Shown here one piece after another: positions 1 to 64,000 of a DNA stretch of 64,000 bases. The DNA lies in the IMG/VR virus record IMGVR_UViG_3300022851_000011, positions 57,549-121,548 of that record, one strand, 5' to 3'. The position numbers and the translations under genes are program-made. Source of the stretch: a virus. The notes below the pieces were generated by a model, which was not told where the DNA came from, did not search any database, and was given only the letters and a program-made list of their open reading frames with translations. Every line of letters begins with the position of its first letter. Position 1 is the first letter of the stretch.

Positions 1-402
1 CGTCATAGGAACCTTCTCGGCACCCTTGTTGTTTGTGTATAAAATAGTAATACCGTCTTCGTGTTGTGGAATGTGTGGGGCAATGGCTGGCATTTGTGTC
101 TCAAGCCATTCACGAGTTACTACGCCGACCTCTGTGTGATCCCTTGCTTCTTTGCTATTAACCACATAAACATATACATCTTCGCCAATCTTTTCCCACT
201 TTTTCTTTAACTGCTGAACTGCTTTTGGATTCGTTGTAAGAACACGATCACGTTTATCAGTGAAACTTGATGACCGCTTTGCAAATGCTTCTGGGTCTTT
301 ACTGATAGCCGTTGGGTCACCCCGCTGACTGGATGGTTCATCGCTTATTGTCTGATAGTCACTAATAGGTGCTTCGCCGACAGCTATTTCTGATATGCGC
401 AT
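1..402 (-). CDS. hypothetical phage protein, N-terminal part (runs off window edge)
   Basis: The frame is open from an ATG at 400-402 to the window edge, so the C-terminus lies outside. It begins MRISEIAVGEAP and then has a charged stretch followed by a stretch (KKKWEKIGEDVYVYVVNS) that looks globular. I do not recognise the family. A ribosome-binding GAGGA precedes the ATG, and a T4-type late promoter sits about 22 bp upstream, so it is probably a late (virion or assembly) gene. Confidence 0.6.
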   Translation of the reverse strand, partial: MRISEIAVGEAPISDYQTISDEPSSQRGDPTAISKDPEAFAKRSSSFTDKRDRVLTTNPKAVQQLKKKWEKIGEDVYVYVVNSKEARDHTEVGVVTREWLETQMPAIAPHIPQHEDGITILYTNNKGAEKVPMT

Positions 403-423
403 TCTAAATCCTCACTGATATGT

Positions 424-431
424 TATTTATA
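424..431 (-). promoter_or_regulatory. T4-type late promoter TATAAATA
   Basis: On the minus strand the octamer TATAAATA lies about 22 bp upstream of the ATG at 402. This is the exact T4 late -10 consensus and has no -35 TTGACA partner. Identical octamers precede genes at 19108, 31298, 57638 and, on the plus strand, 10898. Confidence 0.6.
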
Positions 432-433
432 CA

Positions 434-466
434 AAAAGGACGGCACCCGTAGGAACCGCCCTTTTC
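434..466 (-). terminator. rho-independent terminator after the LPP20-like gene
   Basis: The stem AAAGGaCGG pairs with CCGcCCTTT around a 12-base loop, and is followed on the minus strand by a run of T. It closes the transcript of the lipoprotein gene 484-1080 just before the late promoter of the next gene. Confidence 0.7.
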
Positions 467-483
467 TAATATATCAATGTTCG

Positions 484-1080
484 TTATTGTGCTACTTGTT
501 TTTCAAGCTCTTTATACAAAGAAGCTTTACGCTTATCACGTTCAGCAAGCTGTTGCTGTTGAATAACACGTTTCAATACTTTATTGATTTCTTCGTCACC
601 GTATTCCAATAGGATATATGTTTGATACACCCCACCCGATTTAGCTACGATTTCTTTGTTGGCAATACGATAACCGTATACCGCAGTGTTACGAACAACG
701 TTTTTGGTCGCCCGTTCCATTTCTTCAAAGACCGTTGGATCATCGCTGGACCCAATCTCGGTGGCAAACTCACGAATAACTTCGCTCAACTCACCAGCCA
801 TGCGGTCTGCAAGCTGACGTTTTGCCGATAGGGTTGCTTTGGTAAGGGACATATCCAGACTTTTGGATGCACCCGAACCCACTGTATATACAGCGATATT
901 GCTCTGTGGTGGATCAATAAACCAGTCTGGAATATTGTCTACCTGTTCTTGAATGGCTTCTTGTTTCGCTTCTTGTGCGTCAAGATAGGCTTGATAACGG
1001 GCTTCTGGCGAACCGGGGTCTGCCGCACATCCAGCCAAGAACATTACACCGGCAACTGCCGATAGAAGTTTAGTATTCAT
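484..1080 (-). CDS. LPP20-like outer-membrane lipoprotein
   Basis: 198 aa. The N-terminus MNTKLLSAVAGVMFLAGCAA is a lipoprotein signal with lipobox LAGC, so Cys18 would be lipidated. The mature part (VYTVGSGASKSLDMSLTKA, then RQLADRMAGEL) resembles the LPP20/FlgO-like fold that follows lipoprotein signals in bacteria and marine phages. It ends in a charged helix rich in Q, R and K. It is a single-gene unit with its own sigma70 promoter at 1119-1148 and a terminator at 434-466. The role in the phage is unknown; outer-membrane modification is an inference. Confidence 0.7.
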   Translation of the reverse strand: MNTKLLSAVAGVMFLAGCAADPGSPEARYQAYLDAQEAKQEAIQEQVDNIPDWFIDPPQSNIAVYTVGSGASKSLDMSLTKATLSAKRQLADRMAGELSEVIREFATEIGSSDDPTVFEEMERATKNVVRNTAVYGYRIANKEIVAKSGGVYQTYILLEYGDEEINKVLKRVIQQQQLAERDKRKASLYKELEKQVAQ

Positions 1081-1118
1081 AGTGATATCCTCTTTATTGT
1101 TAAAGTTTAACTGTAATC

Positions 1119-1148
1119 ATTATACACACATTGGTATCGTTATGTCAA
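1119..1148 (-). promoter_or_regulatory. sigma70 promoter of the LPP20-like gene
   Basis: TTGACA and TATAAT are both exact, with an 18-bp spacer. They lie about 40 bp upstream of the ATG at 1080. Confidence 0.75.
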
Positions 1149-1153
1149 GTCTT

Positions 1154-1468
1154 TTATTCACTTAGTTCATAAATAAATTTTAACTTGTCATATGCATTTT
1201 TGTATTTCGGATCGTCTTTTAGATAAAAATACAGTTTCAATAACATATCAAGTTCAGCAGGATCACAAGTTTCTGATGGTAATACACCGCATTCGCCAGT
1301 ATATCGATTCTTCTCAATACATACCCGTCGCCCTTCCCAAGCATCATCACCAAAGCCATGCCGTATAGAAATAATAACGTCAGAATGCATCATTGTATCT
1401 ATAACTGATTTACCTTTGCCAGTGCCGCCAGAAATGACGTTCATTGCACCTGATTTGATTCCGTTCAT
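1154..1468 (-). CDS. hypothetical protein, tandem paralog A
   Basis: About 104 aa from the ATG at 1468; an internal ATG at 1444 is also possible. It contains GGTGKGKS, which resembles a P-loop but lacks other ATPase motifs. The C-terminal half (DPKYKNAYDKLKFIYELSE) is clearly homologous to the neighbouring gene 1491-1700, so the two arose by tandem duplication. Function unknown. Confidence 0.55.
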   Translation of the reverse strand: MNGIKSGAMNVISGGTGKGKSVIDTMMHSDVIISIRHGFGDDAWEGRRVCIEKNRYTGECGVLPSETCDPAELDMLLKLYFYLKDDPKYKNAYDKLKFIYELSE

Positions 1469-1490
1469 TCACTTAACTCATACATGAACT

Positions 1491-1700
1491 TTAACTATCA
1501 TATGCATCTTTGTATTTTGGATCATTCTTTAATCCGATAAACATCTTCCAAAGCATTTTCAACTCGTCGGGTGGATATGCAACTGGATCAAGATTACCTG
1601 TCCTGCCTTGTCTATTCTTGTCAACGGATACCCTAGATACCCCGTCTTCTTCATAAATGGATACAATGAATTTAGCACGATATGCTGATGATAGTGACAT
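1491..1700 (-). CDS. hypothetical protein, tandem paralog B (C-terminus lost by frameshift)
   Basis: The likely start is the ATG at 1700, one base after the stop of 1702-2238. The body (YPPDELKMLWKMFIGLKNDPKYKDAYDS) matches paralog A. Just beyond its stop, another frame still encodes KLKFMYELSE, the end found in paralog A, so a single-base loss removed about 10 residues. Function unknown. Confidence 0.5.
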   Translation of the reverse strand: MSLSSAYRAKFIVSIYEEDGVSRVSVDKNRQGRTGNLDPVAYPPDELKMLWKMFIGLKNDPKYKDAYDS

Positions 1701-1701
1701 T

Positions 1702-2238
1702 TTAGTAACGATCCATTTCAACCCAACGGTTTGGGCGTAGTTGACACATAATGACAGTCCATTGATATAGGTCACGACCTTCTACTACGGTTTCAAAATA
1801 GCGGTCGCACGTTTTTCCTTGGTATACAAATCTATTGCCACTGATTTTAGATAAGCCTTCTAAACCAGTTAAATCCTTTTCTTTATTTGAATCATCACAA
1901 ACAAGTTCAGCCTTGCTACGGATTTGTTGTGGATATAACTCTTCAAGCATTAACTTTTTACCAGTTTCATATGCCACTGCACACGCTTTGCCTTCATCTT
2001 TATGGAATACATAAGACCCAAGACCCTGATGCCAGTTGCCATCGACTTGTGCCTCGAATGAAACCATACACTTCTGCTTGTTTTCACGCCACGGAACAAC
2101 GTTCTTTGTAATGTTACGAACGCTTTCAATAGTGCCTAGTTGCTTTGCATTAGTGGTTTCTTTTAAGACGCACTCGGCAGCTACAGGTGTAGCAAACAAG
2201 ACACTTGCAAGAATACTATACTTTAAGATTTTCGCCAT
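1702..2238 (-). CDS. exported hypothetical protein
   Basis: The preferred start is the ATG at 2238, giving MAKILKYSILASVLFATPVAA, a classical Sec signal peptide with cleavage after AAA/VAA. The mature domain of about 150 aa has several Cys that could form periplasmic disulphides. I do not recognise the family. It leads a three-gene run with the two paralogs downstream. Confidence 0.6.
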   Translation of the reverse strand: MAKILKYSILASVLFATPVAAECVLKETTNAKQLGTIESVRNITKNVVPWRENKQKCMVSFEAQVDGNWHQGLGSYVFHKDEGKACAVAYETGKKLMLEELYPQQIRSKAELVCDDSNKEKDLTGLEGLSKISGNRFVYQGKTCDRYFETVVEGRDLYQWTVIMCQLRPNRWVEMDRY

Positions 2239-2296
2239 TGGGAATATCATCCGTAAAATTGGTCCAAATTTGTGACTTCAACTCGCCTCTTTGATG

Positions 2297-2581
2297 TCAT
2301 AGTTCAGTCTCTTTAAATAACTGATTGGTTAGGCGTCCGCTTTCACGTTCAACAAAATGTTCAAACTTAGCGATAGCAATAGTCGCCGCAATCTTTAACT
2401 GATCGTCGGTTGCTTGAAACGTATCATCATCCATGCCCAAATCATCGGCAGGAATAGCGAATGAAACCGTGCTGTCGCCTACTGGAAATTGAAAAGTGAA
2501 TTCAAACTTCGGCATAGGGTGATACGCATAATTAATTAGCGGTAATAGTTCACTAAGGTAGTCTACATTTTTATCACTCAT
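2297..2581 (-). CDS. hypothetical protein
   Basis: 94 aa, acidic, with no signal peptide or recognisable motif. The central part (FEFTFQFPVGDSTVSFAIPADD) is beta-rich. An AAAGGAAA sequence precedes the ATG. It ends in TGA, one of several genes here showing that TGA is a normal stop. Confidence 0.55.
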   Translation of the reverse strand: MSDKNVDYLSELLPLINYAYHPMPKFEFTFQFPVGDSTVSFAIPADDLGMDDDTFQATDDQLKIAATIAIAKFEHFVERESGRLTNQLFKETEL

Positions 2582-2600
2582 GGTGTGTTTCCTTTAAAAG

Positions 2601-2912
2601 TTACGGGCATTGGGTTCTTAAATCCCAAATCAAATTTTTAGCAATCTTATCATATTCACGATCAGCGAGTGCCTTCTGTTGTGTATAGGTGCCGTTGATA
2701 GCCCCCATCAATCCACTAAGCATTCCACGTGTATGGTAGGTTGCAGATAAACGATCCCATTCGGTTGACATTTGCGTTTCAAGAAACTTGATTTGCGCTT
2801 CTTTATTTGCACAATCAATCTTCATATAACGAAGGTCATAAATATCCATACGATGGGTAGAAGAACATCCCGCAAGGGTTGCTACTACTAGCAATGCTGC
2901 TGCGATCTTCAT
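2601..2912 (-). CDS. small lipoprotein
   Basis: The start is the ATG at 2912, giving MKIAAALLVVATLAGCSS with lipobox LAGC. The mature ~87 aa contain a helix (REYDKIAKNLIWDLRTQC). The start overlaps the stop of the 42-aa gene upstream as ATGA, so the two are translationally coupled. Resembles the short lipoproteins common in T4-like marine phages; role unknown. Confidence 0.65.
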   Translation of the reverse strand: MKIAAALLVVATLAGCSSTHRMDIYDLRYMKIDCANKEAQIKFLETQMSTEWDRLSATYHTRGMLSGLMGAINGTYTQQKALADREYDKIAKNLIWDLRTQCP

Positions 2913-3037
2913 GATAGCAACATAAATACAAGTGGCACGACAATCAGTAAAATGCCGCAAATGTTTTCGATGCGTTCGTCTTTTTTCATTTCTTCCTCGT
3001 CAGATTCTGGTTCAGTTACATTATCATCATTATACAT
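2909..3037 (-). CDS. 42-aa acidic single-TM microprotein
   Basis: The first half is very acidic (ESDEEEMKKDERIE) and the second half is one hydrophobic segment (CGILLIVVPLVFMLLS). The ATG lies inside the end of the zinc-finger gene 3030-3266, and the TGA overlaps the ATG of the lipoprotein gene as ATGA, so it sits in a coupled chain. The topology suggests an inner-membrane peptide. Confidence 0.55.
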   Translation of the reverse strand: MYNDDNVTEPESDEEEMKKDERIENICGILLIVVPLVFMLLS

Positions 3038-3266
3038 TATCGTCGTCTGTTGTCAATCGTTTTCTTTCTAGAATATCCGCAAATATTTTTTTTGGGTCTG
3101 TTTTTTCTTCTTTTTCTTTTTGCTTACGCTCTTTATATTTAATAGCCGACACTTCTCGCATACAGGACTTACACCAAGATTGGTAATATCCAGTGGCTTT
3201 AATAAAGAAGAATTCGGTGGCTATTTCCTGTTCGATTTCACATCTAGGGCATTTTTTTTGATCCAT
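3030..3266 (-). CDS. small zinc-finger protein
   Basis: 78 aa with CPRC near residue 6 and CKSC near residue 33, a typical four-Cys zinc knuckle, followed by a strongly basic and then charged tail. This arrangement resembles short phage HNH-associated or transcription-related zinc ribbons, but no catalytic HNH residues are visible. The start touches the stop of 3266-3844. Confidence 0.6.
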   Translation of the reverse strand: MDQKKCPRCEIEQEIATEFFFIKATGYYQSWCKSCMREVSAIKYKERKQKEKEEKTDPKKIFADILERKRLTTDDDNV

Positions 3267-3844
3267 TAGAACTCTATTTCAATTTCACTAATAGCTGCAT
3301 AGTTTGCTTTCTTCTTTTTTGATATACTATTAAGTAATGTCCAACTTGATGCTATACCATCTGACCGCAACTTATCACTTTTCTGTGTGAACTGTGAGTT
3401 TGATGGATCAAGAAAAGCCAAAATATCTGCTTCAGTATTATCGGGATATGAATCAATCCATTTTTTGCAGTTGAATGCAAACTCACGCTTGGTTTGCGAC
3501 CACCAACTATGATAAACACTTTCACAAGATTCAGTATACTTACTGCCGACCAAATGATTGTTGGCAGCGTCATCAAACAATGCTTCCTTCATCAATGGTG
3601 TAGGACGGATAAACCAACGGTAATCAGATACCAATGCCACAAATGTGCGATGCGTGAACATACGTGTTTTTGTTAATACATAAAGATGTTCTACACCTTT
3701 GACATCCAAGGTGACCATAGTAGGTTGCTCGGATAGTGATGCCCACATCGATTCCTTTTTCCACATTGAATCGATTGGCACAAAGCTACTCGAATCGTTA
3801 TCTGAATCTGAATCTGGTAGTGATACATTAATATTAAATGCCAT
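3266..3844 (-). CDS. hypothetical protein with Ser/Asp-rich N-terminus
   Basis: 192 aa. Residues 9-19 are a run of alternating D and S, followed by a globular domain rich in aromatic residues and a C-terminal basic patch (SISKKKKANY). The family is not recognised. It is contiguous with 3030-3266 and lies 2 bp after the nucleotidyltransferase-like gene. Confidence 0.55.
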   Translation of the reverse strand: MAFNINVSLPDSDSDNDSSSFVPIDSMWKKESMWASLSEQPTMVTLDVKGVEHLYVLTKTRMFTHRTFVALVSDYRWFIRPTPLMKEALFDDAANNHLVGSKYTESCESVYHSWWSQTKREFAFNCKKWIDSYPDNTEADILAFLDPSNSQFTQKSDKLRSDGIASSWTLLNSISKKKKANYAAISEIEIEF

Positions 3845-3846
3845 AA

Positions 3847-4398
3847 TTAATACCCCGGATCATTGCGAAAATCATATTGTAAATCAGAATCTGCGGAAAG
3901 CTTTGTAAGTGTTTCCTGTTTAATCTTGTAGCCGTATGCATAATATTTCACAAGGCGTTTCAGAATCGATTTCGGACGGTAGCTCACAATGTCAATGTCG
4001 TCTTCGTTCCAATCAGGATTGCCCCACGCCGAATAGCCATCTGAAATAAGTTGGGCTTGTGCGAAATCAAAGTCATTAACTACATCAAGTGGATTTTGAA
4101 ACCACTGCTTCTTGATAAGTTGGACATCAATATCATCCGCACGGTATGTGACTGCGTTCTCGGAATCAAAGGCTACGCTGAACCCAGCGTCGGTTAGTCG
4201 ATCCGCAATGATTTTTGATTGCTCTTGACTAGAACAATATACATCAAAATCCGACTTAACTGTTCTGCATTGTAGTAGTTGCCTAATGGCACCGCCCGCT
4301 ACCCACGGACCTTTTTCAAAGTCTGGTCTAACATAATAGAATACGTGGGCTTGTTGGGGGGATACAGTGATCCCCCCAAGATGTGTTAACTCTTTCAT
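3847..4398 (-). CDS. Pol-beta-superfamily nucleotidyltransferase-like protein
   Basis: 183 aa. The motif GGAIRQLL followed by SDFDVY matches the GG-x9-DxD signature of the minimal nucleotidyltransferase fold (CCA-adding enzyme and poly(A) polymerase heads), and DDIDVQ could supply the third acidic residue. No tRNA-binding neck or body domain is present, so the substrate is unknown. The start overlaps the stop of 4395-4565. Confidence 0.6.
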   Translation of the reverse strand: MKELTHLGGITVSPQQAHVFYYVRPDFEKGPWVAGGAIRQLLQCRTVKSDFDVYCSSQEQSKIIADRLTDAGFSVAFDSENAVTYRADDIDVQLIKKQWFQNPLDVVNDFDFAQAQLISDGYSAWGNPDWNEDDIDIVSYRPKSILKRLVKYYAYGYKIKQETLTKLSADSDLQYDFRNDPGY

Positions 4399-4565
4399 AG
4401 TGGTGATGTGCCAGTCAATAAACGGTTCACTGCGGCTTCTGCTTGATAGTCTTCGGTGTTGTCAACATTGTTTCTAACAAACCGAACAGCAGCATCGTGG
4501 TCTAGTTGAAGTCCGAAGATAGCCTCGTCGGCAGCGTCGTGTAGTTCTTTTTCAAAAGCATCCAT
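4395..4565 (-). CDS. 56-aa hypothetical protein
   Basis: Starts MDAFEKELHDAADEAIFGLQ and is wholly helical and acidic. It has a strong AGGAGA 8 bp upstream and a consensus promoter at 4605-4633, and its TGA overlaps the next ATG. It is therefore the promoter-proximal gene of the 4565-to-2297 operon. Confidence 0.6.
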   Translation of the reverse strand: MDAFEKELHDAADEAIFGLQLDHDAAVRFVRNNVDNTEDYQAEAAVNRLLTGTSPL

Positions 4566-4604
4566 ACTATTTCTCCTATAAAGGTTGGTTTAACTCAATG
4601 AACT

Positions 4605-4633
4605 ATTATACTACATTAGGAAGGGTTAGTCAA
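4605..4633 (-). promoter_or_regulatory. sigma70 promoter of the 4565-2297 operon
   Basis: TTGACT, a 17-bp spacer ending in TAG, and a perfect TATAAT. A 40-base leader carries the AGGAGA site of the 56-aa gene. Confidence 0.8.
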
Positions 4634-4638
4634 CATTA

Positions 4639-5028
4639 TTATGATTGTCTTAGTGTAAGATTTACAGCAAAAAGGTCACGTTGTTTTTTCAATCGAATGA
4701 TAAAACCTTGTCTGCCGCCATCAAGCATCGGATATTGCCATTTTCTAATACCAATCTTATTCTTCTTACATTTTTCAAGGAGTTCTATAAACTTGTCACC
4801 TTGTCTGCCGCCAATCCTCGCATATTGCCAGTTTTTAATACCAATCTTATTCTTCTTACAGTATTCAAGGATTTCTATAAACTCGTCATAATCTGCCGTT
4901 ATGATGTTAGGCTCCCAGTCATTAACTATCGTTCGCTGATCCACCCCCAACCACCAGCTGGGAACATCACGCTTGTTTTGTTTATCGGGATCATACGAAG
5001 ATTCCCACGCTTTTGATTTTTTACTCAC
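4639..5028 (-). CDS. hypothetical protein with duplicated 29-residue unit
   Basis: A GTG at 5028 overlapping the stop of the lipoprotein gene is the probable start; an ATG at about 5055 is possible. The C-terminal half contains two copies of a unit FIEILEYCKKNKIGIKNWQY followed by GGRQG, repeated almost perfectly at DNA level (about 87 bp), which indicates recent internal duplication. Family not recognised. Confidence 0.5.
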   Translation of the reverse strand: MSKKSKAWESSYDPDKQNKRDVPSWWLGVDQRTIVNDWEPNIITADYDEFIEILEYCKKNKIGIKNWQYARIGGRQGDKFIELLEKCKKNKIGIRKWQYPMLDGGRQGFIIRLKKQRDLFAVNLTLRQS

Positions 5029-5386
5029 GGACACATTCCTCTGTTCCATTAACCAAATCATAACAAATCTTTTCAGTGACACATACGCCACCATCACAAA
5101 TGCTGTAGATGCGCTTGTTGCCTGTTCGTGCTGGTGGTGGCGGTGCCTCACGTACGCTGCGGTCACCATGAATATCAAGTTCAAGGCATTCATAACTGTA
5201 TGCCGTTTCGCAACGTTTACGGAATTGCCACATCTGAAAGTCCCTACCCTTTTGACCAGTCTTGCCAGCCCACGATTTTGGTTGGTTTTCTTCCCACTGA
5301 AGTTGTCGCTCGTAACTTGATAACTCACGCACACAACCCGTTAAAACGATTGCAGCCATTGTAATGGTTACAACAATAGTTTTCAT
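5021..5386 (-). CDS. lipoprotein with disulphide-type cysteines
   Basis: About 121 aa from the ATG at 5386. The signal MKTIVVTITMAAIVLTGC ends in lipobox LTGC. The mature domain has a Pro-rich linker (EAPPPPARTG) and several Cys near the C-terminus (CDGGVC, CYDL, EECVRE). The start overlaps the upstream stop as ATGA. Confidence 0.6.
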   Translation of the reverse strand: MKTIVVTITMAAIVLTGCVRELSSYERQLQWEENQPKSWAGKTGQKGRDFQMWQFRKRCETAYSYECLELDIHGDRSVREAPPPPARTGNKRIYSICDGGVCVTEKICYDLVNGTEECVRE

Positions 5387-5736
5387 TTCCAATACTCCAC
5401 TTTTTTATAGTCAGCCGATAGGTCAAAGAACATTCGGGATTTTTCGTCATCTATTACGAAATCAATATCATCGATTTGAACATCAGCACATTCTGTTAGA
5501 TATGCAACCAGTATTTTTTCAAACCCGTCCATATTAGAAATCGTTACACGACGATTATATACTTCGGCTTTGTCAACCCCAAACATTTCTATGTCTGCGG
5601 TCGATGCGTAGCGAAAAATGAACTCCAAATCTTCACGAACGTGCTGTATTCTTTCTTCACGATCCGATGCGACATACTCATAGTAATCCAACCGGAATAT
5701 ATTTGAGTCTGATAAATATCGTAGTTCGCCGTTCAT
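5383..5736 (-). CDS. hypothetical protein
   Basis: 117 aa, acidic, soluble, with no motif recognised. It is coupled by 4-bp overlaps to both the phosphoesterase upstream and the lipoprotein downstream, so it is part of one translational unit. Confidence 0.55.
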   Translation of the reverse strand: MNGELRYLSDSNIFRLDYYEYVASDREERIQHVREDLEFIFRYASTADIEMFGVDKAEVYNRRVTISNMDGFEKILVAYLTECADVQIDDIDFVIDDEKSRMFFDLSADYKKVEYWK

Positions 5737-6485
5737 ATCTCTACTGTCAAATCCTCGTCAAAGTTAGGATTAAGTTCGCTCCCTTTGTAACCTCTCGGAT
5801 TACATACCACACGTGTGTCGCCGACCATATAATCAAATGAATCGTGAACGTGACCGTGGCAGAATAATGCCGGTTTCGTGTCCAATATAAGGTCAGACAA
5901 ATCACTGGCATAACATCCAGACAACTTATCGCCTCGGAATCTTGCGTGAATACTCTTATACGTTGGTGCGTGATGCGTTACAACCACGTCGCCTTCCTTA
6001 ACGTTATCAGCAAGGAACATCTTTGACACGTTATGTCTGGTGTGAATACCCTGTGGTTTAATAATCGAATACTTCTCGTCACGGATTTGCCTGTAATCAT
6101 TCATCGACGATTGTGCAGCGTGATACGTAAGTGGATCGCCTTTATTAAAATCAGACCACAATGTGCAGCCGTGGAAATTTACACCATCCAGCATCACTGA
6201 ACTATCATCAAGGACATGCACATTACTTGGTAGACTTTCGACAGTATGACGTTTCACGCTATCAAAGTTACTCTTATAAAACTCATGATTGCCGTATACA
6301 TAGACAACGTGCGGAAAATGTTTAGACATTTCCACAATCCATTGCACACGGCTTTTAGTAGTGATATCCCCCGCCAGAACAAGCACATCTGCCCCATTCC
6401 AGTTTGGGTTGTAAAGTGCGTCACAAAACTCCATTGGAGTATTGTCAAATTCGAGATGAACGTCACTGAGTAAGCGTATTTTCAT
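5733..6485 (-). CDS. calcineurin-like metallophosphoesterase
   Basis: 250 aa with the complete motif set in order: DVHLEF (residues 8-13), GDI near 40, YGNHEF near 65, THHAP near 170 and CHGHVHD near 209. These residues bind two metal ions in the calcineurin-type phosphoesterase superfamily. Members cleave phosphodiesters or phosphomonoesters; the substrate cannot be read from sequence. Marine T4-like phages often carry one. It begins at the stop of the 74-aa gene. Confidence 0.85.
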   Translation of the reverse strand: MKIRLLSDVHLEFDNTPMEFCDALYNPNWNGADVLVLAGDITTKSRVQWIVEMSKHFPHVVYVYGNHEFYKSNFDSVKRHTVESLPSNVHVLDDSSVMLDGVNFHGCTLWSDFNKGDPLTYHAAQSSMNDYRQIRDEKYSIIKPQGIHTRHNVSKMFLADNVKEGDVVVTHHAPTYKSIHARFRGDKLSGCYASDLSDLILDTKPALFCHGHVHDSFDYMVGDTRVVCNPRGYKGSELNPNFDEDLTVEI

Positions 6486-6709
6486 TACATCGCTTCTGCG
6501 TTAAGGTCGTAGAACTCGGTGTCGCCGTAGTTTGAAATCACTGGAACATTGCGACCGTTGACAGTTGCTTCGGCGATAAGTGCACCGTCTTCATTGGTCA
6601 CAACATTGCGAACAACTCGGGACAACTCAGCGAAACCTTCGCTGGTGTTCAATGCATTGTCAAAGAACTTTGCGTTCTGTGCGGCGGTGATAAAAACGGT
6701 AACTTTCAT
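6485..6709 (-). CDS. hypothetical protein
   Basis: 74 aa, soluble, no motif recognised. GGGAGA precedes the ATG, and a TTGACA-16-TATTAT promoter lies 35-65 bp upstream. It heads the operon containing the phosphoesterase. Confidence 0.55.
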   Translation of the reverse strand: MKVTVFITAAQNAKFFDNALNTSEGFAELSRVVRNVVTNEDGALIAEATVNGRNVPVISNYGDTEFYDLNAEAM

Positions 6710-6761
6710 TTGGGTTCTCCCTATTGATTACTTATACATAATAGCAGAATCGGTATGAATG

Positions 6762-6896
6762 TCAAGAAGTTTTTTTGTGCCATACACAACTAACTCTTAT
6801 GTCTCCCTTATCAAGTTTAATGGCAAATATTGTATCTGGATTAAATGCTGTCGTATTGAAAATCAATAGTCCTGCTACACAAGCTATTCCTAGCAT
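6762..6896 (-). CDS. 44-aa single-TM microprotein
   Basis: Begins MLGIACVAGLLIFNTTAFNP, a short membrane anchor, followed by a polar tail. The ATG is 1 bp after the stop of 6898-7200, suggesting coupling. Its stop falls inside the -35 box of the promoter for the next gene. Function unknown. Confidence 0.45.
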   Translation of the reverse strand: MLGIACVAGLLIFNTTAFNPDTIFAIKLDKGDIRVSCVWHKKTS

Positions 6897-6897
6897 A

Positions 6898-7200
6898 TTA
6901 CACAGTCCTCACTTCTACTGTAATGGATTGGACTTCAACCACTTTCCATTCCTGTTCCCGATCTTTCCAATTTTTAACGCAATCGGCGTTGGATTGGTCG
7001 CCGTCACGAACATATAGCTCATACAACTTCTTTCCACTCGCCACATTTTTATCGGCACGATCTTGGTGATATTTTCTAGCCTTTTCAGCACCTTTTTCAT
7101 TTTCGTATCTTTTTGCTAATTCAATATTTTTTGGATCAGCCGTATTAGCGTTACTTGTAATCAAGTATTTCCCGCTCATTATATCTTTAATTACAAACAT
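6898..7200 (-). CDS. hypothetical protein
   Basis: 100 aa from the ATG at 7200, which has GGAGAT 7 bp upstream; an earlier in-frame start at 7218 lacks this. It is rich in Lys, Glu and Tyr (ERYENEKGAEKARKYHQDRA region), helical in the middle and beta at the end. Unknown function. Confidence 0.55.
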   Translation of the reverse strand: MFVIKDIMSGKYLITSNANTADPKNIELAKRYENEKGAEKARKYHQDRADKNVASGKKLYELYVRDGDQSNADCVKNWKDREQEWKVVEVQSITVEVRTV

Positions 7201-7230
7201 TCTAAATCTCCATTTCATTTATTATTATGG

Positions 7231-7269
7231 AGTATACGCAAAAAAATAGGGACTGTCAAGCCCCTATTT
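7231..7269 (-). promoter_or_regulatory. promoter built into the pstS terminator
   Basis: Minus strand: AAATAGGGG-CTTGACAGT-CCCTATTTTTTT forms a terminator hairpin after pstS. Its loop contains an exact TTGACA, and TATACT follows 17 bp later at 7231-7236. The same 40 bp therefore ends pstS and starts the 6898-7200 unit. Confidence 0.65.
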
Positions 7270-7286
7270 CCTTATATCGTATATGA

Positions 7287-8291
7287 TTATTTAACTTTTC
7301 GTTTTCGAACAGTTCCTTCTGGTGCCGGGATAAGACCCTTATCAGAAAGATATCCGTATTCACCCGTTGCCTTTTCACTGATAAACTCACTAACATATTC
7401 TTCAATACCAGCTATACTGCCAACGTGCTGTTCTTTCACATAAAAGAACAATGACCTAGACACTGGATAAGAACCATCAGAGATGTTTTCAAATGTTGGC
7501 AACACACCATTGATGTGTGAACCTTGAACCTTATCACTGTTATTCTCTAGAAAGCTAAATCCAAAGATACCAACAGCATTCTTATTAGCCGATAGCTTTT
7601 GAACAATCAAGTTGTCGTTCTCGCCAGCTTCTACATAAGCACCATCTTCACGTAGACCATGTGCTACTGCTTTGAACTTTTTCTTATCTGTCTTGCGAAG
7701 TTCTTTCAATGAAGGGAATGTCTTTGCGCCTTTTTCCATAACCAATTCAAGGAACGCATCTCGTGTACCTGACGTTGGTGGCGGTCCTAATATTTCAATC
7801 TTAATTTCTGGTAAGTTAATACCAATGTCATTCCATGTTTCATTTGGATTAGCGATTAACTCGCCATTTGCATCAGGAATAAACTTAGCTAAAGCCAAGA
7901 ATAAATCACGAACGGTTAAGTCAAGATGTGTTGCTCCCTTTGCGTTAGCGATAGCAATACCATCAAAGCCAACTAAAACCTCGGTTACATCAGTCACGCC
8001 GTTCTTTGCGCATAGTTTGATTTCAGAAGGTTTGATTTGTCTTGATGCGTTCGTAATGTCTGGGAATTGTGTTCCAACACCACTGCAAAATAGTTTCAAG
8101 CCGCCGCCTGATCCCGTAGATTCGACGACTGGTGTTTTGAAGGAGGTTGTATTGCCGAATGATTCAGCAACGGTAGTTGAAAATGGGTAAACGGTAGAAC
8201 TGCCTACGATGCGAATTTGGTCACGTGCTTCAGCAGTTGTTGCCACAAGCAAAAATGCCGTTGCGGCGACGGCTAGTAGATTTAGTTTCAT
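7287..8291 (-). CDS. pstS: periplasmic phosphate-binding protein PstS
   Basis: 334 aa with a Sec signal peptide (MKLNLLAVAATAFLLVATTAEA) and then IRIVGSSTVYPF, the PstS N-terminal phosphate loop; STGSGGG (about 60-66) and SGTRDAF (about 175) supply further phosphate ligands. It binds phosphate in the periplasm for the host PstCAB importer. No pstC/A/B follow, as in marine cyanophages that carry pstS as an auxiliary metabolic gene. A Pho-box-like array lies upstream at 8352-8380, consistent with control by host PhoB. Confidence 0.9.
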   Translation of the reverse strand: MKLNLLAVAATAFLLVATTAEARDQIRIVGSSTVYPFSTTVAESFGNTTSFKTPVVESTGSGGGLKLFCSGVGTQFPDITNASRQIKPSEIKLCAKNGVTDVTEVLVGFDGIAIANAKGATHLDLTVRDLFLALAKFIPDANGELIANPNETWNDIGINLPEIKIEILGPPPTSGTRDAFLELVMEKGAKTFPSLKELRKTDKKKFKAVAHGLREDGAYVEAGENDNLIVQKLSANKNAVGIFGFSFLENNSDKVQGSHINGVLPTFENISDGSYPVSRSLFFYVKEQHVGSIAGIEEYVSEFISEKATGEYGYLSDKGLIPAPEGTVRKRKVK

Positions 8292-8321
8292 TTGTTGATT
8301 TCCTTTAAATGATTATTCCTT

Positions 8322-8380
8322 ATTATATCACAAATATTTATATACTTGCAATTTAAGGTTTTGTTACACATTTGTTAAGG
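8322..8380 (-). promoter_or_regulatory. Pho-box-like array and -10 of pstS
   Basis: Reading the minus strand: CCTTAAC-AAAT-GTGTAAC-AAAA-CCTTAAA, three 7-mers at exact 11-bp spacing with A/T-rich 4-bp gaps (8352-8380), then a perfect TATAAT at 8322-8327 and no TTGACA. This is the architecture of PhoB boxes (7-mer + 4 A/T), although the 7-mers only partly match CTGTCAT. Confidence 0.5.
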
Positions 8381-8385
8381 TTTTA

Positions 8386-8622
8386 TTATGTCGATACCCC
8401 ATCCCATTTCCAAAACGGGAAAGAGTTATTCGAGGCGGGTCTACCTAAAGAACACCCCTCATCTTCGGTGCGAGTAGGATGAAAGCAGGGTCCATCTGGT
8501 TCAGAATACATATGATCTTTGTTATAGGTAGGATCGCCGTCATATATGCAGGTACTACAGTTCTTATTTTGTGGCATATGCAATGCTTCCCAAAACTTTT
8601 CTTTCTTAGTCTTGTTTTTCAA
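8386..8622 (-). CDS. FW-family small Cys protein (first copy)
   Basis: Representative of a family with many copies in this window. Each has an N-terminal motif of the type NKEKFWEALxxP, one or more CxxC pairs about 8 residues later (here CSTC), a variable middle with more Cys or His, and a C-terminal W(E/K)WDG. Spacing of Cys suggests a small zinc-binding domain. This copy probably uses a TTG at 8622 inside purS. I do not recognise the family; function unknown. Confidence 0.6.
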   Translation of the reverse strand: MKNKTKKEKFWEALHMPQNKNCSTCIYDGDPTYNKDHMYSEPDGPCFHPTRTEDEGCSLGRPASNNSFPFWKWDGVST

Positions 8623-8821
8623 TGGTAAAATCCTCCATAACTGGATTGACAATGTGTTTAACAATCTCGTTAATATCATCATCTGTTTCAATGTAAAATA
8701 CCTTACCGATGCGGGTGCTTTTTAGCATATCGAATCCCATACCGTGTAGGGCATTGGTTACAGCCACGCCAGCATTGTCACGAATACCGTCACGTAATGT
8801 TGTCGTTATTTTATATCTCAT
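8606..8821 (-). CDS. purS: PurS, small subunit of FGAM synthase
   Basis: About 71 aa. The pattern GVAVTNALHGMGFD, then STRIGKVFYIE, then NPVMEDF matches PurS along its full length, including the closing NPVIEDY-like signature. PurS joins PurL and PurQ to convert FGAR to FGAM in purine synthesis. No purL or purQ is in the window, so it would work with host or distant phage partners. It overlaps FW-family genes on both sides. Confidence 0.8.
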   Translation of the reverse strand: MRYKITTTLRDGIRDNAGVAVTNALHGMGFDMLKSTRIGKVFYIETDDDINEIVKHIVNPVMEDFTIEKQD

Positions 8822-8882
8822 CAAATTCCCCTTTTAATGTTGCCCAAAAGAACTTGTCACCTTCTATTTTTTTCATGTTCAT
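8811..8882 (-). CDS. 23-aa FW-motif leader peptide or remnant
   Basis: Encodes MNMKKIEGDKFFWATLKGEF and then DEI; only the N-terminal FW motif of the family remains. Its stop overlaps the purS ATG, so translation of this peptide could couple to purS. It may be a truncated copy or a real leader. Confidence 0.35.
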   Translation of the reverse strand: MNMKKIEGDKFFWATLKGEFDEI

Positions 8883-9008
8883 TCCCTTATTCCATCCCAT
8901 TCCCACATACATGGTTCGCATGTTGTAGTTATGCGTTGACCCATCTGTTTTTTACAATAAATCTGTGCGTTTGCATAAATCCTGCCAAAACTTTTCTTTA
9001 TCGTCCAT
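8879..9008 (-). pseudogene. frameshifted FW-family copy
   Basis: Starts MDDKEKFWQDLCKRT and stops early; a second frame then continues with CEPCMWEWDGIRE to 8879. One base change would restore a ~42-aa family member. Its ATG overlaps the stop of the intact copy 8998-9189. Confidence 0.55.
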
Positions 9009-9189
9009 AACAATGTTCGCCATTCCACTCCCAATACTCGTCACGCCCCCCACTACATATTGTCATGCCCACTGGATTCATACAATCGCTTAGTAAACCC
9101 GATGAAGCGAAATGAATACAGTTGCGGCAACCTCGTCTATTCAACGGCGGCTTTGATAAATCCTGCCAAAACTTTTCCCTGTCGTTCAT
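8998..9189 (-). CDS. FW-family small Cys protein
   Basis: 63 aa from the ATG at 9189: MNDREKFWQDLSKPP, then CRNC, C, C and YWEWNGEHC. The ATG overlaps the HNH gene stop (ATGA), so it is coupled to that nuclease. Confidence 0.65.
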   Translation of the reverse strand: MNDREKFWQDLSKPPLNRRGCRNCIHFASSGLLSDCMNPVGMTICSGGRDEYWEWNGEHCYGR

Positions 9190-9467
9190 TTCCCGTGGTA
9201 TTGCCACATTACTGCATTGCATCTGGCATGAACCGCACCTTCGGTCATACCAGTATCATGATCATGCTGTAAGTGAACAGGATGCTTAAAGAAGTTCGGC
9301 GGGAATAACCGACGATTAACATCTGTATCCATAATCTCAGTGGTAGGATTATCGGTAAGTGCGTTCTCACACCACCAACATTTTCCGTCTTGAATGCGAA
9401 TGTATTCTTCACGGACTTCACGACGCTCGCGTGCACCGATTCTCGTATAGTTTATAGGTAGTTTCAT
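9186..9467 (-). CDS. HNH / recombination endonuclease VII-like nuclease
   Basis: 93 aa with CWWC, then HLQHDHDTGMTEG-AVHARCN. The HxHDHxxG core plus two Cys pairs (CWWC and the C in ARCN) match the His-Me-finger endonuclease VII family. It could be a free-standing homing nuclease or a structure-specific phage nuclease. A bidirectional terminator lies upstream and FW-family genes follow directly. Confidence 0.75.
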   Translation of the reverse strand: MKLPINYTRIGARERREVREEYIRIQDGKCWWCENALTDNPTTEIMDTDVNRRLFPPNFFKHPVHLQHDHDTGMTEGAVHARCNAVMWQYHGK

Positions 9468-9483
9468 TTAGTATTCTCCATAA

Positions 9484-9528
9484 AAAAAGCCCATACCAGT
9501 TTATATACTAGTATAGGGCTTTTGATGT
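9484..9528. terminator. bidirectional terminator
   Basis: AAAAAAAGCCC-ATAC-CAGT pairs with ACTAG-TAT-AGGGCTTTT, giving a long stem with A and T runs on both sides. It separates the phasin-like gene (minus, ending 9543) from the HNH gene start. Confidence 0.7.
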
Positions 9529-9542
9529 GGTGTTGTCAAGAC

Positions 9543-9716
9543 TTATTTGCTTTGTGCAGATACCTTCTTGAATGCAATAAGACCTTCTTTTGCAGCTTTG
9601 CGCTGTGCTTCAAGACCTTGTTCAATCGCACTGAAATAGTTGCTCTGCATCTTTTCCATTGCTGTTACGAAACCTTCGGGTGTGAAAGCTTTTTGCATAT
9701 CTTCTAATTTAAACAT
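9543..9716 (-). CDS. short phasin-like protein
   Basis: 57 aa, wholly helical: MFKLEDMQKAFTPEGFVTAM, then QSNYFSAIEQGLEAQRKAAK. The amphipathic pattern and the phrase FxxxxEQGLEAQRKAAKEGL resemble the alphaproteobacterial phasin fold, though it is half the usual length. Phasins coat polyhydroxyalkanoate granules; a role here is speculative. AGGAGAGA precedes the ATG. Confidence 0.45.
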   Translation of the reverse strand: MFKLEDMQKAFTPEGFVTAMEKMQSNYFSAIEQGLEAQRKAAKEGLIAFKKVSAQSK

Positions 9717-9849
9717 TCTTAATTCTCTCCTGTTTGAGTTGTTCTAGTCGTTCTCTTGTAATACCCGCACGTGACAATGCTGTACGTGTACGGGCTTGAA
9801 TGAATTCCTCACTAATGAAGTATCCACCAATTCTTTTAAATATATTCAT
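9709..9849 (-). CDS. 46-aa basic protein, DUF1127-like
   Basis: MNIFKRIGGYFISEEFIQAR followed by TRTALSRAGITRERLEQL. The LSRxGITRxRLEQL ending resembles the LSDRELxDIGIxRxDI motif of the DUF1127 (YjiS-like) family, abundant in Alphaproteobacteria. Family assignment is tentative. It overlaps the phasin-like gene by 8 bp. Confidence 0.45.
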   Translation of the reverse strand: MNIFKRIGGYFISEEFIQARTRTALSRAGITRERLEQLKQERIKNV

Positions 9850-10000
9850 AGTCTCTTGCCTCTTTTCCAAGCATTCTCACGATGCTCAAGATCATAAATG
9901 TCCTTGGCTCCTTTAAAGCGTTAGAGTAAGTCAAGATATAACTCGTATCTGTCATTTCTTTGCGCTTAAATAGCGAAATGATTCCATTAAATAAATTCAT
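9836..10000 (-). CDS. small gene disrupted by a 25-bp insertion-like segment
   Basis: The open frame encodes MNLFNGIISLFKRKEMTDTS then about 34 more residues. In another frame the 3' half reads DIYDLEHRENAWKRGKRL, which fits the style of the neighbouring 44-aa gene better. The frame change occurs at the copy of a 25-bp sequence repeated upstream of the GIY-YIG gene, so this is probably a broken DUF1127-like gene. Confidence 0.35.
   Translation of the reverse strand: MNLFNGIISLFKRKEMTDTSYILTYSNALKEPRTFMILSIVRMLGKEARDYEYI
9907..9931. repeat. 25-bp inverted repeat, copy 1
   Basis: Exact reverse complement of 10311-10335 (core CTTACTCTAACGCTTTAAAG). It lies inside the small gene 9836-10000. Confidence 0.7.
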
Positions 10001-10011
10001 AGTTATATCCC

Positions 10012-10146
10012 CTACCAGAAAAAACGCATACCATACAGATATGCCGGTGATGGCTTCTGGTGGTGCTTGTATTCTTCACGAAATTCTGTGCGAAGATACG
10101 TATCGTAATCCCGCTGTTGCGGATGCTTCTTCTTTAAACCAAACAT
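10012..10146 (-). CDS. 44-aa small basic protein
   Basis: MFGLKKKHPQQRDYDTYLRT then EFREEYKHHQ and an aromatic tail. A strong AGGAGAGA precedes the ATG. Short FREE-type proteins of this kind occur in alphaproteobacterial genomes and phages; function unknown. It heads a four-gene run down to 9543. Confidence 0.5.
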   Translation of the reverse strand: MFGLKKKHPQQRDYDTYLRTEFREEYKHHQKPSPAYLYGMRFFW

Positions 10147-10310
10147 TTTGTCTCTCCTACGTGTTGTTAAAGTGTTAATGTGTTTTCATTGTTCTTATTA
10201 TAACATTATTTAGTAGGTAAGTCTATCAAATCACCATGTTGATGTTGCTATGCAGCATTGCGGCGGGAACATAGCTAAATAAAGATGTAAGTCACGATAC
10301 TGAAATATCC

Positions 10311-10335
10311 ACTTACTCTAACGCTTTAAAGGAGC
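10311..10335. repeat. 25-bp inverted repeat, copy 2 (leader of GIY-YIG gene)
   Basis: Exact inverted copy of 9907-9931. Its AAAGGAGC forms the ribosome-binding site of the GIY-YIG gene. The rest of 10147-10310 has no gene that I can support. Confidence 0.7.
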
Positions 10336-10342
10336 ATCAGCA

Positions 10343-10798
10343 ATGTCAAATATTTATACTATATATAAAATCACCAATCAAATCAACAACAAATCTTATA
10401 TAGGATTTACATCATATTCACCGCAGCATAGATGGTCATCACACAAAGTAGCCGCAAATCGTGGGGGGAAATCACTGTTCCAAGCAGCTATTGTGAAGCA
10501 TGGTCCTGAAAACTTCATTGTTGAAACCATCTACCAAAGCCTCGACGAAGATCATACTTTGAACACAATGGAACCTCACTTCATCAATGAATACAATACA
10601 TTCCATGGTGATGGATATAACAGCACGGCGGGTGGCGGAAGTAAACGAAAGGGGAAAAAAGCTGACCCTGAATTTGTAAAATTACAGCAGCAACTAGGAA
10701 AACTAATATTTGCACATATGATACATAATGGTGCTATGCCTCATCCTGATGCGGAGTTATTAAACTTTTTACGAACCTACATATATATAGGCAAGTAG
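10343..10798 (+). CDS. GIY-YIG homing endonuclease
   Basis: 151 aa on the plus strand, against the local trend. IYTIYKITNQINNKSYIGFT contains the GIY and YIG elements, followed by HRWSSHK (catalytic Arg), E (EPHFINEYNT) and GYNSTAGGG. The C-terminal ~45 aa would be the DNA-binding part. Length is near that of short free-standing GIY-YIG enzymes. It carries its own AAGGAGC site within a 25-bp sequence also present, inverted, in the gene 0.4 kb away, a hallmark of recent insertion. Confidence 0.85.
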   Translation: MSNIYTIYKITNQINNKSYIGFTSYSPQHRWSSHKVAANRGGKSLFQAAIVKHGPENFIVETIYQSLDEDHTLNTMEPHFINEYNTFHGDGYNSTAGGGSKRKGKKADPEFVKLQQQLGKLIFAHMIHNGAMPHPDAELLNFLRTYIYIGK

Positions 10799-10885
10799 AA
10801 CAAAACGGTAGTAACCATAATTTATGAGCGTAACCGGATTGCTACATCTTATTGTATCACTTTTCCTCACAGGGGTCAAAACTTT

Positions 10886-10893
10886 TATAAATA
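10886..10893 (+). promoter_or_regulatory. T4-type late promoter of the SbmA-like gene
   Basis: TATAAATA on the plus strand ends only 4 nt before the ATG at 10898. There is no Shine-Dalgarno, so a leaderless late transcript is likely. Confidence 0.5.
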
Positions 10894-10897
10894 CGGT

Positions 10898-11857
10898 ATG
10901 ATAAAATCGTTTTTCTGCTCACCGCAATGGCGTCTATGGGCTTGGGGTGGTTTATTACTACTCTTCGTCTCATTATCTTTCCAAGTGTATCTTACAGTTC
11001 AAATAAATGAATGGTATGGTTCATTCTATAATATTTTACAAAAGGCAACTGAGCATGATATTCAAGAGTTTTGGGATAGCCTGATGACATTCTTTTATCT
11101 TGCGATGCCATATGTCGCTGTCGTTACGGTGACAAACTGGTTCACCAGAATGTATGCTATGCGATGGCGTGAGGCAATAACATTCAGTTACATCCCACGA
11201 TGGCGGCTGGTTATGAGGGAGATAGAAGGTGCCAGTCAGCGTATTCAAGAAGATACGTATCGCTTCGCCCGGATCGTTGAAACGCTCGGGCTACAAGTTG
11301 TTCGGGCATTTATGATGGTCATTGCTTTTATTCCAATCCTTTGGACACTTTCCGGAGGGGTGAGTATTGAGCCATTTGCCAGTATTCCCGGTAGTCTTGT
11401 ATGGCTTGCCATTGCTGTTAGTTTTGGTGGCATTATTGTTTCATGGTTTGTTGGATGGTTCCTTCCCGGTCTTGAATACAATAACCAAAGGGTAGAAGCA
11501 CGGTTCCGTAAAGAGTTGGTGTATGCAGAGGATGACAAACTACGATACGGCTACGAAGAAACATTGATTGATCTATTCAGTGGCATTAAGGTAAACTATC
11601 AAAGACTATTTAATCATTATGGTTACTTTGATCTATGGACAAATATACTAGGGCAGTTTATGGTCATTGCACCTTACCTCGTTATGGGGCCTAGCCTGTT
11701 CACCGGTGCCATCTTATTGGGAACGCTGGTTCAAGTGTCCAATGCATTTCAGAAGGTGTATCAGGCGTTTAGTTTGCCCATAGAAAACTGGACACAGATA
11801 ACAGAACTACGAAGTATATGGAAACGACTAAAAGAGTTTGAAGAAAACATTTCTTAA
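10898..11857 (+). CDS. SbmA/BacA-family peptide transporter, N-terminally short
   Basis: 319 aa against about 406 in E. coli SbmA. Strong matches in order: INEWYGSFYNILQ, EGASQRIQEDTYRFA, LPGLEYNNQRVEARFRKELVY and the C-terminal YKRL-like WKRLKEFE. Five or six hydrophobic segments remain, with the first TM region of SbmA missing. SbmA/BacA are inner-membrane proton-driven importers of peptides such as microcin B17 and bleomycin, and are important in Alphaproteobacteria. It lies alone on the plus strand behind a late promoter. A phage copy is unusual; its role is not evident. Confidence 0.85.
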   Translation: MIKSFFCSPQWRLWAWGGLLLLFVSLSFQVYLTVQINEWYGSFYNILQKATEHDIQEFWDSLMTFFYLAMPYVAVVTVTNWFTRMYAMRWREAITFSYIPRWRLVMREIEGASQRIQEDTYRFARIVETLGLQVVRAFMMVIAFIPILWTLSGGVSIEPFASIPGSLVWLAIAVSFGGIIVSWFVGWFLPGLEYNNQRVEARFRKELVYAEDDKLRYGYEETLIDLFSGIKVNYQRLFNHYGYFDLWTNILGQFMVIAPYLVMGPSLFTGAILLGTLVQVSNAFQKVYQAFSLPIENWTQITELRSIWKRLKEFEENIS

Positions 11858-11860
11858 CGA

Positions 11861-12079
11861 TTATTCATTATAGGTTTTGCCATCCCATTCCCATTGGTTA
11901 TAAGAGGTGGTAGAGGGATGCTTGTAGGATGTGCATCTGGACAGTAGGCTTGTCCCGGCAATGTCGGGATGGGAGCATCCAATCCCACTCTCATATTTAC
12001 ATGTATTGCATCCATATTCATTAAATACAGGCTCAGTCAATGTATTCCAGAACTCTTCTTTTTCTTTATTCATACTCAT
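11861..12079 (-). CDS. FW-family small Cys protein
   Basis: About 70 aa from the ATG at 12079 or 12073: KEKEEFWNTLTEPVF, CNTC, a further Cys pair, and QWEWDGKTYNE. It overlaps the end of the next copy upstream and converges with the SbmA-like gene. Confidence 0.65.
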   Translation of the reverse strand: MSMNKEKEEFWNTLTEPVFNEYGCNTCKYESGIGCSHPDIAGTSLLSRCTSYKHPSTTSYNQWEWDGKTYNE

Positions 12080-12293
12080 AATCGTGATAGGTTTCACCAT
12101 CCCACGCCCATAGATTATTGTTAGTCATGGATGGATGAATCCATGAATTGCAAACATCATACCGTATATTATCGGGGTGCCGACACTCCCCCTTCTTCGT
12201 GACATTTTCTTTATATTTGCAGGTTCCACATCCATAAGCCTTAAATACAGGATCGGTCAATGTATTCCAGAACTCTTCTTTTTCGCTATTCAT
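12066..12293 (-). CDS. FW-family small Cys protein
   Basis: MNSEKEEFWNTLTDPVFKAY, CGTC, CRHP, C, and LWAWDGETY. Very close in sequence to 11861-12079, including at DNA level in the first 60 bp, so the two are recent tandem duplicates. Confidence 0.65.
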   Translation of the reverse strand: MNSEKEEFWNTLTDPVFKAYGCGTCKYKENVTKKGECRHPDNIRYDVCNSWIHPSMTNNNLWAWDGETYHDYEYE

Positions 12294-12294
12294 A

Positions 12295-12585
12295 TTAATA
12301 CTCATCATCAGGCATAGTTTTACCATCCCATTCCCATGCATTGTCTTTATGCATTAGATCGTTCGGGGGCGTGGTTTGGCACACCATACAGGGTTTGTAA
12401 TCGTACGTCTGGTCATGGTCCGCCCCCCATCCTTTAGGATTACCATGCTCGGCGTATTTACAAGAGGCGCAAGTGTGCCTGTGAAATATAGGTTGACTCA
12501 ATGCTTGCCAGAATTCTTCTTTATTCATTCGTTTGGCTTTTACAGTGGGTTCTGAGAGGGCCTTGAAAAATTGTTGTTTGTTCAT
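12295..12585 (-). CDS. FW-family protein with doubled N-terminal motif
   Basis: 96 aa. It begins MNKQQFFKALSEPTVKAKR and then repeats the motif as MNKEEFWQALSQPIF before CASC, CMVC and AWEWDGK. The head has been duplicated in frame, or two copies have fused. The ATG overlaps the stop of the membrane protein gene (TAATG). Confidence 0.65.
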   Translation of the reverse strand: MNKQQFFKALSEPTVKAKRMNKEEFWQALSQPIFHRHTCASCKYAEHGNPKGWGADHDQTYDYKPCMVCQTTPPNDLMHKDNAWEWDGKTMPDDEY

Positions 12586-12785
12586 TAGCCGATCAGTGCG
12601 GAAATGAAGTTGAAGACGACATAGGATATAAACACCATGCCAGTGACTACCATTAGCGGCGCGAGGGTCATCGCCATCGCCATAATCTTATCAATATTGC
12701 TGCCATTTTCCCCATTCATCAAAACACGAATCATGCTGGTCACAATCATTAACAATAATGCTAGAGTTATAGGGGTGGTAATCAT
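12585..12785 (-). CDS. 66-aa two-TM membrane protein
   Basis: The start is the ATG at 12785, with AAGGAGA upstream; the longer frame from 12836 would overlap its promoter. Two hydrophobic segments (ITLALLLMIVTSMI and LAPLMVVTGMVFISYVVFNF) flank a polar loop. Function unknown; holin-like size but no other support. Confidence 0.55.
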   Translation of the reverse strand: MITTPITLALLLMIVTSMIRVLMNGENGSNIDKIMAMAMTLAPLMVVTGMVFISYVVFNFISALIG

Positions 12786-12807
12786 TTGTATCTCCTTATC
12801 TTTACAG

Positions 12808-12836
12808 AGTATACGTAGAAATCTATCGGTTGTCAA
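12808..12836 (-). promoter_or_regulatory. sigma70 promoter of the 12785-11861 operon
   Basis: TTGACA, 17-bp spacer, TATACT; 22-bp leader with AAGGAGA before the ATG at 12785. Confidence 0.75.
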
Positions 12837-13101
12837 CCCATTTTAATGAGAAGTACATAATATCTTTAGGGCTTTTGAAATCAATAACCCATTCGGGTAG
12901 GCATCCTACTGTGTGGGTTTTTACGAAATCTGCTTCTTGTTGTTTGAGATAAACTTCGATATCGGATTCGGTTTTAATCATTTCGGGGGTAAGATTGGTG
13001 TGGTCAACGTATGAACGACCATAATAATAGTGGGTTCCGGCATCTAGCCAGCACTTGAACTTTTGTGCGTGATTTTTGACTTGACTTATGCGTACCTTCA
13101 T
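12823..13101 (-). CDS. hypothetical protein
   Basis: About 92 aa (start ATG 13101). It ends DIMYFSLKWVDNR, similar to EEDAGIFCLQWV in 50928-51209, so the two may be distant relatives. GATAAATA, a late-promoter variant, lies 7 bp before the start. Confidence 0.5.
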   Translation of the reverse strand: MKVRISQVKNHAQKFKCWLDAGTHYYYGRSYVDHTNLTPEMIKTESDIEVYLKQQEADFVKTHTVGCLPEWVIDFKSPKDIMYFSLKWVDNR

Positions 13102-13119
13102 CAATATATATTTATCCTA

Positions 13120-13809
13120 TTAAAACTCCGCCGTAACAATATGTTGAAATGTTTTACTATATACACCCTTATATAAGGGTTCTTTATGGACATTATATTT
13201 TTTTACACCGTTGTCAAATAAGAACTTGGCAAGCTGTTTGAAATACATCGTTCGTCTATTATATGGTCCATGCATTGTGGTTACATGATTTTCGTCAGTA
13301 ATGTAAGTGTAATGTGTCCACGCCTGTCGATCATTATTATCCCATTTGCGATGATGCAATACCACTCGTTCGTCATTACCAGTTTTGATATAAAATGGTT
13401 CTTCAAAAATCCTATTAGTGGTATTTTTATAATCCATCACTGTGGTCACAAAATATTTTTTAGTGTAGCTGGCAAATAGTTTAACCTTGGCTTGTTGTTT
13501 ATCGTTACTATCGCAATACGTGGTGGCTTGATCCATAGCCAATACCAAATCGTATTTCTGGGTAGGTTCTGTAATATACACAATATTTTTATGTAGAAAT
13601 AATCGGTCATCAATTATATATACCTTATACCCAAGGTCAGCAAGACCATAGGCAACAAGGCTATTGCCAACACTCAGCACGGTAGTAAAATCCTGTTTGA
13701 TAACGGACAATACCATATGCGTTTTGATAGCAGCAAGTTCACTTAACTTTGCAACATCAGTAATAGATGTAAAGTCTACAGCAATTGCCGTAAATTCGGT
13801 AGTGTTCAT
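13120..13809 (-). CDS. hypothetical protein with Rossmann-like segment
   Basis: 229 aa. Residues 44-66 (LSVGNSLVAYGLADLGYKVYIIDD) look like a GxG dinucleotide- or SAM-binding strand-loop-helix, and DLVLAMDQ could be the following strand. No catalytic motif is diagnostic; a class I methyltransferase relative is possible. It lies between the amidinotransferase and a small gene. Confidence 0.5.
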   Translation of the reverse strand: MNTTEFTAIAVDFTSITDVAKLSELAAIKTHMVLSVIKQDFTTVLSVGNSLVAYGLADLGYKVYIIDDRLFLHKNIVYITEPTQKYDLVLAMDQATTYCDSNDKQQAKVKLFASYTKKYFVTTVMDYKNTTNRIFEEPFYIKTGNDERVVLHHRKWDNNDRQAWTHYTYITDENHVTTMHGPYNRRTMYFKQLAKFLFDNGVKKYNVHKEPLYKGVYSKTFQHIVTAEF

Positions 13810-13841
13810 TATTATTATTATTCCTTATACCGCTACTGTAT

Positions 13842-14867
13842 TTAGCTACGATGTAAGTCAAGTGTGCAACAATGAATCCCTCCACCAAGTGTTCGTGCCA
13901 TATCCATTGGCGTGTCAATAACCTCAATGCCGTGCGCTTCAAGTCGTTTTTTAATGTATGGTTGTCCTGATTCCATCAACACCAAACCCGGCTCAATAAC
14001 CAATAAGTTCAATGCAATCCACTTAGACGCATACGGGTAGTCTTTGAAATATTGTGCCACAACTTCTTCTTCGGTAATGTAAATCTTTTCCCAATCCTTA
14101 AAGACCTTCGGGCAGTTGCTTTCATTTACACGATTGGCATTAAGCATAACCAATCCTTCTTTAAGCGGACAAATAGTGCTATCGATATGAGCATAACTAT
14201 ATAGGTTATCAAGAATATGAACGGTCTTATCAGGTAGCATTTGCTGTAACCATTCGCCGCCACGATAGTTACCTGTCTCACTTACAAGGTATAGTAGATC
14301 ATCATTCACCCTGCATACGTTTGCTGCGTCGAAGATAGGATAGTCTTCGGTAAGTATCATCTTGTTATTGTCGTGGTCAAGTTTGAAATCATCATCGAAT
14401 AATGCTGGTTTAGGTGCACTGAACCATACTGCCCCATCCTTTATTGCATCTCGTTTAATGTGTTCGTATCCTTGGAACTCATACCAACGGCTTCTATACG
14501 CCATTGGTGTTTCAATGACACGGTTGCCGACTACTAGTAGAACGTCACGTGGACAATAGCCATACATACCGTCGGTTTCCCAATAGTAGTTGTTATGTGT
14601 TTCACGGTAGTCAAGTTTCGCTGGGACTCGTGTTTTGATTCCATATTGCTCAAGACGAAGAACGATATCCATAAGGTTCTCGGTCGCCTTAGTTTTAACT
14701 TTCTTATCAAAGTTTCCTTGTGGCAACGATGTTTCTTTCCATTTAGTAGTGATGGATTGCATACTGAATAAAGGGTCTTCGGTAGGGAAACGGGCAAAGT
14801 TGGATACACCAACCACCACATCATGTAACTTATCCCATTCGTTATTGCTATTTACTATCATCTTCAA
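13842..14867 (-). CDS. glycine/inosamine amidinotransferase-family enzyme
   Basis: 341 aa. The C-terminal GGGIHCCTLDLHR carries the catalytic Cys and its neighbouring His, DAANVCR and YAHIDST match the substrate-side motifs, and the N-terminus (NEWDKLHDVVVGV) is typical of the family. Such enzymes transfer the amidino group of arginine to an amine, making guanidino compounds. Marine phage homologs exist; the acceptor is unknown. It may act with the nearby aminotransferase and sugar dehydrogenase on surface sugars. Confidence 0.75.
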   Translation of the reverse strand: MKMIVNSNNEWDKLHDVVVGVSNFARFPTEDPLFSMQSITTKWKETSLPQGNFDKKVKTKATENLMDIVLRLEQYGIKTRVPAKLDYRETHNNYYWETDGMYGYCPRDVLLVVGNRVIETPMAYRSRWYEFQGYEHIKRDAIKDGAVWFSAPKPALFDDDFKLDHDNNKMILTEDYPIFDAANVCRVNDDLLYLVSETGNYRGGEWLQQMLPDKTVHILDNLYSYAHIDSTICPLKEGLVMLNANRVNESNCPKVFKDWEKIYITEEEVVAQYFKDYPYASKWIALNLLVIEPGLVLMESGQPYIKKRLEAHGIEVIDTPMDMARTLGGGIHCCTLDLHRS

Positions 14868-15048
14868 TCTCGGTTACCAACAATCGCATCAGTTCTTCTT
14901 CTATATCTTTGCCCCACGCACTAATACTTCCATCCGAATATTCTACCTCTACGTGATGTCCATCATCGTAATATGATACTATATATGGTTTTGGTTCTGG
15001 TGGGTCGGCGCAGAGTTCTTCCCAAAACAGTTCTTTATCTTTATTCAT
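14848..15048 (-). CDS. protein with FW-family head and a different body
   Basis: 66 aa: MNKDKELFWEELCADPPEPK is the family head, but the body (YIVSYYDDGHHVEVEYSDGS) has no CxxC pair and no WEWDG tail. The start overlaps the stop of the copy upstream. It is one of several cases where the head is attached to unrelated sequence. Confidence 0.6.
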   Translation of the reverse strand: MNKDKELFWEELCADPPEPKPYIVSYYDDGHHVEVEYSDGSISAWGKDIEEELMRLLVTEIEDDSK

Positions 15049-15280
15049 CTTTTCCATTCCATTCCCAATTATCTTTATATAATGCTCGGGTGGCTCCACT
15101 GATTGGGTGTGAAATGCTAGCACAATCAGGGTCTAGCATACGACCATTTTCAGATTTGGTGTCACACACAACAGAGTAATTTCCCATACCCATATTCGCA
15201 AAATGATCAAGATGTTTACAGTTACGGCAGTTATGGTGTGTTGGTTCACGCAATGCTTTCCAAAACTTTTCTTTATTCAT
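15041..15280 (-). CDS. FW-family small Cys protein
   Basis: 79 aa: MNKEKFWKALREPTHHNCRNC, then further Cys, and DNWEWNGKDE. It sits 2 bp after the oxygenase-like gene. Confidence 0.65.
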   Translation of the reverse strand: MNKEKFWKALREPTHHNCRNCKHLDHFANMGMGNYSVVCDTKSENGRMLDPDCASISHPISGATRALYKDNWEWNGKDE

Positions 15281-15281
15281 T

Positions 15282-15788
15282 TTAAGTCGCTTTGGTCCAT
15301 CCTGTCACCTGTAATGTATATCGGGGTTCAATCCCGATGTTTGCGGCAGAATGCTTATTATCGTTCTGCCAAACGACATAATCACCAGCTTTCCAGTTAA
15401 GACATTCGCCATCAATCTCAAAGATGTGTCCCGGCTTTCGATCCTCTAAGAAGATCACTGCACGATTAATATTCTCGTTGTGCCATAACTCGTAAGCCTG
15501 TTTATATCGTGCGTACAGGTCTGCGTGTTCTGGTAGAATAACGCCTGTTTCCATCACATAATAACTTGTTCCAACATCATTCCAATGACGGAAATGTTCT
15601 TTGACTAGGTTATTCCAAGACGGTTGTTCCTTGCGGAAATCAGCCATCTTGCCTACATAGTATTTGTGGGTATAACCGTCTTTCTTCCATTGATTCAACA
15701 ACTCAGGGTCATTGAATGCTTCTCGTTGATAATCTAAAAACTTATATTCATCGTCCCAAAACGGTGTCATCTTTTCTATTTTATGCAT
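15282..15788 (-). CDS. 2OG-Fe(II) oxygenase-like protein
   Basis: 168 aa from the ATG at 15788, which overlaps the upstream stop. EIDGECLNWKAGDYVVWQND then KHSAANIGIEPRYTLQVTGW resembles the C-terminal barrel of 2OG oxygenases (distal His, Arg that binds 2OG). A proximal HxD is not obvious (HADLYARYK is a candidate), so activity is uncertain. The N-terminus MHKIEKMTPFWDDE echoes the FW head. Confidence 0.5.
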   Translation of the reverse strand: MHKIEKMTPFWDDEYKFLDYQREAFNDPELLNQWKKDGYTHKYYVGKMADFRKEQPSWNNLVKEHFRHWNDVGTSYYVMETGVILPEHADLYARYKQAYELWHNENINRAVIFLEDRKPGHIFEIDGECLNWKAGDYVVWQNDNKHSAANIGIEPRYTLQVTGWTKAT

Positions 15789-16017
15789 TTTTTCTATCCC
15801 ATTCCCATAATCTTTTTGCTTTATACGTGTTAAAAGGTCTGCTACTTGTGTTTGCAACCGATGAGTAAATATAATCATTATGAACATCGCACATTAATCC
15901 AGCCCGCAATGAACACGATGTGGTGCTAACCGTAGCTTCGTTAAAGAAACAGTTATCACACGTTCTTTTTGTTGGCTGGGTTAGCGCATTCCAAAACTCT
16001 TGTTTACTGTCATCCAT
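15781..16017 (-). CDS. FW-family small Cys protein
   Basis: 78 aa: MDDSKQEFWNALTQP, CDNC, two more Cys, and LWEWDRKNA. It overlaps genes on both sides, sitting between the aminotransferase and the oxygenase-like gene. Confidence 0.65.
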   Translation of the reverse strand: MDDSKQEFWNALTQPTKRTCDNCFFNEATVSTTSCSLRAGLMCDVHNDYIYSSVANTSSRPFNTYKAKRLWEWDRKNA

Positions 16018-16624
16018 TGATAGTTATATCTCGCAAATCAGGATAGTTGAATGGCGGCGGGGATTTGATATCACCATCATCCAACATCCGCATACCTTTT
16101 ATTGCCCATTCAGGACGCATATGATAATGATAACCAATATCAAATACATTTTGGTCAGCCCATTTATCATAGGTATGAATGTTACGACCATCATATGCCA
16201 TACGTTTTAAGGTAGCGTAGTCGTCAGCGTTATCTAATAGTATAGCACCACCTGCGCCGATTTGCAATGGTTTTCCGTGCCCAAAACTAAGGCATTGCTT
16301 TTCACGTGGACGGAACATTCCTTCTTCAAATAATCTTGCCGAATCGTATACACTTGGAATGACATCGTATTCGCCATCTTCTTCCCAATCAATATCCTTA
16401 AAGAAATAGTTCTTGTTAATCTTTTTTAACATCATCGGAATACTTAGATATGTTCGGGCTGGCAATGTGACATCCCACATTGTATATTCGTGCCGTAAGC
16501 ACAGTTCCAATGCGTGTGTGCAACAATCTGTTAACACCACATAAGGTGCGCCAGTATATTCCGACAGCATATCCTCAAAATCTAATAATGCGTCAAACGG
16601 GTTTTCATAATCTTCTATAATCAT
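16010..16624 (-). CDS. short DegT/DnrJ-type PLP aminotransferase
   Basis: 204 aa against about 370 for full-length enzymes. FEDMLSEYTGAPYVVLTDCC and THALELCLR give the cofactor region, LPARTYLSIP the substrate loop, YDSAR the PLP Asp, and SFGHGKPLQIGAGGAILLD the lysine-bearing segment. The C-terminal small domain is missing or very reduced. Such enzymes aminate keto-sugars; the neighbouring sugar dehydrogenase and SGNH protein suggest surface-glycan work. Activity is uncertain because of the short length. Confidence 0.7.
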   Translation of the reverse strand: MIIEDYENPFDALLDFEDMLSEYTGAPYVVLTDCCTHALELCLRHEYTMWDVTLPARTYLSIPMMLKKINKNYFFKDIDWEEDGEYDVIPSVYDSARLFEEGMFRPREKQCLSFGHGKPLQIGAGGAILLDNADDYATLKRMAYDGRNIHTYDKWADQNVFDIGYHYHMRPEWAIKGMRMLDDGDIKSPPPFNYPDLRDITING

Positions 16625-16845
16625 TCTCTTTCACCATCCCATTCCCATTGTTGTTTATAATGAATAAGTTCATATGTAGTGTGGTCCAATACATCTCTGT
16701 TATAGCATAGCCATTTGCCATTTCCCCAAAACGGGCTTTCATCAATACTGCATTTAACAGTAACATAATCGCCTTTAAACTGACAGTTCATACAAGACTT
16801 TTCAGTTGGACCAGCCAATAACTTCCAGAACTTTTCCTTACTCAT
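16621..16845 (-). CDS. FW-family small Cys protein
   Basis: 74 aa: MSKEKFWKLLAGPTEKSCMNC, then C and C, and QWEWDGERE. Overlaps the SGNH-like gene stop and the aminotransferase start. Confidence 0.65.
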   Translation of the reverse strand: MSKEKFWKLLAGPTEKSCMNCQFKGDYVTVKCSIDESPFWGNGKWLCYNRDVLDHTTYELIHYKQQWEWDGERE

Positions 16846-17584
16846 TTAGAATCTCCATAAAATGTGGTTCCATAATGTCAGCAGCGGCAACATGTGCTTC
16901 TTCAAGAGGGTGTCCGTATTGCCCCTTTTCAAAGTTGTGTGCATTAGCCCAATATACAAATCCTGTGTCGCCATAATCGTGCGGAAACCATTTAAACTTA
17001 TTCCAGTCAATGCTGTCGTATAGACTTCTACAAATAGATGGACCATTATTCTTTAATGTATTCCAATGTTTGAAATCGTTCCATCGTTCAGCACAAGAAA
17101 ACATATACGGGATGTTTCTATTATTCAAATATTCCTGTAGCAATAGGATTTGTGTAAGTGTGTTGTCAAGTTCATTCATACTATCAAGCATACGATATTC
17201 AACTTCTGCCCACTTGTCGGTGCCGAAGTTTTTGATGCGTTGAACATACTCATCGCCAAAGCACGATGCTACCGTTTTATCAGACAAGTTTAGGTGTGCG
17301 GGTGTTAGGGTATACCAAGGACTATTCTGCTCTTTAGTATCAAATGAACAAATGTAATCATAGCGTGAAAGATATGACCATTGAACTATTACCGCAACAT
17401 TGTCGTCTATCGTTGATACCCTATCAATAATGCGTTTGGCGATATATCTGTTACCTGCGCCGGGATAGCCTTCGTTGATATACTCAAATCCACGGCGTTC
17501 GGCAATATTTCCAGTCCACGTATTATCAGTATTTTGTAACTCTGCGCCTTGTATCAGGCTACATCCACCAGCTATTAGTTTCAT
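16838..17584 (-). CDS. SGNH/GDSL-like hydrolase
   Basis: About 248 aa from the ATG at 17584. MKLIAGGCSLIQGAELQN gives a GxSL-type nucleophile block, GYPGAGN a block II Gly/Asn region, and GHPLEEAHVAAA a C-terminal His block. Homologous hypothetical proteins occur in T4-like cyanophages. SGNH enzymes deacylate or deacetylate lipids and glycans; the target here is unknown. Confidence 0.6.
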   Translation of the reverse strand: MKLIAGGCSLIQGAELQNTDNTWTGNIAERRGFEYINEGYPGAGNRYIAKRIIDRVSTIDDNVAVIVQWSYLSRYDYICSFDTKEQNSPWYTLTPAHLNLSDKTVASCFGDEYVQRIKNFGTDKWAEVEYRMLDSMNELDNTLTQILLLQEYLNNRNIPYMFSCAERWNDFKHWNTLKNNGPSICRSLYDSIDWNKFKWFPHDYGDTGFVYWANAHNFEKGQYGHPLEEAHVAAADIMEPHFMEILNE

Positions 17585-17778
17585 TCGCCATTCCATTCCC
17601 ATTTATCAACGCTATTGTCAAGATGCAATCCACGTGAACAATACTTGTTTTCTGGCCAATGCGCCATGTCCAAATCTTGAATAAAGCATTCAAGACCATT
17701 CTTCTTAATACAGTTCGAACATGTTCGTTGATCATTTGGCGGGATTGTCAATGCTCGCCAAAACTCATCCTTATTCAT
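17581..17778 (-). CDS. FW-family small Cys protein
   Basis: 65 aa: MNKDEFWRALTIPPNDQRTC then SNC, C, C, and DKWEWNGE. Overlaps the stop of the sugar dehydrogenase C-half and the SGNH gene start. Confidence 0.65.
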   Translation of the reverse strand: MNKDEFWRALTIPPNDQRTCSNCIKKNGLECFIQDLDMAHWPENKYCSRGLHLDNSVDKWEWNGE

Positions 17779-18296
17779 CTAGTATTTCCATACCAATATG
17801 TCTTATGTTGTGAACGTACTTGACGCCAAGGGTCAACAACCACAGAATCTTCTGCGCCTTCGTTAAACGTATCTTGCGGATGTGCCATTAGATATACAGC
17901 AGGTTCGTCAAGGATTACATCATATTGCACATCATCAATATATGATCCAACAAGAATAGAACTTGACCCATCTTCGTAATCCACACCGGGCTTATAACTT
18001 TTGCCCATAATCACAACAGGTAGATTGTAACTAACTAGTTTGTCTGCCATATTCTTGGCTTGTTGTTCACGGGCATTCATTACCGCATCAAACAAATCGT
18101 AGCCAAGATTTAGGTCTTTTGCCATCCAACGTAAAGCAATGTTGTCACGTGGGTGACAATTATGAATTACGATTCCAGTGTCAGCACACATATAAAATTG
18201 ATCATCTTTATTTTCATGATTGGGTTCCACTTCTAAATTGTAAACATCACCATTGTATTCAGTTATTTCAATATTTGTAATTCGTTCAGTTGTCAT
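17775..18296 (-). CDS. split intein C-part + C-terminal half of nucleotide-sugar dehydrogenase
   Basis: 173 aa. Residues 1-46 are an intein C-terminal fragment: NGDVYNLEVEPNHENKDDQF is block F and CADTGIVIHN block G with the terminal Asn. Residue 47 is Cys, beginning the extein CHPRDNIALRWM. In UDP-glucose dehydrogenases the GG-x-CxP(K/R)D motif carries the catalytic Cys, so the +1 splice nucleophile and the enzyme nucleophile are the same residue. The remainder (MGKSYKPGVDYEDGSSS) is the UDP-binding C-terminal domain. Joined in trans to 19164-20237, it gives a ~380-aa enzyme. The ATG overlaps the endonuclease stop. Confidence 0.85.
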   Translation of the reverse strand: MTTERITNIEITEYNGDVYNLEVEPNHENKDDQFYMCADTGIVIHNCHPRDNIALRWMAKDLNLGYDLFDAVMNAREQQAKNMADKLVSYNLPVVIMGKSYKPGVDYEDGSSSILVGSYIDDVQYDVILDEPAVYLMAHPQDTFNEGAEDSVVVDPWRQVRSQHKTYWYGNTR

Positions 18297-19108
18297 ATTT
18301 TAATTCCTAAGTTTTCTAAATCTCGTTTAAATAATAATTTAATTGGATTATTTGGGTGTTGTTCTTTTAGTAGATCAAACTTGGTTGGTTCTTTGCTGTG
18401 CCAGTAATCAGATTTAACATCTATATAGCACTTCCATTCATTCACATAAAAATCAGGATAATAATTTCGTTCTTTACCATTTGCATCCACATAAGGGATA
18501 CGTCCTATATGACAACTAAATGTCATATTGTTTCTATCTAACCATTTAATAAATGCTAATTCCCATGTTCCTTGAACTTTGTACAATTCACCATTCGAAT
18601 GGACGTAATCATGCCAAACACATTTTCCTGTTGTATTAGCGCCTATATATTTTCCGTCCTCCCATGCTTTTTTTGATCCTAATGAATATTTCTTTCTTTC
18701 TTCTTTTGTCATTCGTTCTGAACGGGTTTTTCCTACCTTTTTTTGTGTTTCTGGATTTTTCATTGGGTTATTATCTCCAATCATTCTTCCAGTTTTAGCA
18801 CAAATATTTTTCATCATTATTGACATTTCCTGTCGTTTTTTTGGGTCACTCCACACCTTTTTTAATGCGTCTGACATCTTTTTTATTTTCTCCGGACGGT
18901 TGTTTAATATCGACCGCCAACATTTATTACAATAATCCTTGTCAAACAGATCAACCTTTGTCATCTTGGTGTAATGTGATAAATCTCGTTCGTGTATTAG
19001 ATCGCATTTGTCGCATTTCAATCGGATCATCTTTGTACTACAATAAACAGTCTTGTTTTTTTTCTTATCTATCCATGAATATTTTCGTCTAAATTCTTCT
19101 ACTATCAT
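18293..19108 (-). CDS. Vsr-like free-standing homing endonuclease between intein halves
   Basis: 271 aa. The N-terminal CDKC and CNKC form a zinc knuckle; GDNNPMKNPETQKKVGKT and a following repeat are NUMOD3-type DNA-binding motifs; the C-terminus has GTWELAFIKWLD, then YYPDFYV and YIDVKS, a PD-(D/E)xK core like Vsr. This architecture matches the endonuclease family found inserted between split-intein gene halves in phage metagenomes. It has its own late promoter (19127) and GGAGAT site, so it is expressed separately from the halves. Confidence 0.85.
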   Translation of the reverse strand: MIVEEFRRKYSWIDKKKNKTVYCSTKMIRLKCDKCDLIHERDLSHYTKMTKVDLFDKDYCNKCWRSILNNRPEKIKKMSDALKKVWSDPKKRQEMSIMMKNICAKTGRMIGDNNPMKNPETQKKVGKTRSERMTKEERKKYSLGSKKAWEDGKYIGANTTGKCVWHDYVHSNGELYKVQGTWELAFIKWLDRNNMTFSCHIGRIPYVDANGKERNYYPDFYVNEWKCYIDVKSDYWHSKEPTKFDLLKEQHPNNPIKLLFKRDLENLGIKI

Positions 19109-19126
19109 TATGTATCTCCTATACTT

Positions 19127-19134
19127 TATTTATA
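19127..19134 (-). promoter_or_regulatory. T4-type late promoter of the homing endonuclease
   Basis: TATAAATA 18 bp upstream of the ATG at 19108, between the two halves of the split gene. Confidence 0.6.
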
Positions 19135-19163
19135 CAAAAATACATAACAAGTACCGTTATCAC

Positions 19164-20237
19164 CTATAAAATAAATAATTTATCTGTTTCTTTGATGTCT
19201 TCTGCCTTTATAATAATTCGTTTTCTTTTTCGTTCTACTGGAATTAAATGATCTTTTGTAACTGATATTTTCTTTCCAGATTCGGTAGTAAAAGTATACA
19301 ATGGGCCGCTATATTCTCGCATAGTAACATCGGCAATTTTCTTTTGGTCTTTCTTTGTTCCTGCCCAATTCATTGAATCTACGATATAATATTCAGTGTC
19401 GTTAAATGTGTTATATAACTCGCTGATTTCAATATGTGCGTCATTTACATTAATTTTAAAGTCAGATTTAACACAAGCACCCCCATCGCCCATGCCAGCC
19501 TTCATATACATAGGTGACATAATACGGTGTGTTGAATGCGCAATGGCATCTGTAACTACATCAACATTGATATTGCCTTGCTTTTCAGCAACGTCTTGAA
19601 TCATATTCACAAGACCGATTTTTGTAGAAATGAATGTATTGTAGAAAATCTTCACGCATTCCATTTCATCCCATGTTCCGACAACATAACGTGGGTCATT
19701 ATCCATAACGGTTTCATAGAAATCAATCAACTCTCGTGCTTCAGTTGTTTCATCGCCATCTTTAGTACCAATCATTACCATTTCTGGATTGACCATATCC
19801 CATCCAACTGTTCCCATAGCGATTAGGTATGGATTGTATACAAAGCGATTACGTGGAATCACATCAATAAGCTCACGGCGAACTGTGCCGGGTAGCACGG
19901 TCGATACAAGGACCACCAGTGTCTGGCGATTACTATAACGATTAACTTCTTTCATCACATCTTTAACAATGGTGTAGTCAAAATCTTTTGGTGGCAAATG
20001 CGCAGTTGGGTATCGACCATCATAAGATTCTTCGTGGGGTGTTGGAACTGCGATAAATAAAATATCAGGGCGGTTACTGTAGTCGTGGTGTATTAAATCT
20101 TTGATTGATTCCACACTAGTAACCAAATCTGACTTGAACCCTTGGATATCATAACCGGTAACAGTATGACCTTTTTTAGCAATTTCTTCAGCGCACGGCA
20201 AACCAAGTTTACCAAGCCCTATAAACGATATTTTCAT
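19164..20237 (-). CDS. N-terminal half of nucleotide-sugar dehydrogenase + split intein N-part
   Basis: 357 aa. Residues 1-254 are the NAD-binding and central domains of a UDP-glucose/GDP-mannose dehydrogenase (ISFIGLGKLGLPCAEEIAKK, VSTVLPGT, YNPYLIA, KIFYNTFISTK) and end at KAGMGDGGA. Residue 255 is Cys, starting an intein N-part (CVKSDFKI, block A; GKKISVTKDHLIPV, block B with the TxxH-type His). The frame stops after 103 intein residues. The break lies exactly before the catalytic Cys. Trans-splicing with 17775-18296 is needed for activity. Confidence 0.85.
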   Translation of the reverse strand: MKISFIGLGKLGLPCAEEIAKKGHTVTGYDIQGFKSDLVTSVESIKDLIHHDYSNRPDILFIAVPTPHEESYDGRYPTAHLPPKDFDYTIVKDVMKEVNRYSNRQTLVVLVSTVLPGTVRRELIDVIPRNRFVYNPYLIAMGTVGWDMVNPEMVMIGTKDGDETTEARELIDFYETVMDNDPRYVVGTWDEMECVKIFYNTFISTKIGLVNMIQDVAEKQGNINVDVVTDAIAHSTHRIMSPMYMKAGMGDGGACVKSDFKINVNDAHIEISELYNTFNDTEYYIVDSMNWAGTKKDQKKIADVTMREYSGPLYTFTTESGKKISVTKDHLIPVERKRKRIIIKAEDIKETDKLFIL

Positions 20238-20238
20238 A

Positions 20239-21315
20239 TTGGAGTGTCCTTTGTATGATGTTCTTAATTATAGCATTTCCATAGCTGAATTTCTATATAA
20301 AAATGGGTTTGGCATATATAAAAATGTATATTTTGAAGACCCCGGCACGGTTACCGATTGTTATTTAGACATTCAGGTGAGTCATTCGGCGAATAGTGTA
20401 AAGTCATCCTTTATAAATATATTCGCCGCCAATGAACCAAACTTTTCATATGATAAAATACCACAACTGAGAACTGCGAGAGGTTCCAAGAAGAAACTAA
20501 TCCTTATTAGTGATTACAACAATGACTATAAGCAAACATTTGAAGGGTGCGGGTCGTTCGAAACAGTTTATTTTTTCTTTCAAGGATATTTAGCATTACG
20601 GTGGTATAGAAACTATAGACATTATAAACCATTCGACACCTTTGAATATAAGTATAACAGTTCAAGTCGTATCATAGAAGGTATGCGAGATTATCGTTTG
20701 TATCTATCAAGCATCCTGCCCGACCCACATACCAATCAAGTAAGCTGCTCAGATATATGTCCATTCAGCAACAAAACCATTGACGAAATATTGGATAACC
20801 AATACTGCTTTTTAAACGAACATCAAAAGGCATCTGTGCGTAAAGCAAGCTTCCCATATCGGTATGATCACTTAGATAATCCTATCCCAAATACAAGTTT
20901 TGAGATTGATTGGGTCACGCAATCTAAATCATTCCTTCATGTAGTAAACGAAACAGTTTTTTATGAGAAATTCAATCACTTAACGGAAAAGATATTCAAA
21001 CCCATCGCACTACAACGTCCATTCGTATTAACATCAACACCCGGTTCATTAGCTTATTTGAAACGATATGGCTTCCAGTCATTTGACAAATGGTGGGATG
21101 AAAGTTATGACCTTGAACTTAACCCACGCCGCAGACTTGATATGATCGCAGAAGTTGTAAAGTATGTCAACTCATTATCTATGGATGATCTACACACAAT
21201 GTATCATGATATGAAACCTATCCTAGAGCATAATAACAATCTATTTTACGGAGAGTTCGAAGATAGTATCCTCCAAGAACTAATAGTTAACTATCAACGG
21301 GCAGTCTATTCGTAA
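20239..21315 (+). CDS. putative glycosyltransferase-like protein
   Basis: About 358 aa on the plus strand; the start is uncertain (TTG 20239 or later). The C-terminal third LTEKIFKPIALQRPFVLTST then GSLAYLKRYGFQSFDKWWDE resembles the donor-binding signature of GT10/exostosin-like enzymes and of a phage glycosyltransferase-like family. It is divergent from the sugar dehydrogenase with 1 bp between, and is coupled by TAATG to the next gene. A role in sugar attachment is an inference. Confidence 0.55.
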   Translation: MECPLYDVLNYSISIAEFLYKNGFGIYKNVYFEDPGTVTDCYLDIQVSHSANSVKSSFINIFAANEPNFSYDKIPQLRTARGSKKKLILISDYNNDYKQTFEGCGSFETVYFFFQGYLALRWYRNYRHYKPFDTFEYKYNSSSRIIEGMRDYRLYLSSILPDPHTNQVSCSDICPFSNKTIDEILDNQYCFLNEHQKASVRKASFPYRYDHLDNPIPNTSFEIDWVTQSKSFLHVVNETVFYEKFNHLTEKIFKPIALQRPFVLTSTPGSLAYLKRYGFQSFDKWWDESYDLELNPRRRLDMIAEVVKYVNSLSMDDLHTMYHDMKPILEHNNNLFYGEFEDSILQELIVNYQRAVYS

Positions 21316-21590
21316 TGTTTATATATGTAATAGGTGGCGTGGATGGACCACAAAAAATAGGGTTCAGCAATGATGTTGATACAAGGTTAGCTGCACTACA
21401 GACAGGTAATCCCACTAAACTAAAAATACATTATTATGCGGAAGTGCCAGAGAAACAAGTTCGCCTTATAGAATCAGAAATACACAAAGCAAACCGTCAC
21501 ACTAGGGTATCAGGTGAATGGTTTGATATCACACCAGATGAAGCCATTGCCGAAGTGCAATACGGTGTTATACGTTGGTGTGATGATTAA
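21315..21590 (+). CDS. T5orf172/MUG113-type GIY-YIG nuclease domain protein
   Basis: 91 aa: MFIYVIGG, PQKIGFSNDVDTRLAALQTG (YIG equivalent and catalytic Arg), IESEIHKANRH (Glu) and GEWFDIT. This matches the compact T5orf172 nuclease domain over its whole length with no extra DNA-binding part. The ATG overlaps the stop of the upstream gene. Confidence 0.75.
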   Translation: MFIYVIGGVDGPQKIGFSNDVDTRLAALQTGNPTKLKIHYYAEVPEKQVRLIESEIHKANRHTRVSGEWFDITPDEAIAEVQYGVIRWCDD

Positions 21591-21624
21591 TCATCATTTT
21601 TCTTAGTATCAAATAAGTCTTTGT

Positions 21625-23112
21625 TTAGTAATTATGGTTATTATCGTAGTCGTGTAAATCATCTGGCAGGTCAACTTTACTTTCGCCATCGCCCCAGTTC
21701 ATTGTATCATCATCTTCTGTAGGTGTATGATCTGTCCATCCATTGCCGTTGCTTTCATCAGATGCTTCAGCATTCACCCAATCGTTTTGAACATCACCAT
21801 CACGTTCTAATCCAAATACGAAGTCGGCTTCTTCATCGTTCTTTTGCGAATCCTTCGCATCGCCTTCAGCAGACCCATCGTTCTTTTCCATTCCCGAATC
21901 TTTGCCTTCGCCGCTTCCTTTCCCAGAACCGCTTCCAGATTTTGAGCCACCTTTTCCGTGTCCTGAATCGTCGTTATCTTTGCCATCTTTATCCTTGCCT
22001 TTTCCAGAACCAGAATCCTTTCCATGACCCGAACCTGAACCAGTATCTTTATCTTTTCCAGAGCCAGAATCCTTTCCATGTCCTGAACCAGACCCTGATC
22101 CACTTCCTGAACCTGAACCGTGTCCCGATCCACCGCCATTAGGGTCTTCGTAGTTTTCTTCACCTTCATCAGTTAAATCATCTTCAGTCGTTAGGTTCAC
22201 TGTTGAACTTACTTCATCGTCACCGTCAGTGATTGTATATCCAAATGATGTCTCGCCATTCCAATTCTCGTCAGGCGTAAATGTAAACAGTTGTTCGTTA
22301 GCATCGTATGTCAATGTGCCGTTAGATGGCTGATCAAACGATACCAAATCCAATACATCACCATCAAGATCATAATCATTTTCAAGAATATCATCAAGGT
22401 AAAACTGCGTAGCTTGATCTTCTACACCAGTAAAGGCATCTTCATCAGCGAATGGTGTTGTGTCTTGGTCAATGATTTCATCACGTTCAATGAATGTTTC
22501 ATCTGTTGTTGTTTCGGTAGTAATAATCGGATCACCAACCACCGTTTCAGTTGTTCCATCGGAATAGGTCAACGTGGTTGTTGGTGTCGTTGTATTTGTT
22601 ACAGTCGTTGTAACCGATGTTGTGTCAGTGAACTCACGTGTGGTGACTTCAGTTGTCGTTCCATCTTCATTTTGAACAGTAACAGTCACATCTTCATACG
22701 TGGTCGTAACAGCAGGGTCAGTAACATCAGTTGACGTTACAGTATCATTTGTGGTAACAATCTCTGGATATTCGTAATCTGTATTGATTGCTTCAACATT
22801 TGTATCAACCGTCACGTTATCACTACTCACCACATCAGCGGCAGGATTGCCATATTCTGTTTCCGTTGTTCCATCTGAATACGTCACAGTATACACAGGC
22901 GTAGTGGTTGTGGTCGTAGTGGTTGTTATCGTTGTGGTTGTAGTGGTATCTTCATATGTTGAAAGTTTTTCACGGTCATTGTCGTAATCAATCTCACGCT
23001 CAGTATATGTTTCTGATTGAACATCAACCACAGGATCACCGACAACCACGTTAACGTCTTGAACATATTCAACCGTTACCGCCGCATTCTCAAAGGTTGT
23101 GAAAGTATCAAC
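21625..23112 (-). CDS. cadherin-like surface protein, C-terminal part (frameshifted gene)
   Basis: The C-terminal ~490 residues of a large low-complexity protein. From its upstream end: Thr/Val-rich repeats (YSDGTTETEYGNP type), a tandem VCBS/cadherin-like domain (LENDYDLDGDVLDLVSFDQP, then DENWNGETSFGYTITDGDDE), then a long Gly/Ser/Asp/Lys region and an acidic tail. Such domains act in adhesion, so a tail fibre or virion surface protein is likely. The reading frame joins 23118-23981 by a one-base shift near 23113. Confidence 0.6.
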   Translation of the reverse strand, partial: VDTFTTFENAAVTVEYVQDVNVVVGDPVVDVQSETYTEREIDYDNDREKLSTYEDTTTTTTITTTTTTTTTPVYTVTYSDGTTETEYGNPAADVVSSDNVTVDTNVEAINTDYEYPEIVTTNDTVTSTDVTDPAVTTTYEDVTVTVQNEDGTTTEVTTREFTDTTSVTTTVTNTTTPTTTLTYSDGTTETVVGDPIITTETTTDETFIERDEIIDQDTTPFADEDAFTGVEDQATQFYLDDILENDYDLDGDVLDLVSFDQPSNGTLTYDANEQLFTFTPDENWNGETSFGYTITDGDDEVSSTVNLTTEDDLTDEGEENYEDPNGGGSGHGSGSGSGSGSGSGHGKDSGSGKDKDTGSGSGHGKDSGSGKGKDKDGKDNDDSGHGKGGSKSGSGSGKGSGEGKDSGMEKNDGSAEGDAKDSQKNDEEADFVFGLERDGDVQNDWVNAEASDESNGNGWTDHTPTEDDDTMNWGDGESKVDLPDDLHDYDNNHNY

Positions 23113-23117
23113 GTGTT

Positions 23118-23981
23118 CTACTTCACGTGTTTATCAACAGAAGTTTCGTCCGTATAATTTCTAGTAACGGTTACATCTTCTTCATTGTTTTCTAAATCGT
23201 TGGTACGTGAAGTTACGTCTTCATACGTGGTTTCGGTAACAGGATCACTTACAACCGTTACGGTTTCGACTTGCTGCGTTGTCTCGTATGTAGGTTCTTC
23301 GTATGATGTTTCACTGTTAACACTTGCATCACTCGTTTGGTCAACGGTAGAATCTTGGCTAGTAACTGTCGGGTCAGATTCAGTCATGCTTACCACGTTA
23401 CCATCTGCATCAGTAATAGTAGTTACTTCAACTTCGTATTGTGTTGTAGTTACAGTGGTTTCGTATGTGTTAGTGGTAGTTGTATCGGTTGTAACAACTT
23501 CACGATTGTTTTCAAGGTCATTAGAACGTGACGAAACGGCGTCAGTGCTAGTATCAACCAGCACTGGATCGCCTGTTTCTGTTTCACTATATGTGCGTGT
23601 GGTTACTGTTACAGTTAGACTGCCATTGCTGGTGCCAGAACCATCACCATCGCCAGAAGATGGATCGTCGCCCCCACCGTCACCGTTTCCAGTTGTGTCT
23701 CCATCTTCACCTTCATCTGTTCCAGTGTCGTCGTCGGTAGTGCTTCCTGTGCTTGTAGTATCGCCACCGTCATTAGTGGTGCCGCTAGTGCTAGGGTTTC
23801 CATTTACTTGTTCTCCATCTGTGATTGTTTCTCGTTTAACATTTCCAGTGTCGCCACTGAGTTCGGAACCATCTGTTCCCGTACTTCCACCAGTCTCTCG
23901 TATCGTCCCTCTGGCGGGTCCATCGCTACGGATTTCGTCTGGGTTGTCGCTGTTGATAATATCCCGAGGATTGTCATTGTC
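23118..23981 (-). CDS. cadherin-like surface protein, middle part
   Basis: The frame runs open from about 23981 through Gly/Asp/Thr-rich sequence (TTGNGDGGGDDPSSGDGDG) into Thr/Val repeats (VTTTQYEVEVTTITDADGN), ending at a stop at 23118. No start codon fits at its upstream end; the proper start lies in 24106-24139, across a 62-bp duplication that breaks the frame. Confidence 0.55.
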   Translation of the reverse strand, partial: DNDNPRDIINSDNPDEIRSDGPARGTIRETGGSTGTDGSELSGDTGNVKRETITDGEQVNGNPSTSGTTNDGGDTTSTGSTTDDDTGTDEGEDGDTTGNGDGGGDDPSSGDGDGSGTSNGSLTVTVTTRTYSETETGDPVLVDTSTDAVSSRSNDLENNREVVTTDTTTTNTYETTVTTTQYEVEVTTITDADGNVVSMTESDPTVTSQDSTVDQTSDASVNSETSYEEPTYETTQQVETVTVVSDPVTETTYEDVTSRTNDLENNEEDVTVTRNYTDETSVDKHVK

Positions 23982-24105
23982 ATCAATGCGACCATCATGG
24001 ATACTACTAGTAATGTGTTGTCCGTTGCTTTCTCCACCATTTGATCAATGCGACCATCATGGATACTACTAGTAATGTGTTGTCCGTTGCTTTCTCCACC
24101 ATTTG
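23982..24105. repeat. 62-bp perfect tandem duplication inside the surface-protein gene
   Basis: 23982-24043 and 24044-24105 are identical. Because 62 is not a multiple of 3, the duplication shifts the frame between the start (MIDDLVVQYRESNGGESNGQ at 24139) and the body. Removing one copy restores a continuous frame. Confidence 0.85.
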
Positions 24106-24139
24106 ATTCCCTGTACTGTACCACTAAATCATCTATCAT
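24106..24139 (-). CDS. start of the cadherin-like surface protein
   Basis: The ATG at 24139 follows GTGGAG and begins MIDDLVVQYRES. The open frame continues through the duplication to about 23804, but out of frame with the body. Taken together with the two parts above, the ancestral gene spans 21625-24139 (~820 aa). Confidence 0.5.
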
Positions 24140-24143
24140 TTTT

Positions 24144-24378
24144 TTAATACTCCACTACGTAAGATGTGTATGGACATTTCGGGTCAGGAAAATTACCAGT
24201 TCGCATCACAATCGGTGTAACTTTAATCACCTGCCGTAAGTTGTAATCGTCTAACTCAACAACTTCAGTTACAGGCGTAAAGGTTTGATGGACTGTGCCC
24301 ACCGCCTTCCCAGTTTTTGAAGGGTTTGGTCGTTAGTTGGATTGTCGTGCCTTTGAAAATATCTCGTTGGTATAACAT
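24144..24378 (-). pseudogene. small gene with one-base frameshift
   Basis: Starts MLYQRDIFKGTTIQLTTKPF then KNWEG, and stops after 37 codons. Shifting one frame at the GGCGGTGGGC run gives GTVHQTFTPVTEVVELDDYN and a natural end VVEY just before the surface-protein ATG. Probably a ~76-aa protein of the same operon; function unknown. Confidence 0.5.
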
Positions 24379-24400
24379 GGTATTTATTCCTTATGGTGTT

Positions 24401-24814
24401 TTAAGGGTGAAGTGGAAAGTTGCCCAGAACTGCTTTAACCATCGGGTTAGCACGATCTGCGAAAACATAAGCACACGTATCAACTGGCAGGAAGTGTGTC
24501 GTGTCACCATCCCGTAGAGGGTAGGTTGGATCGTGAACAACACCAGAAACCAAACCCATAACTTCAGAAGTTTCTACAGCTTGGCGCATCTGCTTTTCGT
24601 TAACAGCTAGAACCAGAACAGTGCCGAAACCTTGTTCGGTTTCCAATTTCCATTGCGGAAACAATTGACCAAGATTGAAGTCAGGCAACGCTTCGTTAGC
24701 ATGTTTTACGAAAGCGTTACTTGCGTGACTAGCTTGCGCCATTGCTTTGCCAGCGTTCATGCTTTCCATGTCATTCCGCATCAGAATGTATAGCGTCGGT
24801 AGTGTTTCAGTCAT
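24401..24814 (-). CDS. peptidyl-tRNA hydrolase, Pth2 type
   Basis: 137 aa. YILMRNDMESMNAGKAMAQA then SHAS matches the Pth2 signature (MRxDLxMxxGKxxAQxxHA), with the conserved Lys and His, and the C-terminal half keeps the GLVSGVVHDPTYP-type loop. Pth2 frees tRNA from stalled peptidyl-tRNA. Pth2 is typical of archaea and eukaryotes and scattered in bacteria and phages. With tmRNA, ClpX, ClpS and S21 it suggests a translation-rescue kit. Confidence 0.75.
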   Translation of the reverse strand: MTETLPTLYILMRNDMESMNAGKAMAQASHASNAFVKHANEALPDFNLGQLFPQWKLETEQGFGTVLVLAVNEKQMRQAVETSEVMGLVSGVVHDPTYPLRDGDTTHFLPVDTCAYVFADRANPMVKAVLGNFPLHP

Positions 24815-24815
24815 T

Positions 24816-25013
24816 TTATTTTCCTTTCTTTACCATCTCTATTAACGAAAAACCCAGTCCAATAATAGTCGCCAGTGCAAATGACGGCAACATAAAGACC
24901 CAAACGTACCACGGATCGGGTCCGCCGCATTTACCTTTAGTCTCCCAAGACCAAAAGAAGAAAACGACAGATGCAACTGTCCAAGTCGTCAGACCTAAAA
25001 TTAACCAGATCAT
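24816..25013 (-). CDS. 65-aa two-TM membrane protein
   Basis: Two hydrophobic helices (LILGLTTWTVASVVFFFW and FMLPSFALATIIGLGFSLI) around a Gly/Pro-rich loop with one Cys. It lies 1 bp after the Pth2 gene start region and overlaps the upstream gene by 4 bp. Confidence 0.55.
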   Translation of the reverse strand: MIWLILGLTTWTVASVVFFFWSWETKGKCGGPDPWYVWVFMLPSFALATIIGLGFSLIEMVKKGK

Positions 25014-25228
25014 ATTGCTTGAACTTTAAGCTGTGCAAAATAGCTTTTTGTTGCTGCGAAGTGCGCAGTACGATTTGGGTTCATCGGGGTAGGGCAACTA
25101 ATCGTCACCCAATCAATCATATTATGTGCTGCATTCTTGGCCTTGTTGAAACTTTTGATGGTTCCAACCAACTGACCAGCTGCGCTTGACCAAGTAACTT
25201 TCTGACCTACTTCAAAACCGTTTACCAT
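25010..25228 (-). CDS. small SH3/KOW-like protein
   Basis: 72 aa: FEVGQKVTWSSAAGQLVGTI followed by KSFNKAKNAAH resembles a Tudor/KOW-type beta-barrel start. It heads the operon containing pth2, with a promoter at 25258-25286. Confidence 0.5.
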   Translation of the reverse strand: MVNGFEVGQKVTWSSAAGQLVGTIKSFNKAKNAAHNMIDWVTISCPTPMNPNRTAHFAATKSYFAQLKVQAI

Positions 25229-25257
25229 GTGTGTATTCCTTTTCCTTATTGTTCATT

Positions 25258-25286
25258 AAAGTAACATGGACAATAAGTTAAGTCAA
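25258..25286 (-). promoter_or_regulatory. sigma70 promoter of the pth2 operon
   Basis: TTGACT, 17-bp spacer, TACTTT, then a leader with AAGGAAAAGG before the ATG at 25228. Confidence 0.6.
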
Positions 25287-25319
25287 GTCTTTTTTAGACA
25301 TAAGATAAATCCTTTTCAG

Positions 25320-25493
25320 TCATTTCATTTTCGTGTAAGTCTTTTTATTCCATACCCATTCATTTAATCGGGTAGGTGAACAAGTTACGGGTTTTGGCAT
25401 AAATCGTGATATACACGCACGTGAATAAAAGCAGTTATTACAACTCTTTTCAAATGATAGTCGCTTCCAAAACAGTTCTTTATCTTTATTCAT
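25320..25493 (-). CDS. FW-family small Cys protein
   Basis: 57 aa: MNKDKELFWKRLSFEKSCNNC, three more Cys, and the tail variant EWVWNKKTY. ATGA overlap with the upstream gene. Confidence 0.6.
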   Translation of the reverse strand: MNKDKELFWKRLSFEKSCNNCFYSRACISRFMPKPVTCSPTRLNEWVWNKKTYTKMK

Positions 25494-25978
25494 TTGGTTA
25501 CGATTTCCCATAGTTTTTGCCAGTCGCTGCTGTTATATCCCGGTTTATCATACTGTTGGTTATAGCCACCCCAAAAGTTTAGTCTACCCTTCTCGTTAAC
25601 CTTACTAAACGTTCCAGCAACAAACCCTCCACCAATCAGCGCAAGATATTGTGTACTATCTGTTTTGATATCAGGATGGCTATCTTTTCCACCAGCAAGC
25701 ATATCTACTTCAACAAGTGTTACATTCTTTCTAGTCCACGTGTCATAATCACGCCGCCGTTGTTCAGCCCGCTGTTCATTTTCAATATTAATACGATCAA
25801 TGTATGACGGAAGGTTAGGAAACCGTTTTATAATACTGTTAAAAGTATGATGATGTTCGGCTTCCCGTAGATTAGAATACCCAAACCATTTTTCAAGTTC
25901 AAGTCCGAACTCTTCGGTATTCCAATAATCACGGCGTATCGGTGCTTGCAATGCTTCCCAAAACTTTTCTTTATTCAT
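25490..25978 (-). CDS. hypothetical protein with FW-family head
   Basis: 162 aa: the head MNKEKFWEALQAPIRRDYWN is joined to a longer body with a charged helix (NIENEQRAEQRRRDYDTWTR) and a Gly-rich beta region (LIGGGFVAGTF). No CxxC and no WEWDG. The body is not recognised. Confidence 0.6.
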   Translation of the reverse strand: MNKEKFWEALQAPIRRDYWNTEEFGLELEKWFGYSNLREAEHHHTFNSIIKRFPNLPSYIDRINIENEQRAEQRRRDYDTWTRKNVTLVEVDMLAGGKDSHPDIKTDSTQYLALIGGGFVAGTFSKVNEKGRLNFWGGYNQQYDKPGYNSSDWQKLWEIVTK

Positions 25979-26145
25979 TTGTCGCCGTTCCATTCCCAGT
26001 TATCTTCTTGATAACTAAGGGTTGCCATAATTTCTGGATCGTGTTCGTGACACGTCACACACCAATTCTCGTATTTGAACTTGCAATTAAAGCAACCTTT
26101 TTTAGTAGGCTCACTTAACGCATTGATAAACTCAGTCTTATTCAT
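25975..26145 (-). CDS. FW-family small Cys protein (FINAL variant)
   Basis: 56 aa: MNKTEFINALSEPTKKGCFN then CKF, CVTCHEHDPE and DNWEWNGDK. Here the head reads EFINAL instead of EKFWEAL. It is very close to 26704-26907, and overlaps genes on both sides as ATGA. Confidence 0.65.
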   Translation of the reverse strand: MNKTEFINALSEPTKKGCFNCKFKYENWCVTCHEHDPEIMATLSYQEDNWEWNGDK

Positions 26146-26483
26146 TTATCACGTCTTCCTTTATGTCTACCCATTTTCGCCTTTGCTTGACGGGCACGTT
26201 TGCCTTCAAGTTTGTTCGGAATGTGCTCTCGGGTGCTTAGAATCTCATACACCGCATCGGATACACCTTCCCGACTATGATATTCATCATCATCACTATA
26301 CTCATTCCTAAAATAACCATATCGCATATTGAGAAGCGCTTTGGTAGGTGTGTCTTTAAACTCTTTCAGCGCATTTCTCTTCGCCCTTTTATATTTTTTG
26401 GCATATTCACGACGCCGTTTCTCGAATTCAATGTCATTACTTGAAGCCGTTAATCCAAATATAAAATCTTCTTTACATATCAT
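26142..26483 (-). CDS. basic hypothetical protein
   Basis: 113 aa, strongly basic (KRRREYAKKYKRAKRNALKE; KGRRDK at the end), helical, possibly nucleic-acid binding. It is embedded in a run of FW-family genes and overlaps both neighbours. Confidence 0.55.
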   Translation of the reverse strand: MICKEDFIFGLTASSNDIEFEKRRREYAKKYKRAKRNALKEFKDTPTKALLNMRYGYFRNEYSDDDEYHSREGVSDAVYEILSTREHIPNKLEGKRARQAKAKMGRHKGRRDK

Positions 26484-26707
26484 CGGTCATTGTCCTCTGT
26501 GTTAACTCCATCCCATTCCCAATGTGGGTATATACTCTTCGGGTGACTGTCACTCACCATGCGGGATACAACAATGCATTCATCCTCGTCCTGTAGTAGC
26601 ACCCTCCCACAACTTTCGGCACCATCTGGTTCTAAGTGCTTACATGTGCCGCACCCGATTTCAGGCGATACCATTGATTCCCAAAACTGTTCTTTATCTT
26701 TATTCAT
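26480..26707 (-). CDS. FW-family small Cys protein
   Basis: 75 aa: MNKDKEQFWESMVSPEIGCG then TC, C, C, and HWEWDGVNTEDND. Four-base overlap with the next copy. Confidence 0.65.
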   Translation of the reverse strand: MNKDKEQFWESMVSPEIGCGTCKHLEPDGAESCGRVLLQDEDECIVVSRMVSDSHPKSIYPHWEWDGVNTEDNDR

Positions 26708-26907
26708 TTGTCGCCGTTCCATTCCCAGTTGTCTTCTGGATACAGGTCAGGTTTATTTATCATTTCTGGATCGTGTTCGTGACACTTCCCACACTTGTTA
26801 TTATATCCATCCTCTGGCATTGTGCCAGACCGTCTGGCAAACTTACAGTTCAGACAACTTTTATCATACGGTTCAGATAAAGCCTTGATAAACTCATTCT
26901 TATTCAT
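26704..26907 (-). CDS. FW-family small Cys protein (FIKAL variant)
   Basis: 67 aa: MNKNEFIKALSEPYDKSCLN, C, CGKCHEHDPEM and DNWEWNGDK. The CHEHDPE and tail are almost identical to 25975-26145, indicating recent duplication. Confidence 0.65.
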   Translation of the reverse strand: MNKNEFIKALSEPYDKSCLNCKFARRSGTMPEDGYNNKCGKCHEHDPEMINKPDLYPEDNWEWNGDK

Positions 26908-27103
26908 CAAAAGTTCCATCCCATTCCCAAAAAGGATAAGTTTGGACCACATTAATAAGAAATATAGCGCATTCTTCTTCGCCAGTTTCACGTAGACGAT
27001 AGCATGTATCATTAAAATACTCTCGGTGTCTACAGTTAGAACAACGAGGTTCTGGTATCGGATTGGTTAAAATATTCCAAAACTGGTGTTCTTTTTTATT
27101 CAT
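26900..27103 (-). CDS. FW-family small Cys protein
   Basis: 67 aa: MNKKEHQFWNILTNPIPEPR, CSNC, C, C, and FWEWDGTFDE. It heads a six-gene overlapping run; TTGACA-17-TATCTT ends 6 nt before the ATG, so the mRNA is probably leaderless. Confidence 0.65.
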   Translation of the reverse strand: MNKKEHQFWNILTNPIPEPRCSNCRHREYFNDTCYRLRETGEEECAIFLINVVQTYPFWEWDGTFDE

Positions 27104-27145
27104 TGATAAAAGATAACAGAATAGATTGATTATGTCAAGGGGTTA

Positions 27146-27712
27146 TTATTGTGGGTTGACGGCACGGAAACAACTAAGGGAGCCTCGTCCAATCTGTCCC
27201 GTGATTACCCAAGTGCCGAACAATGCTTTGATAGTATCGTCCTGATAGCTAAATGATAACCACGTGATGCCTGTTGCTTGGGTAGGTGTTTGAAAGATAA
27301 AGATTAGTTTCTTTGGCGTTACAATAACTTCTTCGGCTTGCCAAAACTTATTTGAATCTATGACTTGTCCAGTTAATGACAGCTTTCCGCCGCTATTCAT
27401 ATTAATGGATAGTGCGCTTTCAATGGTTGTGTTTACTTTATCTTCATTAAGGGAGTTTATTATTGTACCATTGCAAATCCAGTTACCTTCAAGATCGTGC
27501 CGAATAGGCTCTAATGGATCACTATACATATTATTGTATGATGTGAAAGCTACGCCCAATAAAATAAAATAGGCGGCGATTGAGCCACCTAGTTTAATGC
27601 CTTGGCTAGTGTTTTTGAACGAGCTATTACTTTGCAACACCTTGTGGGTTACATAGGTCGGAATAAGGGGCACTAACGTAATGATTACCCAAATAATAAG
27701 TTTCTCGTACAT
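27146..27712 (-). CDS. two-TM protein with C-terminal beta domain
   Basis: 188 aa. Two N-terminal helices (LIIWVIITLVPLIPTYV and GGSIAAYFILLGVAFTSY) are followed by ~120 aa of alternating strands (HDLEGNWICNGTI, GKLSLTGQVID, KKLIFIFQTP, KALFGTWVITGQIGRGSLSC). The layout resembles membrane effectors and sensors with a lipocalin-like barrel, such as Cap15-type proteins, but no diagnostic motif is visible. Function unknown. Confidence 0.5.
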   Translation of the reverse strand: MYEKLIIWVIITLVPLIPTYVTHKVLQSNSSFKNTSQGIKLGGSIAAYFILLGVAFTSYNNMYSDPLEPIRHDLEGNWICNGTIINSLNEDKVNTTIESALSINMNSGGKLSLTGQVIDSNKFWQAEEVIVTPKKLIFIFQTPTQATGITWLSFSYQDDTIKALFGTWVITGQIGRGSLSCFRAVNPQ

Positions 27713-27733
27713 ACATATATTTAGGTATTTTCG

Positions 27734-27934
27734 TCATTTTCCATCCCGTTCCCATTGGCGTAACCATGGGTGTCCGTACTTACATGTCGTAGCGGAGTCT
27801 TTATCCATTAGTTCTGTGCAGATACACGAGTTATCACTGATGTAATATATACATATGATGTATTAAAATGCTTGCAGTTGCTATAACCACGGCGATGGCA
27901 GACTTAACGCTTCCCAAAATGCATCCTTATTCAT
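27734..27934 (-). pseudogene. FW-family copy with two frameshifts
   Basis: Three frames in succession read MNKDAFWEALSL, then GYSNCKHF, then CKYGHPWLRQWERDGK. The head, Cys region and tail of the family are all present but out of frame with one another. Confidence 0.6.
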
Positions 27935-28137
27935 TCCAATAGCTCATATCTTCTTATCTTCCACATCTTACATTTCTCAGGAACATAGTGATTTTGAAAT
28001 ATTTGGCTTTTCTCGTGACAAAACACTTGAAAATGATCTGGATTGTTATCATCAAGCGTTCGGTATATCTTTGCGAACCGACAGTCCTCGCAATCTTGAT
28101 TACTTTTTAACGCTTCCCAGAACTCTTCTTTATCCAT
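27931..28137 (-). CDS. FW-family small Cys protein, altered tail
   Basis: 68 aa: MDKEEFWEALKSNQDCEDC, CHEK, C, and the tail KMWKIRRYELLE in place of WEWDG. Its start lies inside the upstream gene end. Confidence 0.6.
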   Translation of the reverse strand: MDKEEFWEALKSNQDCEDCRFAKIYRTLDDNNPDHFQVFCHEKSQIFQNHYVPEKCKMWKIRRYELLE

Positions 28138-28486
28138 TGCGATGGATAACAGGCGTCCAATGGTCAGGAACACTTAACTGCAACTCTTTCACACGTTGTT
28201 CCATATGGTCATAAAATGAATCTATCTCTCCTCCCCATTTACCACGAAGATTAGATACACAATCCAATACAAAGTTCCATTGCTGTGTTTTGTAGCCATT
28301 AATCATCTTGGCGTGAAACTCTTTCCAATGGTCCATTTGTGGTAAATCACCAAGACTAATATTTTCTGCACTGATTACTGACCACGCCGGGAGTTCTTCG
28401 CCTTCTACCATAAACGTGTCAAGTTCAAGCACGATATACTTGTCGCCAAACATTTCGCTTACATCTTCACCGTATACTACTTTCAT
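28130..28486 (-). CDS. hypothetical protein
   Basis: 118 aa, acidic, soluble: YIVLELDTFMVEGEELPAWS resembles the start of a small phage family without assigned function. It is coupled to the membrane protein upstream by a 4-bp overlap. Confidence 0.5.
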   Translation of the reverse strand: MKVVYGEDVSEMFGDKYIVLELDTFMVEGEELPAWSVISAENISLGDLPQMDHWKEFHAKMINGYKTQQWNFVLDCVSNLRGKWGGEIDSFYDHMEQRVKELQLSVPDHWTPVIHRNG

Positions 28487-28671
28487 TTATTCATTTCCTC
28501 ATCAGCTAAATCCCTGATATGATATGAAAGCGCACCCATCAATAGCATCATCAATAAGATATGCACCGACATCATCGACATTGGAATTATTCCTAAAATA
28601 AGACAACTAACAATCGATGTGACCATCACCAATGCTGATGAAATAAGAGTAAAGTATAAACAGTAAATCAT
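28483..28671 (-). CDS. 62-aa two-TM membrane protein
   Basis: Two hydrophobic helices (YFTLISSALVMVTSIVSCLI and VHILLMMLLMGALSYHI) and a short acidic end. Overlaps the kinase gene stop by 4 bp. Confidence 0.5.
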   Translation of the reverse strand: MIYCLYFTLISSALVMVTSIVSCLILGIIPMSMMSVHILLMMLLMGALSYHIRDLADEEMNK

Positions 28672-29192
28672 GTGTATTTTCCTTGTGCTAAAACAGTTTC
28701 CAATATACGCTTCGGTGCCATTGCATCGCCATCAACTTCAACAAACGGAAGATTATTGTCAATAAGAAGTTGTTTGATATCATCGTCAGCCTGACGTGCT
28801 TCTTGTTCGTTCTGATTACGACCGTTTGGATTATATTTTTTAGTTCGATTAATCCAAATGTTTAGATTGTCATACGAATTAAAAAGTTCTAATGCAAATG
28901 TCGGAAATGTCAGTGGATGATAATTCGGCATATAATACAGCCCCAATAACAATGGCGAGTCAGTAATACACCAGTTCACTTGATCCTGCAATACCATCAT
29001 ACGACTGTTCTGTTTGGCAGTCACATATAACTGATCTTTAAGAGTGTTATGTCGCTTTTGCCACACAAGTTTCTTAGCATATTCGGTGACAAGTTCAACT
29101 TCCATATCCCTTGTCTTCATTTCGAAGAAAAGACCCGAAGCAGTAGTGGACTTACCTGCGCCCGGACCCGCCCATAAATTTATACATTTCAT
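28668..29192 (-). CDS. P-loop kinase/ATPase
   Basis: 174 aa. INLWAGPGAGKSTTASGLFF is a Walker A motif (GPGAGKST), and a DSPLLLG strand may hold the Walker B Asp, followed by an Arg-bearing lid (NRTKKYNPNGRNQNEQEARQ). This resembles small AAA-type or deoxynucleoside-kinase-like phage enzymes (NadR-kinase/AAA_28 group). The substrate cannot be determined. Confidence 0.7.
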   Translation of the reverse strand: MKCINLWAGPGAGKSTTASGLFFEMKTRDMEVELVTEYAKKLVWQKRHNTLKDQLYVTAKQNSRMMVLQDQVNWCITDSPLLLGLYYMPNYHPLTFPTFALELFNSYDNLNIWINRTKKYNPNGRNQNEQEARQADDDIKQLLIDNNLPFVEVDGDAMAPKRILETVLAQGKYT

Positions 29193-29386
29193 GCTTTCAC
29201 CACCTTGTATCCATTTTCTTTCAAGGCTTCTGCAATATTCATCGCAAAGTAATGTAAGTCACCCATTGCATCAACGTGCTTCTGAACCACCTCAACTTCT
29301 TTGTCTGGCATACCGCCAGATGAACACGTTTTTAGATAAGCCTTTGCTGCATTCTTACAGGCTTCATCCATATAACTATCCATCAC
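29189..29386 (-). CDS. hypothetical protein
   Basis: 65 aa, helical; two Cys (ACKNAAKAYLKTCSSGGM). It sits between clpS and the kinase with overlaps on both sides. Function unknown. Confidence 0.5.
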   Translation of the reverse strand: MMDSYMDEACKNAAKAYLKTCSSGGMPDKEVEVVQKHVDAMGDLHYFAMNIAEALKENGYKVVKA

Positions 29387-29685
29387 GATGGCTCTACTTT
29401 GACTTGAAGTGGAAAACCAAGCGCACGGGCTTCAAGTGTTACTTCGACGCCTTTCTGTTCGGCAATCTCGTATGGTAGCGTGGCGACAACCGCGGAATCT
29501 TCTTCGTGGATTTCAGCCATCTTAGTAATCGCACGTTCATCATCATAATCAAAATGACGCATAAGCGTATCGATAACGAACTGCATTGTTGTTGCATCGT
29601 CGTTTAAATAAATCACGTTGAACATAGAAGGTTCTTTAACTCTTACCTTCGTTTTTGTAGCAATCGCAATATCTGAATCAGTCAT
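29383..29685 (-). CDS. clpS: ClpS N-degron adaptor
   Basis: 100 aa from the ATG at 29685. MFNVIYLNDDATTMQFVIDT then LMRHFDYDDERA matches ClpS (YxVxLxNDDxTxMxFVVxVL), and EIAEQKGVEVTLEARALGFP fits the C-terminal part that contacts the Clp ATPase. ClpS delivers proteins with destabilising N-termini to ClpAP. Carried with clpX, it suggests phage control of host proteolysis; it lacks a phage ClpA or ClpP partner in the window. Confidence 0.85.
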   Translation of the reverse strand: MTDSDIAIATKTKVRVKEPSMFNVIYLNDDATTMQFVIDTLMRHFDYDDERAITKMAEIHEEDSAVVATLPYEIAEQKGVEVTLEARALGFPLQVKVEPS

Positions 29686-29692
29686 TATTACC

Positions 29693-30181
29693 TCATTGGT
29701 TTTTAGGAATACGTTGTTGATGTGGAAAATCATATACTTTTAAAGAGTTTTCACTGTCACGTGACATGCCTTGGTTCTTATTTCCTTTGGATTTGTTTGA
29801 ACGTTCAAACTTACCCATCTGTCGCACACCTTTGTCAGCTTTCTTCTTAGCAGCATCAAGTGCCTTTTTCGCATTTTCATCATATGGGAAACGATACAGA
29901 CGATCACCATCATCATTCCGAACCCATAACACAATAGTCTTTGTTTCGTCCACACGATGTGACACGATTTGAAATTCACCTACTGGATAACCATCATAAG
30001 GATATCCGAATAGATTTATTGTATCACTTATAGTAACATACAGAAGTAGGAATGTCAATGGTACAATCGTCATTTTTCTAGTTAATGTTAAGGTTGACTT
30101 AGCTACCAGCATTAAAAATACAATAGTTAATGCAACCCAAATACTAACCAATGCGCCTGTCGTTGTTAAAAAGAATTCCAT
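29693..30181 (-). CDS. membrane protein linked to the ExbB/ExbD-like pair
   Basis: 162 aa: two or three N-terminal TM helices (VSIWVALTIVFLMLVA; MTIVPLTFLLLYVTISD), then a soluble, basic C-terminal half (KKKADKGVRQMGKFERSNKS). It follows the channel pair by 1 bp and is likely co-expressed from the late promoter at 31327. Confidence 0.5.
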   Translation of the reverse strand: MEFFLTTTGALVSIWVALTIVFLMLVAKSTLTLTRKMTIVPLTFLLLYVTISDTINLFGYPYDGYPVGEFQIVSHRVDETKTIVLWVRNDDGDRLYRFPYDENAKKALDAAKKKADKGVRQMGKFERSNKSKGNKNQGMSRDSENSLKVYDFPHQQRIPKNQ

Positions 30182-30838
30182 TTAATTTCCTGTGTCGGGT
30201 GTCTCGTGTACGATGGCATCACTGCGAAACTTCGCTACCTGCTCAGTAACCCATTCCTCTTGTTCAGTAGTAAATGCCTTTGCCAATCCCATGCCACTCA
30301 TTGTAAACTTAAACGCCGTTTGTTCTTGACCTACTATTGTCATTATAACAGTTCTCTTAGCCATAAGTCTATATGGATTTATACGTATCACTTCAATCTC
30401 GACAGGCACAACGTCTAGGCTATCATCTTTCGTTGAATACCAATGAATGCTAATAGTATACTCGCCTTCTATTGTTTGGCGAATAGCAATAGCCTCAGTA
30501 TTCATAGGATTTACAACTTCGACACCATCCAATACAAGCTTGTCATTCGTTTGTCCGAGATCATCACGGTCAAGATGCATCGTTTCATTATCACGTGCAC
30601 GAAAGCTAACAGCGCCATGGGTATTTTTTGCCCATAGGTCAATGTCATTCGTGTCACCATCTGGCCACGTCATAGTAATCATATACTCAGCCTTTGGATC
30701 AATCGATTTCTTTTTAGTAGGGGGATTCATCATGATGAATGCAATAATAAACAAACAAACAAAACTGATTAATAGATTGAATAGTAAGTCATTGAAGCCA
30801 ACGACTGTTCCTGATCGCTTATTTCTCTGATACTTCAT
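30182..30838 (-). CDS. ExbD/MotB-like single-TM protein
   Basis: 218 aa from the ATG at 30838. A short basic N-terminus (MKYQRNKRSG) precedes one TM helix with an Asp at its entry (GFNDLLFNLLISFVCLFII), as in ExbD/TolR, then a ~170-aa periplasmic domain (EYMITMTWPDGDTNDIDLWA) that is not peptidoglycan-binding OmpA-like. It overlaps the ExbB-like gene by 20 bp. Confidence 0.6.
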   Translation of the reverse strand: MKYQRNKRSGTVVGFNDLLFNLLISFVCLFIIAFIMMNPPTKKKSIDPKAEYMITMTWPDGDTNDIDLWAKNTHGAVSFRARDNETMHLDRDDLGQTNDKLVLDGVEVVNPMNTEAIAIRQTIEGEYTISIHWYSTKDDSLDVVPVEIEVIRINPYRLMAKRTVIMTIVGQEQTAFKFTMSGMGLAKAFTTEQEEWVTEQVAKFRSDAIVHETPDTGN

Positions 30839-31298
30839 CGTCTTCCCAACTGCTTTCAATAACCTGTATTTGAAGCTTGGTTAACAAGTATCCAATAAGA
30901 CCCATAAGCGTAGTGGTTAATGCTGTGCCGATACCCACTGCCATATCAACAATAACAGCCTGTAAGTTCTCGGTATTTTCTACATCAATGTTAGTAAATG
31001 CATCGCCAAATAACATAATAAAACCAGCAACCGTTCCGATCATTCCAAGCGTTAGCATTGCATCACATGAAAACCATACATACTCGCCTTGTCTATCCAG
31101 AAACTTAGTATCTTTTCTTTTAGCAATGATGCCACACGATATGGTCGCAAATAGATATACAGCAATGATTACCATTGAAATCTTGGTTTGGTCAGCATAC
31201 CATAAGGCTTCCCACCATCCAAGATGTGATGCCATAACGGCACCGAACATAACCACTACGGTTTGAATCCACCATTTCAATAGAATATTGTTTTGCAT
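30819..31298 (-). CDS. MotA/TolQ/ExbB-type proton channel subunit
   Basis: 159 aa with four hydrophobic helices. The pair CDAMLTLGMIGTVAGFIMLF and VDMAVGIGTALTTTLMGLIG matches TM3-TM4 of ExbB/TolQ, where the channel lining and the LGxLGTVxG motif lie. With the ExbD-like gene it should form a proton-powered motor. A TATAAATA late promoter precedes it, so it acts late, when virions are assembled or the cell is lysed. Confidence 0.75.
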   Translation of the reverse strand: MQNNILLKWWIQTVVVMFGAVMASHLGWWEALWYADQTKISMVIIAVYLFATISCGIIAKRKDTKFLDRQGEYVWFSCDAMLTLGMIGTVAGFIMLFGDAFTNIDVENTENLQAVIVDMAVGIGTALTTTLMGLIGYLLTKLQIQVIESSWEDDEVSEK

Positions 31299-31326
31299 AA
31301 CTAGTCCTTAATGTACATATATAATG

Positions 31327-31334
31327 TATTTATA
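31327..31334 (-). promoter_or_regulatory. T4-type late promoter of the ExbB-like operon
   Basis: TATAAATA about 29 bp upstream of the ATG at 31298, directly after the Hsp20 terminator. Confidence 0.6.
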
Positions 31335-31340
31335 CAAAAG

Positions 31341-31370
31341 GAAAAGGGACAGGCTTTTACACCTGTCCCT
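31341..31370 (-). terminator. rho-independent terminator of the Hsp20 gene
   Basis: GGGACAGG-8-CCTGTCCC perfect 8-bp stem followed by CTTTTCCTTTT on the minus strand. Confidence 0.8.
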
Positions 31371-31389
31371 CATTATTTTCGCTAACGGA

Positions 31390-31827
31390 TTATCCTTTGT
31401 ATTCAATCTTAATGGTACGTGGTTGTAGTTCTTCGGGAACCTCACGAACCAACTTAATCGTTAACATACCATTTTCTACAACTGCGCCAGCCACTTGAAC
31501 GTGTTCAGCCAGTCTAAAGATGCGTTCAAACTTACGGTTTGAAATACCTTTGTGTAGATAGTTACGTTGTTCATCCGATTCTGATTCATTCTGAAGGACA
31601 CCACGGATAATAAGTTCACCATTGTGTTCTTCAAGCGTTACCTCATCTTTCCCGAAACCAGCTACTGCGACTTCAACCGTGTAGGCATTTTCGTTTTCGC
31701 TGATTACGTTATATGGCGGATAACCCGCCGTTGATTGAACAGTTCCCGATGCACGTTCCAGTTCATTAAAAATACTGTCGAATCCAAGAAAGTTAGGTAA
31801 GTTTCTGCGTGATAGTGTAGTTTTCAT
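31390..31827 (-). CDS. small heat-shock protein Hsp20 (IbpA-like)
   Basis: 145 aa from the ATG at 31827, with AAAGGAG upstream. The alpha-crystallin domain is complete: YPPYNVISENENAYTVEVAV, then LHKGISNRKFERIFRL and NGMLTIKL, closing with IKIEYKG. It holds unfolding proteins and is common in T4-like marine phages. It forms a single-gene unit with its own terminator. Confidence 0.9.
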   Translation of the reverse strand: MKTTLSRRNLPNFLGFDSIFNELERASGTVQSTAGYPPYNVISENENAYTVEVAVAGFGKDEVTLEEHNGELIIRGVLQNESESDEQRNYLHKGISNRKFERIFRLAEHVQVAGAVVENGMLTIKLVREVPEELQPRTIKIEYKG

Positions 31828-32001
31828 TTTGCTATACTCCTTTGTTATAAGCAAGTAATGTGTGTAAGCCCAAACCATTTGGCACCTACTAAAATGGAAC
31901 TTGATTTGCTACGCTGGCACAATGTTCCAAAGCCTCGATTGCAACGCCCGTAATGGCACGTTGTCATCATTATTTATCTTAGCCAGTTGTGAACACAATA
32001 T

Positions 32002-32064
32002 TCAATTACCAAATATTAACCAATGAACACAATATCCGACTAGAAATCCGATTACGAATGTCAT
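32002..32064 (-). CDS. 20-aa single-TM micropeptide
   Basis: MTFVIGFLVGYCVHWLIFGN, a lone hydrophobic helix. Its ATG overlaps the stop of the zinc-ribbon gene as ATGA, the same coupling used along this operon, which is the main reason to believe it. 31880-32001 holds no gene that I can see. Confidence 0.35.
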   Translation of the reverse strand: MTFVIGFLVGYCVHWLIFGN

Positions 32065-32177
32065 TTGTAACTCTCCCATTTAACATATATATGGTCACAC
32101 ACAGGACATCCAGTTGGTCCCGCTGGACCAGTATATTGATGATTGCATTGCAAACATCTATATTGTTCGATTAGCAT
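32061..32177 (-). CDS. 38-aa zinc-ribbon protein
   Basis: MLIEQYRCLQCNHQYTGPAG then CPVCDHIYVKWES: two CxxC pairs separated by 17 residues, a rubredoxin/zinc-ribbon spacing. It overlaps genes on both sides. Confidence 0.5.
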   Translation of the reverse strand: MLIEQYRCLQCNHQYTGPAGPTGCPVCDHIYVKWESYK

Positions 32178-32422
32178 TTTTCCAAGTTTGTATCGGCTAC
32201 CGTGCCATCAGCACTCTTCTGCTTAAAGAATACACGATTGCCTACATAACGTGGATGAACACCAAGTGGTCCAAACTGATAGACACCTTCGGTAGATGGC
32301 GTATCAACCTTATGACAACCAATATATTCATACTCTGTCGTTCCGCCTACGTTAGTAAACGGAAAGTTATTAGCACAACCCGAAAGGGCTACTAATGCCA
32401 CTACTGCGATTAATGTTTTCAT
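32171..32422 (-). CDS. small lipoprotein
   Basis: 83 aa from the ATG at 32422: MKTLIAVVALVALSGCANN with lipobox LSGC. The rest is polar with one further Cys pair partner (GCHKV ... LEKC). The start overlaps the S21 stop. Confidence 0.6.
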   Translation of the reverse strand: MKTLIAVVALVALSGCANNFPFTNVGGTTEYEYIGCHKVDTPSTEGVYQFGPLGVHPRYVGNRVFFKQKSADGTVADTNLEKC

Positions 32423-32673
32423 CACCAGCCTCTTTCCAATGTTGCTTCTTGTGCAGCTTTCTGACAACGGCGAATGGCTGCTGCCTTTCTACGACGACGC
32501 TTATCTGTTGGCTTTTCGTAAAACTGTGCTTCACGATAATCTTGAATGATATTCTCATTCTGTACCATCTTCTTGAACTTGCGCATCGCATTTGTAATAG
32601 CACGACCACGCTGTTCTTCCGTATCGCCGTGACGACTACGAACGTCGATTCTTGTTCCTTTAAACTCTCTCAT
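32422..32673 (-). CDS. rpsU: ribosomal protein bS21 homolog
   Basis: 83 aa: the RRRRKAAAIRRCQKAA region and AITNAMRKFKKMVQNE match bS21, with an extra ~20 residues at the N-terminus. bS21 sits near the anti-Shine-Dalgarno on the 30S platform and promotes initiation. Marine phages, including pelagiphages, carry rpsU and may use it to bias host ribosomes. It follows clpX with a purine-rich leader. Confidence 0.8.
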   Translation of the reverse strand: MREFKGTRIDVRSRHGDTEEQRGRAITNAMRKFKKMVQNENIIQDYREAQFYEKPTDKRRRRKAAAIRRCQKAAQEATLERGW

Positions 32674-32688
32674 TTTTTTCCTATCCGG

Positions 32689-33945
32689 TTATTCGTTTGC
32701 TTCTTTATCAGCATAAACAAACTTTACTCTATCATTATACATGATTGTGTCATCAGTTACAATAAGTTTTTTCACACCTTCTTCAGCATATGTATATAGA
32801 TTATACTGATGATGTAATAGAACATCTTCGATAATCTTCTTCAAGCCACGTGCACCCGTATCCAATGTAACCGCCTTTTCAGCAATAGCCATTAATGCGG
32901 ATTCAGTGAACTCAAGCGACACACCTTGTAAATCAAAGTAATATTGATACTGCTCAACAATACTGTTCTTTGTATCGGTCATAATATGAACAAGTTGCTC
33001 ACTTGTTAAACGCTGGACATTTGTGAATACAGGAAATCTACCTGTGAACTCAGGGATAAGCCCAAAGTCTACAAAATCGTGTGGCTCAACTTGGTCCAAT
33101 AGATGCGTATTATCTTCATCCATCTTGTTTACTGACGCACCAAAGCCGATTGATGTAGGCTTCTGACGTTTAGCAATAAGTTTATCCAAGCCAACAAATG
33201 CTCCACTAACAATGAATAAAATGTTATGTGTATCCACGCTCACCATATCCTGACCGGGATGCTTGCGTCCACCTTGCGGGGCAATGCGACACTCAGTGCC
33301 TTCTACAAGCTTCAATAATGCTTGCTGAACGCCTTCTCCACTAACATCACGTGTAATACTGGCATTTTCACCTTTACGTGCAATCTTATCAATCTCATCG
33401 ATAAAGATAATACCATTCTGTGCCTTTTCTATGTCACCACCAGCAACATGTAACAATCGTGACACGATACTTTCTACATCATCACCGACATAACCCGCCT
33501 CGGTTAAGGTTGTCGCATCGGTGATAACGAATGGAACTTCAAGATACTCTGCAATAGCACGTGCCAGCATCGTCTTACCATTGCCAGTCGGACCTGCAAT
33601 CATAATGTTTGATTTTTCGATTTTCAAGTCTTTTGGTGGGTGATTGATACGTTTAAAATGATTGGCTACGGCTACACTTAATGCGATTTTAGCATTGTCT
33701 TGTGACACTACGTATTGGTCAAGGTGTGCTTTAATCATGATGGGATTAAGATGATCCTTGCTGATAAGAGATTTCTTTATCTTAGCATAACGATCATCTT
33801 CTAATATGTCGTGACAAAGATCAACACATTCGTTACAAATGCTTGTTTCATTACCGACAATGAGTTTATCTACTTCATTTCGATTCTTGCCGCAGAAATC
33901 ACATTCTAAGTTTTTAGTCTTATCACTGTCTTTGTCTTTGCTCAT
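32689..33945 (-). CDS. clpX: ClpX unfoldase
   Basis: 418 aa, full length. The N-terminal zinc-binding domain (CDFCGKN then [10 protein letters not shown]) is followed by Walker [10 protein letters not shown] (N for the usual C/S), Walker [10 protein letters not shown], sensor and pore elements (GYVGDD, RKHPGQD region) and the C-terminal RGL(K)KIIED. ClpX unfolds ssrA-tagged proteins for ClpP; the host would supply ClpP. With the phage tmRNA, whose tag ends AVAA, it forms a complete tag-and-destroy pair. Confidence 0.92.
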
Positions 33946-34306
33946 TTACAAACCTCATTATATAATCTAGGGGATCGGTTAACTCGTTGGTGTTCAATGA
34001 CGTAATATCATTATCACTATTATAGTACGAAACGTTCTTATGATTCAATATAAATCCTTTGATTAGGGTATGATTTTCTAAATTAACTATCACACGGTCG
34101 CATTGCCTTGCGGTATTTAGTAACCATTCCCTATCGGATTTACCATTATAACATAAATGAAGGCTCATTACAAGATTAGCTTCCATTATAAGTTCGATTA
34201 TAAGTTTAATATCAGCGCCCGATACATCGAATAGCATCAGACTAGGCTGGTCGCCGTAAAAATAGTTAGGTGAAGTTACAATCGTAATATTATCTTCCAA
34301 GAACAT
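33923..34306 (-). CDS. hypothetical protein
   Basis: 127 aa, mixed alpha/beta: LMLFDVSGADIKLIIELIME then CDRVIVNLENHTLIKGFIL suggests a Rossmann-like or TIR-like layout but without diagnostic residues. It overlaps clpX and the coiled-coil gene. Confidence 0.5.
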   Translation of the reverse strand: MFLEDNITIVTSPNYFYGDQPSLMLFDVSGADIKLIIELIMEANLVMSLHLCYNGKSDREWLLNTARQCDRVIVNLENHTLIKGFILNHKNVSYYNSDNDITSLNTNELTDPLDYIMRFVNEQRQRQ

Positions 34307-35849
34307 CCTCTTTACTCAATAAGCTCTGAATCTCAGATTGTTCCTTATGACTTAAATCGTCAAGTGCGACTTTGCCATCACCAAGTTCACTGATAAGGTG
34401 CTGTAGATACTTTTCATCATACAAAACACTTTCGTCTTTGATAACTTCCAACCAACGTGAACCATCATAACGATATAGTTTACTTGGCATTTCATCAACA
34501 CGTAAAAATGTCTGGTCTAATGTTGGGGATGCTGGAAACTCGGTGCCGAATGACGGTGTGTTTTTAGCTACGCTGTCAGGACGGGCAAGCATACCGGGGA
34601 TTTTTTCAACAAGATTATACTTCTTGTTTAGGTTAAGCACAGCACCATCACGTGCATCAATCTCTTTACGAAGCGTATTATTTTCTTGCTGAATCATATT
34701 AAGTTGATTGCGGATTTCTCCTAACGCTTGTTGTAGTTCTGTCGTAACTTGTTCTTTCGTTAGCAAACTGGAACGCAGGGTATCAAGCTCTTGTTCCATA
34801 GAATGCTTTAAACTAGTTAAACCATTGATATCAGCATTCATTTCTTCAATCTTTGCTGTATCTTCAATCTCAATAATCTTTTCAACCTCGGTTGGTTTCT
34901 CGTCAATGATGCGTCCCAATTCTTCTAGGACTGCCATATATTCTTTAAGTTCCATTTCTTTTTCCTCCAATTCATTATAAACATCAACAAGTGCGGTTTC
35001 AAGTTCCGTTACATCGCCAACAAGTTTATATTCAATTTCCTTTATTTCTTTTATTTCTTCATCATTAAATGCATCACGTTCTTTACGGTGGCGCATAAAT
35101 GCCCAATCCGCCGCCATAACAAGCCAAATAGCCAATGGGTCAAATGCCAGCATAAACATAACAATAACAATACGAACAGCCTTGCCCTTACCATCAGGAT
35201 CAGTAACCAAGTCATAGCCAAACAACTCAGCTACGTATTTGATAGGTCCAAGCTTGGCTTCAATACTACTTACCTCTGATTGCAATGGTAATCTTTTTTC
35301 TTGTAGGGTATTAATGCGTTCGTATGCTTCATCGACGCTTGTTTGAATCACTTTACGTTCTGGCTGTTGCTTTTCAAGTGTGGCATCTGCGCCATCTGCT
35401 CCACGTATGCGGTCATACTTAATAAGCGCATCGACAATGCCTTGTAATCGCAATAAACGTTCCTCTTGGCGTGAAATGGTATCCTTCTCACGATTGATTT
35501 GTTGGTCAATTCGTTCAATCTGTAACCCACCTATTTCAGCTGGTGCTTCTTGTTCTAGGTGACCTTTTGATAAGAAACCAAAGATACCCATACTGGTAAT
35601 AACCATAAGAATAACGACCATTATCGTAAGGGGGTATTTTAACTGACCGGGCAAATCATCCCAGAATCGGTGTAGAAAGAAGGTTGCGCTTACTTTACCA
35701 AACTCAAGAACTGTTGCCATAATAATAACAGGCACAAGCGCAGCCGCAAATAGTGCCGCCAATCCGGTGATACTAAAATAGGCGGCACAACCCGCAATCA
35801 ATAAGGACATTGCAAGGGACATCCAACCCATAACTAGTGTACTACGCAT
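34290..35849 (-). CDS. membrane-anchored long coiled-coil protein
   Basis: 519 aa. Three N-terminal TM helices (WMSLAMSLLIAGCAAYFSIT onward), a coiled coil around 115-200, a fourth TM pair near 235-265 (IVIVMFMLAFDPLAIWLVMA) and a second coiled coil to ~430, ending in a small C-terminal domain. Similar proteins are annotated as coil-containing in marine T4-like phages. It starts 4 bp after GATAAATA, so it is likely late and leaderless; a link to the channel genes nearby is possible. Confidence 0.6.
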   Translation of the reverse strand: MRSTLVMGWMSLAMSLLIAGCAAYFSITGLAALFAAALVPVIIMATVLEFGKVSATFFLHRFWDDLPGQLKYPLTIMVVILMVITSMGIFGFLSKGHLEQEAPAEIGGLQIERIDQQINREKDTISRQEERLLRLQGIVDALIKYDRIRGADGADATLEKQQPERKVIQTSVDEAYERINTLQEKRLPLQSEVSSIEAKLGPIKYVAELFGYDLVTDPDGKGKAVRIVIVMFMLAFDPLAIWLVMAADWAFMRHRKERDAFNDEEIKEIKEIEYKLVGDVTELETALVDVYNELEEKEMELKEYMAVLEELGRIIDEKPTEVEKIIEIEDTAKIEEMNADINGLTSLKHSMEQELDTLRSSLLTKEQVTTELQQALGEIRNQLNMIQQENNTLRKEIDARDGAVLNLNKKYNLVEKIPGMLARPDSVAKNTPSFGTEFPASPTLDQTFLRVDEMPSKLYRYDGSRWLEVIKDESVLYDEKYLQHLISELGDGKVALDDLSHKEQSEIQSLLSKEDVLGR

Positions 35850-35884
35850 ATGATATTTATCGTTTTACACTTGATATGGTTTTA

Positions 35885-36226
35885 TTAATCATCATCGCCA
35901 TTCCATTCCCAATAGTTTTCAAATGGTATTGTGCCGGGTGGCTTCTTGCTTGGGAATGTTTTCACCGTTTCTTCCCATGCAGCTAACTGATATTCAATAT
36001 ATTCCTCTACACTAGATATTATATTATTTTTATCGTTGGTTAACACAGTTTCTGTTGGATGCAATACGCATCGGTGTGGCGCTGTGCAGGATTCAGATAT
36101 CACGCATCCATAATAACCCGTGCTTATGCCATTCTCGGCAAGTGGCGGGACGGCACAGTTCACACAATGCCTATCCAAATCATGTGGCATTCGCAACGCA
36201 TTCCAAAAATTATCTTTTTCACTCAA
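35885..36226 (-). CDS. FW-family Cys protein, long form
   Basis: 113 aa: MSEKDNFWNALRMPHDLDRH, CVNC, CVIS, CTAPHRC and NYWEWNGDDD. It has an inserted helical segment (EEYIEYQLAAWEETVKTF) before the tail, making it the longest intact family member. Confidence 0.65.
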   Translation of the reverse strand: MSEKDNFWNALRMPHDLDRHCVNCAVPPLAENGISTGYYGCVISESCTAPHRCVLHPTETVLTNDKNNIISSVEEYIEYQLAAWEETVKTFPSKKPPGTIPFENYWEWNGDDD

Positions 36227-36470
36227 AGGTATTTGCCATTTTTTTAAGGGATTTTATAAAGGCGTCAGCAGCTTCACTATCAATGTGAACGATGTAATGA
36301 AACTTACCGGGCATAATCTTATTACCATCAACAAGCGGCCCAGAACGAACTACCCTTGCGATTTTGTCGTCCATAATGATATCCGAAATCATATCATGAA
36401 TGATTTCTTTTTCATCACGGTCACACACAAAGTCAATGATACGAACCGAATAGTGTTCACGGATTTTCAT
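36219..36470 (-). CDS. hypothetical protein
   Basis: 83 aa, alpha/beta (REHYSVRIIDFVCDRDEKEI ... FHYIVHIDSEAADAFIKSL). It looks like an ACT/ferredoxin-like small fold. Overlaps the FW gene by 8 bp. Confidence 0.5.
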   Translation of the reverse strand: MKIREHYSVRIIDFVCDRDEKEIIHDMISDIIMDDKIARVVRSGPLVDGNKIMPGKFHYIVHIDSEAADAFIKSLKKMANTFE

Positions 36471-36679
36471 TAATACTCCAGACCTAACTCGCCCTCAGTC
36501 CATCTCGTTGGTTGGTTAACCCTTTTCAAGTCTTGAATGATACGATTCAACATCTCTTTTTCAGAGTATGCGGCAGCTAGTTCTTCTGCATCTTCGTCAT
36601 CATATAAAGTCTTGATATAGTTTTTATTATCAACCAACTCTTTTTCGTATAACTCAATTAGTTTTTCAATCGTCATCAT
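36470..36679 (-). CDS. hypothetical protein
   Basis: 69 aa, helical hairpin (IEKLIELYEKELVDNKNYIK; EMLNRIIQDLKRV). No family recognised. Confidence 0.5.
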   Translation of the reverse strand: MMTIEKLIELYEKELVDNKNYIKTLYDDEDAEELAAAYSEKEMLNRIIQDLKRVNQPTRWTEGELGLEY

Positions 36680-36688
36680 TTCTATCTC

Positions 36689-37165
36689 CTACCAGACAAT
36701 TTTGCCATCGTTTTCTTCAATGAAATCATCAAGCGCACGAATAGCTGCGCCATCTAATCCTAATATTTCATCACCTAATGCGACTACTAAAGTATTTGGC
36801 CACATTTGTGGACGGTTGCGTTCAACACGCTTCAATGCTTCTTTGGGCGTAAACCCTGCTTGAATGTGAAACAGCATAGCCATCGCAGTAGAACGACAAA
36901 TCCCACCATGACAATGAACCAATACATTATCACCATCTTCAAACTTTAAACCAAAATCCAATGCGGCGGCAACGTCATTTAAAACAGGTGCATTGCTGTC
37001 ATTAGCATCTTCGTGATCTTCAAAGAAACCGACATGATGCCGACAATCAAACTCAGGGACACTATGTCCGGGATCAACTAAAGATACAGCATGATTCGCC
37101 CAGTCCTCTGCTTCGGACTTAGCGAATAGTTTTGAAGTAACTTTAATTGATAATAGCTTTTTCAT
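36689..37165 (-). CDS. tyrosine/dual-specificity phosphatase-like protein
   Basis: 158 aa. VHCHGGICRSTAMAM carries the C-x5-R loop (CHGGICR) of cysteine phosphatases; AALDFGLKFEDGDN before it and KEALKRVERNRPQMWPN after it fit the DSP fold. A general acid Asp may lie in FFEDHEDAND. Such enzymes dephosphorylate proteins or nucleotides; the substrate is unknown. It overlaps the next gene start by 4 bp. Confidence 0.75.
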   Translation of the reverse strand: MKKLLSIKVTSKLFAKSEAEDWANHAVSLVDPGHSVPEFDCRHHVGFFEDHEDANDSNAPVLNDVAAALDFGLKFEDGDNVLVHCHGGICRSTAMAMLFHIQAGFTPKEALKRVERNRPQMWPNTLVVALGDEILGLDGAAIRALDDFIEENDGKIVW

Positions 37166-37323
37166 AAATTCCGTTCACTTACCTTCACAAACTTCATCAG
37201 TTTAGTGCCACGACTTGCTGCTTCGAACGCCATGCTACGTTTTGCTTCCGTAATCTTTGCGCCTGTCTCCATGGTCATTTTCTTACCATCGGAAAAATCT
37301 GCATTATATGTGTAAAACTTCAT
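37162..37323 (-). CDS. 53-aa hypothetical protein
   Basis: Start at the ATG 37323, preceded by AGGCGAGA: MKFYTYNADFSDGKKMTMET. Two predicted strands and a helix; unknown. A TTGACT-17-TATATA promoter lies upstream. Confidence 0.5.
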   Translation of the reverse strand: MKFYTYNADFSDGKKMTMETGAKITEAKRSMAFEAASRGTKLMKFVKVSERNL

Positions 37324-37351
37324 GTCATCTCGCCTTTCATTGATTATGATT

Positions 37352-37380
37352 ATATATAACACACATATAGTATTCAGTCA
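37352..37380 (-). promoter_or_regulatory. sigma70 promoter of the phosphatase operon
   Basis: TTGACT and TATATA with about 17 bp between them, upstream of the 53-aa gene and overlapping the end of 37374-37562. Confidence 0.55.
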
Positions 37381-37562
37381 ACTAGTAATGTTCTATATTT
37401 TCGCAGAATGCGGATATGTGTCTCATGATCTGCAAAAAATCCGTGTCCGACTGTGGTTAATTCCCGTTCCATCGCCAACATTGCGTATCTTAGAGCAGTA
37501 AGCTCTTGCTCTGTTGTCTTACAGGATTTGCGGATTTGACACGCTCGAATAAAAAGGGTCAT
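37374..37562 (-). CDS. hypothetical protein
   Basis: 62 aa, helical and basic, two Cys near the N-terminus (ACQIRKSC). Overlaps the upstream gene by 4 bp. Confidence 0.5.
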   Translation of the reverse strand: MTLFIRACQIRKSCKTTEQELTALRYAMLAMERELTTVGHGFFADHETHIRILRKYRTLLVD

Positions 37563-37780
37563 CGTACTTTCACCGTAAAGGGAAAGGATGATTCAAGGTG
37601 ACGAATCAACTCGGCTTTTGGCATAGGCTCTGAAAAGAATGGAACGCCATCGTTAATAAATGCTTTCCAGCCCAGCTTGCCGAACTCAACAATCGTGATA
37701 GCGGCATTGGCACAGTTTGTGCTAACTTCACGTGGCTGTGACCAGTTGAATGATGTGTCAGGTGCAAATGTCATACCCAT
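37559..37780 (-). CDS. hypothetical protein
   Basis: 73 aa, no motif. AGGAGAG lies before the ATG and a TTGACA-16-TATTGT promoter is upstream. First gene of a two-gene unit. Confidence 0.5.
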   Translation of the reverse strand: MGMTFAPDTSFNWSQPREVSTNCANAAITIVEFGKLGWKAFINDGVPFFSEPMPKAELIRHLESSFPFTVKVR

Positions 37781-37841
37781 AATATCTCTCCTTGATTAAT
37801 CTGATACATACACAATACCACATCCAACGTAGATGTCAAGT

Positions 37842-38150
37842 CTAAAATTTACAACAAGATAATAGTTTCATTTCATTCATCGCGGATCGCATATCATCAA
37901 CCGCACGTTTCTTTGAACCATGATGCCGTGATTGTGCCATCGGTGTCGAATCATTGCGACCTTCACCAAAGTTCTGAATACGCACACCGCTACTCAACTT
38001 AATATCAATGCGCCACGTCCAATACGTCTTGCGTGATGTGCCTTCCATCGTTTCAGTATGACCTTTCCACTTGGCTACATACCCACGGATATATCCGCCT
38101 CTCGGTGTTGGCGTATCATGTATTTTGATTTCGTTACTATTCGACCACAT
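37842..38150 (-). CDS. basic hypothetical protein
   Basis: 102 aa, basic and beta-rich (YVAKWKGHTETMEGTSRKTY), ending in a helix with CC. No family recognised. Confidence 0.5.
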   Translation of the reverse strand: MWSNSNEIKIHDTPTPRGGYIRGYVAKWKGHTETMEGTSRKTYWTWRIDIKLSSGVRIQNFGEGRNDSTPMAQSRHHGSKKRAVDDMRSAMNEMKLLSCCKF

Positions 38151-38163
38151 TTGTTATATCCTT

Positions 38164-38427
38164 TCAGTCACTTTTCATTCTCCACCAAAATCGTTCTTTT
38201 GGATCGGTTATAACATCTTCCATAGTAACTTCATGTCCATGAAGATACCAAAACTTGTTGCCATTTGGATATTCAACAGCAGGTCCATCTTCTCTGTGAA
38301 GTTTATCATCAAGATACCAAAACTTGTTGCCATTTGGATATTCAACAGCAGGTCCATCTTCTCTGTGAAGTTTATCATCCATCCACCAAAACTTGTTACC
38401 AAATATATCTGCGTCGAGTTCACTCAT
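38164..38427 (-). CDS. HREDGPA-repeat protein (3 units)
   Basis: 87 aa. Units of about 23 residues, each with NKFWYLDDKLHREDGPAVEY, form a MORN-like beta repeat; two are identical at DNA level. The C-terminus HEVTMEDVITDPKERFWW is the constant end of this family, found in seven more genes between 42 and 49 kb. MORN-like repeats can bind lipids or proteins; the role is unknown. Confidence 0.65.
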   Translation of the reverse strand: MSELDADIFGNKFWWMDDKLHREDGPAVEYPNGNKFWYLDDKLHREDGPAVEYPNGNKFWYLHGHEVTMEDVITDPKERFWWRMKSD

Positions 38428-39104
38428 TATGCATACTCGAAATAACGTGCAGCATACCCTAACAACCGCTGCAATGGTTTTGCATTTGGTGGGAAAATCG
38501 CACGATGCTTATCATACGTTGGTAAATCATTACGAAAACTCTCTGGATTACGTAACGCTTCCTGTGGATTATCTAAACGCTGTAACTCACGATATATATC
38601 GTGTCCGTGCGCCATCAACTCCTGTGGATCACGAAAATACATACGCTTCATATCATTTTGATTACCAGTTTCGGCTGCTTTCAAAACACCCTTCATATAA
38701 CCGCTCGGAATGCTGTTATACTTATTAACACCCATGCGATCCCGCTGGCGCATATGAATGTCTTCGTGTTCAAGCGTCTTTAAGACAACATCTTTAAAAG
38801 TTGCTGGACCCCAATAACCGTTAATTGACGATGGGTCTAGCATAATCGTTATCTCTCCATCACCATCAACAACAGCATTCTGGATATACCAATCAACCGC
38901 AGTTACACACGTCGCTGAACCAACGTCTACGTAGATATGATCCATATCATACACTTCAAACATACTGTTCATAATATCAGCAAGTTCAGTCGGGTCATCA
39001 ACATTGTTATTGTCAGACAAAAAAGCAACATACTGTTCGTTTACCGAATCAAGTAATAATGAAAGTTCCGTAATAAAGTTTGCGTCGGGGTGTAAATTTG
39101 CCAT
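38427..39104 (-). CDS. putative zinc metallopeptidase (HEDIH)
   Basis: 225 aa. LEHEDIHMRQRDRMG contains HExxH (HEDIH), the zincin signature, in a helix at about residue 128; the third ligand is not clear. It forms a conserved trio with the two following genes, as in marine T4-like phages. TATACT ends 6 nt before the ATG, so the mRNA is probably leaderless. Confidence 0.6.
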   Translation of the reverse strand: MANLHPDANFITELSLLLDSVNEQYVAFLSDNNNVDDPTELADIMNSMFEVYDMDHIYVDVGSATCVTAVDWYIQNAVVDGDGEITIMLDPSSINGYWGPATFKDVVLKTLEHEDIHMRQRDRMGVNKYNSIPSGYMKGVLKAAETGNQNDMKRMYFRDPQELMAHGHDIYRELQRLDNPQEALRNPESFRNDLPTYDKHRAIFPPNAKPLQRLLGYAARYFEYA

Positions 39105-39110
39105 ACTTGT

Positions 39111-39138
39111 AGTATAGCTATTTTTGAAATTATGTCAA
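39111..39138 (-). promoter_or_regulatory. sigma70 promoter of the zincin gene, leaderless geometry
   Basis: TTGACA, 16-bp spacer, TATACT, then 6 nt to the ATG at 39104. Confidence 0.75.
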
Positions 39139-39756
39139 GCGGTTTTTCATAATATTATGGATTTGTCCGTCATATACACCATACATATCTGTTACCATCA
39201 CCGTCTGTGCAGCATTATCCGCCTTCGCAAACATGCTACGGAATTCACTGGCAGAACGCATCAACTGTCCATTTACAGTAAAATCAATCGTAGGCACAAC
39301 ACGTATGTATCCCTGATTATTAAAAGTATCAAGCGTATCATCATTTACCCAAGGCTGGAAATAACTAGGCTTACCAGACTTAGTGGGTTTAAATTGAAAA
39401 CGTGGATCAGATGCCATATCCTTCTCACCGATGAAAAATACAACAGAATCATATTGCGGATTAAAGTTCTGTAATATTTCAATAGGCATATAAGGCTGAC
39501 GACATACCGCAATCTTATCAATAGGAATACCAGAACGCATCATCATTATTCGCTTGTGTTCCGATGTAAATGGCGATTTTATATCTAAACTACCAGACGT
39601 AGCAATATAACATTCACCGTATTTCTCTTTCGCAATATTATATACTGCTGCGTGTCCCAAATGAAATGGCTGAAAACGTCCCGGATAAATCGCAACAATA
39701 CGCTTCGGCTTATCAACCGAACTCATTAGTTTGCGTAAATGCGAAACGTCACTCAC
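39130..39756 (-). CDS. HxGH nucleotidyltransferase (cytidylyltransferase-like)
   Basis: 208 aa. RIVAIYPGRFQPFHLGHAAV holds the HLGH adenylyl/cytidylyl-transfer motif; SEHKRIMMM and VVFFIGEKD give the other nucleotide contacts. It joins a nucleotide to a phosphorylated substrate; NMNAT or ADP-sugar synthases are relatives. T4-like cyanophages carry a close homolog of unknown substrate beside the next gene. Confidence 0.75.
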   Translation of the reverse strand: MSDVSHLRKLMSSVDKPKRIVAIYPGRFQPFHLGHAAVYNIAKEKYGECYIATSGSLDIKSPFTSEHKRIMMMRSGIPIDKIAVCRQPYMPIEILQNFNPQYDSVVFFIGEKDMASDPRFQFKPTKSGKPSYFQPWVNDDTLDTFNNQGYIRVVPTIDFTVNGQLMRSASEFRSMFAKADNAAQTVMVTDMYGVYDGQIHNIMKNRLT

Positions 39757-40982
39757 GTCTTTTTCCAGTCTTTTGCTGCATCAAAATTCATTTTAGAAAA
39801 GCTCATACGATCAACTAATTTAATCGCCCCACCAGCGGCACCAATAGCAACAAACCCCTCGGGATTAACTACCTTGTAACCATCATCCGTCTTTACTAAA
39901 CTTTTCATCGTATCAATCTTATTCAGTTTGTTTAATAACTGATTCTTTAAAACAATCAAATCCTTGTAAACCATTAACCCAGCAATAATACCCTTAAAAT
40001 TACGCTTCATGTATTCCTTCTGTTCTTCAATCTTCTTCATACGATTCTGAACAGGCTTCGCATCAGGGTCTTGATTCTTTAATTTGCTAATCTCATGCAT
40101 CAATCGTGCCGCATACCATTTAGTGAAACCTTCTGCAAAATCATGCGGATGTGCAACCTGATCATCACCCTTACGAATACGACTATTAACAAACGTCATA
40201 AGCAATGGACTATATTGACTCTTCAATGCATCAAACTTCGCAATCTTAATAGCACGTTTGGTAGCCGCTATATCACTGATAAGTTTATCGTTCTCCGCCT
40301 TGGTTAATGATGCAATGCCAGTCAAATCCTTGTAAGATGCATCATCATACCATACATCCGATACACTATTCAATCCCGAAATACTAGCACCAAATTCCGC
40401 CGTCATTTCACCAATGCTGTCGCCACTGTAACGTGTGTGAAATACAATACCAATCTTCGATCTACGCATAGTCTTCGCAACGTCGCTATTAATAGGAACA
40501 GCATACGTAATCGTATTAGGCTGAAACATAAGGTATTCTTCACCACCAAATGTCTTTGTCTCAAGATCATCTCGGGTATACATCATATCACCCTGTAACA
40601 CACCAGTGATGCCTAACTTGGATAAATGCGTCAATGCTAACATAAGTTTGTTTGCTAACTCACCCTCGTAACCATACTTCTTTAAATCAGAACGTGACTT
40701 AATCAACTTGCCACCAGTCTTATTGAATACACTCTTCGTGCCAACAAAAAACTCACCGTCAGCAGGATCAATGCCACATATAATAGCTGGCGCACCATCC
40801 CACTTAACCGATATGCTTTCGTGCCTGTTACCACCCTGTGCTAATAGTTGACGAACGCTATCAATATAGTTTAATGCAATACGTGCACCAGCATTACCCT
40901 CGTGAAATACAATGTCTTCAACGTGATGAAGGTGCTGGTTCTTGCCTTCTTTATATTCTAATAGTAAATCATTTAATAACAT
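39753..40982 (-). CDS. conserved marine-phage protein, ligase-like N-terminal segment
   Basis: 409 aa. SISVKWDGAPAIICGIDPAD resembles motif I (KxDG) of ATP-dependent nucleotidyltransferases and ligases, and EGELANKLM and MFQPNTITYAVP are conserved phrases of a family in T4-like cyanophages (DUF6267-type). It overlaps the HxGH enzyme by 4 bp, implying a joint reaction. GATAAATA precedes the start, so expression is likely late. Confidence 0.6.
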   Translation of the reverse strand: MLLNDLLLEYKEGKNQHLHHVEDIVFHEGNAGARIALNYIDSVRQLLAQGGNRHESISVKWDGAPAIICGIDPADGEFFVGTKSVFNKTGGKLIKSRSDLKKYGYEGELANKLMLALTHLSKLGITGVLQGDMMYTRDDLETKTFGGEEYLMFQPNTITYAVPINSDVAKTMRRSKIGIVFHTRYSGDSIGEMTAEFGASISGLNSVSDVWYDDASYKDLTGIASLTKAENDKLISDIAATKRAIKIAKFDALKSQYSPLLMTFVNSRIRKGDDQVAHPHDFAEGFTKWYAARLMHEISKLKNQDPDAKPVQNRMKKIEEQKEYMKRNFKGIIAGLMVYKDLIVLKNQLLNKLNKIDTMKSLVKTDDGYKVVNPEGFVAIGAAGGAIKLVDRMSFSKMNFDAAKDWKKT

Positions 40983-40997
40983 TATAATGTATTTATC

Positions 40998-41182
40998 TTA
41001 CCCATAGTTCTTACCATCCCATTCCCATTGCGATTTTTTTCCATAAAATCCAACACAGGCGTAGACTTGGTTTGGTCGCTTACATACTGAGTAAATCCCC
41101 CCATTTATTCTTTTATTATACTTACAGTTATCACAACCCCTTTGTGTTGGTTGTGTGCATCCCAAAATTCCTGCTTACTCAT
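40998..41182 (-). pseudogene. frameshifted FW-family copy
   Basis: The head MSKQEFWDA is followed, one base out of frame, by TQPTQRGCDNCKYN and QWEWDGKNYG. A single-base loss near 41150 separates them. Confidence 0.6.
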
Positions 41183-41367
41183 TTTGGTTTCCAATAACTA
41201 CCAGACGAAGCACCAACAGGCTTTTTACTATCTTTAGCATCTTGGACACAATATATACAATTAAGCCAACTCTGCGTGGTATTACGTGTGTAATATAAAC
41301 AGTTATTACAATCACGGTCAGATAATGGCACCGACCGCAAATCATTCCAAAATTCCTGCTTACTCAT
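41179..41367 (-). CDS. FW-family small Cys protein, altered tail
   Basis: 62 aa: MSKQEFWNDLRSVPLSDRDC then NNC, CIYC and end SYWKPK. The first 15 bp equal the neighbouring pseudogene head. Confidence 0.6.
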   Translation of the reverse strand: MSKQEFWNDLRSVPLSDRDCNNCLYYTRNTTQSWLNCIYCVQDAKDSKKPVGASSGSYWKPK

Positions 41368-41569
41368 CACGTGCCTTCCACATAGGTAAACTACGTCCTT
41401 CATAGTTAACATACGCCGGATCAAATATTCCTTCATCGTCCTGACCAATAGCTTTAAGTATAGGACGAAATATAGTTTCATCGTCAGTGTCGTCATAATC
41501 AATTAACCAAATATTAGCACCATGCGCTATTAACCATTCAGGGGCTTCAGCCTTGTGCTTCAGAACCAT
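41360..41569 (-). CDS. hypothetical protein
   Basis: 69 aa. The end VNYEGRSLPMWKARDE matches VSYTGYSLPKWERREND at the end of the FW-family gene 42675-42905, so it may be the back half of such a gene with another front (GANIWLIDYDDTDDE). Confidence 0.45.
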   Translation of the reverse strand: MVLKHKAEAPEWLIAHGANIWLIDYDDTDDETIFRPILKAIGQDDEGIFDPAYVNYEGRSLPMWKARDE

Positions 41570-41590
41570 TACCGCATCCGATATTCTTTA

Positions 41591-41755
41591 TTATTCATCA
41601 GATATCCACTTACTGAAATTATCGCATGAGATACAATACTCACGACAATACTTGTTAGTTAATGTAGACATACCATACGAATGTATAACAGCACAGTTTT
41701 TACACTCACGTATAGGTGACTTCAATGCTTTCCAAAATTCTTCTTTGTCATTCAT
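41591..41755 (-). CDS. FW-family small Cys protein
   Basis: 54 aa: MNDKEEFWKALKSPIRECKN, C, CREYC, C and SKWISDE. TTGACA-17-TATGGT ends 6 nt before the ATG, another leaderless arrangement. Confidence 0.6.
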   Translation of the reverse strand: MNDKEEFWKALKSPIRECKNCAVIHSYGMSTLTNKYCREYCISCDNFSKWISDE

Positions 41756-41830
41756 AACATAACCATATCATAACAATTACTATATGTCAAGGATTAGGAT
41801 CAAAGTCCTACCGTTGCAACGATACGTTCT

Positions 41831-42028
41831 TCACTCACTTCGAATATAAGATAACATCTCATGTACCGTGAACATCTTAACAGGATCGCCGCAATCAGGG
41901 TAGGTTTGAAAAGTAACTTGGTTTCCATCAACCTCGGTAATCACACCATCCGTAATACACGCATCGCCGTCAATAAAGACTCGTGAAATACAGTGTCGAA
42001 ATTTTCTTGGTTTCATATCAGACATCAT
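41831..42028 (-). CDS. hypothetical protein
   Basis: 65 aa; a compact beta-rich protein (CISRVFIDGDACITDGVITE, then VDGNQVTFQT) resembling an SH3-like barrel. Two ATGs (42028, 42025) are possible. Confidence 0.5.
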   Translation of the reverse strand: MMSDMKPRKFRHCISRVFIDGDACITDGVITEVDGNQVTFQTYPDCGDPVKMFTVHEMLSYIRSE

Positions 42029-42075
42029 TATTTTCCTTTTGATAATTTCTTCATATCCAGTATCTACAGGTTGGA

Positions 42076-42189
42076 TTATATCTCCGGTTCAACAACCCAC
42101 CCGCCTTCATACACACCATCCATTTCATTTTGTAGATATGTTTTATACCTGCCAATTCTTACTCTTTCTCCAACCTTGAACTTAGACAT
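42076..42189 (-). CDS. 37-aa KOW/SH3-like protein
   Basis: MSKFKVGERVRIGRYKTYLQ then EMDGVYEGGWVVEPEI. KVGERVRI is a typical KOW/Tudor opening. It starts at the stop of the next gene. Confidence 0.45.
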   Translation of the reverse strand: MSKFKVGERVRIGRYKTYLQNEMDGVYEGGWVVEPEI

Positions 42190-42356
42190 TACACTTGCCT
42201 TCCCAAATGTGATACACAACAGGAAAGCGGGGAACGCCATATGTTGTTCTGAAAACGAACAGTCGCTTCGCTACCGGGCACCACTTCTCTATGACGCTTC
42301 ACACCCACATGCCACGACTTGTTGCCAAACCGGTCTATAGATTCTTTTTCAATCAT
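42189..42356 (-). pseudogene. HREDGPA-related gene with frameshift
   Basis: The head MIEKESIDRFGNKSWHVGVK then RHRE matches a repeat unit. After VRF the frame slips; the alternative frame reads RTTYGVPRFPVVYHIWEGKC, which is a more natural ending. Confidence 0.45.
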
Positions 42357-42682
42357 GATTTCATCTTCCACCAAAACTGTTCTCTCGGATCAGTCAATAC
42401 ATCATACACAGTAACTTCTTTACCATGTAAATACCAAGACTTGTTGCCATTAGCAAACTCAATAGCTGGTCCATCTTCCCTATGTCGATTGTCATGATTA
42501 TACCAAAACTTGTCGCCATTAGCAAACTCAATAGCAGGACCATCTTCCCTATGACGTTCGCCATTAATATACCATACCGTGTCGCCATTAGCAAACTCAA
42601 TAGCTGGTCCGTCTTCCCTATGATATTCACCATTCAAAAACCAAAACTTGTTGCCAGCATCATCAGTCTTACATTCAATCAT
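42353..42682 (-). CDS. HREDGPA-repeat protein (4 units)
   Basis: 109 aa: four units NxxWYxNxxxHREDGPAIEF, then HGKEVTVYDVLTDPREQFWW. The head MIECKTDDAG overlaps the end of the FW gene upstream. Repeats 2-4 are nearly identical at DNA level. Confidence 0.65.
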   Translation of the reverse strand: MIECKTDDAGNKFWFLNGEYHREDGPAIEFANGDTVWYINGERHREDGPAIEFANGDKFWYNHDNRHREDGPAIEFANGNKSWYLHGKEVTVYDVLTDPREQFWWKMKS

Positions 42683-42905
42683 TCTCCCGACGCTCCCATT
42701 TAGGTAAACTGTAACCAGTATAACTAACATACGCAGAATCATAATCAACATCGCTATAAACATACATACAAGTCGTAATGTCATTGCGGAGAGATATAGG
42801 CTCAATACAAAACTTACCATTAAACCAACGACAGTTATCACAGGAACGCTCAATAACAGGCATAGTAGTCAATGACTTCCAAAACTCTTCCTTATCATCA
42901 GTCAT
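42675..42905 (-). CDS. FW-family small Cys protein, altered tail
   Basis: 76 aa: MTDDKEEFWKSLTTMPVIER then CDNC, C, C, and SYTGYSLPKWERREND in place of WEWDG. Confidence 0.6.
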   Translation of the reverse strand: MTDDKEEFWKSLTTMPVIERSCDNCRWFNGKFCIEPISLRNDITTCMYVYSDVDYDSAYVSYTGYSLPKWERREND

Positions 42906-42909
42906 ACGT

Positions 42910-43192
42910 CAATACCCAATTGCTTCCTTCCCAGATAATACATCATATTCTTTATCATGTAAATACCAGTCATTGATGCCATTAACAATCAATAGCATAA
43001 GCCATTCAAATACCAAGCCTTATTGCCATATGAATCTGTCACACATACAACATCATCATTCATGATTCCATCTTCCATAGTAACACGTTCAATAGATGGC
43101 CCGTCAGTTCTATGACCATTGTAATTAGTATAACGTCCGTTTAGTTCTCTAAATAATTTAAAAAAGGCTTTCATTACGTCACGCCATTCCAT
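42910..43192 (-). pseudogene. decayed HREDGPA-repeat gene
   Basis: Begins MEWRDVMKAFFKLFRELNGR, keeps one unit (NYNGHRTDGPSIE) and SYGNKAWYLNGLCY, then stops; shifted frames continue with GINDWYLHDKEYDVLSGKEA. Units and the constant end are scrambled. Confidence 0.5.
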
Positions 43193-43261
43193 TCCTAATA
43201 CGCAAAACGATCAATTCAACGTGCATCAACCACGCCAACTGTACGATTAGTAGGACATTTC

Positions 43262-43400
43262 AGATTATGCCAAACCATCCCATTCCCAGTTGTCTGGATA
43301 CAGAAATGATGAATAACCCTGATTGTTCGCATTTACGACAATATAAGTAGTCCGAACCGACAGTTAAAGCAACCTTTTTTATTAGGTTCACTTAATCTTT
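43262..43400 (-). pseudogene. decayed FW-family copy lacking a head
   Basis: Frames carry LSEPNKKGCFNC and TGNGMVW-like remnants, similar to the CFNC members, interrupted by stops. No start codon or intact frame. Confidence 0.4.
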
Positions 43401-43414
43401 ATTCCATGGTGTTG

Positions 43415-43660
43415 TCAATGTTTATTATTCCATTGCCATTTAGGCAGGATAACATTCGATGTGTCATTATTACTCCTGATGTGCCTATTCATTGTACACG
43501 CTTCACAAATATCACCAATATGGTCGTAATCCTCTGAAGTGCATTCCGAACCATCTTCATTCAGTTTAACTGATTTTATATCATATCGCCATTTACAGTT
43601 TTTACATGATTTCTCAGACGGTTCACGTAACGTTTTCCAAAACTTTTCTTTATCCGTCAT
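43415..43660 (-). CDS. FW-family small Cys protein
   Basis: 81 aa: MTDKEKFWKTLREPSEKSCK, C, CEAC and LPKWQWNNKH. Overlaps the next copy upstream. Confidence 0.6.
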   Translation of the reverse strand: MTDKEKFWKTLREPSEKSCKNCKWRYDIKSVKLNEDGSECTSEDYDHIGDICEACTMNRHIRSNNDTSNVILPKWQWNNKH

Positions 43661-43811
43661 TTCCATCCCATTCCCAAAACACTTCACCATACTCCCTCAT
43701 ACTTGCCGACGAAGTGCACGATTTGATTTTGCAATACACTGATTGATTGTATCCTCGACTGTTATTAGCACAGTTATGACTTAATGACTTCCAAAACTTT
43801 TCTTTATTCAT
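43650..43811 (-). CDS. FW-family small Cys protein, short form
   Basis: 53 aa: MNKEKFWKSLSHNCANNSRG, YCKIKSC, and VFWEWDGNDG. It has a single Cys where others have CxxC. TTGACA-17-TAGTAT ends 6 nt before the ATG. Confidence 0.55.
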   Translation of the reverse strand: MNKEKFWKSLSHNCANNSRGYNQSVYCKIKSCTSSASMREYGEVFWEWDGNDG

Positions 43812-43909
43812 TAATGTATACTAGCAGTTATTACTAATGTTGTCAATGTTTATTCCATTCCCAGTATACGTGTCGGGCGTTCATGACATTTACCACACGT
43901 AATACTATA

Positions 43910-43969
43910 TCATTTGCCATTCCATTCCCAGTTGTCAACTGGTTCACGTAACTTATTCCAAAATACCAT
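43910..43969 (-). CDS. 19-aa minimal FW peptide (head plus tail only)
   Basis: MVFWNKLREPVDNWEWNGK: the family head fused to its tail with the whole Cys region deleted. The flanks match 43975-44136, so it is a deletion copy. Whether it is translated is unknown. Confidence 0.35.
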   Translation of the reverse strand: MVFWNKLREPVDNWEWNGK

Positions 43970-43974
43970 CTTCT

Positions 43975-44136
43975 TTATTCACATTTGCCATTCCATTCCC
44001 AGTTATCATCTGGATAAACAGGGTTATTCATCATTTTAGAATCTTTTTCATACATACTTTTTTGTATGGTTCTCTCATACCGACAATTGAAACACCCTTT
44101 TTTGATAGGTTCACGTAACTTATTCCAAAATACCAT
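43975..44136 (-). CDS. FW-family small Cys protein, N-terminus shortened
   Basis: 53 aa: MVFWNKLREPIKKGCFNC, then a Cys-poor middle and DNWEWNGKCE. An upstream MTDKE head is one base out of frame, so the start at 44136 is probably secondary. Confidence 0.5.
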   Translation of the reverse strand: MVFWNKLREPIKKGCFNCRYERTIQKSMYEKDSKMMNNPVYPDDNWEWNGKCE

Positions 44137-44148
44137 GTTCTTTGTCAG

Positions 44149-44239
44149 TCATTTTATTCCATTCCCAGTTATCATATGGATAAGCGGCTGGACCATCTTC
44201 TCTATGAAGTTGACCATTTTCTTTCCGCCAAGTTTTGTA
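44149..44239 (-). pseudogene. chimeric remnant: repeat unit fused to FW-family tail
   Basis: Directly after the endolysin stop one frame reads KTWRKENGQLHREDGPA and then YPYDNWEWN: a HREDGPA unit joined to the WEWN tail of the other family. No start codon. Confidence 0.45.
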
Positions 44240-44842
44240 TCAGTTTCGTGTGACATAGAAGATATGATCCCCAATGATAGTAGAAACATTGAAACGTTTA
44301 TTCCATCGTGGATTAACTGCTTTGGTATGATACCATAGTGCACCTTCTGTAAAGTCTGTATATTTATTGGCTAATATATCCCCTGCGATTTCCCAAGCTG
44401 TTCGCCACGCTTGTTGTTCATATACCCTATCGTGTTTACCATCTAGTGCCCAAGAGAACTGTGCCACTTTACGTTTTGTTTTAGCTGAACGTCTGATATC
44501 CCATACCACTTCTTCATATGTATTGGGGTATTTCTTTGAAAGGACACGATTACGTGTTACTAATGCCACTGCTACTTGTCCACGTAGGCTTTCGGAACGT
44601 GCTTCATGGTATATGTTACAAGCCAATGCGATACGTTCGCTACGTTCTTTACTACAGTCTAGTAGTGTTCCGTTTGCATCTTCCCATGGATATAGTTCGG
44701 GGAGGATTTCTACGTATACGGGTGATATGGGTGCGGGCACGAGGACCATTGGTTTTTCGGGGTATATGTGCAATAGTGTGCTACCTACGGCATATGCTGT
44801 TAGTAATGCTATTACACTGATTGTGTGTTTTTTCATCATCAT
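44240..44842 (-). CDS. SleB-type cell-wall hydrolase (endolysin) with signal anchor
   Basis: 200 aa. A Met/Lys start and one hydrophobic helix (HTISVIALLTAYAVGSTLLH) precede a Hydrolase_2 domain: CNIYHEARSESLRGQVAVAL with the catalytic Glu, VTRNRV, and GALWYHTKAVNPRW near the end. It cleaves peptidoglycan; the N-terminal helix suggests a signal-anchor or exported endolysin. TTGACA-16-TATATT ends 5 nt before the first of three ATGs. Confidence 0.8.
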   Translation of the reverse strand: MMMKKHTISVIALLTAYAVGSTLLHIYPEKPMVLVPAPISPVYVEILPELYPWEDANGTLLDCSKERSERIALACNIYHEARSESLRGQVAVALVTRNRVLSKKYPNTYEEVVWDIRRSAKTKRKVAQFSWALDGKHDRVYEQQAWRTAWEIAGDILANKYTDFTEGALWYHTKAVNPRWNKRFNVSTIIGDHIFYVTRN

Positions 44843-44871
44843 GATTTAATATATCATATAATGTAGTAATG

Positions 44872-45135
44872 TCAAGATATTAGTTTCCACCAGAACTGTT
44901 CTTTTGGATCGGTGATTACGTCTTCCATAGTAACACGTTCGCCATACAACCGCCATTCGGTGTCATTTGCACGTACAACAGCTGGTCCATCTGTTCTATG
45001 TAGTTTATCATTCAAGTACCAACGTTTGGTGCCATTTGCATATTCGACGGCAGGGCCATCTGTTCTATGTAGTTTATCATTCAAATACCAAGATTTGGTG
45101 CCATCTTCATAAGTATGACATATCGGTTCAGTCAT
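44872..45135 (-). CDS. HREDGPA-repeat protein (3 units)
   Basis: MTEPICHTYEDGTKSWYLND, then units ending RTDGPAVEY and RTDGPAVV, then GERVTMEDVITDPKEQFWW. Last gene of an array of four whose starts overlap the preceding stop as ATGA. Confidence 0.65.
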   Translation of the reverse strand: MTEPICHTYEDGTKSWYLNDKLHRTDGPAVEYANGTKRWYLNDKLHRTDGPAVVRANDTEWRLYGERVTMEDVITDPKEQFWWKLIS

Positions 45136-45467
45136 GTTTTCATCTTCCACCAGAACAGTTCTTTTGGATCGGTGATTACGTCTTCCATAGTAACACGTTC
45201 GCCATTCAAATACCAATACTTGTTGCCATTAGCAAACTCAATGGCAGGTCCATCTGTTCTATGACGTTTGCCATTCTTGAACCATTGTTTGTCGCCATTT
45301 GTAAATTCAATAGCAGGGCCATCTGTTCGATGATATTCACCATTCAAGTACCAAGCTTTGGTGCCATTTGATTCTTCAATAGCAGGTCCATCTGTTCTAT
45401 GAAGTTTATCATTAAAGTACCAAGCTTTGGTGCCATTTGCATCGGTATGCATTCCATTTTTATTCAT
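45132..45467 (-). CDS. HREDGPA-repeat protein (4 units)
   Basis: 111 aa: MNKNGMHTDANGTKAWYFND, four units with RTDGPAIE, and the constant end VTMEDVITDPKELFWWKM. Confidence 0.65.
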   Translation of the reverse strand: MNKNGMHTDANGTKAWYFNDKLHRTDGPAIEESNGTKAWYLNGEYHRTDGPAIEFTNGDKQWFKNGKRHRTDGPAIEFANGNKYWYLNGERVTMEDVITDPKELFWWKMKT

Positions 45468-45862
45468 GATCTTAACTTCCACCAGAACAGTTCTTTTGGA
45501 TCGGTGATTACGTCTTCCATAGTAACACGTTCGCCATTCAACCGCCATTCGGTGTTGTACGTGCAAATGACAGCAGGTCCATCTGTTCTATGACGTTTGC
45601 CATATTGATACCAATACATGTTGCCATTTACATTTTCGACAGCAGGTCCATCTTCTCTATGACGTTTGCCATGTAGATACCAATACATGTTGCCATATGA
45701 TTCGATTGCTGGTCCATCTGTTCTATGACGTAAGCCATGTAGATACCAAGATTTGCTACCATTTGCATATTCAACAGCAGGTCCATCTTCTCTGTGAAGT
45801 TTATCATTCGTATACCAACGTTTGGTGCCATCTTCATAAGTATGACATATCGGTTCAGTCAT
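45464..45862 (-). CDS. HREDGPA-repeat protein (5 units)
   Basis: 132 aa: MTEPICHTYEDGTKRWYTND, five units mixing REDGPAVE and RTDGPAI, and the constant end. Head is identical to 44872-45135. Confidence 0.65.
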   Translation of the reverse strand: MTEPICHTYEDGTKRWYTNDKLHREDGPAVEYANGSKSWYLHGLRHRTDGPAIESYGNMYWYLHGKRHREDGPAVENVNGNMYWYQYGKRHRTDGPAVICTYNTEWRLNGERVTMEDVITDPKELFWWKLRS

Positions 45863-46260
45863 GTTTTCATCTTCCACCAGAACAGTTCTTTTGGATCGGT
45901 GATTACGTCTTCCATAGTAACACGTTCGCCATTCAACCGCCATTCGGTGTCATTTGCACGTACAACGGCAGGTCCATCTGTTCTATGTAGTTTATCATTC
46001 AAATACCATTCTTTGGTGCCATTTGTATATTCAATGGCGGGTCCGTCATCCCTATGAACTTCGCCATTCTTAAACCACCACTTGCTACCATTTGATTCTT
46101 CAATGGCTGGTCCGTCTTCCCTATGCGATTCACCATTGAATAACCAATACTTGTCGCCATTTGCATATTCAACAGCTGGTCCATCTGTTCTATGTAGTTT
46201 GCCATGTAGATACCAATACTTGTCGCCATTTGCATAAGTATGACATATCGGTTCAGTCAT
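45859..46260 (-). CDS. HREDGPA-repeat protein (5 units), first of the array
   Basis: 133 aa from the ATG at 46260: MTEPICHTYANGDKYWYLHG, five units and the constant end. Immediately upstream, LFWWKMKT is still readable, the 3' end of another, otherwise deleted copy. Promoter TTGACA-17-CATAAT at 46316-46344. Confidence 0.65.
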   Translation of the reverse strand: MTEPICHTYANGDKYWYLHGKLHRTDGPAVEYANGDKYWLFNGESHREDGPAIEESNGSKWWFKNGEVHRDDGPAIEYTNGTKEWYLNDKLHRTDGPAVVRANDTEWRLNGERVTMEDVITDPKELFWWKMKT

Positions 46261-46315
46261 GTTTTCATCTTCCACCAGAACAGTGCATTTTTACACTCAA
46301 TATTATTGTACGTTC

Positions 46316-46344
46316 ATTATGCTATATGGTATACATTGTGTCAA
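46316..46344 (-). promoter_or_regulatory. sigma70 promoter of the repeat-protein array
   Basis: TTGACA, 17 bp, CATAAT, directed at the gene starting 46260. Confidence 0.7.
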
Positions 46345-46357
46345 GCAATCTTTTTAC

Positions 46358-46459
46358 TTGACTATGGATGAAAACGTGTTATACTGGTAGTGATACGTTT
46401 GATTTGAAAACGATTCTGTAGGCATCAGTCCATTCTAACACATATATGTTTTATGTCAA
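46358..46459. promoter_or_regulatory. face-to-face promoter cassette 1
   Basis: Plus: TTGACT (46358)-16-TATACT then GGTAGTGATACG. Minus: TTGACA (46459)-16-TAGAAT (46432) then GGACTGATGCC. The two promoters point at each other across about 45 bp with no ORF between. Confidence 0.75.
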
Positions 46460-46472
46460 GGTAAAAGATTGC

Positions 46473-46575
46473 TTGACAGTATATGAAAACGTGTTATACT
46501 GGTAGTGATACGCCGTTTTTTTATTATTACTACGCAGGCATCAGTCCATTGTAACACACATAGAAACTTTGTCAA
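46473..46575. promoter_or_regulatory. face-to-face promoter cassette 2
   Basis: Plus: TTGACA (46473)-16-TATACT (46495) then GGTAGTGATACG. Minus: TTGACA (46575)-16-TACAAT (46548) then GGACTGATGCC. Same layout as cassette 1. Confidence 0.75.
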
Positions 46576-46647
46576 GCGTTTATTTCACGGTGATAGAATG
46601 ATTATACGTCAGGCATCAAGCCCATTGTATCACATATATGGCAAGGG

Positions 46648-46794
46648 TTGACAGCATTGAGTATATGTGTTATAATACCACTGTTTTTATTATTGGTGGG
46701 TCGGGTATCACCACCATTATAACATGTTTTTATGCGTTATTATTACTATTAATCCATACGAAAGTCATTGTAACACATATACGCTTTATGTCAA
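46648..46794. promoter_or_regulatory. face-to-face promoter cassette 3
   Basis: Plus: TTGACA (46648)-17-TATAAT (46671), both perfect. Minus: TTGACA (46794)-16-TACAAT (46767). Between them lies an inverted TTATAATGGTGGTGATACC. No ORF. Confidence 0.75.
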
Positions 46795-47816
46795 GTGTTA
46801 ATCAATGCGCTAGACGCAAGATTTTTATGTTTGGCTTCGATCATGATGTCAGCATATGGCAAGAATGATTCAGCCCATTGATTACACGCTGTATTCCACA
46901 TCATATCACTGTGTGCACGTAGTTTATGTTTCTTGTATCCATCCTCAAGCAACGTAGGCATATCGGGCATAACATCGGTAGGATGGTCAATAAGGATATC
47001 CTCACGTGATAAGCTATAGTGGATGGTAGGACGCACACCACGCCAACTGTCAATGACACGTTTGAATCGGTCGTCGGTAGGCTGTATGTATTCGCCTTCA
47101 CGGCACCAGTGATGATGTATGTCAAGGACAAGTGCTAGGTCATTAGCAAGGTCAAGTGAACTGTCAATACCCCACGCATTCTCATCATTCTCGATAGTGA
47201 TACAGTTACGTGCTTCTGTAGACAAGCGTGGTAGAATGGCATCGATGCCATCGGGACCGTTGCGACCAGAGATATGCACGTTAATTTTGAAGTCCATGAA
47301 GTTTTCGCCATAACCCATCATACGTGCAATGTCAGCATGATATTCAAACTCACGAATAGAGTTTTCTACAATATCGGGGTTGTCACTGGCAAGCACGGTA
47401 AACTGACCGGGATGCATTGATAGTCGCACATCATTATCACGTGCAAGGTCGCCAGCCTGTTTGAGTCGTGATGAAACGTGATGTTTTACATCATTATTAT
47501 AGAAGTATTTCCAATCAGGATGGGTATACATTGGTAGAACGTCACTGCCGATGCGCAACATACGCTGATTAGGCGGCAAGCTGGCTACATATTTGATAAG
47601 ATTGATAACTGATTCACAGTTAAACTTGGCAAGTTCATATAATCGCTGTTCGGCTATATCAATGCATGATTGTGAAGCAAGCCAACGAGCAGTAGTGGTC
47701 TTGCCATTGAACGGTCGCTGAACGTCTTCCAGCAACTTCTTGGTGAGCGATTGGTCGGGATGCATATACTTACATGCAAAGCCGACACGCTGTATTGATT
47801 GGTCAAAATAATTCAT
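46791..47816 (-). CDS. uvdE: UV damage endonuclease UvdE
   Basis: 341 aa, TIM-barrel. RVGFACKYMHP, then RLSMHPGQFTVLAS, INVHISGRNGPDG, ITIENDENAWG and LVLDIHHHWC contain the His/Glu/Asp metal ligands of the family. UvdE nicks DNA 5' of UV photoproducts and abasic sites, starting light-independent repair. Promoter TTGACA-16-TATAAT ends 6 nt before the ATG (47823-47850), so the mRNA is leaderless. The gene sits between two homologous promoter islands. Confidence 0.9.
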   Translation of the reverse strand: MNYFDQSIQRVGFACKYMHPDQSLTKKLLEDVQRPFNGKTTTARWLASQSCIDIAEQRLYELAKFNCESVINLIKYVASLPPNQRMLRIGSDVLPMYTHPDWKYFYNNDVKHHVSSRLKQAGDLARDNDVRLSMHPGQFTVLASDNPDIVENSIREFEYHADIARMMGYGENFMDFKINVHISGRNGPDGIDAILPRLSTEARNCITIENDENAWGIDSSLDLANDLALVLDIHHHWCREGEYIQPTDDRFKRVIDSWRGVRPTIHYSLSREDILIDHPTDVMPDMPTLLEDGYKKHKLRAHSDMMWNTACNQWAESFLPYADIMIEAKHKNLASSALINT

Positions 47817-47822
47817 AATAAG

Positions 47823-47850
47823 ATTATACGCAAAACAACAATATTGTCAA
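47823..47850 (-). promoter_or_regulatory. sigma70 promoter of uvdE, leaderless geometry
   Basis: Perfect TTGACA and TATAAT with 16 bp between; 6 nt from the -10 to the ATG. Confidence 0.8.
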
Positions 47851-47853
47851 GTG

Positions 47854-48084
47854 TTATTCTACGAATCGTTTATATCTCCAAAGGCGTTTTTCATCACTGT
47901 CTGCTGCCCAGCACCGCCGTTTCTTTCGAACTCCTGCTGTCGGGTGGTTACAGTTATCCCTAGCATTTGTATAGCGTATATTGGGATTATTATGAAATGC
48001 GAAATGCTTACAGTTAAGACAGTTTTTTCTTATGTCGGGTGGCATACGTAAACTATCCCAAAACGATTGTTTATCGTCATTCAT
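47854..48084 (-). CDS. FW-family small Cys protein, altered tail
   Basis: 76 aa: MNDDKQSFWDSLRMPPDIRK then NCLNC, C, C, and the tail RLWRYKRFVE. It overlaps the stop of the repeat gene upstream. Confidence 0.6.
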   Translation of the reverse strand: MNDDKQSFWDSLRMPPDIRKNCLNCKHFAFHNNPNIRYTNARDNCNHPTAGVRKKRRCWAADSDEKRLWRYKRFVE

Positions 48085-48328
48085 GTTTCATTCTCCACCA
48101 AAATGCTTCCTGTTCAGTCAATACGTCTTCCATAGTAACTTGTATGCCATTCAAACACCAGCCATTGGTGCCATCTACACGTACAACGGCAGGTCCATCT
48201 GTTCTATGTAGTTTGCCATTAATATACCAATGTTTGCTACCAGTTGGATATTCGATTGCTGGTCCATCTGTTCTATGACGTTTGCCATTAATATACCAAA
48301 ACTTGGCACCAGTTGGATATTCAGTCAT
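48077..48328 (-). CDS. HREDGPA-repeat protein (2-3 units)
   Basis: 83 aa: MTEYPTGAKFWYINGKRHRT, units with RTDGPAIEY and RTDGPAVV, and a variant end IQVTMEDVLTEQEAFWWRM. ATGA-type overlaps on both sides. Confidence 0.65.
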   Translation of the reverse strand: MTEYPTGAKFWYINGKRHRTDGPAIEYPTGSKHWYINGKLHRTDGPAVVRVDGTNGWCLNGIQVTMEDVLTEQEAFWWRMKHE

Positions 48329-48926
48329 GTTTCAATGTCCACCAGAACTGTTCTTTTGGATCAGTGATTACGTCTTCCATATGAACGGAGAAACCATTCA
48401 AATACCAATACTTGTCGCCATTTGCCGCTTCGACGGCAGGTCCGTCTGTTCTATGACGTTCACCATTCAAATACCAATACATGTTGCCATATTCTTCAAT
48501 GGCTGGTCCATCTTCTCTATGTCGTTCGTCATTCAAATACCAAGCTTTGGTGCCATTTGCATCTTCAACAGCAGGACCATCTACTCGATGTCGTTCGCCA
48601 TTCAAGTACCAATATTTGTCGCCATGTGCAAATTCAATGGCAGGTCCATCTTCTCTATGTAGTTTACCATTAAAGTACCAAAACTTGTCGCCATTTGAAT
48701 TTACAATGGCAGGGCCATCAGTTCTATGACGTAAGCCATTAATATACCAATACTTGTCGCCATTTGCATATTCAATAGCTGGTCCGTCTGTTCTATGACG
48801 TTCACCATTCAAATACCAATACTTGTCGCCATTTGCATATTCAATAGCTGGTCCGTCTGTTCTATGACGTTCACCATTCAAATACCAATATTTGCTACCA
48901 TTTGCATCAAATCTTGGTTCAGTCAT
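48321..48926 (-). CDS. HREDGPA-repeat protein (8 units, longest)
   Basis: 201 aa, eight 23-residue units of the type YWYLNGERHRTDGPAIEYAN, several identical over 69 bp, then VHMEDVITDPKEQFWWTLKHD. The exact DNA repeats predict frequent gain and loss of units. Confidence 0.7.
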   Translation of the reverse strand: MTEPRFDANGSKYWYLNGERHRTDGPAIEYANGDKYWYLNGERHRTDGPAIEYANGDKYWYINGLRHRTDGPAIVNSNGDKFWYFNGKLHREDGPAIEFAHGDKYWYLNGERHRVDGPAVEDANGTKAWYLNDERHREDGPAIEEYGNMYWYLNGERHRTDGPAVEAANGDKYWYLNGFSVHMEDVITDPKEQFWWTLKHD

Positions 48927-49026
48927 GTTTCAATGTCCACCAAAATGCTTCCATCGGTTCTATGCAGTTTACCGTCCATAGTCCAACGTGCCGTGCCCAA
49001 TCATTAATTTCCATTTCGCATGTCAT
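48919..49026 (-). pseudogene. collapsed repeat gene
   Basis: One frame gives MTCEMEINDWARHVGLWTVN and ends MEAFWWTLKHD; another frame reads GTARWTMDGKLHRTDG. A deletion has joined one unit directly to the constant end out of frame. A promoter-like TTGACA-17-TAGAGT lies upstream. Confidence 0.45.
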
Positions 49027-49082
49027 ATAGTTACTCTACACCATAATGCATCGTATGTCAATAGGCTACTATATCACACACT

Positions 49083-49342
49083 ATTACGTCAGGCATCAAG
49101 CCCATTGTATCATATATATGGAATCTGTCAAGGGGTTATTATTACTATTAATCGATACGAAAGGCATCAGGCCCATTGTATCATATATATGGACGCTGTC
49201 AAGGAATATTACTATTAAATGATTAATAAATGGTGGGAGGGGTGTGTGTGGTAGCAACCATATGAGATGGCTACTCCACGGCGCTTAAAATCCATTCTAG
49301 ACTATATTTAATGCTTGACATATGGTGTGTATATGATATACT
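49083..49342. promoter_or_regulatory. second promoter island
   Basis: Two minus promoters, TTGACA-16-TACAAT at 49104-49131 and 49175-49202, each followed by GGGC(T/C)TGATGCCT, and one plus promoter TTGACA-16-TATACT at 49315-49342. The first 100 bp repeat sequence from 46601-46785. 49205-49310 holds nothing that I recognise. Confidence 0.7.
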
Positions 49343-49352
49343 GGTATGATGC

Positions 49353-49606
49353 TTGAATTATGGATTTCAGAAGTTGGGTATCACTACCAGTATAACACGT
49401 TTTCAAGTACCCGAATGCCGTGTCTGCTGGGATAAAGAACAGCATGGCATAGAAAGTCTTAGACACATCTACAACCAACAATTTCTTAATGATAAAATAA
49501 TTCCGGATAGATTGGTTAAGAAGGCTGCTGTAATGAATAAGATTGTTCATGCTGATATTAAAATTGGCAATACATGCAAAGTTGCATGTGCAATGTGCCA
49601 TCCATG
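49353..49606 (+). pseudogene. radical SAM protein fragment
   Basis: The plus frame encodes CRVCWDKEQHGIESLRHIYN, then HADIKIGNTCKVACAMCHP. This matches ECNNCWKKEEAGLLSLRNIY and HADIKTNNLCNFSCAMCNP in the intact gene 60791-62014. It breaks off right after the CxxxCxxC cluster motif. Confidence 0.75.
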
Positions 49607-50121
49607 GCCACTACTAATAACATTACTTCTTTTAAGTTTTTAAAAATATCCATGGTGTCAATACAGACAAATCCCAGTTGCTCTGCTCGATCCCACTGCT
49701 CTTTCATTTGTGGAATCCACCACTCAAGCAATTGTAAACTAATGGCTTCTCGTTTTTCCCATTTTTCAAGTGCATCTATATTATTGTTCCAAGCAGCTAA
49801 GTCCAACCCCTCTATTGCTCGGGTAGAATATTTTGGAATTTTTTGCTGAGTAATCTTTGCAAACTCAGCTGAGTCATCAGTCTTGGGACCTAAATAAAAT
49901 TTTATACCATGTTCTTTATTAATATATTCAATTACCTCTATGCCTTTCATGTCCGGCATTGGAACAATAGGAGTAAAAATATTATCATCTGATTCAATAT
50001 ATTTCTTTTTAATTAACGCTTCCTTAGTTACTGGATGCCATTGTTTCTTAAAACCATGTGATGTAACTATGTCGTTGCCGGGTACAAAACTTAACCAAAT
50101 ATTCATTGACATTTCCCACAA
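49607..50121 (-). CDS. hypothetical protein, rearranged 3' end
   Basis: About 170 aa: MNIWLSFVPGNDIVTSHGFK, then KFYLGPKTDDSAEFAKITQQ and QLLEWWIPQMKEQWDRAEQL. The frame runs into the antisense of the radical SAM fragment, so its natural end is lost. Family not recognised; it could be a late part of a radical SAM or nucleotide-processing protein. Confidence 0.4.
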
Positions 50122-50321
50122 TTAAATAAGCAATAGTCTGGTTTACTAGTCTGTATTGTAGCATAAAAATTATTAAAATAAGATATCTGATTACTTAGTT
50201 TACTAGTTTTAATATTATGGTCCTCTTTATTTTTACGCCATTGACTCTTATAATGAAAGTTATAGTGTTTGCTATAACAGCATGGTGAATAGTAGCCGTC
50301 ACTGCTAATAAAATGCATCAT
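50103..50321 (-). pseudogene. Cys-rich fragment of a radical SAM-type protein
   Basis: MMHFISSDGYYSPCCYSKHY and an end CLFNCGKCQ. GxYxPCC plus a C-x-CxxC end is typical of the N-terminal auxiliary region of the twitch-type radical SAM proteins seen at 60791-62014. It lacks the SAM cluster itself. Confidence 0.45.
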
Positions 50322-50349
50322 GTCATCTTTACATTTAGGATCGATCTAT

Positions 50350-50850
50350 AACAAAATCTCTATTAGGAGTAGTTTCAAATTTTCTTTGTACAATATCCCT
50401 TGGGTGTCATTGCATCTATTGGTAAGTGTAGCAACACCACCAATAGTTAAGGCGTCAATAATACCCTCACATACTATACTAAACTTTCCTCCTTGGGATT
50501 TGCCTGTCTATTCCGTAAACGTAGTTGCTCTCGTAATTATTAAAGTATTTAGGCTTAGTCTCGTTATCTGCGGCTCTTGCTGTTGATCCTATAACACGGC
50601 CCTGCCAAGTACAGGGAATAATAATACGCTTATACATTCTAGCAGGTTTAGTGTCGCTCCACAATAACTCATTTACTGGCATCTTACGCTGTTGTGCATA
50701 TTCCAGTAACTCTGCTGGGCCTTGTGTTAATGGCACACAATCTTGAGGTAGTTCACGCTCTGGAAACTCAATAGTAAACTCAGGTTCATCTATCTCCTCT
50801 TCAAGCACCACAGTATCTTTAATGCGCAGCGCTTCAACTACTACACGTTT
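50350..50850 (-). pseudogene. decayed phage DNA primase (TOPRIM) fragment
   Basis: One frame (to 50479) reads RMYKRIIIPCTWQGRVIGST then ARAADNETKPKYFNN, the pre-TOPRIM segment of DnaG-like phage primases. The next frame reads VCEGIIDALTIGGVATLTN, the TOPRIM EG..DAL motif. A frameshift near 50480 separates them, and the zinc-finger front and the rest of the catalytic core are missing. Confidence 0.7.
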
Positions 50851-50927
50851 TCATTTTAAGTCAAGCATAAACGATACGAAGAAGTTTCAAAGAAGGTATG
50901 TGACGACATCACGTGGGTTAAAACGCT

Positions 50928-51209
50928 TTATATCCAATAATCGGGGCGCGCTGCACGGTTAATATCTTCGGGCGAAACCCATTGTAAACAAAATATACCG
51001 GCATCTTCTTCTTTTTCGAAATAGAATGAAAACGCCGTACCGCTAGAGTGTTTAGCAATCACGTCGCCTTTACAGTTATGATGAATCCATAACCGAAGCT
51101 GGTGCGCTGACCGTCCTGACTCATGTGTTATTCCACCGACCATAGTGTATCCATCGGTATTATAGAACATTTGAAATATAGTGTCATTTGAAATATAGTT
51201 GAATGTCAT
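50928..51209 (-). CDS. hypothetical protein
   Basis: 93 aa: IFQMFYNTDGYTMVGGITHE, then AFSFYFEKEEDAGIFCLQWV. The FExEEDAxxFxLxW pattern recurs in small phage proteins and in 12823-13101. Function unknown. Confidence 0.5.
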   Translation of the reverse strand: MTFNYISNDTIFQMFYNTDGYTMVGGITHESGRSAHQLRLWIHHNCKGDVIAKHSSGTAFSFYFEKEEDAGIFCLQWVSPEDINRAARPDYWI

Positions 51210-51505
51210 TTTATTACTCGAACGATTTCCATATCGATGTTATAATCATCACTGGCAAAGTCCAAGTAGTCTTGGTATGATTTACCTACCCATGCAGGAA
51301 GTTCATCTTCCATCTTATGCCAGCGTGGACCTTTCCATTCATCGCATTTGTATGTGGTATCCCATCCGCCGTCTTGTGAATACATGGGTGATTCTTGCAC
51401 GTCACGGACATAATCATCACTATTCAAAATAACATCGGCTGTTAATACTAATAGTGTACAGCCGGTAAGGGTATAGTTTATACCATCTTTTGAATGCGGT
51501 GTCAT
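51206..51505 (-). CDS. hypothetical protein
   Basis: 99 aa, acidic and Trp-rich, with one possible hydrophobic segment near the start (LTGCTLLVLTADVIL). Overlaps the next gene by 4 bp. It lies just after the RNA region. Confidence 0.5.
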   Translation of the reverse strand: MTPHSKDGINYTLTGCTLLVLTADVILNSDDYVRDVQESPMYSQDGGWDTTYKCDEWKGPRWHKMEDELPAWVGKSYQDYLDFASDDYNIDMEIVRVIK

Positions 51506-51560
51506 TGTATTGCCTATTTGAAATGCGTTAAAAACTGTGATTTTGGGGATTTGGTAGAAT

Positions 51561-51595
51561 CAGGGGTGAACGATACTGTTACCGGGTCACCCCTG
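51561..51595 (-). terminator. strong hairpin ending the large RNA region
   Basis: CAGGGGTGA pairs perfectly with TCACCCCTG around a 17-base loop. It is not followed by a long T run on the minus strand, so it may be a processing or rho-dependent end rather than a classical terminator. Confidence 0.5.
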
Positions 51596-52082
51596 TTTCT
51601 AAATTATTCGATTTTTATCTACTATGTGAGTAGTTTATCTAGCCAGCACCTCTTTGAGTAGAACGCAATGTCTAAACTATTGACTGTAGGGATCAGCCAC
51701 TATACTATATTTATCATGTAATACTATACACGTTTATACTCTAGTATTTATATCAAGTCTGAGATTACGACTTGTAGTAGGTGTCTTTGGGCCGTACCGA
51801 ACGATATCCCTATCGTTGTTAATCCTTTATCCACTAAGTGCCTTGCGGCTTACCTAGTATCACCTAATGCTGCCTTGATTAAAGTGGTGGCGTTTCCACT
51901 GTCGCATTACACTACTCGTCCATCTATCTTCCGCCTGTCTTGCGAACAGTTCAACTTTGCTAAAAGTTTACGTCTTCTTTTCGAACAATCACTCGCAGCC
52001 TTGGGAGCTTTGAGCAAACTACATTCACTTACGTGTGTAGTATTAAGCACCTTTAGTGCAATACCGGGACAGACTTTCCATT

Positions 52083-52153
52083 TGACAATGTTGGAATTGA
52101 ACCAACGTTCGTCTGCTATGAAGGCAGATGTCTAACCATTCGACATATTGTAA
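52083..52153 (-). tRNA. tRNA with apparent UCA anticodon
   Basis: Cloverleaf: acceptor TTACAAT/ATTGTCA (6 of 7 pairs), D-stem GTC/GAC with GG in the loop, anticodon stem TCTGC/GCAGA, loop CTTCATA, T-stem GTTGG/CCAAC with loop TTCAATT, discriminator A, CCA not encoded. Strict numbering gives anticodon UCA (reads UGA); a one-base slip in the loop would give UUC (Glu). It lies in the middle of the large RNA. Confidence 0.65.
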
Positions 52154-52668
52154 ATCACCATGATGTGCTGTCCCTGTTGCGTCATAACCTTTTGGGTTAC
52201 AATATACAACACACCACCTGTTTTTCGGCTTGCGACCTAATAAACGTTTCTTCTGGTTTATGTCCCTCTTCAAAGAACGAGGTCCATCCACCGTTGAAAT
52301 ACCAACCGCCCTTCTACGCTAATAGTCGGACTACTTTGATTACCTGTTAGTCAATCTTCGCTGAATAGGTTTGCATGTTATGGCGATGTTGCTGCATCTT
52401 TTGTCCTCATCGTTGACCAAGACCATTTTATCCTTTCGGACCATACCCCTATCTTACCGTGTAACCCCTACCTTTCGATAGAAGTCCCGTCGCCGGGAGA
52501 CTCAGGCTTGTTTAGATGGACCATTACTGGCGATGCTATGTGATATATACATCTTTGGGTACGTTACCGCACTTATCCTTAATGGACGCTAAACCGCCCA
52601 TTAACTCTATTCTATTTTCAATCAGCGTTGCTACACTGTCTGTAGCGGCTTACTTATTCAATATAACC

Positions 52669-52697
52669 ATTATACTATAACTAAATGGCTTTGTCAA
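52669..52697 (-). promoter_or_regulatory. perfect sigma70 promoter of the large RNA
   Basis: TTGACA-17-TATAAT with both hexamers perfect. Confidence 0.9.
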
Positions 52698-52739
52698 TAA
52701 CTATTTTCAAAAAACTTATTATATAAGTGCTTTGAAAAT

Positions 52740-52909
52740 GGACCGATGGCTGCGCCTTACATACGCTATCGGTCCCTAGCACATGGGTCTTAAAGTAGAC
52801 CACACCGTTGATTCTTATCGACCCTCAACGAACCCGTCCAAAATTAAAGTATTTGAAAAACTGCATCAGCTTTGTTTTGCCTCGGAATATCAGGGGTTCT
52901 TTATTTGAT
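52740..52909 (-). ncRNA. small RNA with terminator-like hairpin
   Basis: Transcript from the perfect promoter at 52916-52944; no ORF. It ends in GGACCGAT...ATCGGTCC (52740-52775) followed by ATTTTC. About 170 nt; function unknown. Confidence 0.5.
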
Positions 52910-52915
52910 TTAACC

Positions 52916-52944
52916 ATTATACTATATTGTTATGGCATTGTCAA
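52916..52944 (-). promoter_or_regulatory. perfect sigma70 promoter of the small RNA
   Basis: TTGACA-17-TATAAT, both hexamers perfect; the spacer ends in ATAG like that of the large-RNA promoter. Confidence 0.88.
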
Positions 52945-52952
52945 TCTAAAAT

Positions 52953-53073
52953 TTTAAAGAATGTTTTAGGTGGAAAAAAACTGTGCTACTTCACAGGAAA
53001 GCGAGCTGGTCTAAAACTATGGAACAACTAAACATAGGAGAGACTTACGCTCGCGCCTAAAACATTCTTTAAA
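52953..53073. repeat. 18-bp perfect inverted repeat enclosing 85 bp
   Basis: 52953-52970 and 53056-53073 are exact reverse complements (core AAAGAATGTTTTAGG). The enclosed part has further short stems. A TTGACA lies just upstream on the minus strand, so it may be a third RNA with paired ends. Confidence 0.65.
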
Positions 53074-53097
53074 CTTTCAGTCTGTCAACAACTATCA

Positions 53098-53217
53098 TCA
53101 TTTGATTTCTTCCTTAAATACGCACAAAGCAACGACACTAGATTCATTTTCATTGCCAGAGCCGACTTCAATGCGCATTTCCTTAATTGATTGCGAACAT
53201 ACTTCATAGCTGGGCAT
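53098..53217 (-). CDS. 39-aa hypothetical protein
   Basis: MPSYEVCSQSIKEMRIEVGS then NENESSVVALCVFKEEIK. Coding-like composition but no Shine-Dalgarno; modest support only. Confidence 0.35.
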   Translation of the reverse strand: MPSYEVCSQSIKEMRIEVGSGNENESSVVALCVFKEEIK

Positions 53218-53296
53218 CGTCGCATGCGGATTCGAACCGCTTCAAGGGGTTAACCTCTTATCTCCACGCCCTTCCCGGAAAGGGTCAGTCAATTCT

Positions 53297-53392
53297 TTAT
53301 CCAAAAAACATAAAAAAGAATGCAGCACCAACACCACTACAAACAGCAATCATCAGTACGACGGTCTTAATATCTTCTCGGTCAATTTTCAT
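53297..53392 (-). CDS. 31-aa single-TM peptide
   Basis: MKIDREDIKTVVLMIAVCSG followed by VGAAFFFMFFG: a short charged head and one membrane helix. GGAGAAG precedes the ATG. Isolated between RNA elements. 53393-53489 holds no gene I can see. Confidence 0.45.
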   Translation of the reverse strand: MKIDREDIKTVVLMIAVCSGVGAAFFFMFFG

Positions 53393-53489
53393 CTAAGCTT
53401 CTCCAATACATTCACAGCTAATGTCTTTTAGCCAATAATAATCAGCGTCCATTGCCTGATTGGTTGCATCATGTTCATCTTCTGCGATG

Positions 53490-53798
53490 TTATGATTCGG
53501 ATATTGCTTTGAACGCCATTTTTGTTAACTCGGTATACAGGTTTAGATTTTCTTTAATCATGTATTCCTGTGTTGGGGATTTGGCGTGTTGAAGTTGGTG
53601 TTCATATAGTTTGGCTTCATGGCGTAGGTATTTCCATAATGATACCATAGCATCCATTGACGGTTCTTTATTCATTGACTTAATGTATGCGTAGTATGTT
53701 GGATTACGATTAAGATAAGTCTTACTGAATTGCTTATCGGATAGTCCAATGTTTTCTATACGCAGACGATGTAATATTTCGTTAAGGATATCGATCAT
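53490..53798 (-). CDS. hypothetical protein
   Basis: 102 aa: LSDKQFSKTYLNRNPTYYAY then KEPSMDAMVSLWKYLRHEAK. Helical, DNA-binding-like in pattern (short phage family of unknown role, possibly DUF6626). TTGACT-17-TATAAT at 53804-53832 ends 5 nt before the ATG, so the mRNA is leaderless. Confidence 0.6.
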   Translation of the reverse strand: MIDILNEILHRLRIENIGLSDKQFSKTYLNRNPTYYAYIKSMNKEPSMDAMVSLWKYLRHEAKLYEHQLQHAKSPTQEYMIKENLNLYTELTKMAFKAISES

Positions 53799-53803
53799 AT
53801 TGT

Positions 53804-53832
53804 ATTATACTATATGTGATAGGTTAAGTCAA
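53804..53832 (-). promoter_or_regulatory. sigma70 promoter, leaderless geometry
   Basis: TTGACT, 17 bp, TATAAT, 5 nt to the ATG at 53798. Confidence 0.8.
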
Positions 53833-53964
53833 GATATTAATATGTTATTATCAACTATAAATTATTCGATAAAGTAACTTTGAAAGACTTTGTTACATAA
53901 GAGGTATACAAGAATATCAAACGATAATCTACTAGATAATGGAAGATTTATTTAATACCTTTTA

Positions 53965-54260
53965 AAGTGCTAGGTGATTCTGTTTCCAAGTTCACCTAGC
54001 GAAACTCATTTCCTACGAAGCAGGGCGAAAACCGTTAGGTTCAGGCTGCTACCGCCATAGGAACAAAATTGTCGTTAGACGCTTTTGCAATTGTTGTGTC
54101 GTTACGTTAACCCAGTTTCCACGGGACAATCTCGGTATCGTTTTTACTGCATCAGTCGAACCTGTTTCACTCCCATCATAAGGACACCATATAATATCCT
54201 TATGGTGGAAGTGGTGGGTACTGCCCCCACGTATCTGAACTGCCTATTATACTAGCCTCA
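53965..54260 (-). ncRNA. ssrA: circularly permuted (two-piece) tmRNA
   Basis: Order on the minus strand: acceptor piece with T-stem GTGGG/CCCAC and CACTTCC-ACCA (3' CCA at 54203); a removable spacer that folds as TAAGGA...TCCTTA; then the coding piece starting at 54174 with GGGAGTG, which pairs with CACTTCC, followed by GGTTCGAC. The tag frame (54041-54082) reads ASNDNFVPMAVAA and stops at TGA; alphaproteobacterial tags have the same NDNFxxxxAVAA form. The acceptor T-loop is GGCAGTA, not TTC. It frees stalled ribosomes and tags proteins for ClpX. Confidence 0.9.
53969..54000 (-). terminator. terminator hairpin of the tmRNA
   Basis: GCTAGGTGA pairs perfectly with TCACCTAGC around a 14-base loop, at the 3' end of the coding piece. 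Confidence 0.7.
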
Positions 54261-54307
54261 AACGATTGTATTCTTATTTAGTGTGTCATCTTATTGTTAC
54301 CATGTGT

Positions 54308-54336
54308 ATTATACCACTATATAACAGGAAAGTCAA
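54308..54336 (-). promoter_or_regulatory. sigma70 promoter of the tmRNA
   Basis: TTGACT-17-TATAAT, about 50 bp upstream of the acceptor piece. Confidence 0.8.
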
Positions 54337-54373
54337 TTGTTTTATAATAAATAAGTATCTATTGATAAATGCG

Positions 54374-54886
54374 TCAATAGTTATTATGGATTTCTTCTAA
54401 TACTACAATATTGACGGCGATGGGTGGAACTTTCACAGTGATATCGGGCAGGATATAACGGTGGTAGCGCACTTCGGAAGTATACCAGCATGATCCTGAT
54501 GGGACGTTATTCGGGATTTTAACGAATAGGTCGGCGTGTTGTGCAACCCCTGCTGGCCACACGGTGTTTGGACTTGGGCGTGTCACTAGGTTAGAATATA
54601 AGTTTCCATCGCTACACATAAGGCTTTGGTCTATTACAGTAAGACGGGGTGTTGTATATGCGGTATAAGTGAAATCTAGTTTGGCATATTCACCGGGGCG
54701 TGTTGGTCCATCGATATGTGTTGCACTAACATCACGTATGGGTGCTTTAATATCCATCCAGAATAGTGTTCCCAAAATAGAACAGGATGTCAATACGAAT
54801 AGCAAGAATCCTACTGCAAAAATATGTGATGGGTCTTTGATATCTACGTCATTGCACTCATTTTTGATATGTGCCACTAAGTTCAT
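54374..54886 (-). CDS. single-TM exported hypothetical protein
   Basis: 170 aa. A cytoplasmic head of about 20 aa, one TM helix (IFAVGFLLFVLTSCSILGTL), then a beta-rich periplasmic domain with two Cys (SLMCSDG and SGSCWYT). Type II topology with an Ig-like feel. It lies next to a holin-like gene; a lysis or spanin-like role is possible but unproven. Confidence 0.5.
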   Translation of the reverse strand: MNLVAHIKNECNDVDIKDPSHIFAVGFLLFVLTSCSILGTLFWMDIKAPIRDVSATHIDGPTRPGEYAKLDFTYTAYTTPRLTVIDQSLMCSDGNLYSNLVTRPSPNTVWPAGVAQHADLFVKIPNNVPSGSCWYTSEVRYHRYILPDITVKVPPIAVNIVVLEEIHNNY

Positions 54887-54898
54887 TGTATTTTCCTT

Positions 54899-55150
54899 TT
54901 ATGATATATTTACGATAACTGAGGCTACGATGGCTGTTACTACGGATATGAGAATGATACCAGCAAATCCATACGCAAGGATTTTGACTGGTGTGTGTTC
55001 ATGTTTAGTGATGAAGTCATGGCTCATACTTTTTTCGATGCTGGTTAAACGGCGTTCTAATTCAATAGTGCGTTCATCGATACGACCAAGCAACTCACGT
55101 ATGTCGTTGTTTTCTCGTCTGTCAAAGCTCTGTCGTTCTTCTGTTTTCAT
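54899..55150 (-). CDS. coiled-coil protein with C-terminal TM (holin/XhlA-like)
   Basis: 83 aa: charged coiled coil (IRELLGRIDERTIELERRLT) followed by one TM helix (ILAYGFAGIILISVVTAIVA). This layout matches XhlA-type haemolysin/holin accessory proteins. It sits between the tail gene and 54374-54886. Confidence 0.55.
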   Translation of the reverse strand: MKTEERQSFDRRENNDIRELLGRIDERTIELERRLTSIEKSMSHDFITKHEHTPVKILAYGFAGIILISVVTAIVASVIVNIS

Positions 55151-55215
55151 AATCTTTGCCCAATGCCTGTATACGTTTATTTACTATATATTAGTAAAGA
55201 TTATGGATGTATATA

Positions 55216-57036
55216 TTATGTAAGAAAGTCTTCGTCGGTAAATCCAGCAACATTTTGTGTATCATTAAATTCGTTGATAGGTTCAAGATCATCATTTAGT
55301 TGACCTGCATAACCTATACCGTATTCGGCGAACTGCGCAAGATTTTGTCCTTCACGCAAACCAAGTTTAAGGAAGTCGCCTGTTTGTGTAGGTGCGGCGG
55401 ATTTTGCTAGGAATTCTGCACGGTTGCTACCATCTTGTCCATACGTTGGTAGTTGCCTTGCGAAGCTTAACATGGTTGCTTTATTGCCGGGTGACACCAG
55501 CGAGGTATCGATATCGGATATAGCAATGTTTTCTAGTTCGGTATTCAATTTATCTGCGGTGCCTATCCAGTTATTGCGTGAGGTGTCTATTAAATTTTGA
55601 ACCGTTGGTGAACTATTGTTACCTATGATTGTGAATTCGTCTGTGATTTGAGTTTGTTTGGCGCTTGCCCAATCGTCCAATGTAGCGAAGATACCGATCA
55701 GTGGATCATTGATTGTTCCTGCGGATACATCTGTATATGCTCCACCAAGACCTGCGCTTAGTTGACCATATAATGATTGAACGTCTGCGGTTACGCCAAG
55801 GTCTGATAGTTGGTCGATTGCCTGTTTATATGACGGTATGTAATCTTCGATGCCATATCCTGCGGCGATACCCATAACGTCACGCATTAACACTGATCCG
55901 TCTGGACCAGTGCCGTTACCAAAGACGCCTGAAATATTACTAAAGTATTCAGGTGATAGTAGGTCGGTTTGTCCGAGAATATTGGTTAAGTCGCTTCCGC
56001 CTGCCATGCCGCCCATCATATCCCCTAGATCACCAAGACTGGCCAATGAGCCTGTATCAATGCTACCTAGTTTTGTTCCGAGGTCAGCGAAGCTACTGAA
56101 TGATTTACCAATATTGTTATCGAGAACTTTTGTTACATCGGTCAGCTGACCTAGATTATTAAGATTGATTCCTGATCCCATCACTTCTTGGATGTCGGCA
56201 AGGTCGGTGATATTAGTAATACCGTTCATTACTTCTTGTATTTTTCCTTGGTATAGTGGGTTAGAAAGATCATCTAGTGGAATCCCCAACCCTTCAAGTT
56301 TGGTTGCTATGTTACCGATATCACCCAGTCCTTCACTTAATAGTTGCGATGCGATTTGTCCGGGCTGCATTAGATTGGCGAAGTTCGATACGTCACCAAA
56401 TTTACCGAGACTTGCGAAACCTGCACCAAGATCGGGGAAGGATGCTCCGAGTCCATCTGTAAGGCTACCGATACCATTTGTTAATAGTTCATCGAAGTTA
56501 CCAATGGAATCTCCTAGAAACCCACCATCGGTAAAGTCTTTAGTAAGTCCTGTAATACCACCGAAGTCTGTGTTTAAGGCACGAGTAATTGTTGGCATAA
56601 TATCTATACTTGATCCACTGAATGATTGAACTTGATTAAAAATCTGAAGCCCAGCGCTAATATCCACTGGCATGAATTCGGATGCATGGGCGGTGATTGA
56701 AGTAATCAGACTTGAAGAATCGGTTACTTTGGATGCTAGATCACCCAGACCACTGGGTACGGCTGCGGTTAATGCTGCTGCGATACCAGACCCACCAGCT
56801 GCACTAGTTATGGCACCCAATGTTCCACTTGATATGGCTGTTAATGGGTCTAATCCTGTATCGCCTACTGCACCACTTGCGGCACTCATTGCCGCCTGTG
56901 CAACGATGGCGGTTGGTCCATTTGCTGCTACTGCCATAATAGTAGGGGCAACACTAGCAATACCGGGGATTCCCCCAAGCATTCCGCCGAACATACCAAA
57001 TCCGCCAGATGTCATTCCTGCAATTTTACATGCCAT
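55216..57036 (-). CDS. large Gly/Ser-rich tail or baseplate-type protein
   Basis: 606 aa. The first ~120 residues are Gly/Ala-rich (GGFGMFGGMLGGIPGIASVA), the middle has repeated amphipathic motifs of the type LGDIGNIATKLEGLGI, and the C-terminus is helical and polar. Directly after the PAAR gene, this suggests a baseplate or tail-tip component. No enzyme motif is visible. It is the longest intact frame in the window. Confidence 0.6.
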   Translation of the reverse strand: MACKIAGMTSGGFGMFGGMLGGIPGIASVAPTIMAVAANGPTAIVAQAAMSAASGAVGDTGLDPLTAISSGTLGAITSAAGGSGIAAALTAAVPSGLGDLASKVTDSSSLITSITAHASEFMPVDISAGLQIFNQVQSFSGSSIDIMPTITRALNTDFGGITGLTKDFTDGGFLGDSIGNFDELLTNGIGSLTDGLGASFPDLGAGFASLGKFGDVSNFANLMQPGQIASQLLSEGLGDIGNIATKLEGLGIPLDDLSNPLYQGKIQEVMNGITNITDLADIQEVMGSGINLNNLGQLTDVTKVLDNNIGKSFSSFADLGTKLGSIDTGSLASLGDLGDMMGGMAGGSDLTNILGQTDLLSPEYFSNISGVFGNGTGPDGSVLMRDVMGIAAGYGIEDYIPSYKQAIDQLSDLGVTADVQSLYGQLSAGLGGAYTDVSAGTINDPLIGIFATLDDWASAKQTQITDEFTIIGNNSSPTVQNLIDTSRNNWIGTADKLNTELENIAISDIDTSLVSPGNKATMLSFARQLPTYGQDGSNRAEFLAKSAAPTQTGDFLKLGLREGQNLAQFAEYGIGYAGQLNDDLEPINEFNDTQNVAGFTDEDFLT

Positions 57037-57040
57037 AATC

Positions 57041-57322
57041 TTATCCTATAATAACGTTCGAACTACCAGTAGCTCTAGAATGACCACAGGTATCTACATC
57101 ACCTACACGTATTACGGGAATACCTTCAACTAACACTTTGGTACTACCTTTGCCTGTACGTGCACTACAATGAATAGGCACATCAGGACAAGGGGCGTGT
57201 GGGGATACCGGAACACCGGTATAGCACAACGGGCGACCATTCACGGTCACCTTTGTTGAACCTTGCATTGTTGCTCCGCCGCCACCATTAATATCGCCTA
57301 GTCTAACTGCCTGTGATGCCAT
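57041..57322 (-). CDS. PAAR-domain spike-tip protein
   Basis: 93 aa: VRLGDINGGGGATMQGSTKV, then GRPLCYTGVPVSPHAPCPDV, HCSARTGKGSTKVLVEGIPV and CGHSRATGSSNV. PAAR proteins form the metal-bound point of phage and T6SS spikes; the spaced Cys and His are the usual ligands. Overlaps the upstream gene by 20 bp and is followed by the tail-type protein. Confidence 0.85.
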   Translation of the reverse strand: MASQAVRLGDINGGGGATMQGSTKVTVNGRPLCYTGVPVSPHAPCPDVPIHCSARTGKGSTKVLVEGIPVIRVGDVDTCGHSRATGSSNVIIG

Positions 57323-57638
57323 GTAGTTCGTTCACTCCTGCTACTTGAATACCGGATGTGCTTTTGATGTAACTATTCTTAATATCGTCACGTGGAGTAG
57401 TTAGCATAGCGACAGCGGTTTTCATAATCTCTACACTCTTATTTATGTCCATACAAAACACACTTGGTTGCATATCCAAGATAGGTTCGCCTTTATCATT
57501 TTGAACTAGACCGATTGTGGCTGGTTTTTTTACGACATATTTTGTATCGCCTTCTACTTCTAGTTTGCCGATAATTTCTTCGCCGTTAGTCATTCTAAAG
57601 ACGAAGATATCGCCTTCTTTTTTACTTTGAACTAACAT
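57303..57638 (-). CDS. conserved phage protein, Sm-like fold
   Basis: 111 aa: IFVFRMTNGEEIIGKLEVEG then YVVKKPATIGL resembles the Sm/LSm-like opening found in a family of T4-like marine phage proteins. The C-terminal part is helical. It has a late promoter at 57672-57679 and heads the spike operon. Confidence 0.6.
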   Translation of the reverse strand: MLVQSKKEGDIFVFRMTNGEEIIGKLEVEGDTKYVVKKPATIGLVQNDKGEPILDMQPSVFCMDINKSVEIMKTAVAMLTTPRDDIKNSYIKSTSGIQVAGVNELHGITGS

Positions 57639-57671
57639 TGATATATTCCTTTTTGATGATGTTTCTACTGT

Positions 57672-57679
57672 TATTTATA
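57672..57679 (-). promoter_or_regulatory. T4-type late promoter of the spike operon
   Basis: TATAAATA about 34 bp before the ATG at 57638, in front of structural genes as expected for late transcription. Confidence 0.65.
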
Positions 57680-57721
57680 GATAAATAAATATGATTAAAT
57701 ATTTTGGATAAATACTAAGGT

Positions 57722-58822
57722 ATGAGTACAATAAAAGATTTTGGGGATAAGCATGTTGCCGTTAGTTCTCTTGAGACAAAACTTCACGCAACAAGAAAAG
57801 ACCCCCGTATAGTTTCAGTGAACTGGTTTTTAGGCAAGAGATGCAACTACGATTGCTCTTACTGTGCATCGTTCTTTCACGACAACTATAGTCCGCATAT
57901 TAAGTTAGAAGATGCCAAGTCTTTCATCGAAAGTCTGCGCGATGAAGTAAAAACCCAAAACAAAATGATAAAGTTTGCAATCACCGGAGGCGAACCATTC
58001 ATTCATCCACACTTCTATGAAATAGCAGAGTTCATAAAGTTACAGGGTAACTGTATACAACTTAGCGTCACTACAAACGGATCACTACCCTTAGAATATT
58101 ACCTACGATGTATTGAACACATTGACACCATCACCGTTAGTTTACATATGGAAAAATCAAACACTATTATAGATAACACAATAGCCAAAATCATAGCATT
58201 ATCGAACAACGATATATTCCTCAATGTAAACCTTATGGCATTGCCGGGAAAGTTTGATAAAATAAAAGAAATCATTGATGTGTTTCATAAGCACAATATA
58301 AAGTTCGTGTTACGGAAAATAATCCCACCATATGAAGACAAGGACGCCATCGTAACCAAGAAGACTCTGACCGTTCCTATAGCAGAGTTGGAAAAAGACT
58401 TTGATAAAGTGAAGTTCGACAAGAAGCAATATGCCATTGAAACGACCAGTGATAGATATCTTGAATATTACTCAAAGGATGAGTTGGCATTTCTAGATGC
58501 ATTTGTTCATAACAGTTGGTGCAACATCAAGTTACATACCGAAGATGATACATTAGAATGCAATACAGATGACCTCATATTACAAGATGCAAACAACTGG
58601 CAAAACTGGAAGTGTTATATCGGGATTGACTCATTGTATATTCAACACAACGGGTCAGTTTTTAGAGGAACTTGTATGCAGGGTGGATCAATAGGAAAAA
58701 TAGGTTCTCCTATTGATTGGCCAAGAGAACCTATTGTTTGTCCTATTTCAAAATGCGGATGCAATGCCGACATGGTAATCAGGAAAGTAAAAGACGACAG
58801 ATATACTGGGTTGATTAACTAA
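57722..58822 (+). CDS. radical SAM protein with C-terminal Cys cluster
   Basis: 366 aa on the plus strand. CNYDCSYC (residues 41-48) is the CxxxCxxC cluster site, FAITGGEPF the GGE motif. The C-terminal region has CYIG, GTCMQGGSIGKIG and CPISKCGCNADM, resembling a SPASM/twitch auxiliary cluster. Such enzymes modify peptides, proteins or sugars. GATAAATA lies 7 bp before the ATG. It converges on the glutaredoxin side of the nrd operon. Confidence 0.8.
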   Translation: MSTIKDFGDKHVAVSSLETKLHATRKDPRIVSVNWFLGKRCNYDCSYCASFFHDNYSPHIKLEDAKSFIESLRDEVKTQNKMIKFAITGGEPFIHPHFYEIAEFIKLQGNCIQLSVTTNGSLPLEYYLRCIEHIDTITVSLHMEKSNTIIDNTIAKIIALSNNDIFLNVNLMALPGKFDKIKEIIDVFHKHNIKFVLRKIIPPYEDKDAIVTKKTLTVPIAELEKDFDKVKFDKKQYAIETTSDRYLEYYSKDELAFLDAFVHNSWCNIKLHTEDDTLECNTDDLILQDANNWQNWKCYIGIDSLYIQHNGSVFRGTCMQGGSIGKIGSPIDWPREPIVCPISKCGCNADMVIRKVKDDRYTGLIN

Positions 58823-58943
58823 AGGTAACACCCAAAAAGATAATACCACATAGAATAACGAATATAGCCAAGGCAGACTTCCACCCACATGCATGAGCAA
58901 ATACATGAATTCCTTCAATGAATAATACTATCATCTCACCCAT
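58815..58943 (-). CDS. 42-aa membrane peptide
   Basis: MGEMIVLFIEGIHVFAHACG then ALAIFVILCGIIFLGVTFS: mostly hydrophobic. The ATG overlaps the glutaredoxin stop, and the end overlaps the convergent radical SAM gene by 8 bp. Confidence 0.45.
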   Translation of the reverse strand: MGEMIVLFIEGIHVFAHACGWKSALAIFVILCGIIFLGVTFS

Positions 58944-59175
58944 AGTCTTTTATTTCCTGTTCAGTCATTTTCTGTAGACCATTATTACCACCGTGTACAG
59001 CCTTGCCATTAATATAAATCTGCGGAACTGTGCGATGACCTTCTTCTTTTAGAAACTCGCGAGTTCCCGGCGTCATCTCAATGTCAATCTCCAAAAATGG
59101 CAGATTGATTTCCGTTAGTTTTTTCTTTGCCTGAATACAGTGCGGACAATCGTTTTTTGTATATAGTTTAATCAT
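58936..59175 (-). CDS. glutaredoxin
   Basis: 79 aa: KLYTKNDCPHCIQAKKKL with active site CPHC, TVPQIYING with the cis-Pro and GGNNGL near the end. It reduces ribonucleotide reductase, matching its place after nrdB. Confidence 0.9.
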   Translation of the reverse strand: MIKLYTKNDCPHCIQAKKKLTEINLPFLEIDIEMTPGTREFLKEEGHRTVPQIYINGKAVHGGNNGLQKMTEQEIKDYG

Positions 59176-59197
59176 TATGTTCTCCTGCTATGTAGAT

Positions 59198-60289
59198 TTA
59201 TAAATCAAAGTCCTTGAATGTATCGCCGTCTACGTCTTGAACAGTTCCGCCCAAAATATATGATGACACCTGTACTTCTTGAGGAGCCACTTGAACTTCG
59301 CTTCCGCTAATCCATTTTTGCGTCCAAGGTAATGGATTGGCTTGTGGAACTTTATACGGGCTTGGTAGTTTAATTGACTGCAATCGTTTATGTGCAACCC
59401 ATTCTACGTATTGGTTTAGTAGTTCTTCGTTCAATCCAATCATTGAGCCATCCTTAAACAGATATTTGGCCCATGCTTTTTCCTGATCAACAACGTCAGT
59501 AAATAGGTTAAGACATTCTTCTTGTGTCTCTTCTGCAATCTTTGCGAAATCGGGGTCGTCGGTGGGTAGATATTTGATCAAGTTCTGCGTAGCTGCCAAA
59601 TGAACATTCTCGTCGCGGCAAATAAGTTTGATTATTTTAGCGTTGCCTTCCATCTTTTTTAGTTCAGCGAATGCCCATGCACATGCAAAACTCACATAGA
59701 AACGAACACCTTCCAATGCATTGACGCTATTGATAGCCATCCAAATATGCTTCTTTAGTTGATAGTCCGACATCGTACGTTTATCATTGCGCCATTTATG
59801 TGTAGCATCAATCAACTCGTCGTAATATTTTGCGATTGACTTGGCACATTCCATGACTTCGGTGTTGTCATTGACGGCATCGAATACTTTACTCGGGTTT
59901 GCATACACATTGCGGATGATATAGGTATATGATCGTGAATGGATAGTTTCGTTGAATGACCATGTTTCAATGAATGCTTCCAACTCCGGTAAGGTAGCCA
60001 ATGGCAAGAACGCAAGATTAGGTGATCGCCCCTGAACACTATCGAGGATGATTTGACGTTTCAGGTTGCTGGTGAAAATATGCTGTTCATATTCGCTCAA
60101 CTCTTTGAAGTCTTTTGCATCGCGCATAATGTCAACTTCTTGTGGCGTCCAGAAGAATCCAATCATCTTCTCGGTAAGTTTTTCAAAGGCGGGATACTTT
60201 ACTGTCTCGTATCTCTGCATCCCCATTGCCTCGTCTAAGAATAACTTCTTGTTTGTGTGGTCTGTGTGTTTCGTATTAAATACTGTCAT
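59198..60289 (-). CDS. nrdB: class Ia ribonucleotide reductase beta subunit NrdB
   Basis: About 363 aa from the ATG at 60289 (GGAGAA upstream). The di-iron ligands can be placed in order: the first Glu/Asp near FFWTPQEVD, then ETWSFNETIHSRSYTYIIRN, and RDENVHLAATQ; the radical Tyr lies in SRSYTYI. It makes the tyrosyl radical that activates NrdA. The C-terminus DVDGDTFKDFDL would bind NrdA. Intact, with no intein. Confidence 0.92.
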   Translation of the reverse strand: MTVFNTKHTDHTNKKLFLDEAMGMQRYETVKYPAFEKLTEKMIGFFWTPQEVDIMRDAKDFKELSEYEQHIFTSNLKRQIILDSVQGRSPNLAFLPLATLPELEAFIETWSFNETIHSRSYTYIIRNVYANPSKVFDAVNDNTEVMECAKSIAKYYDELIDATHKWRNDKRTMSDYQLKKHIWMAINSVNALEGVRFYVSFACAWAFAELKKMEGNAKIIKLICRDENVHLAATQNLIKYLPTDDPDFAKIAEETQEECLNLFTDVVDQEKAWAKYLFKDGSMIGLNEELLNQYVEWVAHKRLQSIKLPSPYKVPQANPLPWTQKWISGSEVQVAPQEVQVSSYILGGTVQDVDGDTFKDFDL

Positions 60290-60320
60290 TGTTTTCTCCA
60301 AATATCGATTTCGGGTTGCA

Positions 60321-60794
60321 TCATAGGTCTAACTCATCAATGCGTAAATTATAGCAATCAGATTTTACAGTGAAGTTATTTGAGGGATCAACCTCTCCCC
60401 GCGTAAGCATCGTTGCTTCTTCAAAATATTTCATCTTATCTTTAAATCCAAGTATCCAAGCCGTTGACAAATCCTTACTGACACGAGTGAATGCATAAAC
60501 GTCACATTTCTGCGTAGTATTTAACTTAGCCACACTACATTCATAATATGGTTTAGGTGCCACGGTTGTTCTTTTTGTCTTTACATCAATTGTAATATCC
60601 TCGAAAACAATATCATAATCATAAGTATTACGTATCGCTGCCCCCTCGCCCAAAAAGTCAGCGACAATACGCTCACCAATGAATCCGGCAATGTTACCTG
60701 CGCCACCAGTTATACTGTTGTTGAGCCTTCCCATTTCTGCCGATTTTTCGGTAGCTTCGTGTACGATATCACTCGTCAGTTTAACCTCGATCAT
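60321..60794 (-). CDS. PD-(D/E)xK endonuclease-like protein
   Basis: 157 aa. YDYDIVFEDITIDVKTKRTT gives D-x(n)-DxK spacing and YYECSVAKLN a following Q/N strand, as in restriction-like nucleases. GGAGNIAGFIGERIVADFLG provides the helix with the first Glu. T4-like cyanophages carry a similar gene near nrd. It overlaps the radical SAM gene by 4 bp. Confidence 0.65.
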   Translation of the reverse strand: MIEVKLTSDIVHEATEKSAEMGRLNNSITGGAGNIAGFIGERIVADFLGEGAAIRNTYDYDIVFEDITIDVKTKRTTVAPKPYYECSVAKLNTTQKCDVYAFTRVSKDLSTAWILGFKDKMKYFEEATMLTRGEVDPSNNFTVKSDCYNLRIDELDL

Positions 60795-62014
60795 TTCGTT
60801 ACTTCCTCGTATAGTTTCGGCATTACATCTTTCATCTTTAATGACGAATCTTGCTCATACCATTCTATGTATCTAGTGAACTTCGCTTTGAGTTCGGGTT
60901 TGTATTTATGCGTTAGGTATTCATCAATTCGTTTATCAGATTCATTTTCGATATAGCCAGCTGAATTGTTAAAATCAAGTTCTTTTATATTATCTCGTAT
61001 AGTATTGACATAATCGATACCAAGCGCATCTAGCGTTAAATATGACGGATGATCAGTTAATGAAAATCCAACTGTCAACTTGTTACTGTGTGTCCATTTG
61101 ATAAACTTATCCATATGTTCCAATGATAATGCCTGTATAGTATTGACAATGCCCACATGATGTTTTTCTATGTTATGCTGGCAGTAATCCCTGAACATCA
61201 ATATATTATTTTCTACTTCTGGCCAGTGACTACCCTTTCTAATATAATCCTGCGCATCACCTATTCCTTCGAGGCTTACGCTAACACTTATATACTTGAA
61301 CTTATCAAGCCGCTTCATTATGGGGATGAAATCAACACTCCCATTACTGACAAAATGTAATCGCACTTTAGATGCCTTGTCTGCCGGAACATTATCTAAA
61401 ATAGTAAGTAACTTGGTATCAATAAACGGTTCACCACCCAATAGTTTTATGCTTTTTATTTCTTTACTCAATGCATATAACAGAGTGCGATATTCATTGA
61501 CCATAAATGTATTCTTAGTTCTTTCGAAGTAGTCAGGCTCATCAGCCAGCACCTCTTGAACAAATTCATTACTCTTATCTTTGGCCCATCGGTTATAAAT
61601 CTGGGTGCTGTCGGCTGGGTTGCACATCGCACAACTGAAATTACAAAGATTATTGGTTTTTATATCGGCATGCATCAACACATTGTCGTGCTTTAATGCA
61701 TTTTTGACCCACGAGTTATTGATGTCATCCTCTTTGATAAATGTTTGATGATAGATATTTCGTAGGCTTAGTAACCCTGCTTCTTCTTTCTTCCAACAGT
61801 TATTACATTCAGATATTTTATTTCCTGCCTCAAGGTTGTCATTCATGTACTTGAAGTATTCGCTGTTTTGCCAATCTGCGATAGCATAATAATCTTTCTC
61901 GCCAGTGAAGTCAGATGCTTTCTTGTCGACATGACAACATGGCACAATATCATTTTGCATTCCTGAACGTATAGCAAATCGTGACGCAAAACAAAATGTC
62001 TTATTATTAGCCAT
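60791..62014 (-). CDS. twitch-type radical SAM protein
   Basis: 407 aa. An N-terminal CC...CNNCWKKEE region precedes CNFSCAMCNP (CxxxCxxC) and IKLLGGEPFID; VHFVSNGS and VSLEGIGDAQDYIRKG follow. This domain order matches the twitch-domain radical SAM family widespread in marine phages. Substrate unknown. A fragment of a second member lies at 49353-49606. It is located between nrdA and nrdB in the same direction. Confidence 0.8.
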   Translation of the reverse strand: MANNKTFCFASRFAIRSGMQNDIVPCCHVDKKASDFTGEKDYYAIADWQNSEYFKYMNDNLEAGNKISECNNCWKKEEAGLLSLRNIYHQTFIKEDDINNSWVKNALKHDNVLMHADIKTNNLCNFSCAMCNPADSTQIYNRWAKDKSNEFVQEVLADEPDYFERTKNTFMVNEYRTLLYALSKEIKSIKLLGGEPFIDTKLLTILDNVPADKASKVRLHFVSNGSVDFIPIMKRLDKFKYISVSVSLEGIGDAQDYIRKGSHWPEVENNILMFRDYCQHNIEKHHVGIVNTIQALSLEHMDKFIKWTHSNKLTVGFSLTDHPSYLTLDALGIDYVNTIRDNIKELDFNNSAGYIENESDKRIDEYLTHKYKPELKAKFTRYIEWYEQDSSLKMKDVMPKLYEEVTK

Positions 62015-62020
62015 TTTTGC

Positions 62021-63112
62021 TCATAGCATACATGCATCGCAATCTTCTGGGTCTTCTAACTCAGATAATGTATCAACTTCATCTTTTTTATCAAATGCAT
62101 TTTCATCATATTCGCCTTGGCCATCATTGGTATTGAAGTAATAAAGCGTCTTAATTCCCCACTTGTATGCCATAAGCAAATGTTTCAATAACTCACTCAT
62201 CGGAATCTTTTCATCTTCATAGTGTGATGGGTTGTAGCTGGTGTTTGTTGAAATAGATTGGTCAATGTATTTCTGTAGCACTGCCATAATCTTTAGATAG
62301 CCTTCTGGTGATTTTTGATCCCATAATAGTTCATACTTATTCTTTAGGCGTGGATACCCCGGCACAACTTGTTTCAACACACCATCCTTAGATTGTTTGA
62401 CTGATACATACGAGCGCGGCGGTTCAATGCCGTTTGTGCTGTTGCTGATTTGCGATGAAGTCTCCGATGGCATAAGGGCCATTAATGTGGCATTACGAAT
62501 GCCAGTATCTTTTAGTTGCTCGCGAAGTGCTTGCCACGGCATACGTTCAACATGCGGGACCAACTCATCAACCGTCTTCTTGTATGTGTCAATGGGCAGG
62601 ATACCATCACTGTATCGGGTGTTTGCATTTAGTTTACATGCACCTTTTTCGGCAGCAAGGTCTGCGCTTGCTTTGATAAGATAGTAACTCCACGCTTCGG
62701 CATACTCGTCAATCAACTCCAAGTTTGGTTCAGAATATGATGAGTCGTGCTTGGCAAGGAAGTATGCTAGGTTGATGATCCCTACACCTAATGGTCTATA
62801 ACCTTTTGAATGTAGTTCAGCAGCAAGCACTGGATACTTCTGGTAATCAAGTAATGCGTCTAGTCCACGCACCGCAAGTTCACAAGGACGCTTGAAGTCT
62901 GATGGTTCTTTAACATTTCCCCAATTCATAGCCGACAATGTACATAAAGCAATCAATCCATCCTCGTCTTTTAAATCTATAAGTGGCTTAGTTGGTAGGG
63001 CAATCTCTTGACAGTTATGAACCAACACATCGTTAGCAAAAAAGTTTTCTGTGTCTTTTACTGTTATGTCGTATACGGCTTCTCGTTTTGCTAATTTAGT
63101 TACTTTTGCCAT
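62021..63112 (-). CDS. nrdA: split intein C-part + C-terminal half of NrdA
   Basis: 363 aa. Residues 1-33 are an intein C-part (REAVYDITVKDTENFFANDV then LVHN, blocks F and G). Residue 34, Cys, starts the extein CQEIALPTKPL, which corresponds to the thiyl-radical Cys439 region of E. coli NrdA. The rest holds the catalytic barrel (NWGNVKEPSDFKRPC, PSETSSQISNSTNGIEPPRS) and ends CDACML, the redox Cys pair. Its ATG lies 17 bp inside the end of the N-half, in another frame. Confidence 0.9.
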   Translation of the reverse strand: MAKVTKLAKREAVYDITVKDTENFFANDVLVHNCQEIALPTKPLIDLKDEDGLIALCTLSAMNWGNVKEPSDFKRPCELAVRGLDALLDYQKYPVLAAELHSKGYRPLGVGIINLAYFLAKHDSSYSEPNLELIDEYAEAWSYYLIKASADLAAEKGACKLNANTRYSDGILPIDTYKKTVDELVPHVERMPWQALREQLKDTGIRNATLMALMPSETSSQISNSTNGIEPPRSYVSVKQSKDGVLKQVVPGYPRLKNKYELLWDQKSPEGYLKIMAVLQKYIDQSISTNTSYNPSHYEDEKIPMSELLKHLLMAYKWGIKTLYYFNTNDGQGEYDENAFDKKDEVDTLSELEDPEDCDACML

Positions 63113-64000
63113 TTATCATTCTTCCTTGTTTCCATCCAGTTTCTAAATGTTTATTCAACTTATCTTTATGAATTCTCTTGTTCTCATCGTCTTTAGTAAC
63201 CCACGTATATTGCTTATTAGTATCCGAGGCATATTTATCCTTTATGTCTAGAAATGACAATAGAACATCAGTTTCCGTTAATTCCCTAGCAGCAACATAC
63301 CCTCTGTTTTCTGTCCAAAACAAATGATCGCCCGTGCAGACAACTGACTGCATACCATCATCTGTTTCAACCTTATAAAGCTCCGCGTCTGGATTCGTCA
63401 TACCAAACGCAGTTATAGATTGAAACTCAACGGTATTTGTCTTGGTATTATATGACTTAACCAAAACTGTTTCATATTTCTTAATGAATTTATCTACTTC
63501 GTGAATTTCGATTGAAAAGATTTCATTATCACATTTTACCGTTATCTTAGTATCTGCTACCAGACAAAGATTACTCATACGCACTGCGGCTACATCTGGT
63601 TTGAATGATGAATGGTCGTTGACGTTATCTACATTCATAAGATATATACGACCAGTATTCTTTCGTTCTTCCATAAATGCAGAGAACAGTTCTGATGCTT
63701 TTACACGTTTCTTGCGAATGTAGTTATTCTTTTCAGCACGTTCGTATAGTTCTTTGAACTTATCTTGATCATTAAAGAAGGATTCGTATAGGCCCGGAAC
63801 ATCGCTTGGGCTGAATAATGTAATATCGGCATTTTGGATAAGGCGCTCATAAAACAACTTACTGAACTGCACTGAGTAATCAATGTGGCGCACACGATTA
63901 TCGTCGGTGCCTTTGTTGTTCTTTAGCACGAGTAGGTCTTCTACTTCATAATGCCAGATGGGATAATGAAGTGTTGCACTATTATGAACAACCATCATCT
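63096..64000 (-). CDS. nrdA: N-terminal half of NrdA + split intein N-part (5' end outside window)
   Basis: The NrdA part runs in from the window edge through SSFKPDVAAVRMSNL. The intein begins with Cys at about 63566 (CLVADTKITVKC, block A; QSVVCTGDHLFWTENRGYVA, block B with TxxH-type His). About 100 aa later the frame continues through DENKRIHKDKLNKHLETGWK, a motif like the DNA-binding ends of phage homing endonucleases, and stops at 63096. The two NrdA halves therefore overlap by 17 bp in different frames. Confidence 0.9.
   Translation of the reverse strand, partial: MMVVHNSATLHYPIWHYEVEDLLVLKNNKGTDDNRVRHIDYSVQFSKLFYERLIQNADITLFSPSDVPGLYESFFNDQDKFKELYERAEKNNYIRKKRVKASELFSAFMEERKNTGRIYLMNVDNVNDHSSFKPDVAAVRMSNLCLVADTKITVKCDNEIFSIEIHEVDKFIKKYETVLVKSYNTKTNTVEFQSITAFGMTNPDAELYKVETDDGMQSVVCTGDHLFWTENRGYVAARELTETDVLLSFLDIKDKYASDTNKQYTWVTKDDENKRIHKDKLNKHLETGWKQGRMINGKSN

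Follow-up and report, generated by a model that had tools for sequence, protein, structure and literature searches.

A large aquatic phage, represented by a 121,548-base IMG/VR virus record (121.5 kb; G000), carries a true circularly permuted, alpha-type tmRNA gene on the minus strand of the analyzed stretch of 64,000 bases (hereafter the window; bases 57549–121548 of the record). Judging from its sequence, this is very probably a phage ssrA gene, whose permuted, two-piece, alpha-type product would be used for trans-translation during infection.

Detection of the tmRNA Gene

The first-pass annotation had read this locus as a phage-encoded, permuted, alpha-type tmRNA and had named covariance-model and ARAGORN searches as checks. 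Using Rfam models, we found that alpha_tmRNA (RF01849) matches window positions 54340–53969 on the minus strand over the full model length (79.6 bits, E = 6e-20), which gives the whole extent of the gene (53969–54340). The tmRNA_permuted model (RF04321) matches positions 54267–54041 of the same strand, also at full length (80.1 bits, E = 1e-13). Since both scores exceed the curated cut-offs (50 bits for alpha_tmRNA and 47 bits for tmRNA_permuted) at these E values, the match to tmRNA is far beyond chance, and the earlier reading is confirmed. No second permuted tmRNA gene was detected in the whole 121,548-base record. ARAGORN did not report the gene of the window. It likewise misses several homologs with good covariance-model scores (L220, L402, L208, and L416), and the missed call is thus a limit of the tool.

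Organization of the Gene

All elements described here lie on the minus strand of the window. A sigma-70-like promoter (54308–54336, TTGACT-17-TATAAT with TG ahead of the second hexamer, 11/12 matches) precedes the acceptor piece, whose T-arm GTGGG-GGCAGTA-CCCAC is found at 54214–54230. The 3′ strand of the acceptor stem, CACTTCC, together with an encoded ACCA, occupies 54203–54213 according to the sequence and the model alignment. It is followed by a 28-nt intervening sequence (54175–54202), the removal of which is expected to yield two pieces, as in the permuted layout described previously (PMC11915505), and then by the coding piece, which starts with the 5′ strand GGGAGTG (54168–54174). The order is therefore permuted, with the acceptor piece (CCA end at 54203) coming before the coding piece (start at 54174). 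GGTTCGAC is located between GGGAGTG and the tag frame (54041–54088), and the 3′-terminal hairpin GCTAGGTGA...GGAAACAGAA...TCACCTAGC (53969–54000) fits the conserved 3′ end of alpha_tmRNA.

The placement of CACTTCC-ACCA (54213–54203) before GGGAGTG (54174–54168), with two fully paired 7-nt strands and one G-U, had been proposed at first reading and holds: In the stem CACUUCC/GGGAGUG, all seven positions are paired (54174–54168 with 54213–54207), and the single G-U falls at 3-70. This is the established alanine identity position of tmRNA and tRNA-Ala. The acceptor T-loop GGCAGTA indeed lacks TTC, as had been pointed out, but it is not unusual, because the type GGGC(A/G)GTACC is common across the alpha-type tmRNAs collected from viral contigs and is present in most of them. 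Folded jointly, the two pieces had an energy that was unremarkable compared with shuffled sequences (49/300 as strong).

Comparison with the RF01849 and RF04321 families revealed that the window gene has in common with them the permuted order, the G3-U70 acceptor stem, the GGGCAGTACCC T-arm, GGNTCGAC, a tag frame with the NDN motif, and the 3′ hairpin. It differs from them in a score below most, in the acceptor stem CACTTCC/GGGAGTG, in an AKAS extension before NDN in the tag, and in being carried by a phage.

Tag Peptide and Resume Codon

A resume-codon weight matrix covering the codon and its ten preceding bases was trained on 42 tmRNAs whose ANDN tag is unambiguous (mean score 14.0 bits). 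The first-pass annotation had given the tag as the 13-aa ASNDNFVPMAVAA, starting at a GCG at 54082. The frame and the stop of this tag exist, but its start was not supported: An in-frame GCA six bases upstream, at 54088, scores 13.0 bits and the GCG only 5.1 bits, and the base directly before the GCG is an A, which is absent at that place throughout the training set. Because this context favors the upstream codon, the encoded tag is probably the 15-aa AKASNDNFVPMAVAA. Either length leaves the frame and the AVAA end unchanged, so that the earlier statement about the tag end is correct for both. The frame AKASNDNFVPMAVAA-stop combines a proper resume codon with a protease-type end.

The resume-codon context of the window tmRNA agrees with that of its relatives. 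In L215, the tag also begins one alanine earlier (AASNDNAIEDIRLAA, 14.3 vs. −6.4 bits), and ARAGORN calls AASNDNAPSEVRIAA as the tag of L066. The relatives encode differing yet complete tags. This bears on whether the phage tmRNA might serve as a decoy or sensor, that is, whether it acts in competition with the tmRNA of the host or detects ribosomes that have stalled, the tag itself being unimportant. A tag-less tmRNA-like RNA of phage DS6A has been reported to inhibit endogenous tmRNA in Escherichia coli (PMC11915505), and dependence on host SmpB (see below) would also suit such a role. However, the tag frame, the resume context, and the AVAA end are all intact here, and the tags of the relatives have diverged without being lost, which makes a decoy or sensor very unlikely.

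A distinct tag type is common to several ClpX-bearing viral records (L210, L211, L214, L217, and L219), whose tags are unusually long and similar to one another (e.g., ANKRALGFADLTVGISGLRLAA).

Conservation Downstream of nrdB

Three further assemblies of the same phage (L227, L418, and L419) have an identical tmRNA region. In the relative G003/L220, whose NrdB is 80% identical, the tmRNA is found at the same place and in the same orientation, 3.5 kb downstream of nrdB compared with 4.9 kb in the window phage, and the same tmRNA is carried by L215 and L218. The L220 acceptor stem, CCGGUCC/GGGCCGG, shows two-sided changes relative to the window at 4-69, 5-68, and 6-67, and keeps G3-U70 as well as pairs 1-72, 2-71, and 7-66. 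The 3′ hairpin element GAAACAGAA is also present in L215 and L220. Four records with NrdB 62–63% identical (G056, G118, G121, and G136) have a tmRNA on the strand of nrdB, 2–4 kb downstream of this gene; the tmRNA is located elsewhere in G054 and G055, and other records have none. That the position downstream of nrdB recurs at only 62–80% NrdB identity argues for long-term maintenance, and an nrdB-downstream tmRNA appears to have been kept in this lineage over long divergence. At the nucleotide level, a blastn search of phage records with the tmRNA returned short weak matches only, and megablast of the surrounding 24 kb found only a 92-base match in nrdA.

Promoters similar to that of the window gene directly precede the tmRNA in L220, L405, L416, and L420. 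Across the phage record, 37 promoter sites reach at least 11/12 matches, compared with 3–12 in simulated sequence. Such conservation and promoters would be expected of a gene that is maintained and expressed. They also bear on the view that the gene is a nonfunctional or decaying copy acquired from a host, which its score below most phage homologs (80.1 bits vs. up to 142) and its absence from the ARAGORN output could suggest. This view is highly improbable, considering that the full acceptor pairing, G3-U70, CCA, promoter, and 3′ hairpin are intact, that the tag frame is open with a proper resume context, and that a relative has compensatory changes in a gene whose place is conserved.

Proposed Function and Dependence on the Host

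On these features, the phage tmRNA gene probably works. SmpB (PF01668) was found neither in the 121-kb record nor in five related records, among them a 230-kb one, all of which may be incomplete; a self-contained phage trans-translation system with its own SmpB was thus not observed in these six records. Function would therefore depend on the host, whose SmpB must serve if the tmRNA works.

A plausible scheme is as follows. Transcription from the sigma-70-type promoter would produce a single precursor, from which host tRNA-processing enzymes would excise the 28 intervening nucleotides. The acceptor piece, with CCA at its end, and the coding piece would then be joined by the acceptor stem and a P2-type helix. 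Host AlaRS would charge this molecule through G3-U70, and host SmpB and EF-Tu would deliver it to stalled ribosomes, where translation would resume at GCA and add (A)AKASNDNFVPMAVAA. The tagged protein might then be degraded by ClpXP or ClpAP, supplied by either the host or the phage. Such a pathway would probably benefit the phage by recycling ribosomes stalled on broken mRNA, keeping ribosomes free during infection. The anatomy of the gene, its family membership, the promoter match, the conservation with compensatory change, and the lack of a detectable SmpB are the basis of this scheme; transcription, processing, charging, tagging, degradation, and benefit are inferred from established tmRNA biology.

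A possible reader of the tag is a phage ClpX with a zinc finger (418 aa, window 32689–33945, minus strand; Pfam AAA_2, 113 bits; zf-C4_ClpX, 53.4 bits). The same phage encodes a ClpP-family protein, whose gene is close-set with ClpA/C-like and DnaJ-like genes, these two assigned by reading, on the minus strand before the window (L123, G000:22422–27122). It may be considered that the phage tmRNA and its own ClpX and ClpP form a dedicated tag-and-degrade module, for example for removing host proteins in infection, in which the tag would be read preferentially by the phage proteins along a private route using host SmpB. The presence of these Clp and DnaJ-like proteins and the AVAA end fit this possibility, and it had been suggested by permuted tmRNAs in 22 of 47 viral records selected for ClpX. 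This signal vanished, and the link was dropped, when 50 large-phage records (about 39 kb or more) were examined that had been selected on a PhoH or NrdB relative alone, regardless of tmRNA: A permuted tmRNA over the cut-off was present in 3 of 9 records with ClpX and in 13 of 41 without it, revealing no co-occurrence beyond chance in a small sample in which many records are fragments that blur the counts. Moreover, clpX lies 20 kb from the tmRNA, and the ClpP-family match reaches 118.6 bits, which is weak compared with about 260–270 for ClpP of many other viral records, so that this protease may have diverged or serve another use. We consider a dedicated module, and preferential reading of the tag by the phage proteins, unlikely.

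With respect to the host, neither the exact NDNFVPMAVAA DNA pattern nor the looser NDNFxPMAxAA had a match in approximately 85,000 bacterial and archaeal genomes, and so the tag cannot name it. The alpha-type RNA points to an alphaproteobacterial host, present or past, but phage Melnitz shows that alpha-type tmRNA genes can also be carried by phages with different hosts (PMC9004378). Judged by NrdB, the nearest isolates are 337–378-kb jumbo phages of enterobacteria and Xanthomonas, which at 57–58% identity are too distant for naming a host.

Occurrence in Other Phages

Phage copies of permuted tmRNAs had been thought rare in the first-pass annotation, which our counts contradict. A scan of IMG/VR with one permuted-tmRNA pattern returned at least 120 stretches, and about a third (16/50) of the PhoH- or NrdB-picked records above have one. 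The literature agrees: Of 133 unique tmRNA structures from public phage genomes, 53 were reported to be two-piece forms, and 50 of these came from marine or aquatic phages (PMC9004378). Large aquatic phages commonly carry permuted tmRNAs, and the window gene is a good further example and no surprise. With these counts on commonness, it offers a well-placed case of phage-borne trans-translation, and opens to comparative testing the question of how a phage benefits from a tmRNA of its own.

Apart from the two Rfam families, three known phage systems are most similar. The ssrA of Methylophilales phage Melnitz, published in 2022, is also a two-piece alpha-type tmRNA in a marine phage; its DNA similarity to the window tmRNA is weak and local (33 bases, 88%, E = 0.1, blastn), and it is linked to a glutamine riboswitch (PMC9004378), whereas Rfam finds none in the window phage. 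Sinorhizobium jumbo phage AP-J-162, which has an alphaproteobacterial host, encodes a tmRNA together with Clp proteins including ClpX, Hsp20, and DnaJ (PMC11242549), a likeness in gene content; it differs in having a 471-kb genome and 66 tRNA genes. Finally, tmRNA and SmpB have been reported in huge phages (PMC7162821), which resemble the window phage in being large and carrying translation-rescue genes; some of them encode SmpB, in contrast to the window phage and the five related records, in which none was found.

Neighboring RNAs and Genes

A gene for a DUF6626 protein (53490–53798, minus strand) is located just downstream of the tmRNA and has its own 11/12 promoter at 53832. Also beside the tmRNA, a 3.4-kb stretch (50113–53489) without long ATG-started ORFs is apparently in part a noncoding RNA island. 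It contains a GOLLD RNA (52217–51756, minus strand; 202.4 bits, Rfam cut-off 150) with an embedded tRNA whose anticodon, UCA, reads UGA. Genome-wide recoding of TGA by this tRNA was considered and rejected, because TGA is an ordinary stop, found at the end of 36 of 120 long ORFs.

Two perfect TTGACA-17-TATAATGG promoters were also detected in this stretch (52944–52667, minus strand; 0.01 expected). One of them lies approximately 450 bases upstream of the part of GOLLD that Rfam covers. The second is followed by a stretch of about 200 nt, possibly a novel small RNA, for which Rfam gives no match and at whose end a GGACCGAT/ATCGGTCC hairpin is located.

Elsewhere in the phage, a gene for a phosphate-binding (PstS-like) protein (window 7287–8291, minus strand) and TctC/TctA-like tricarboxylate transporter genes (G000:30218–32675, minus strand, assigned by reading) are probable host-derived metabolic genes.
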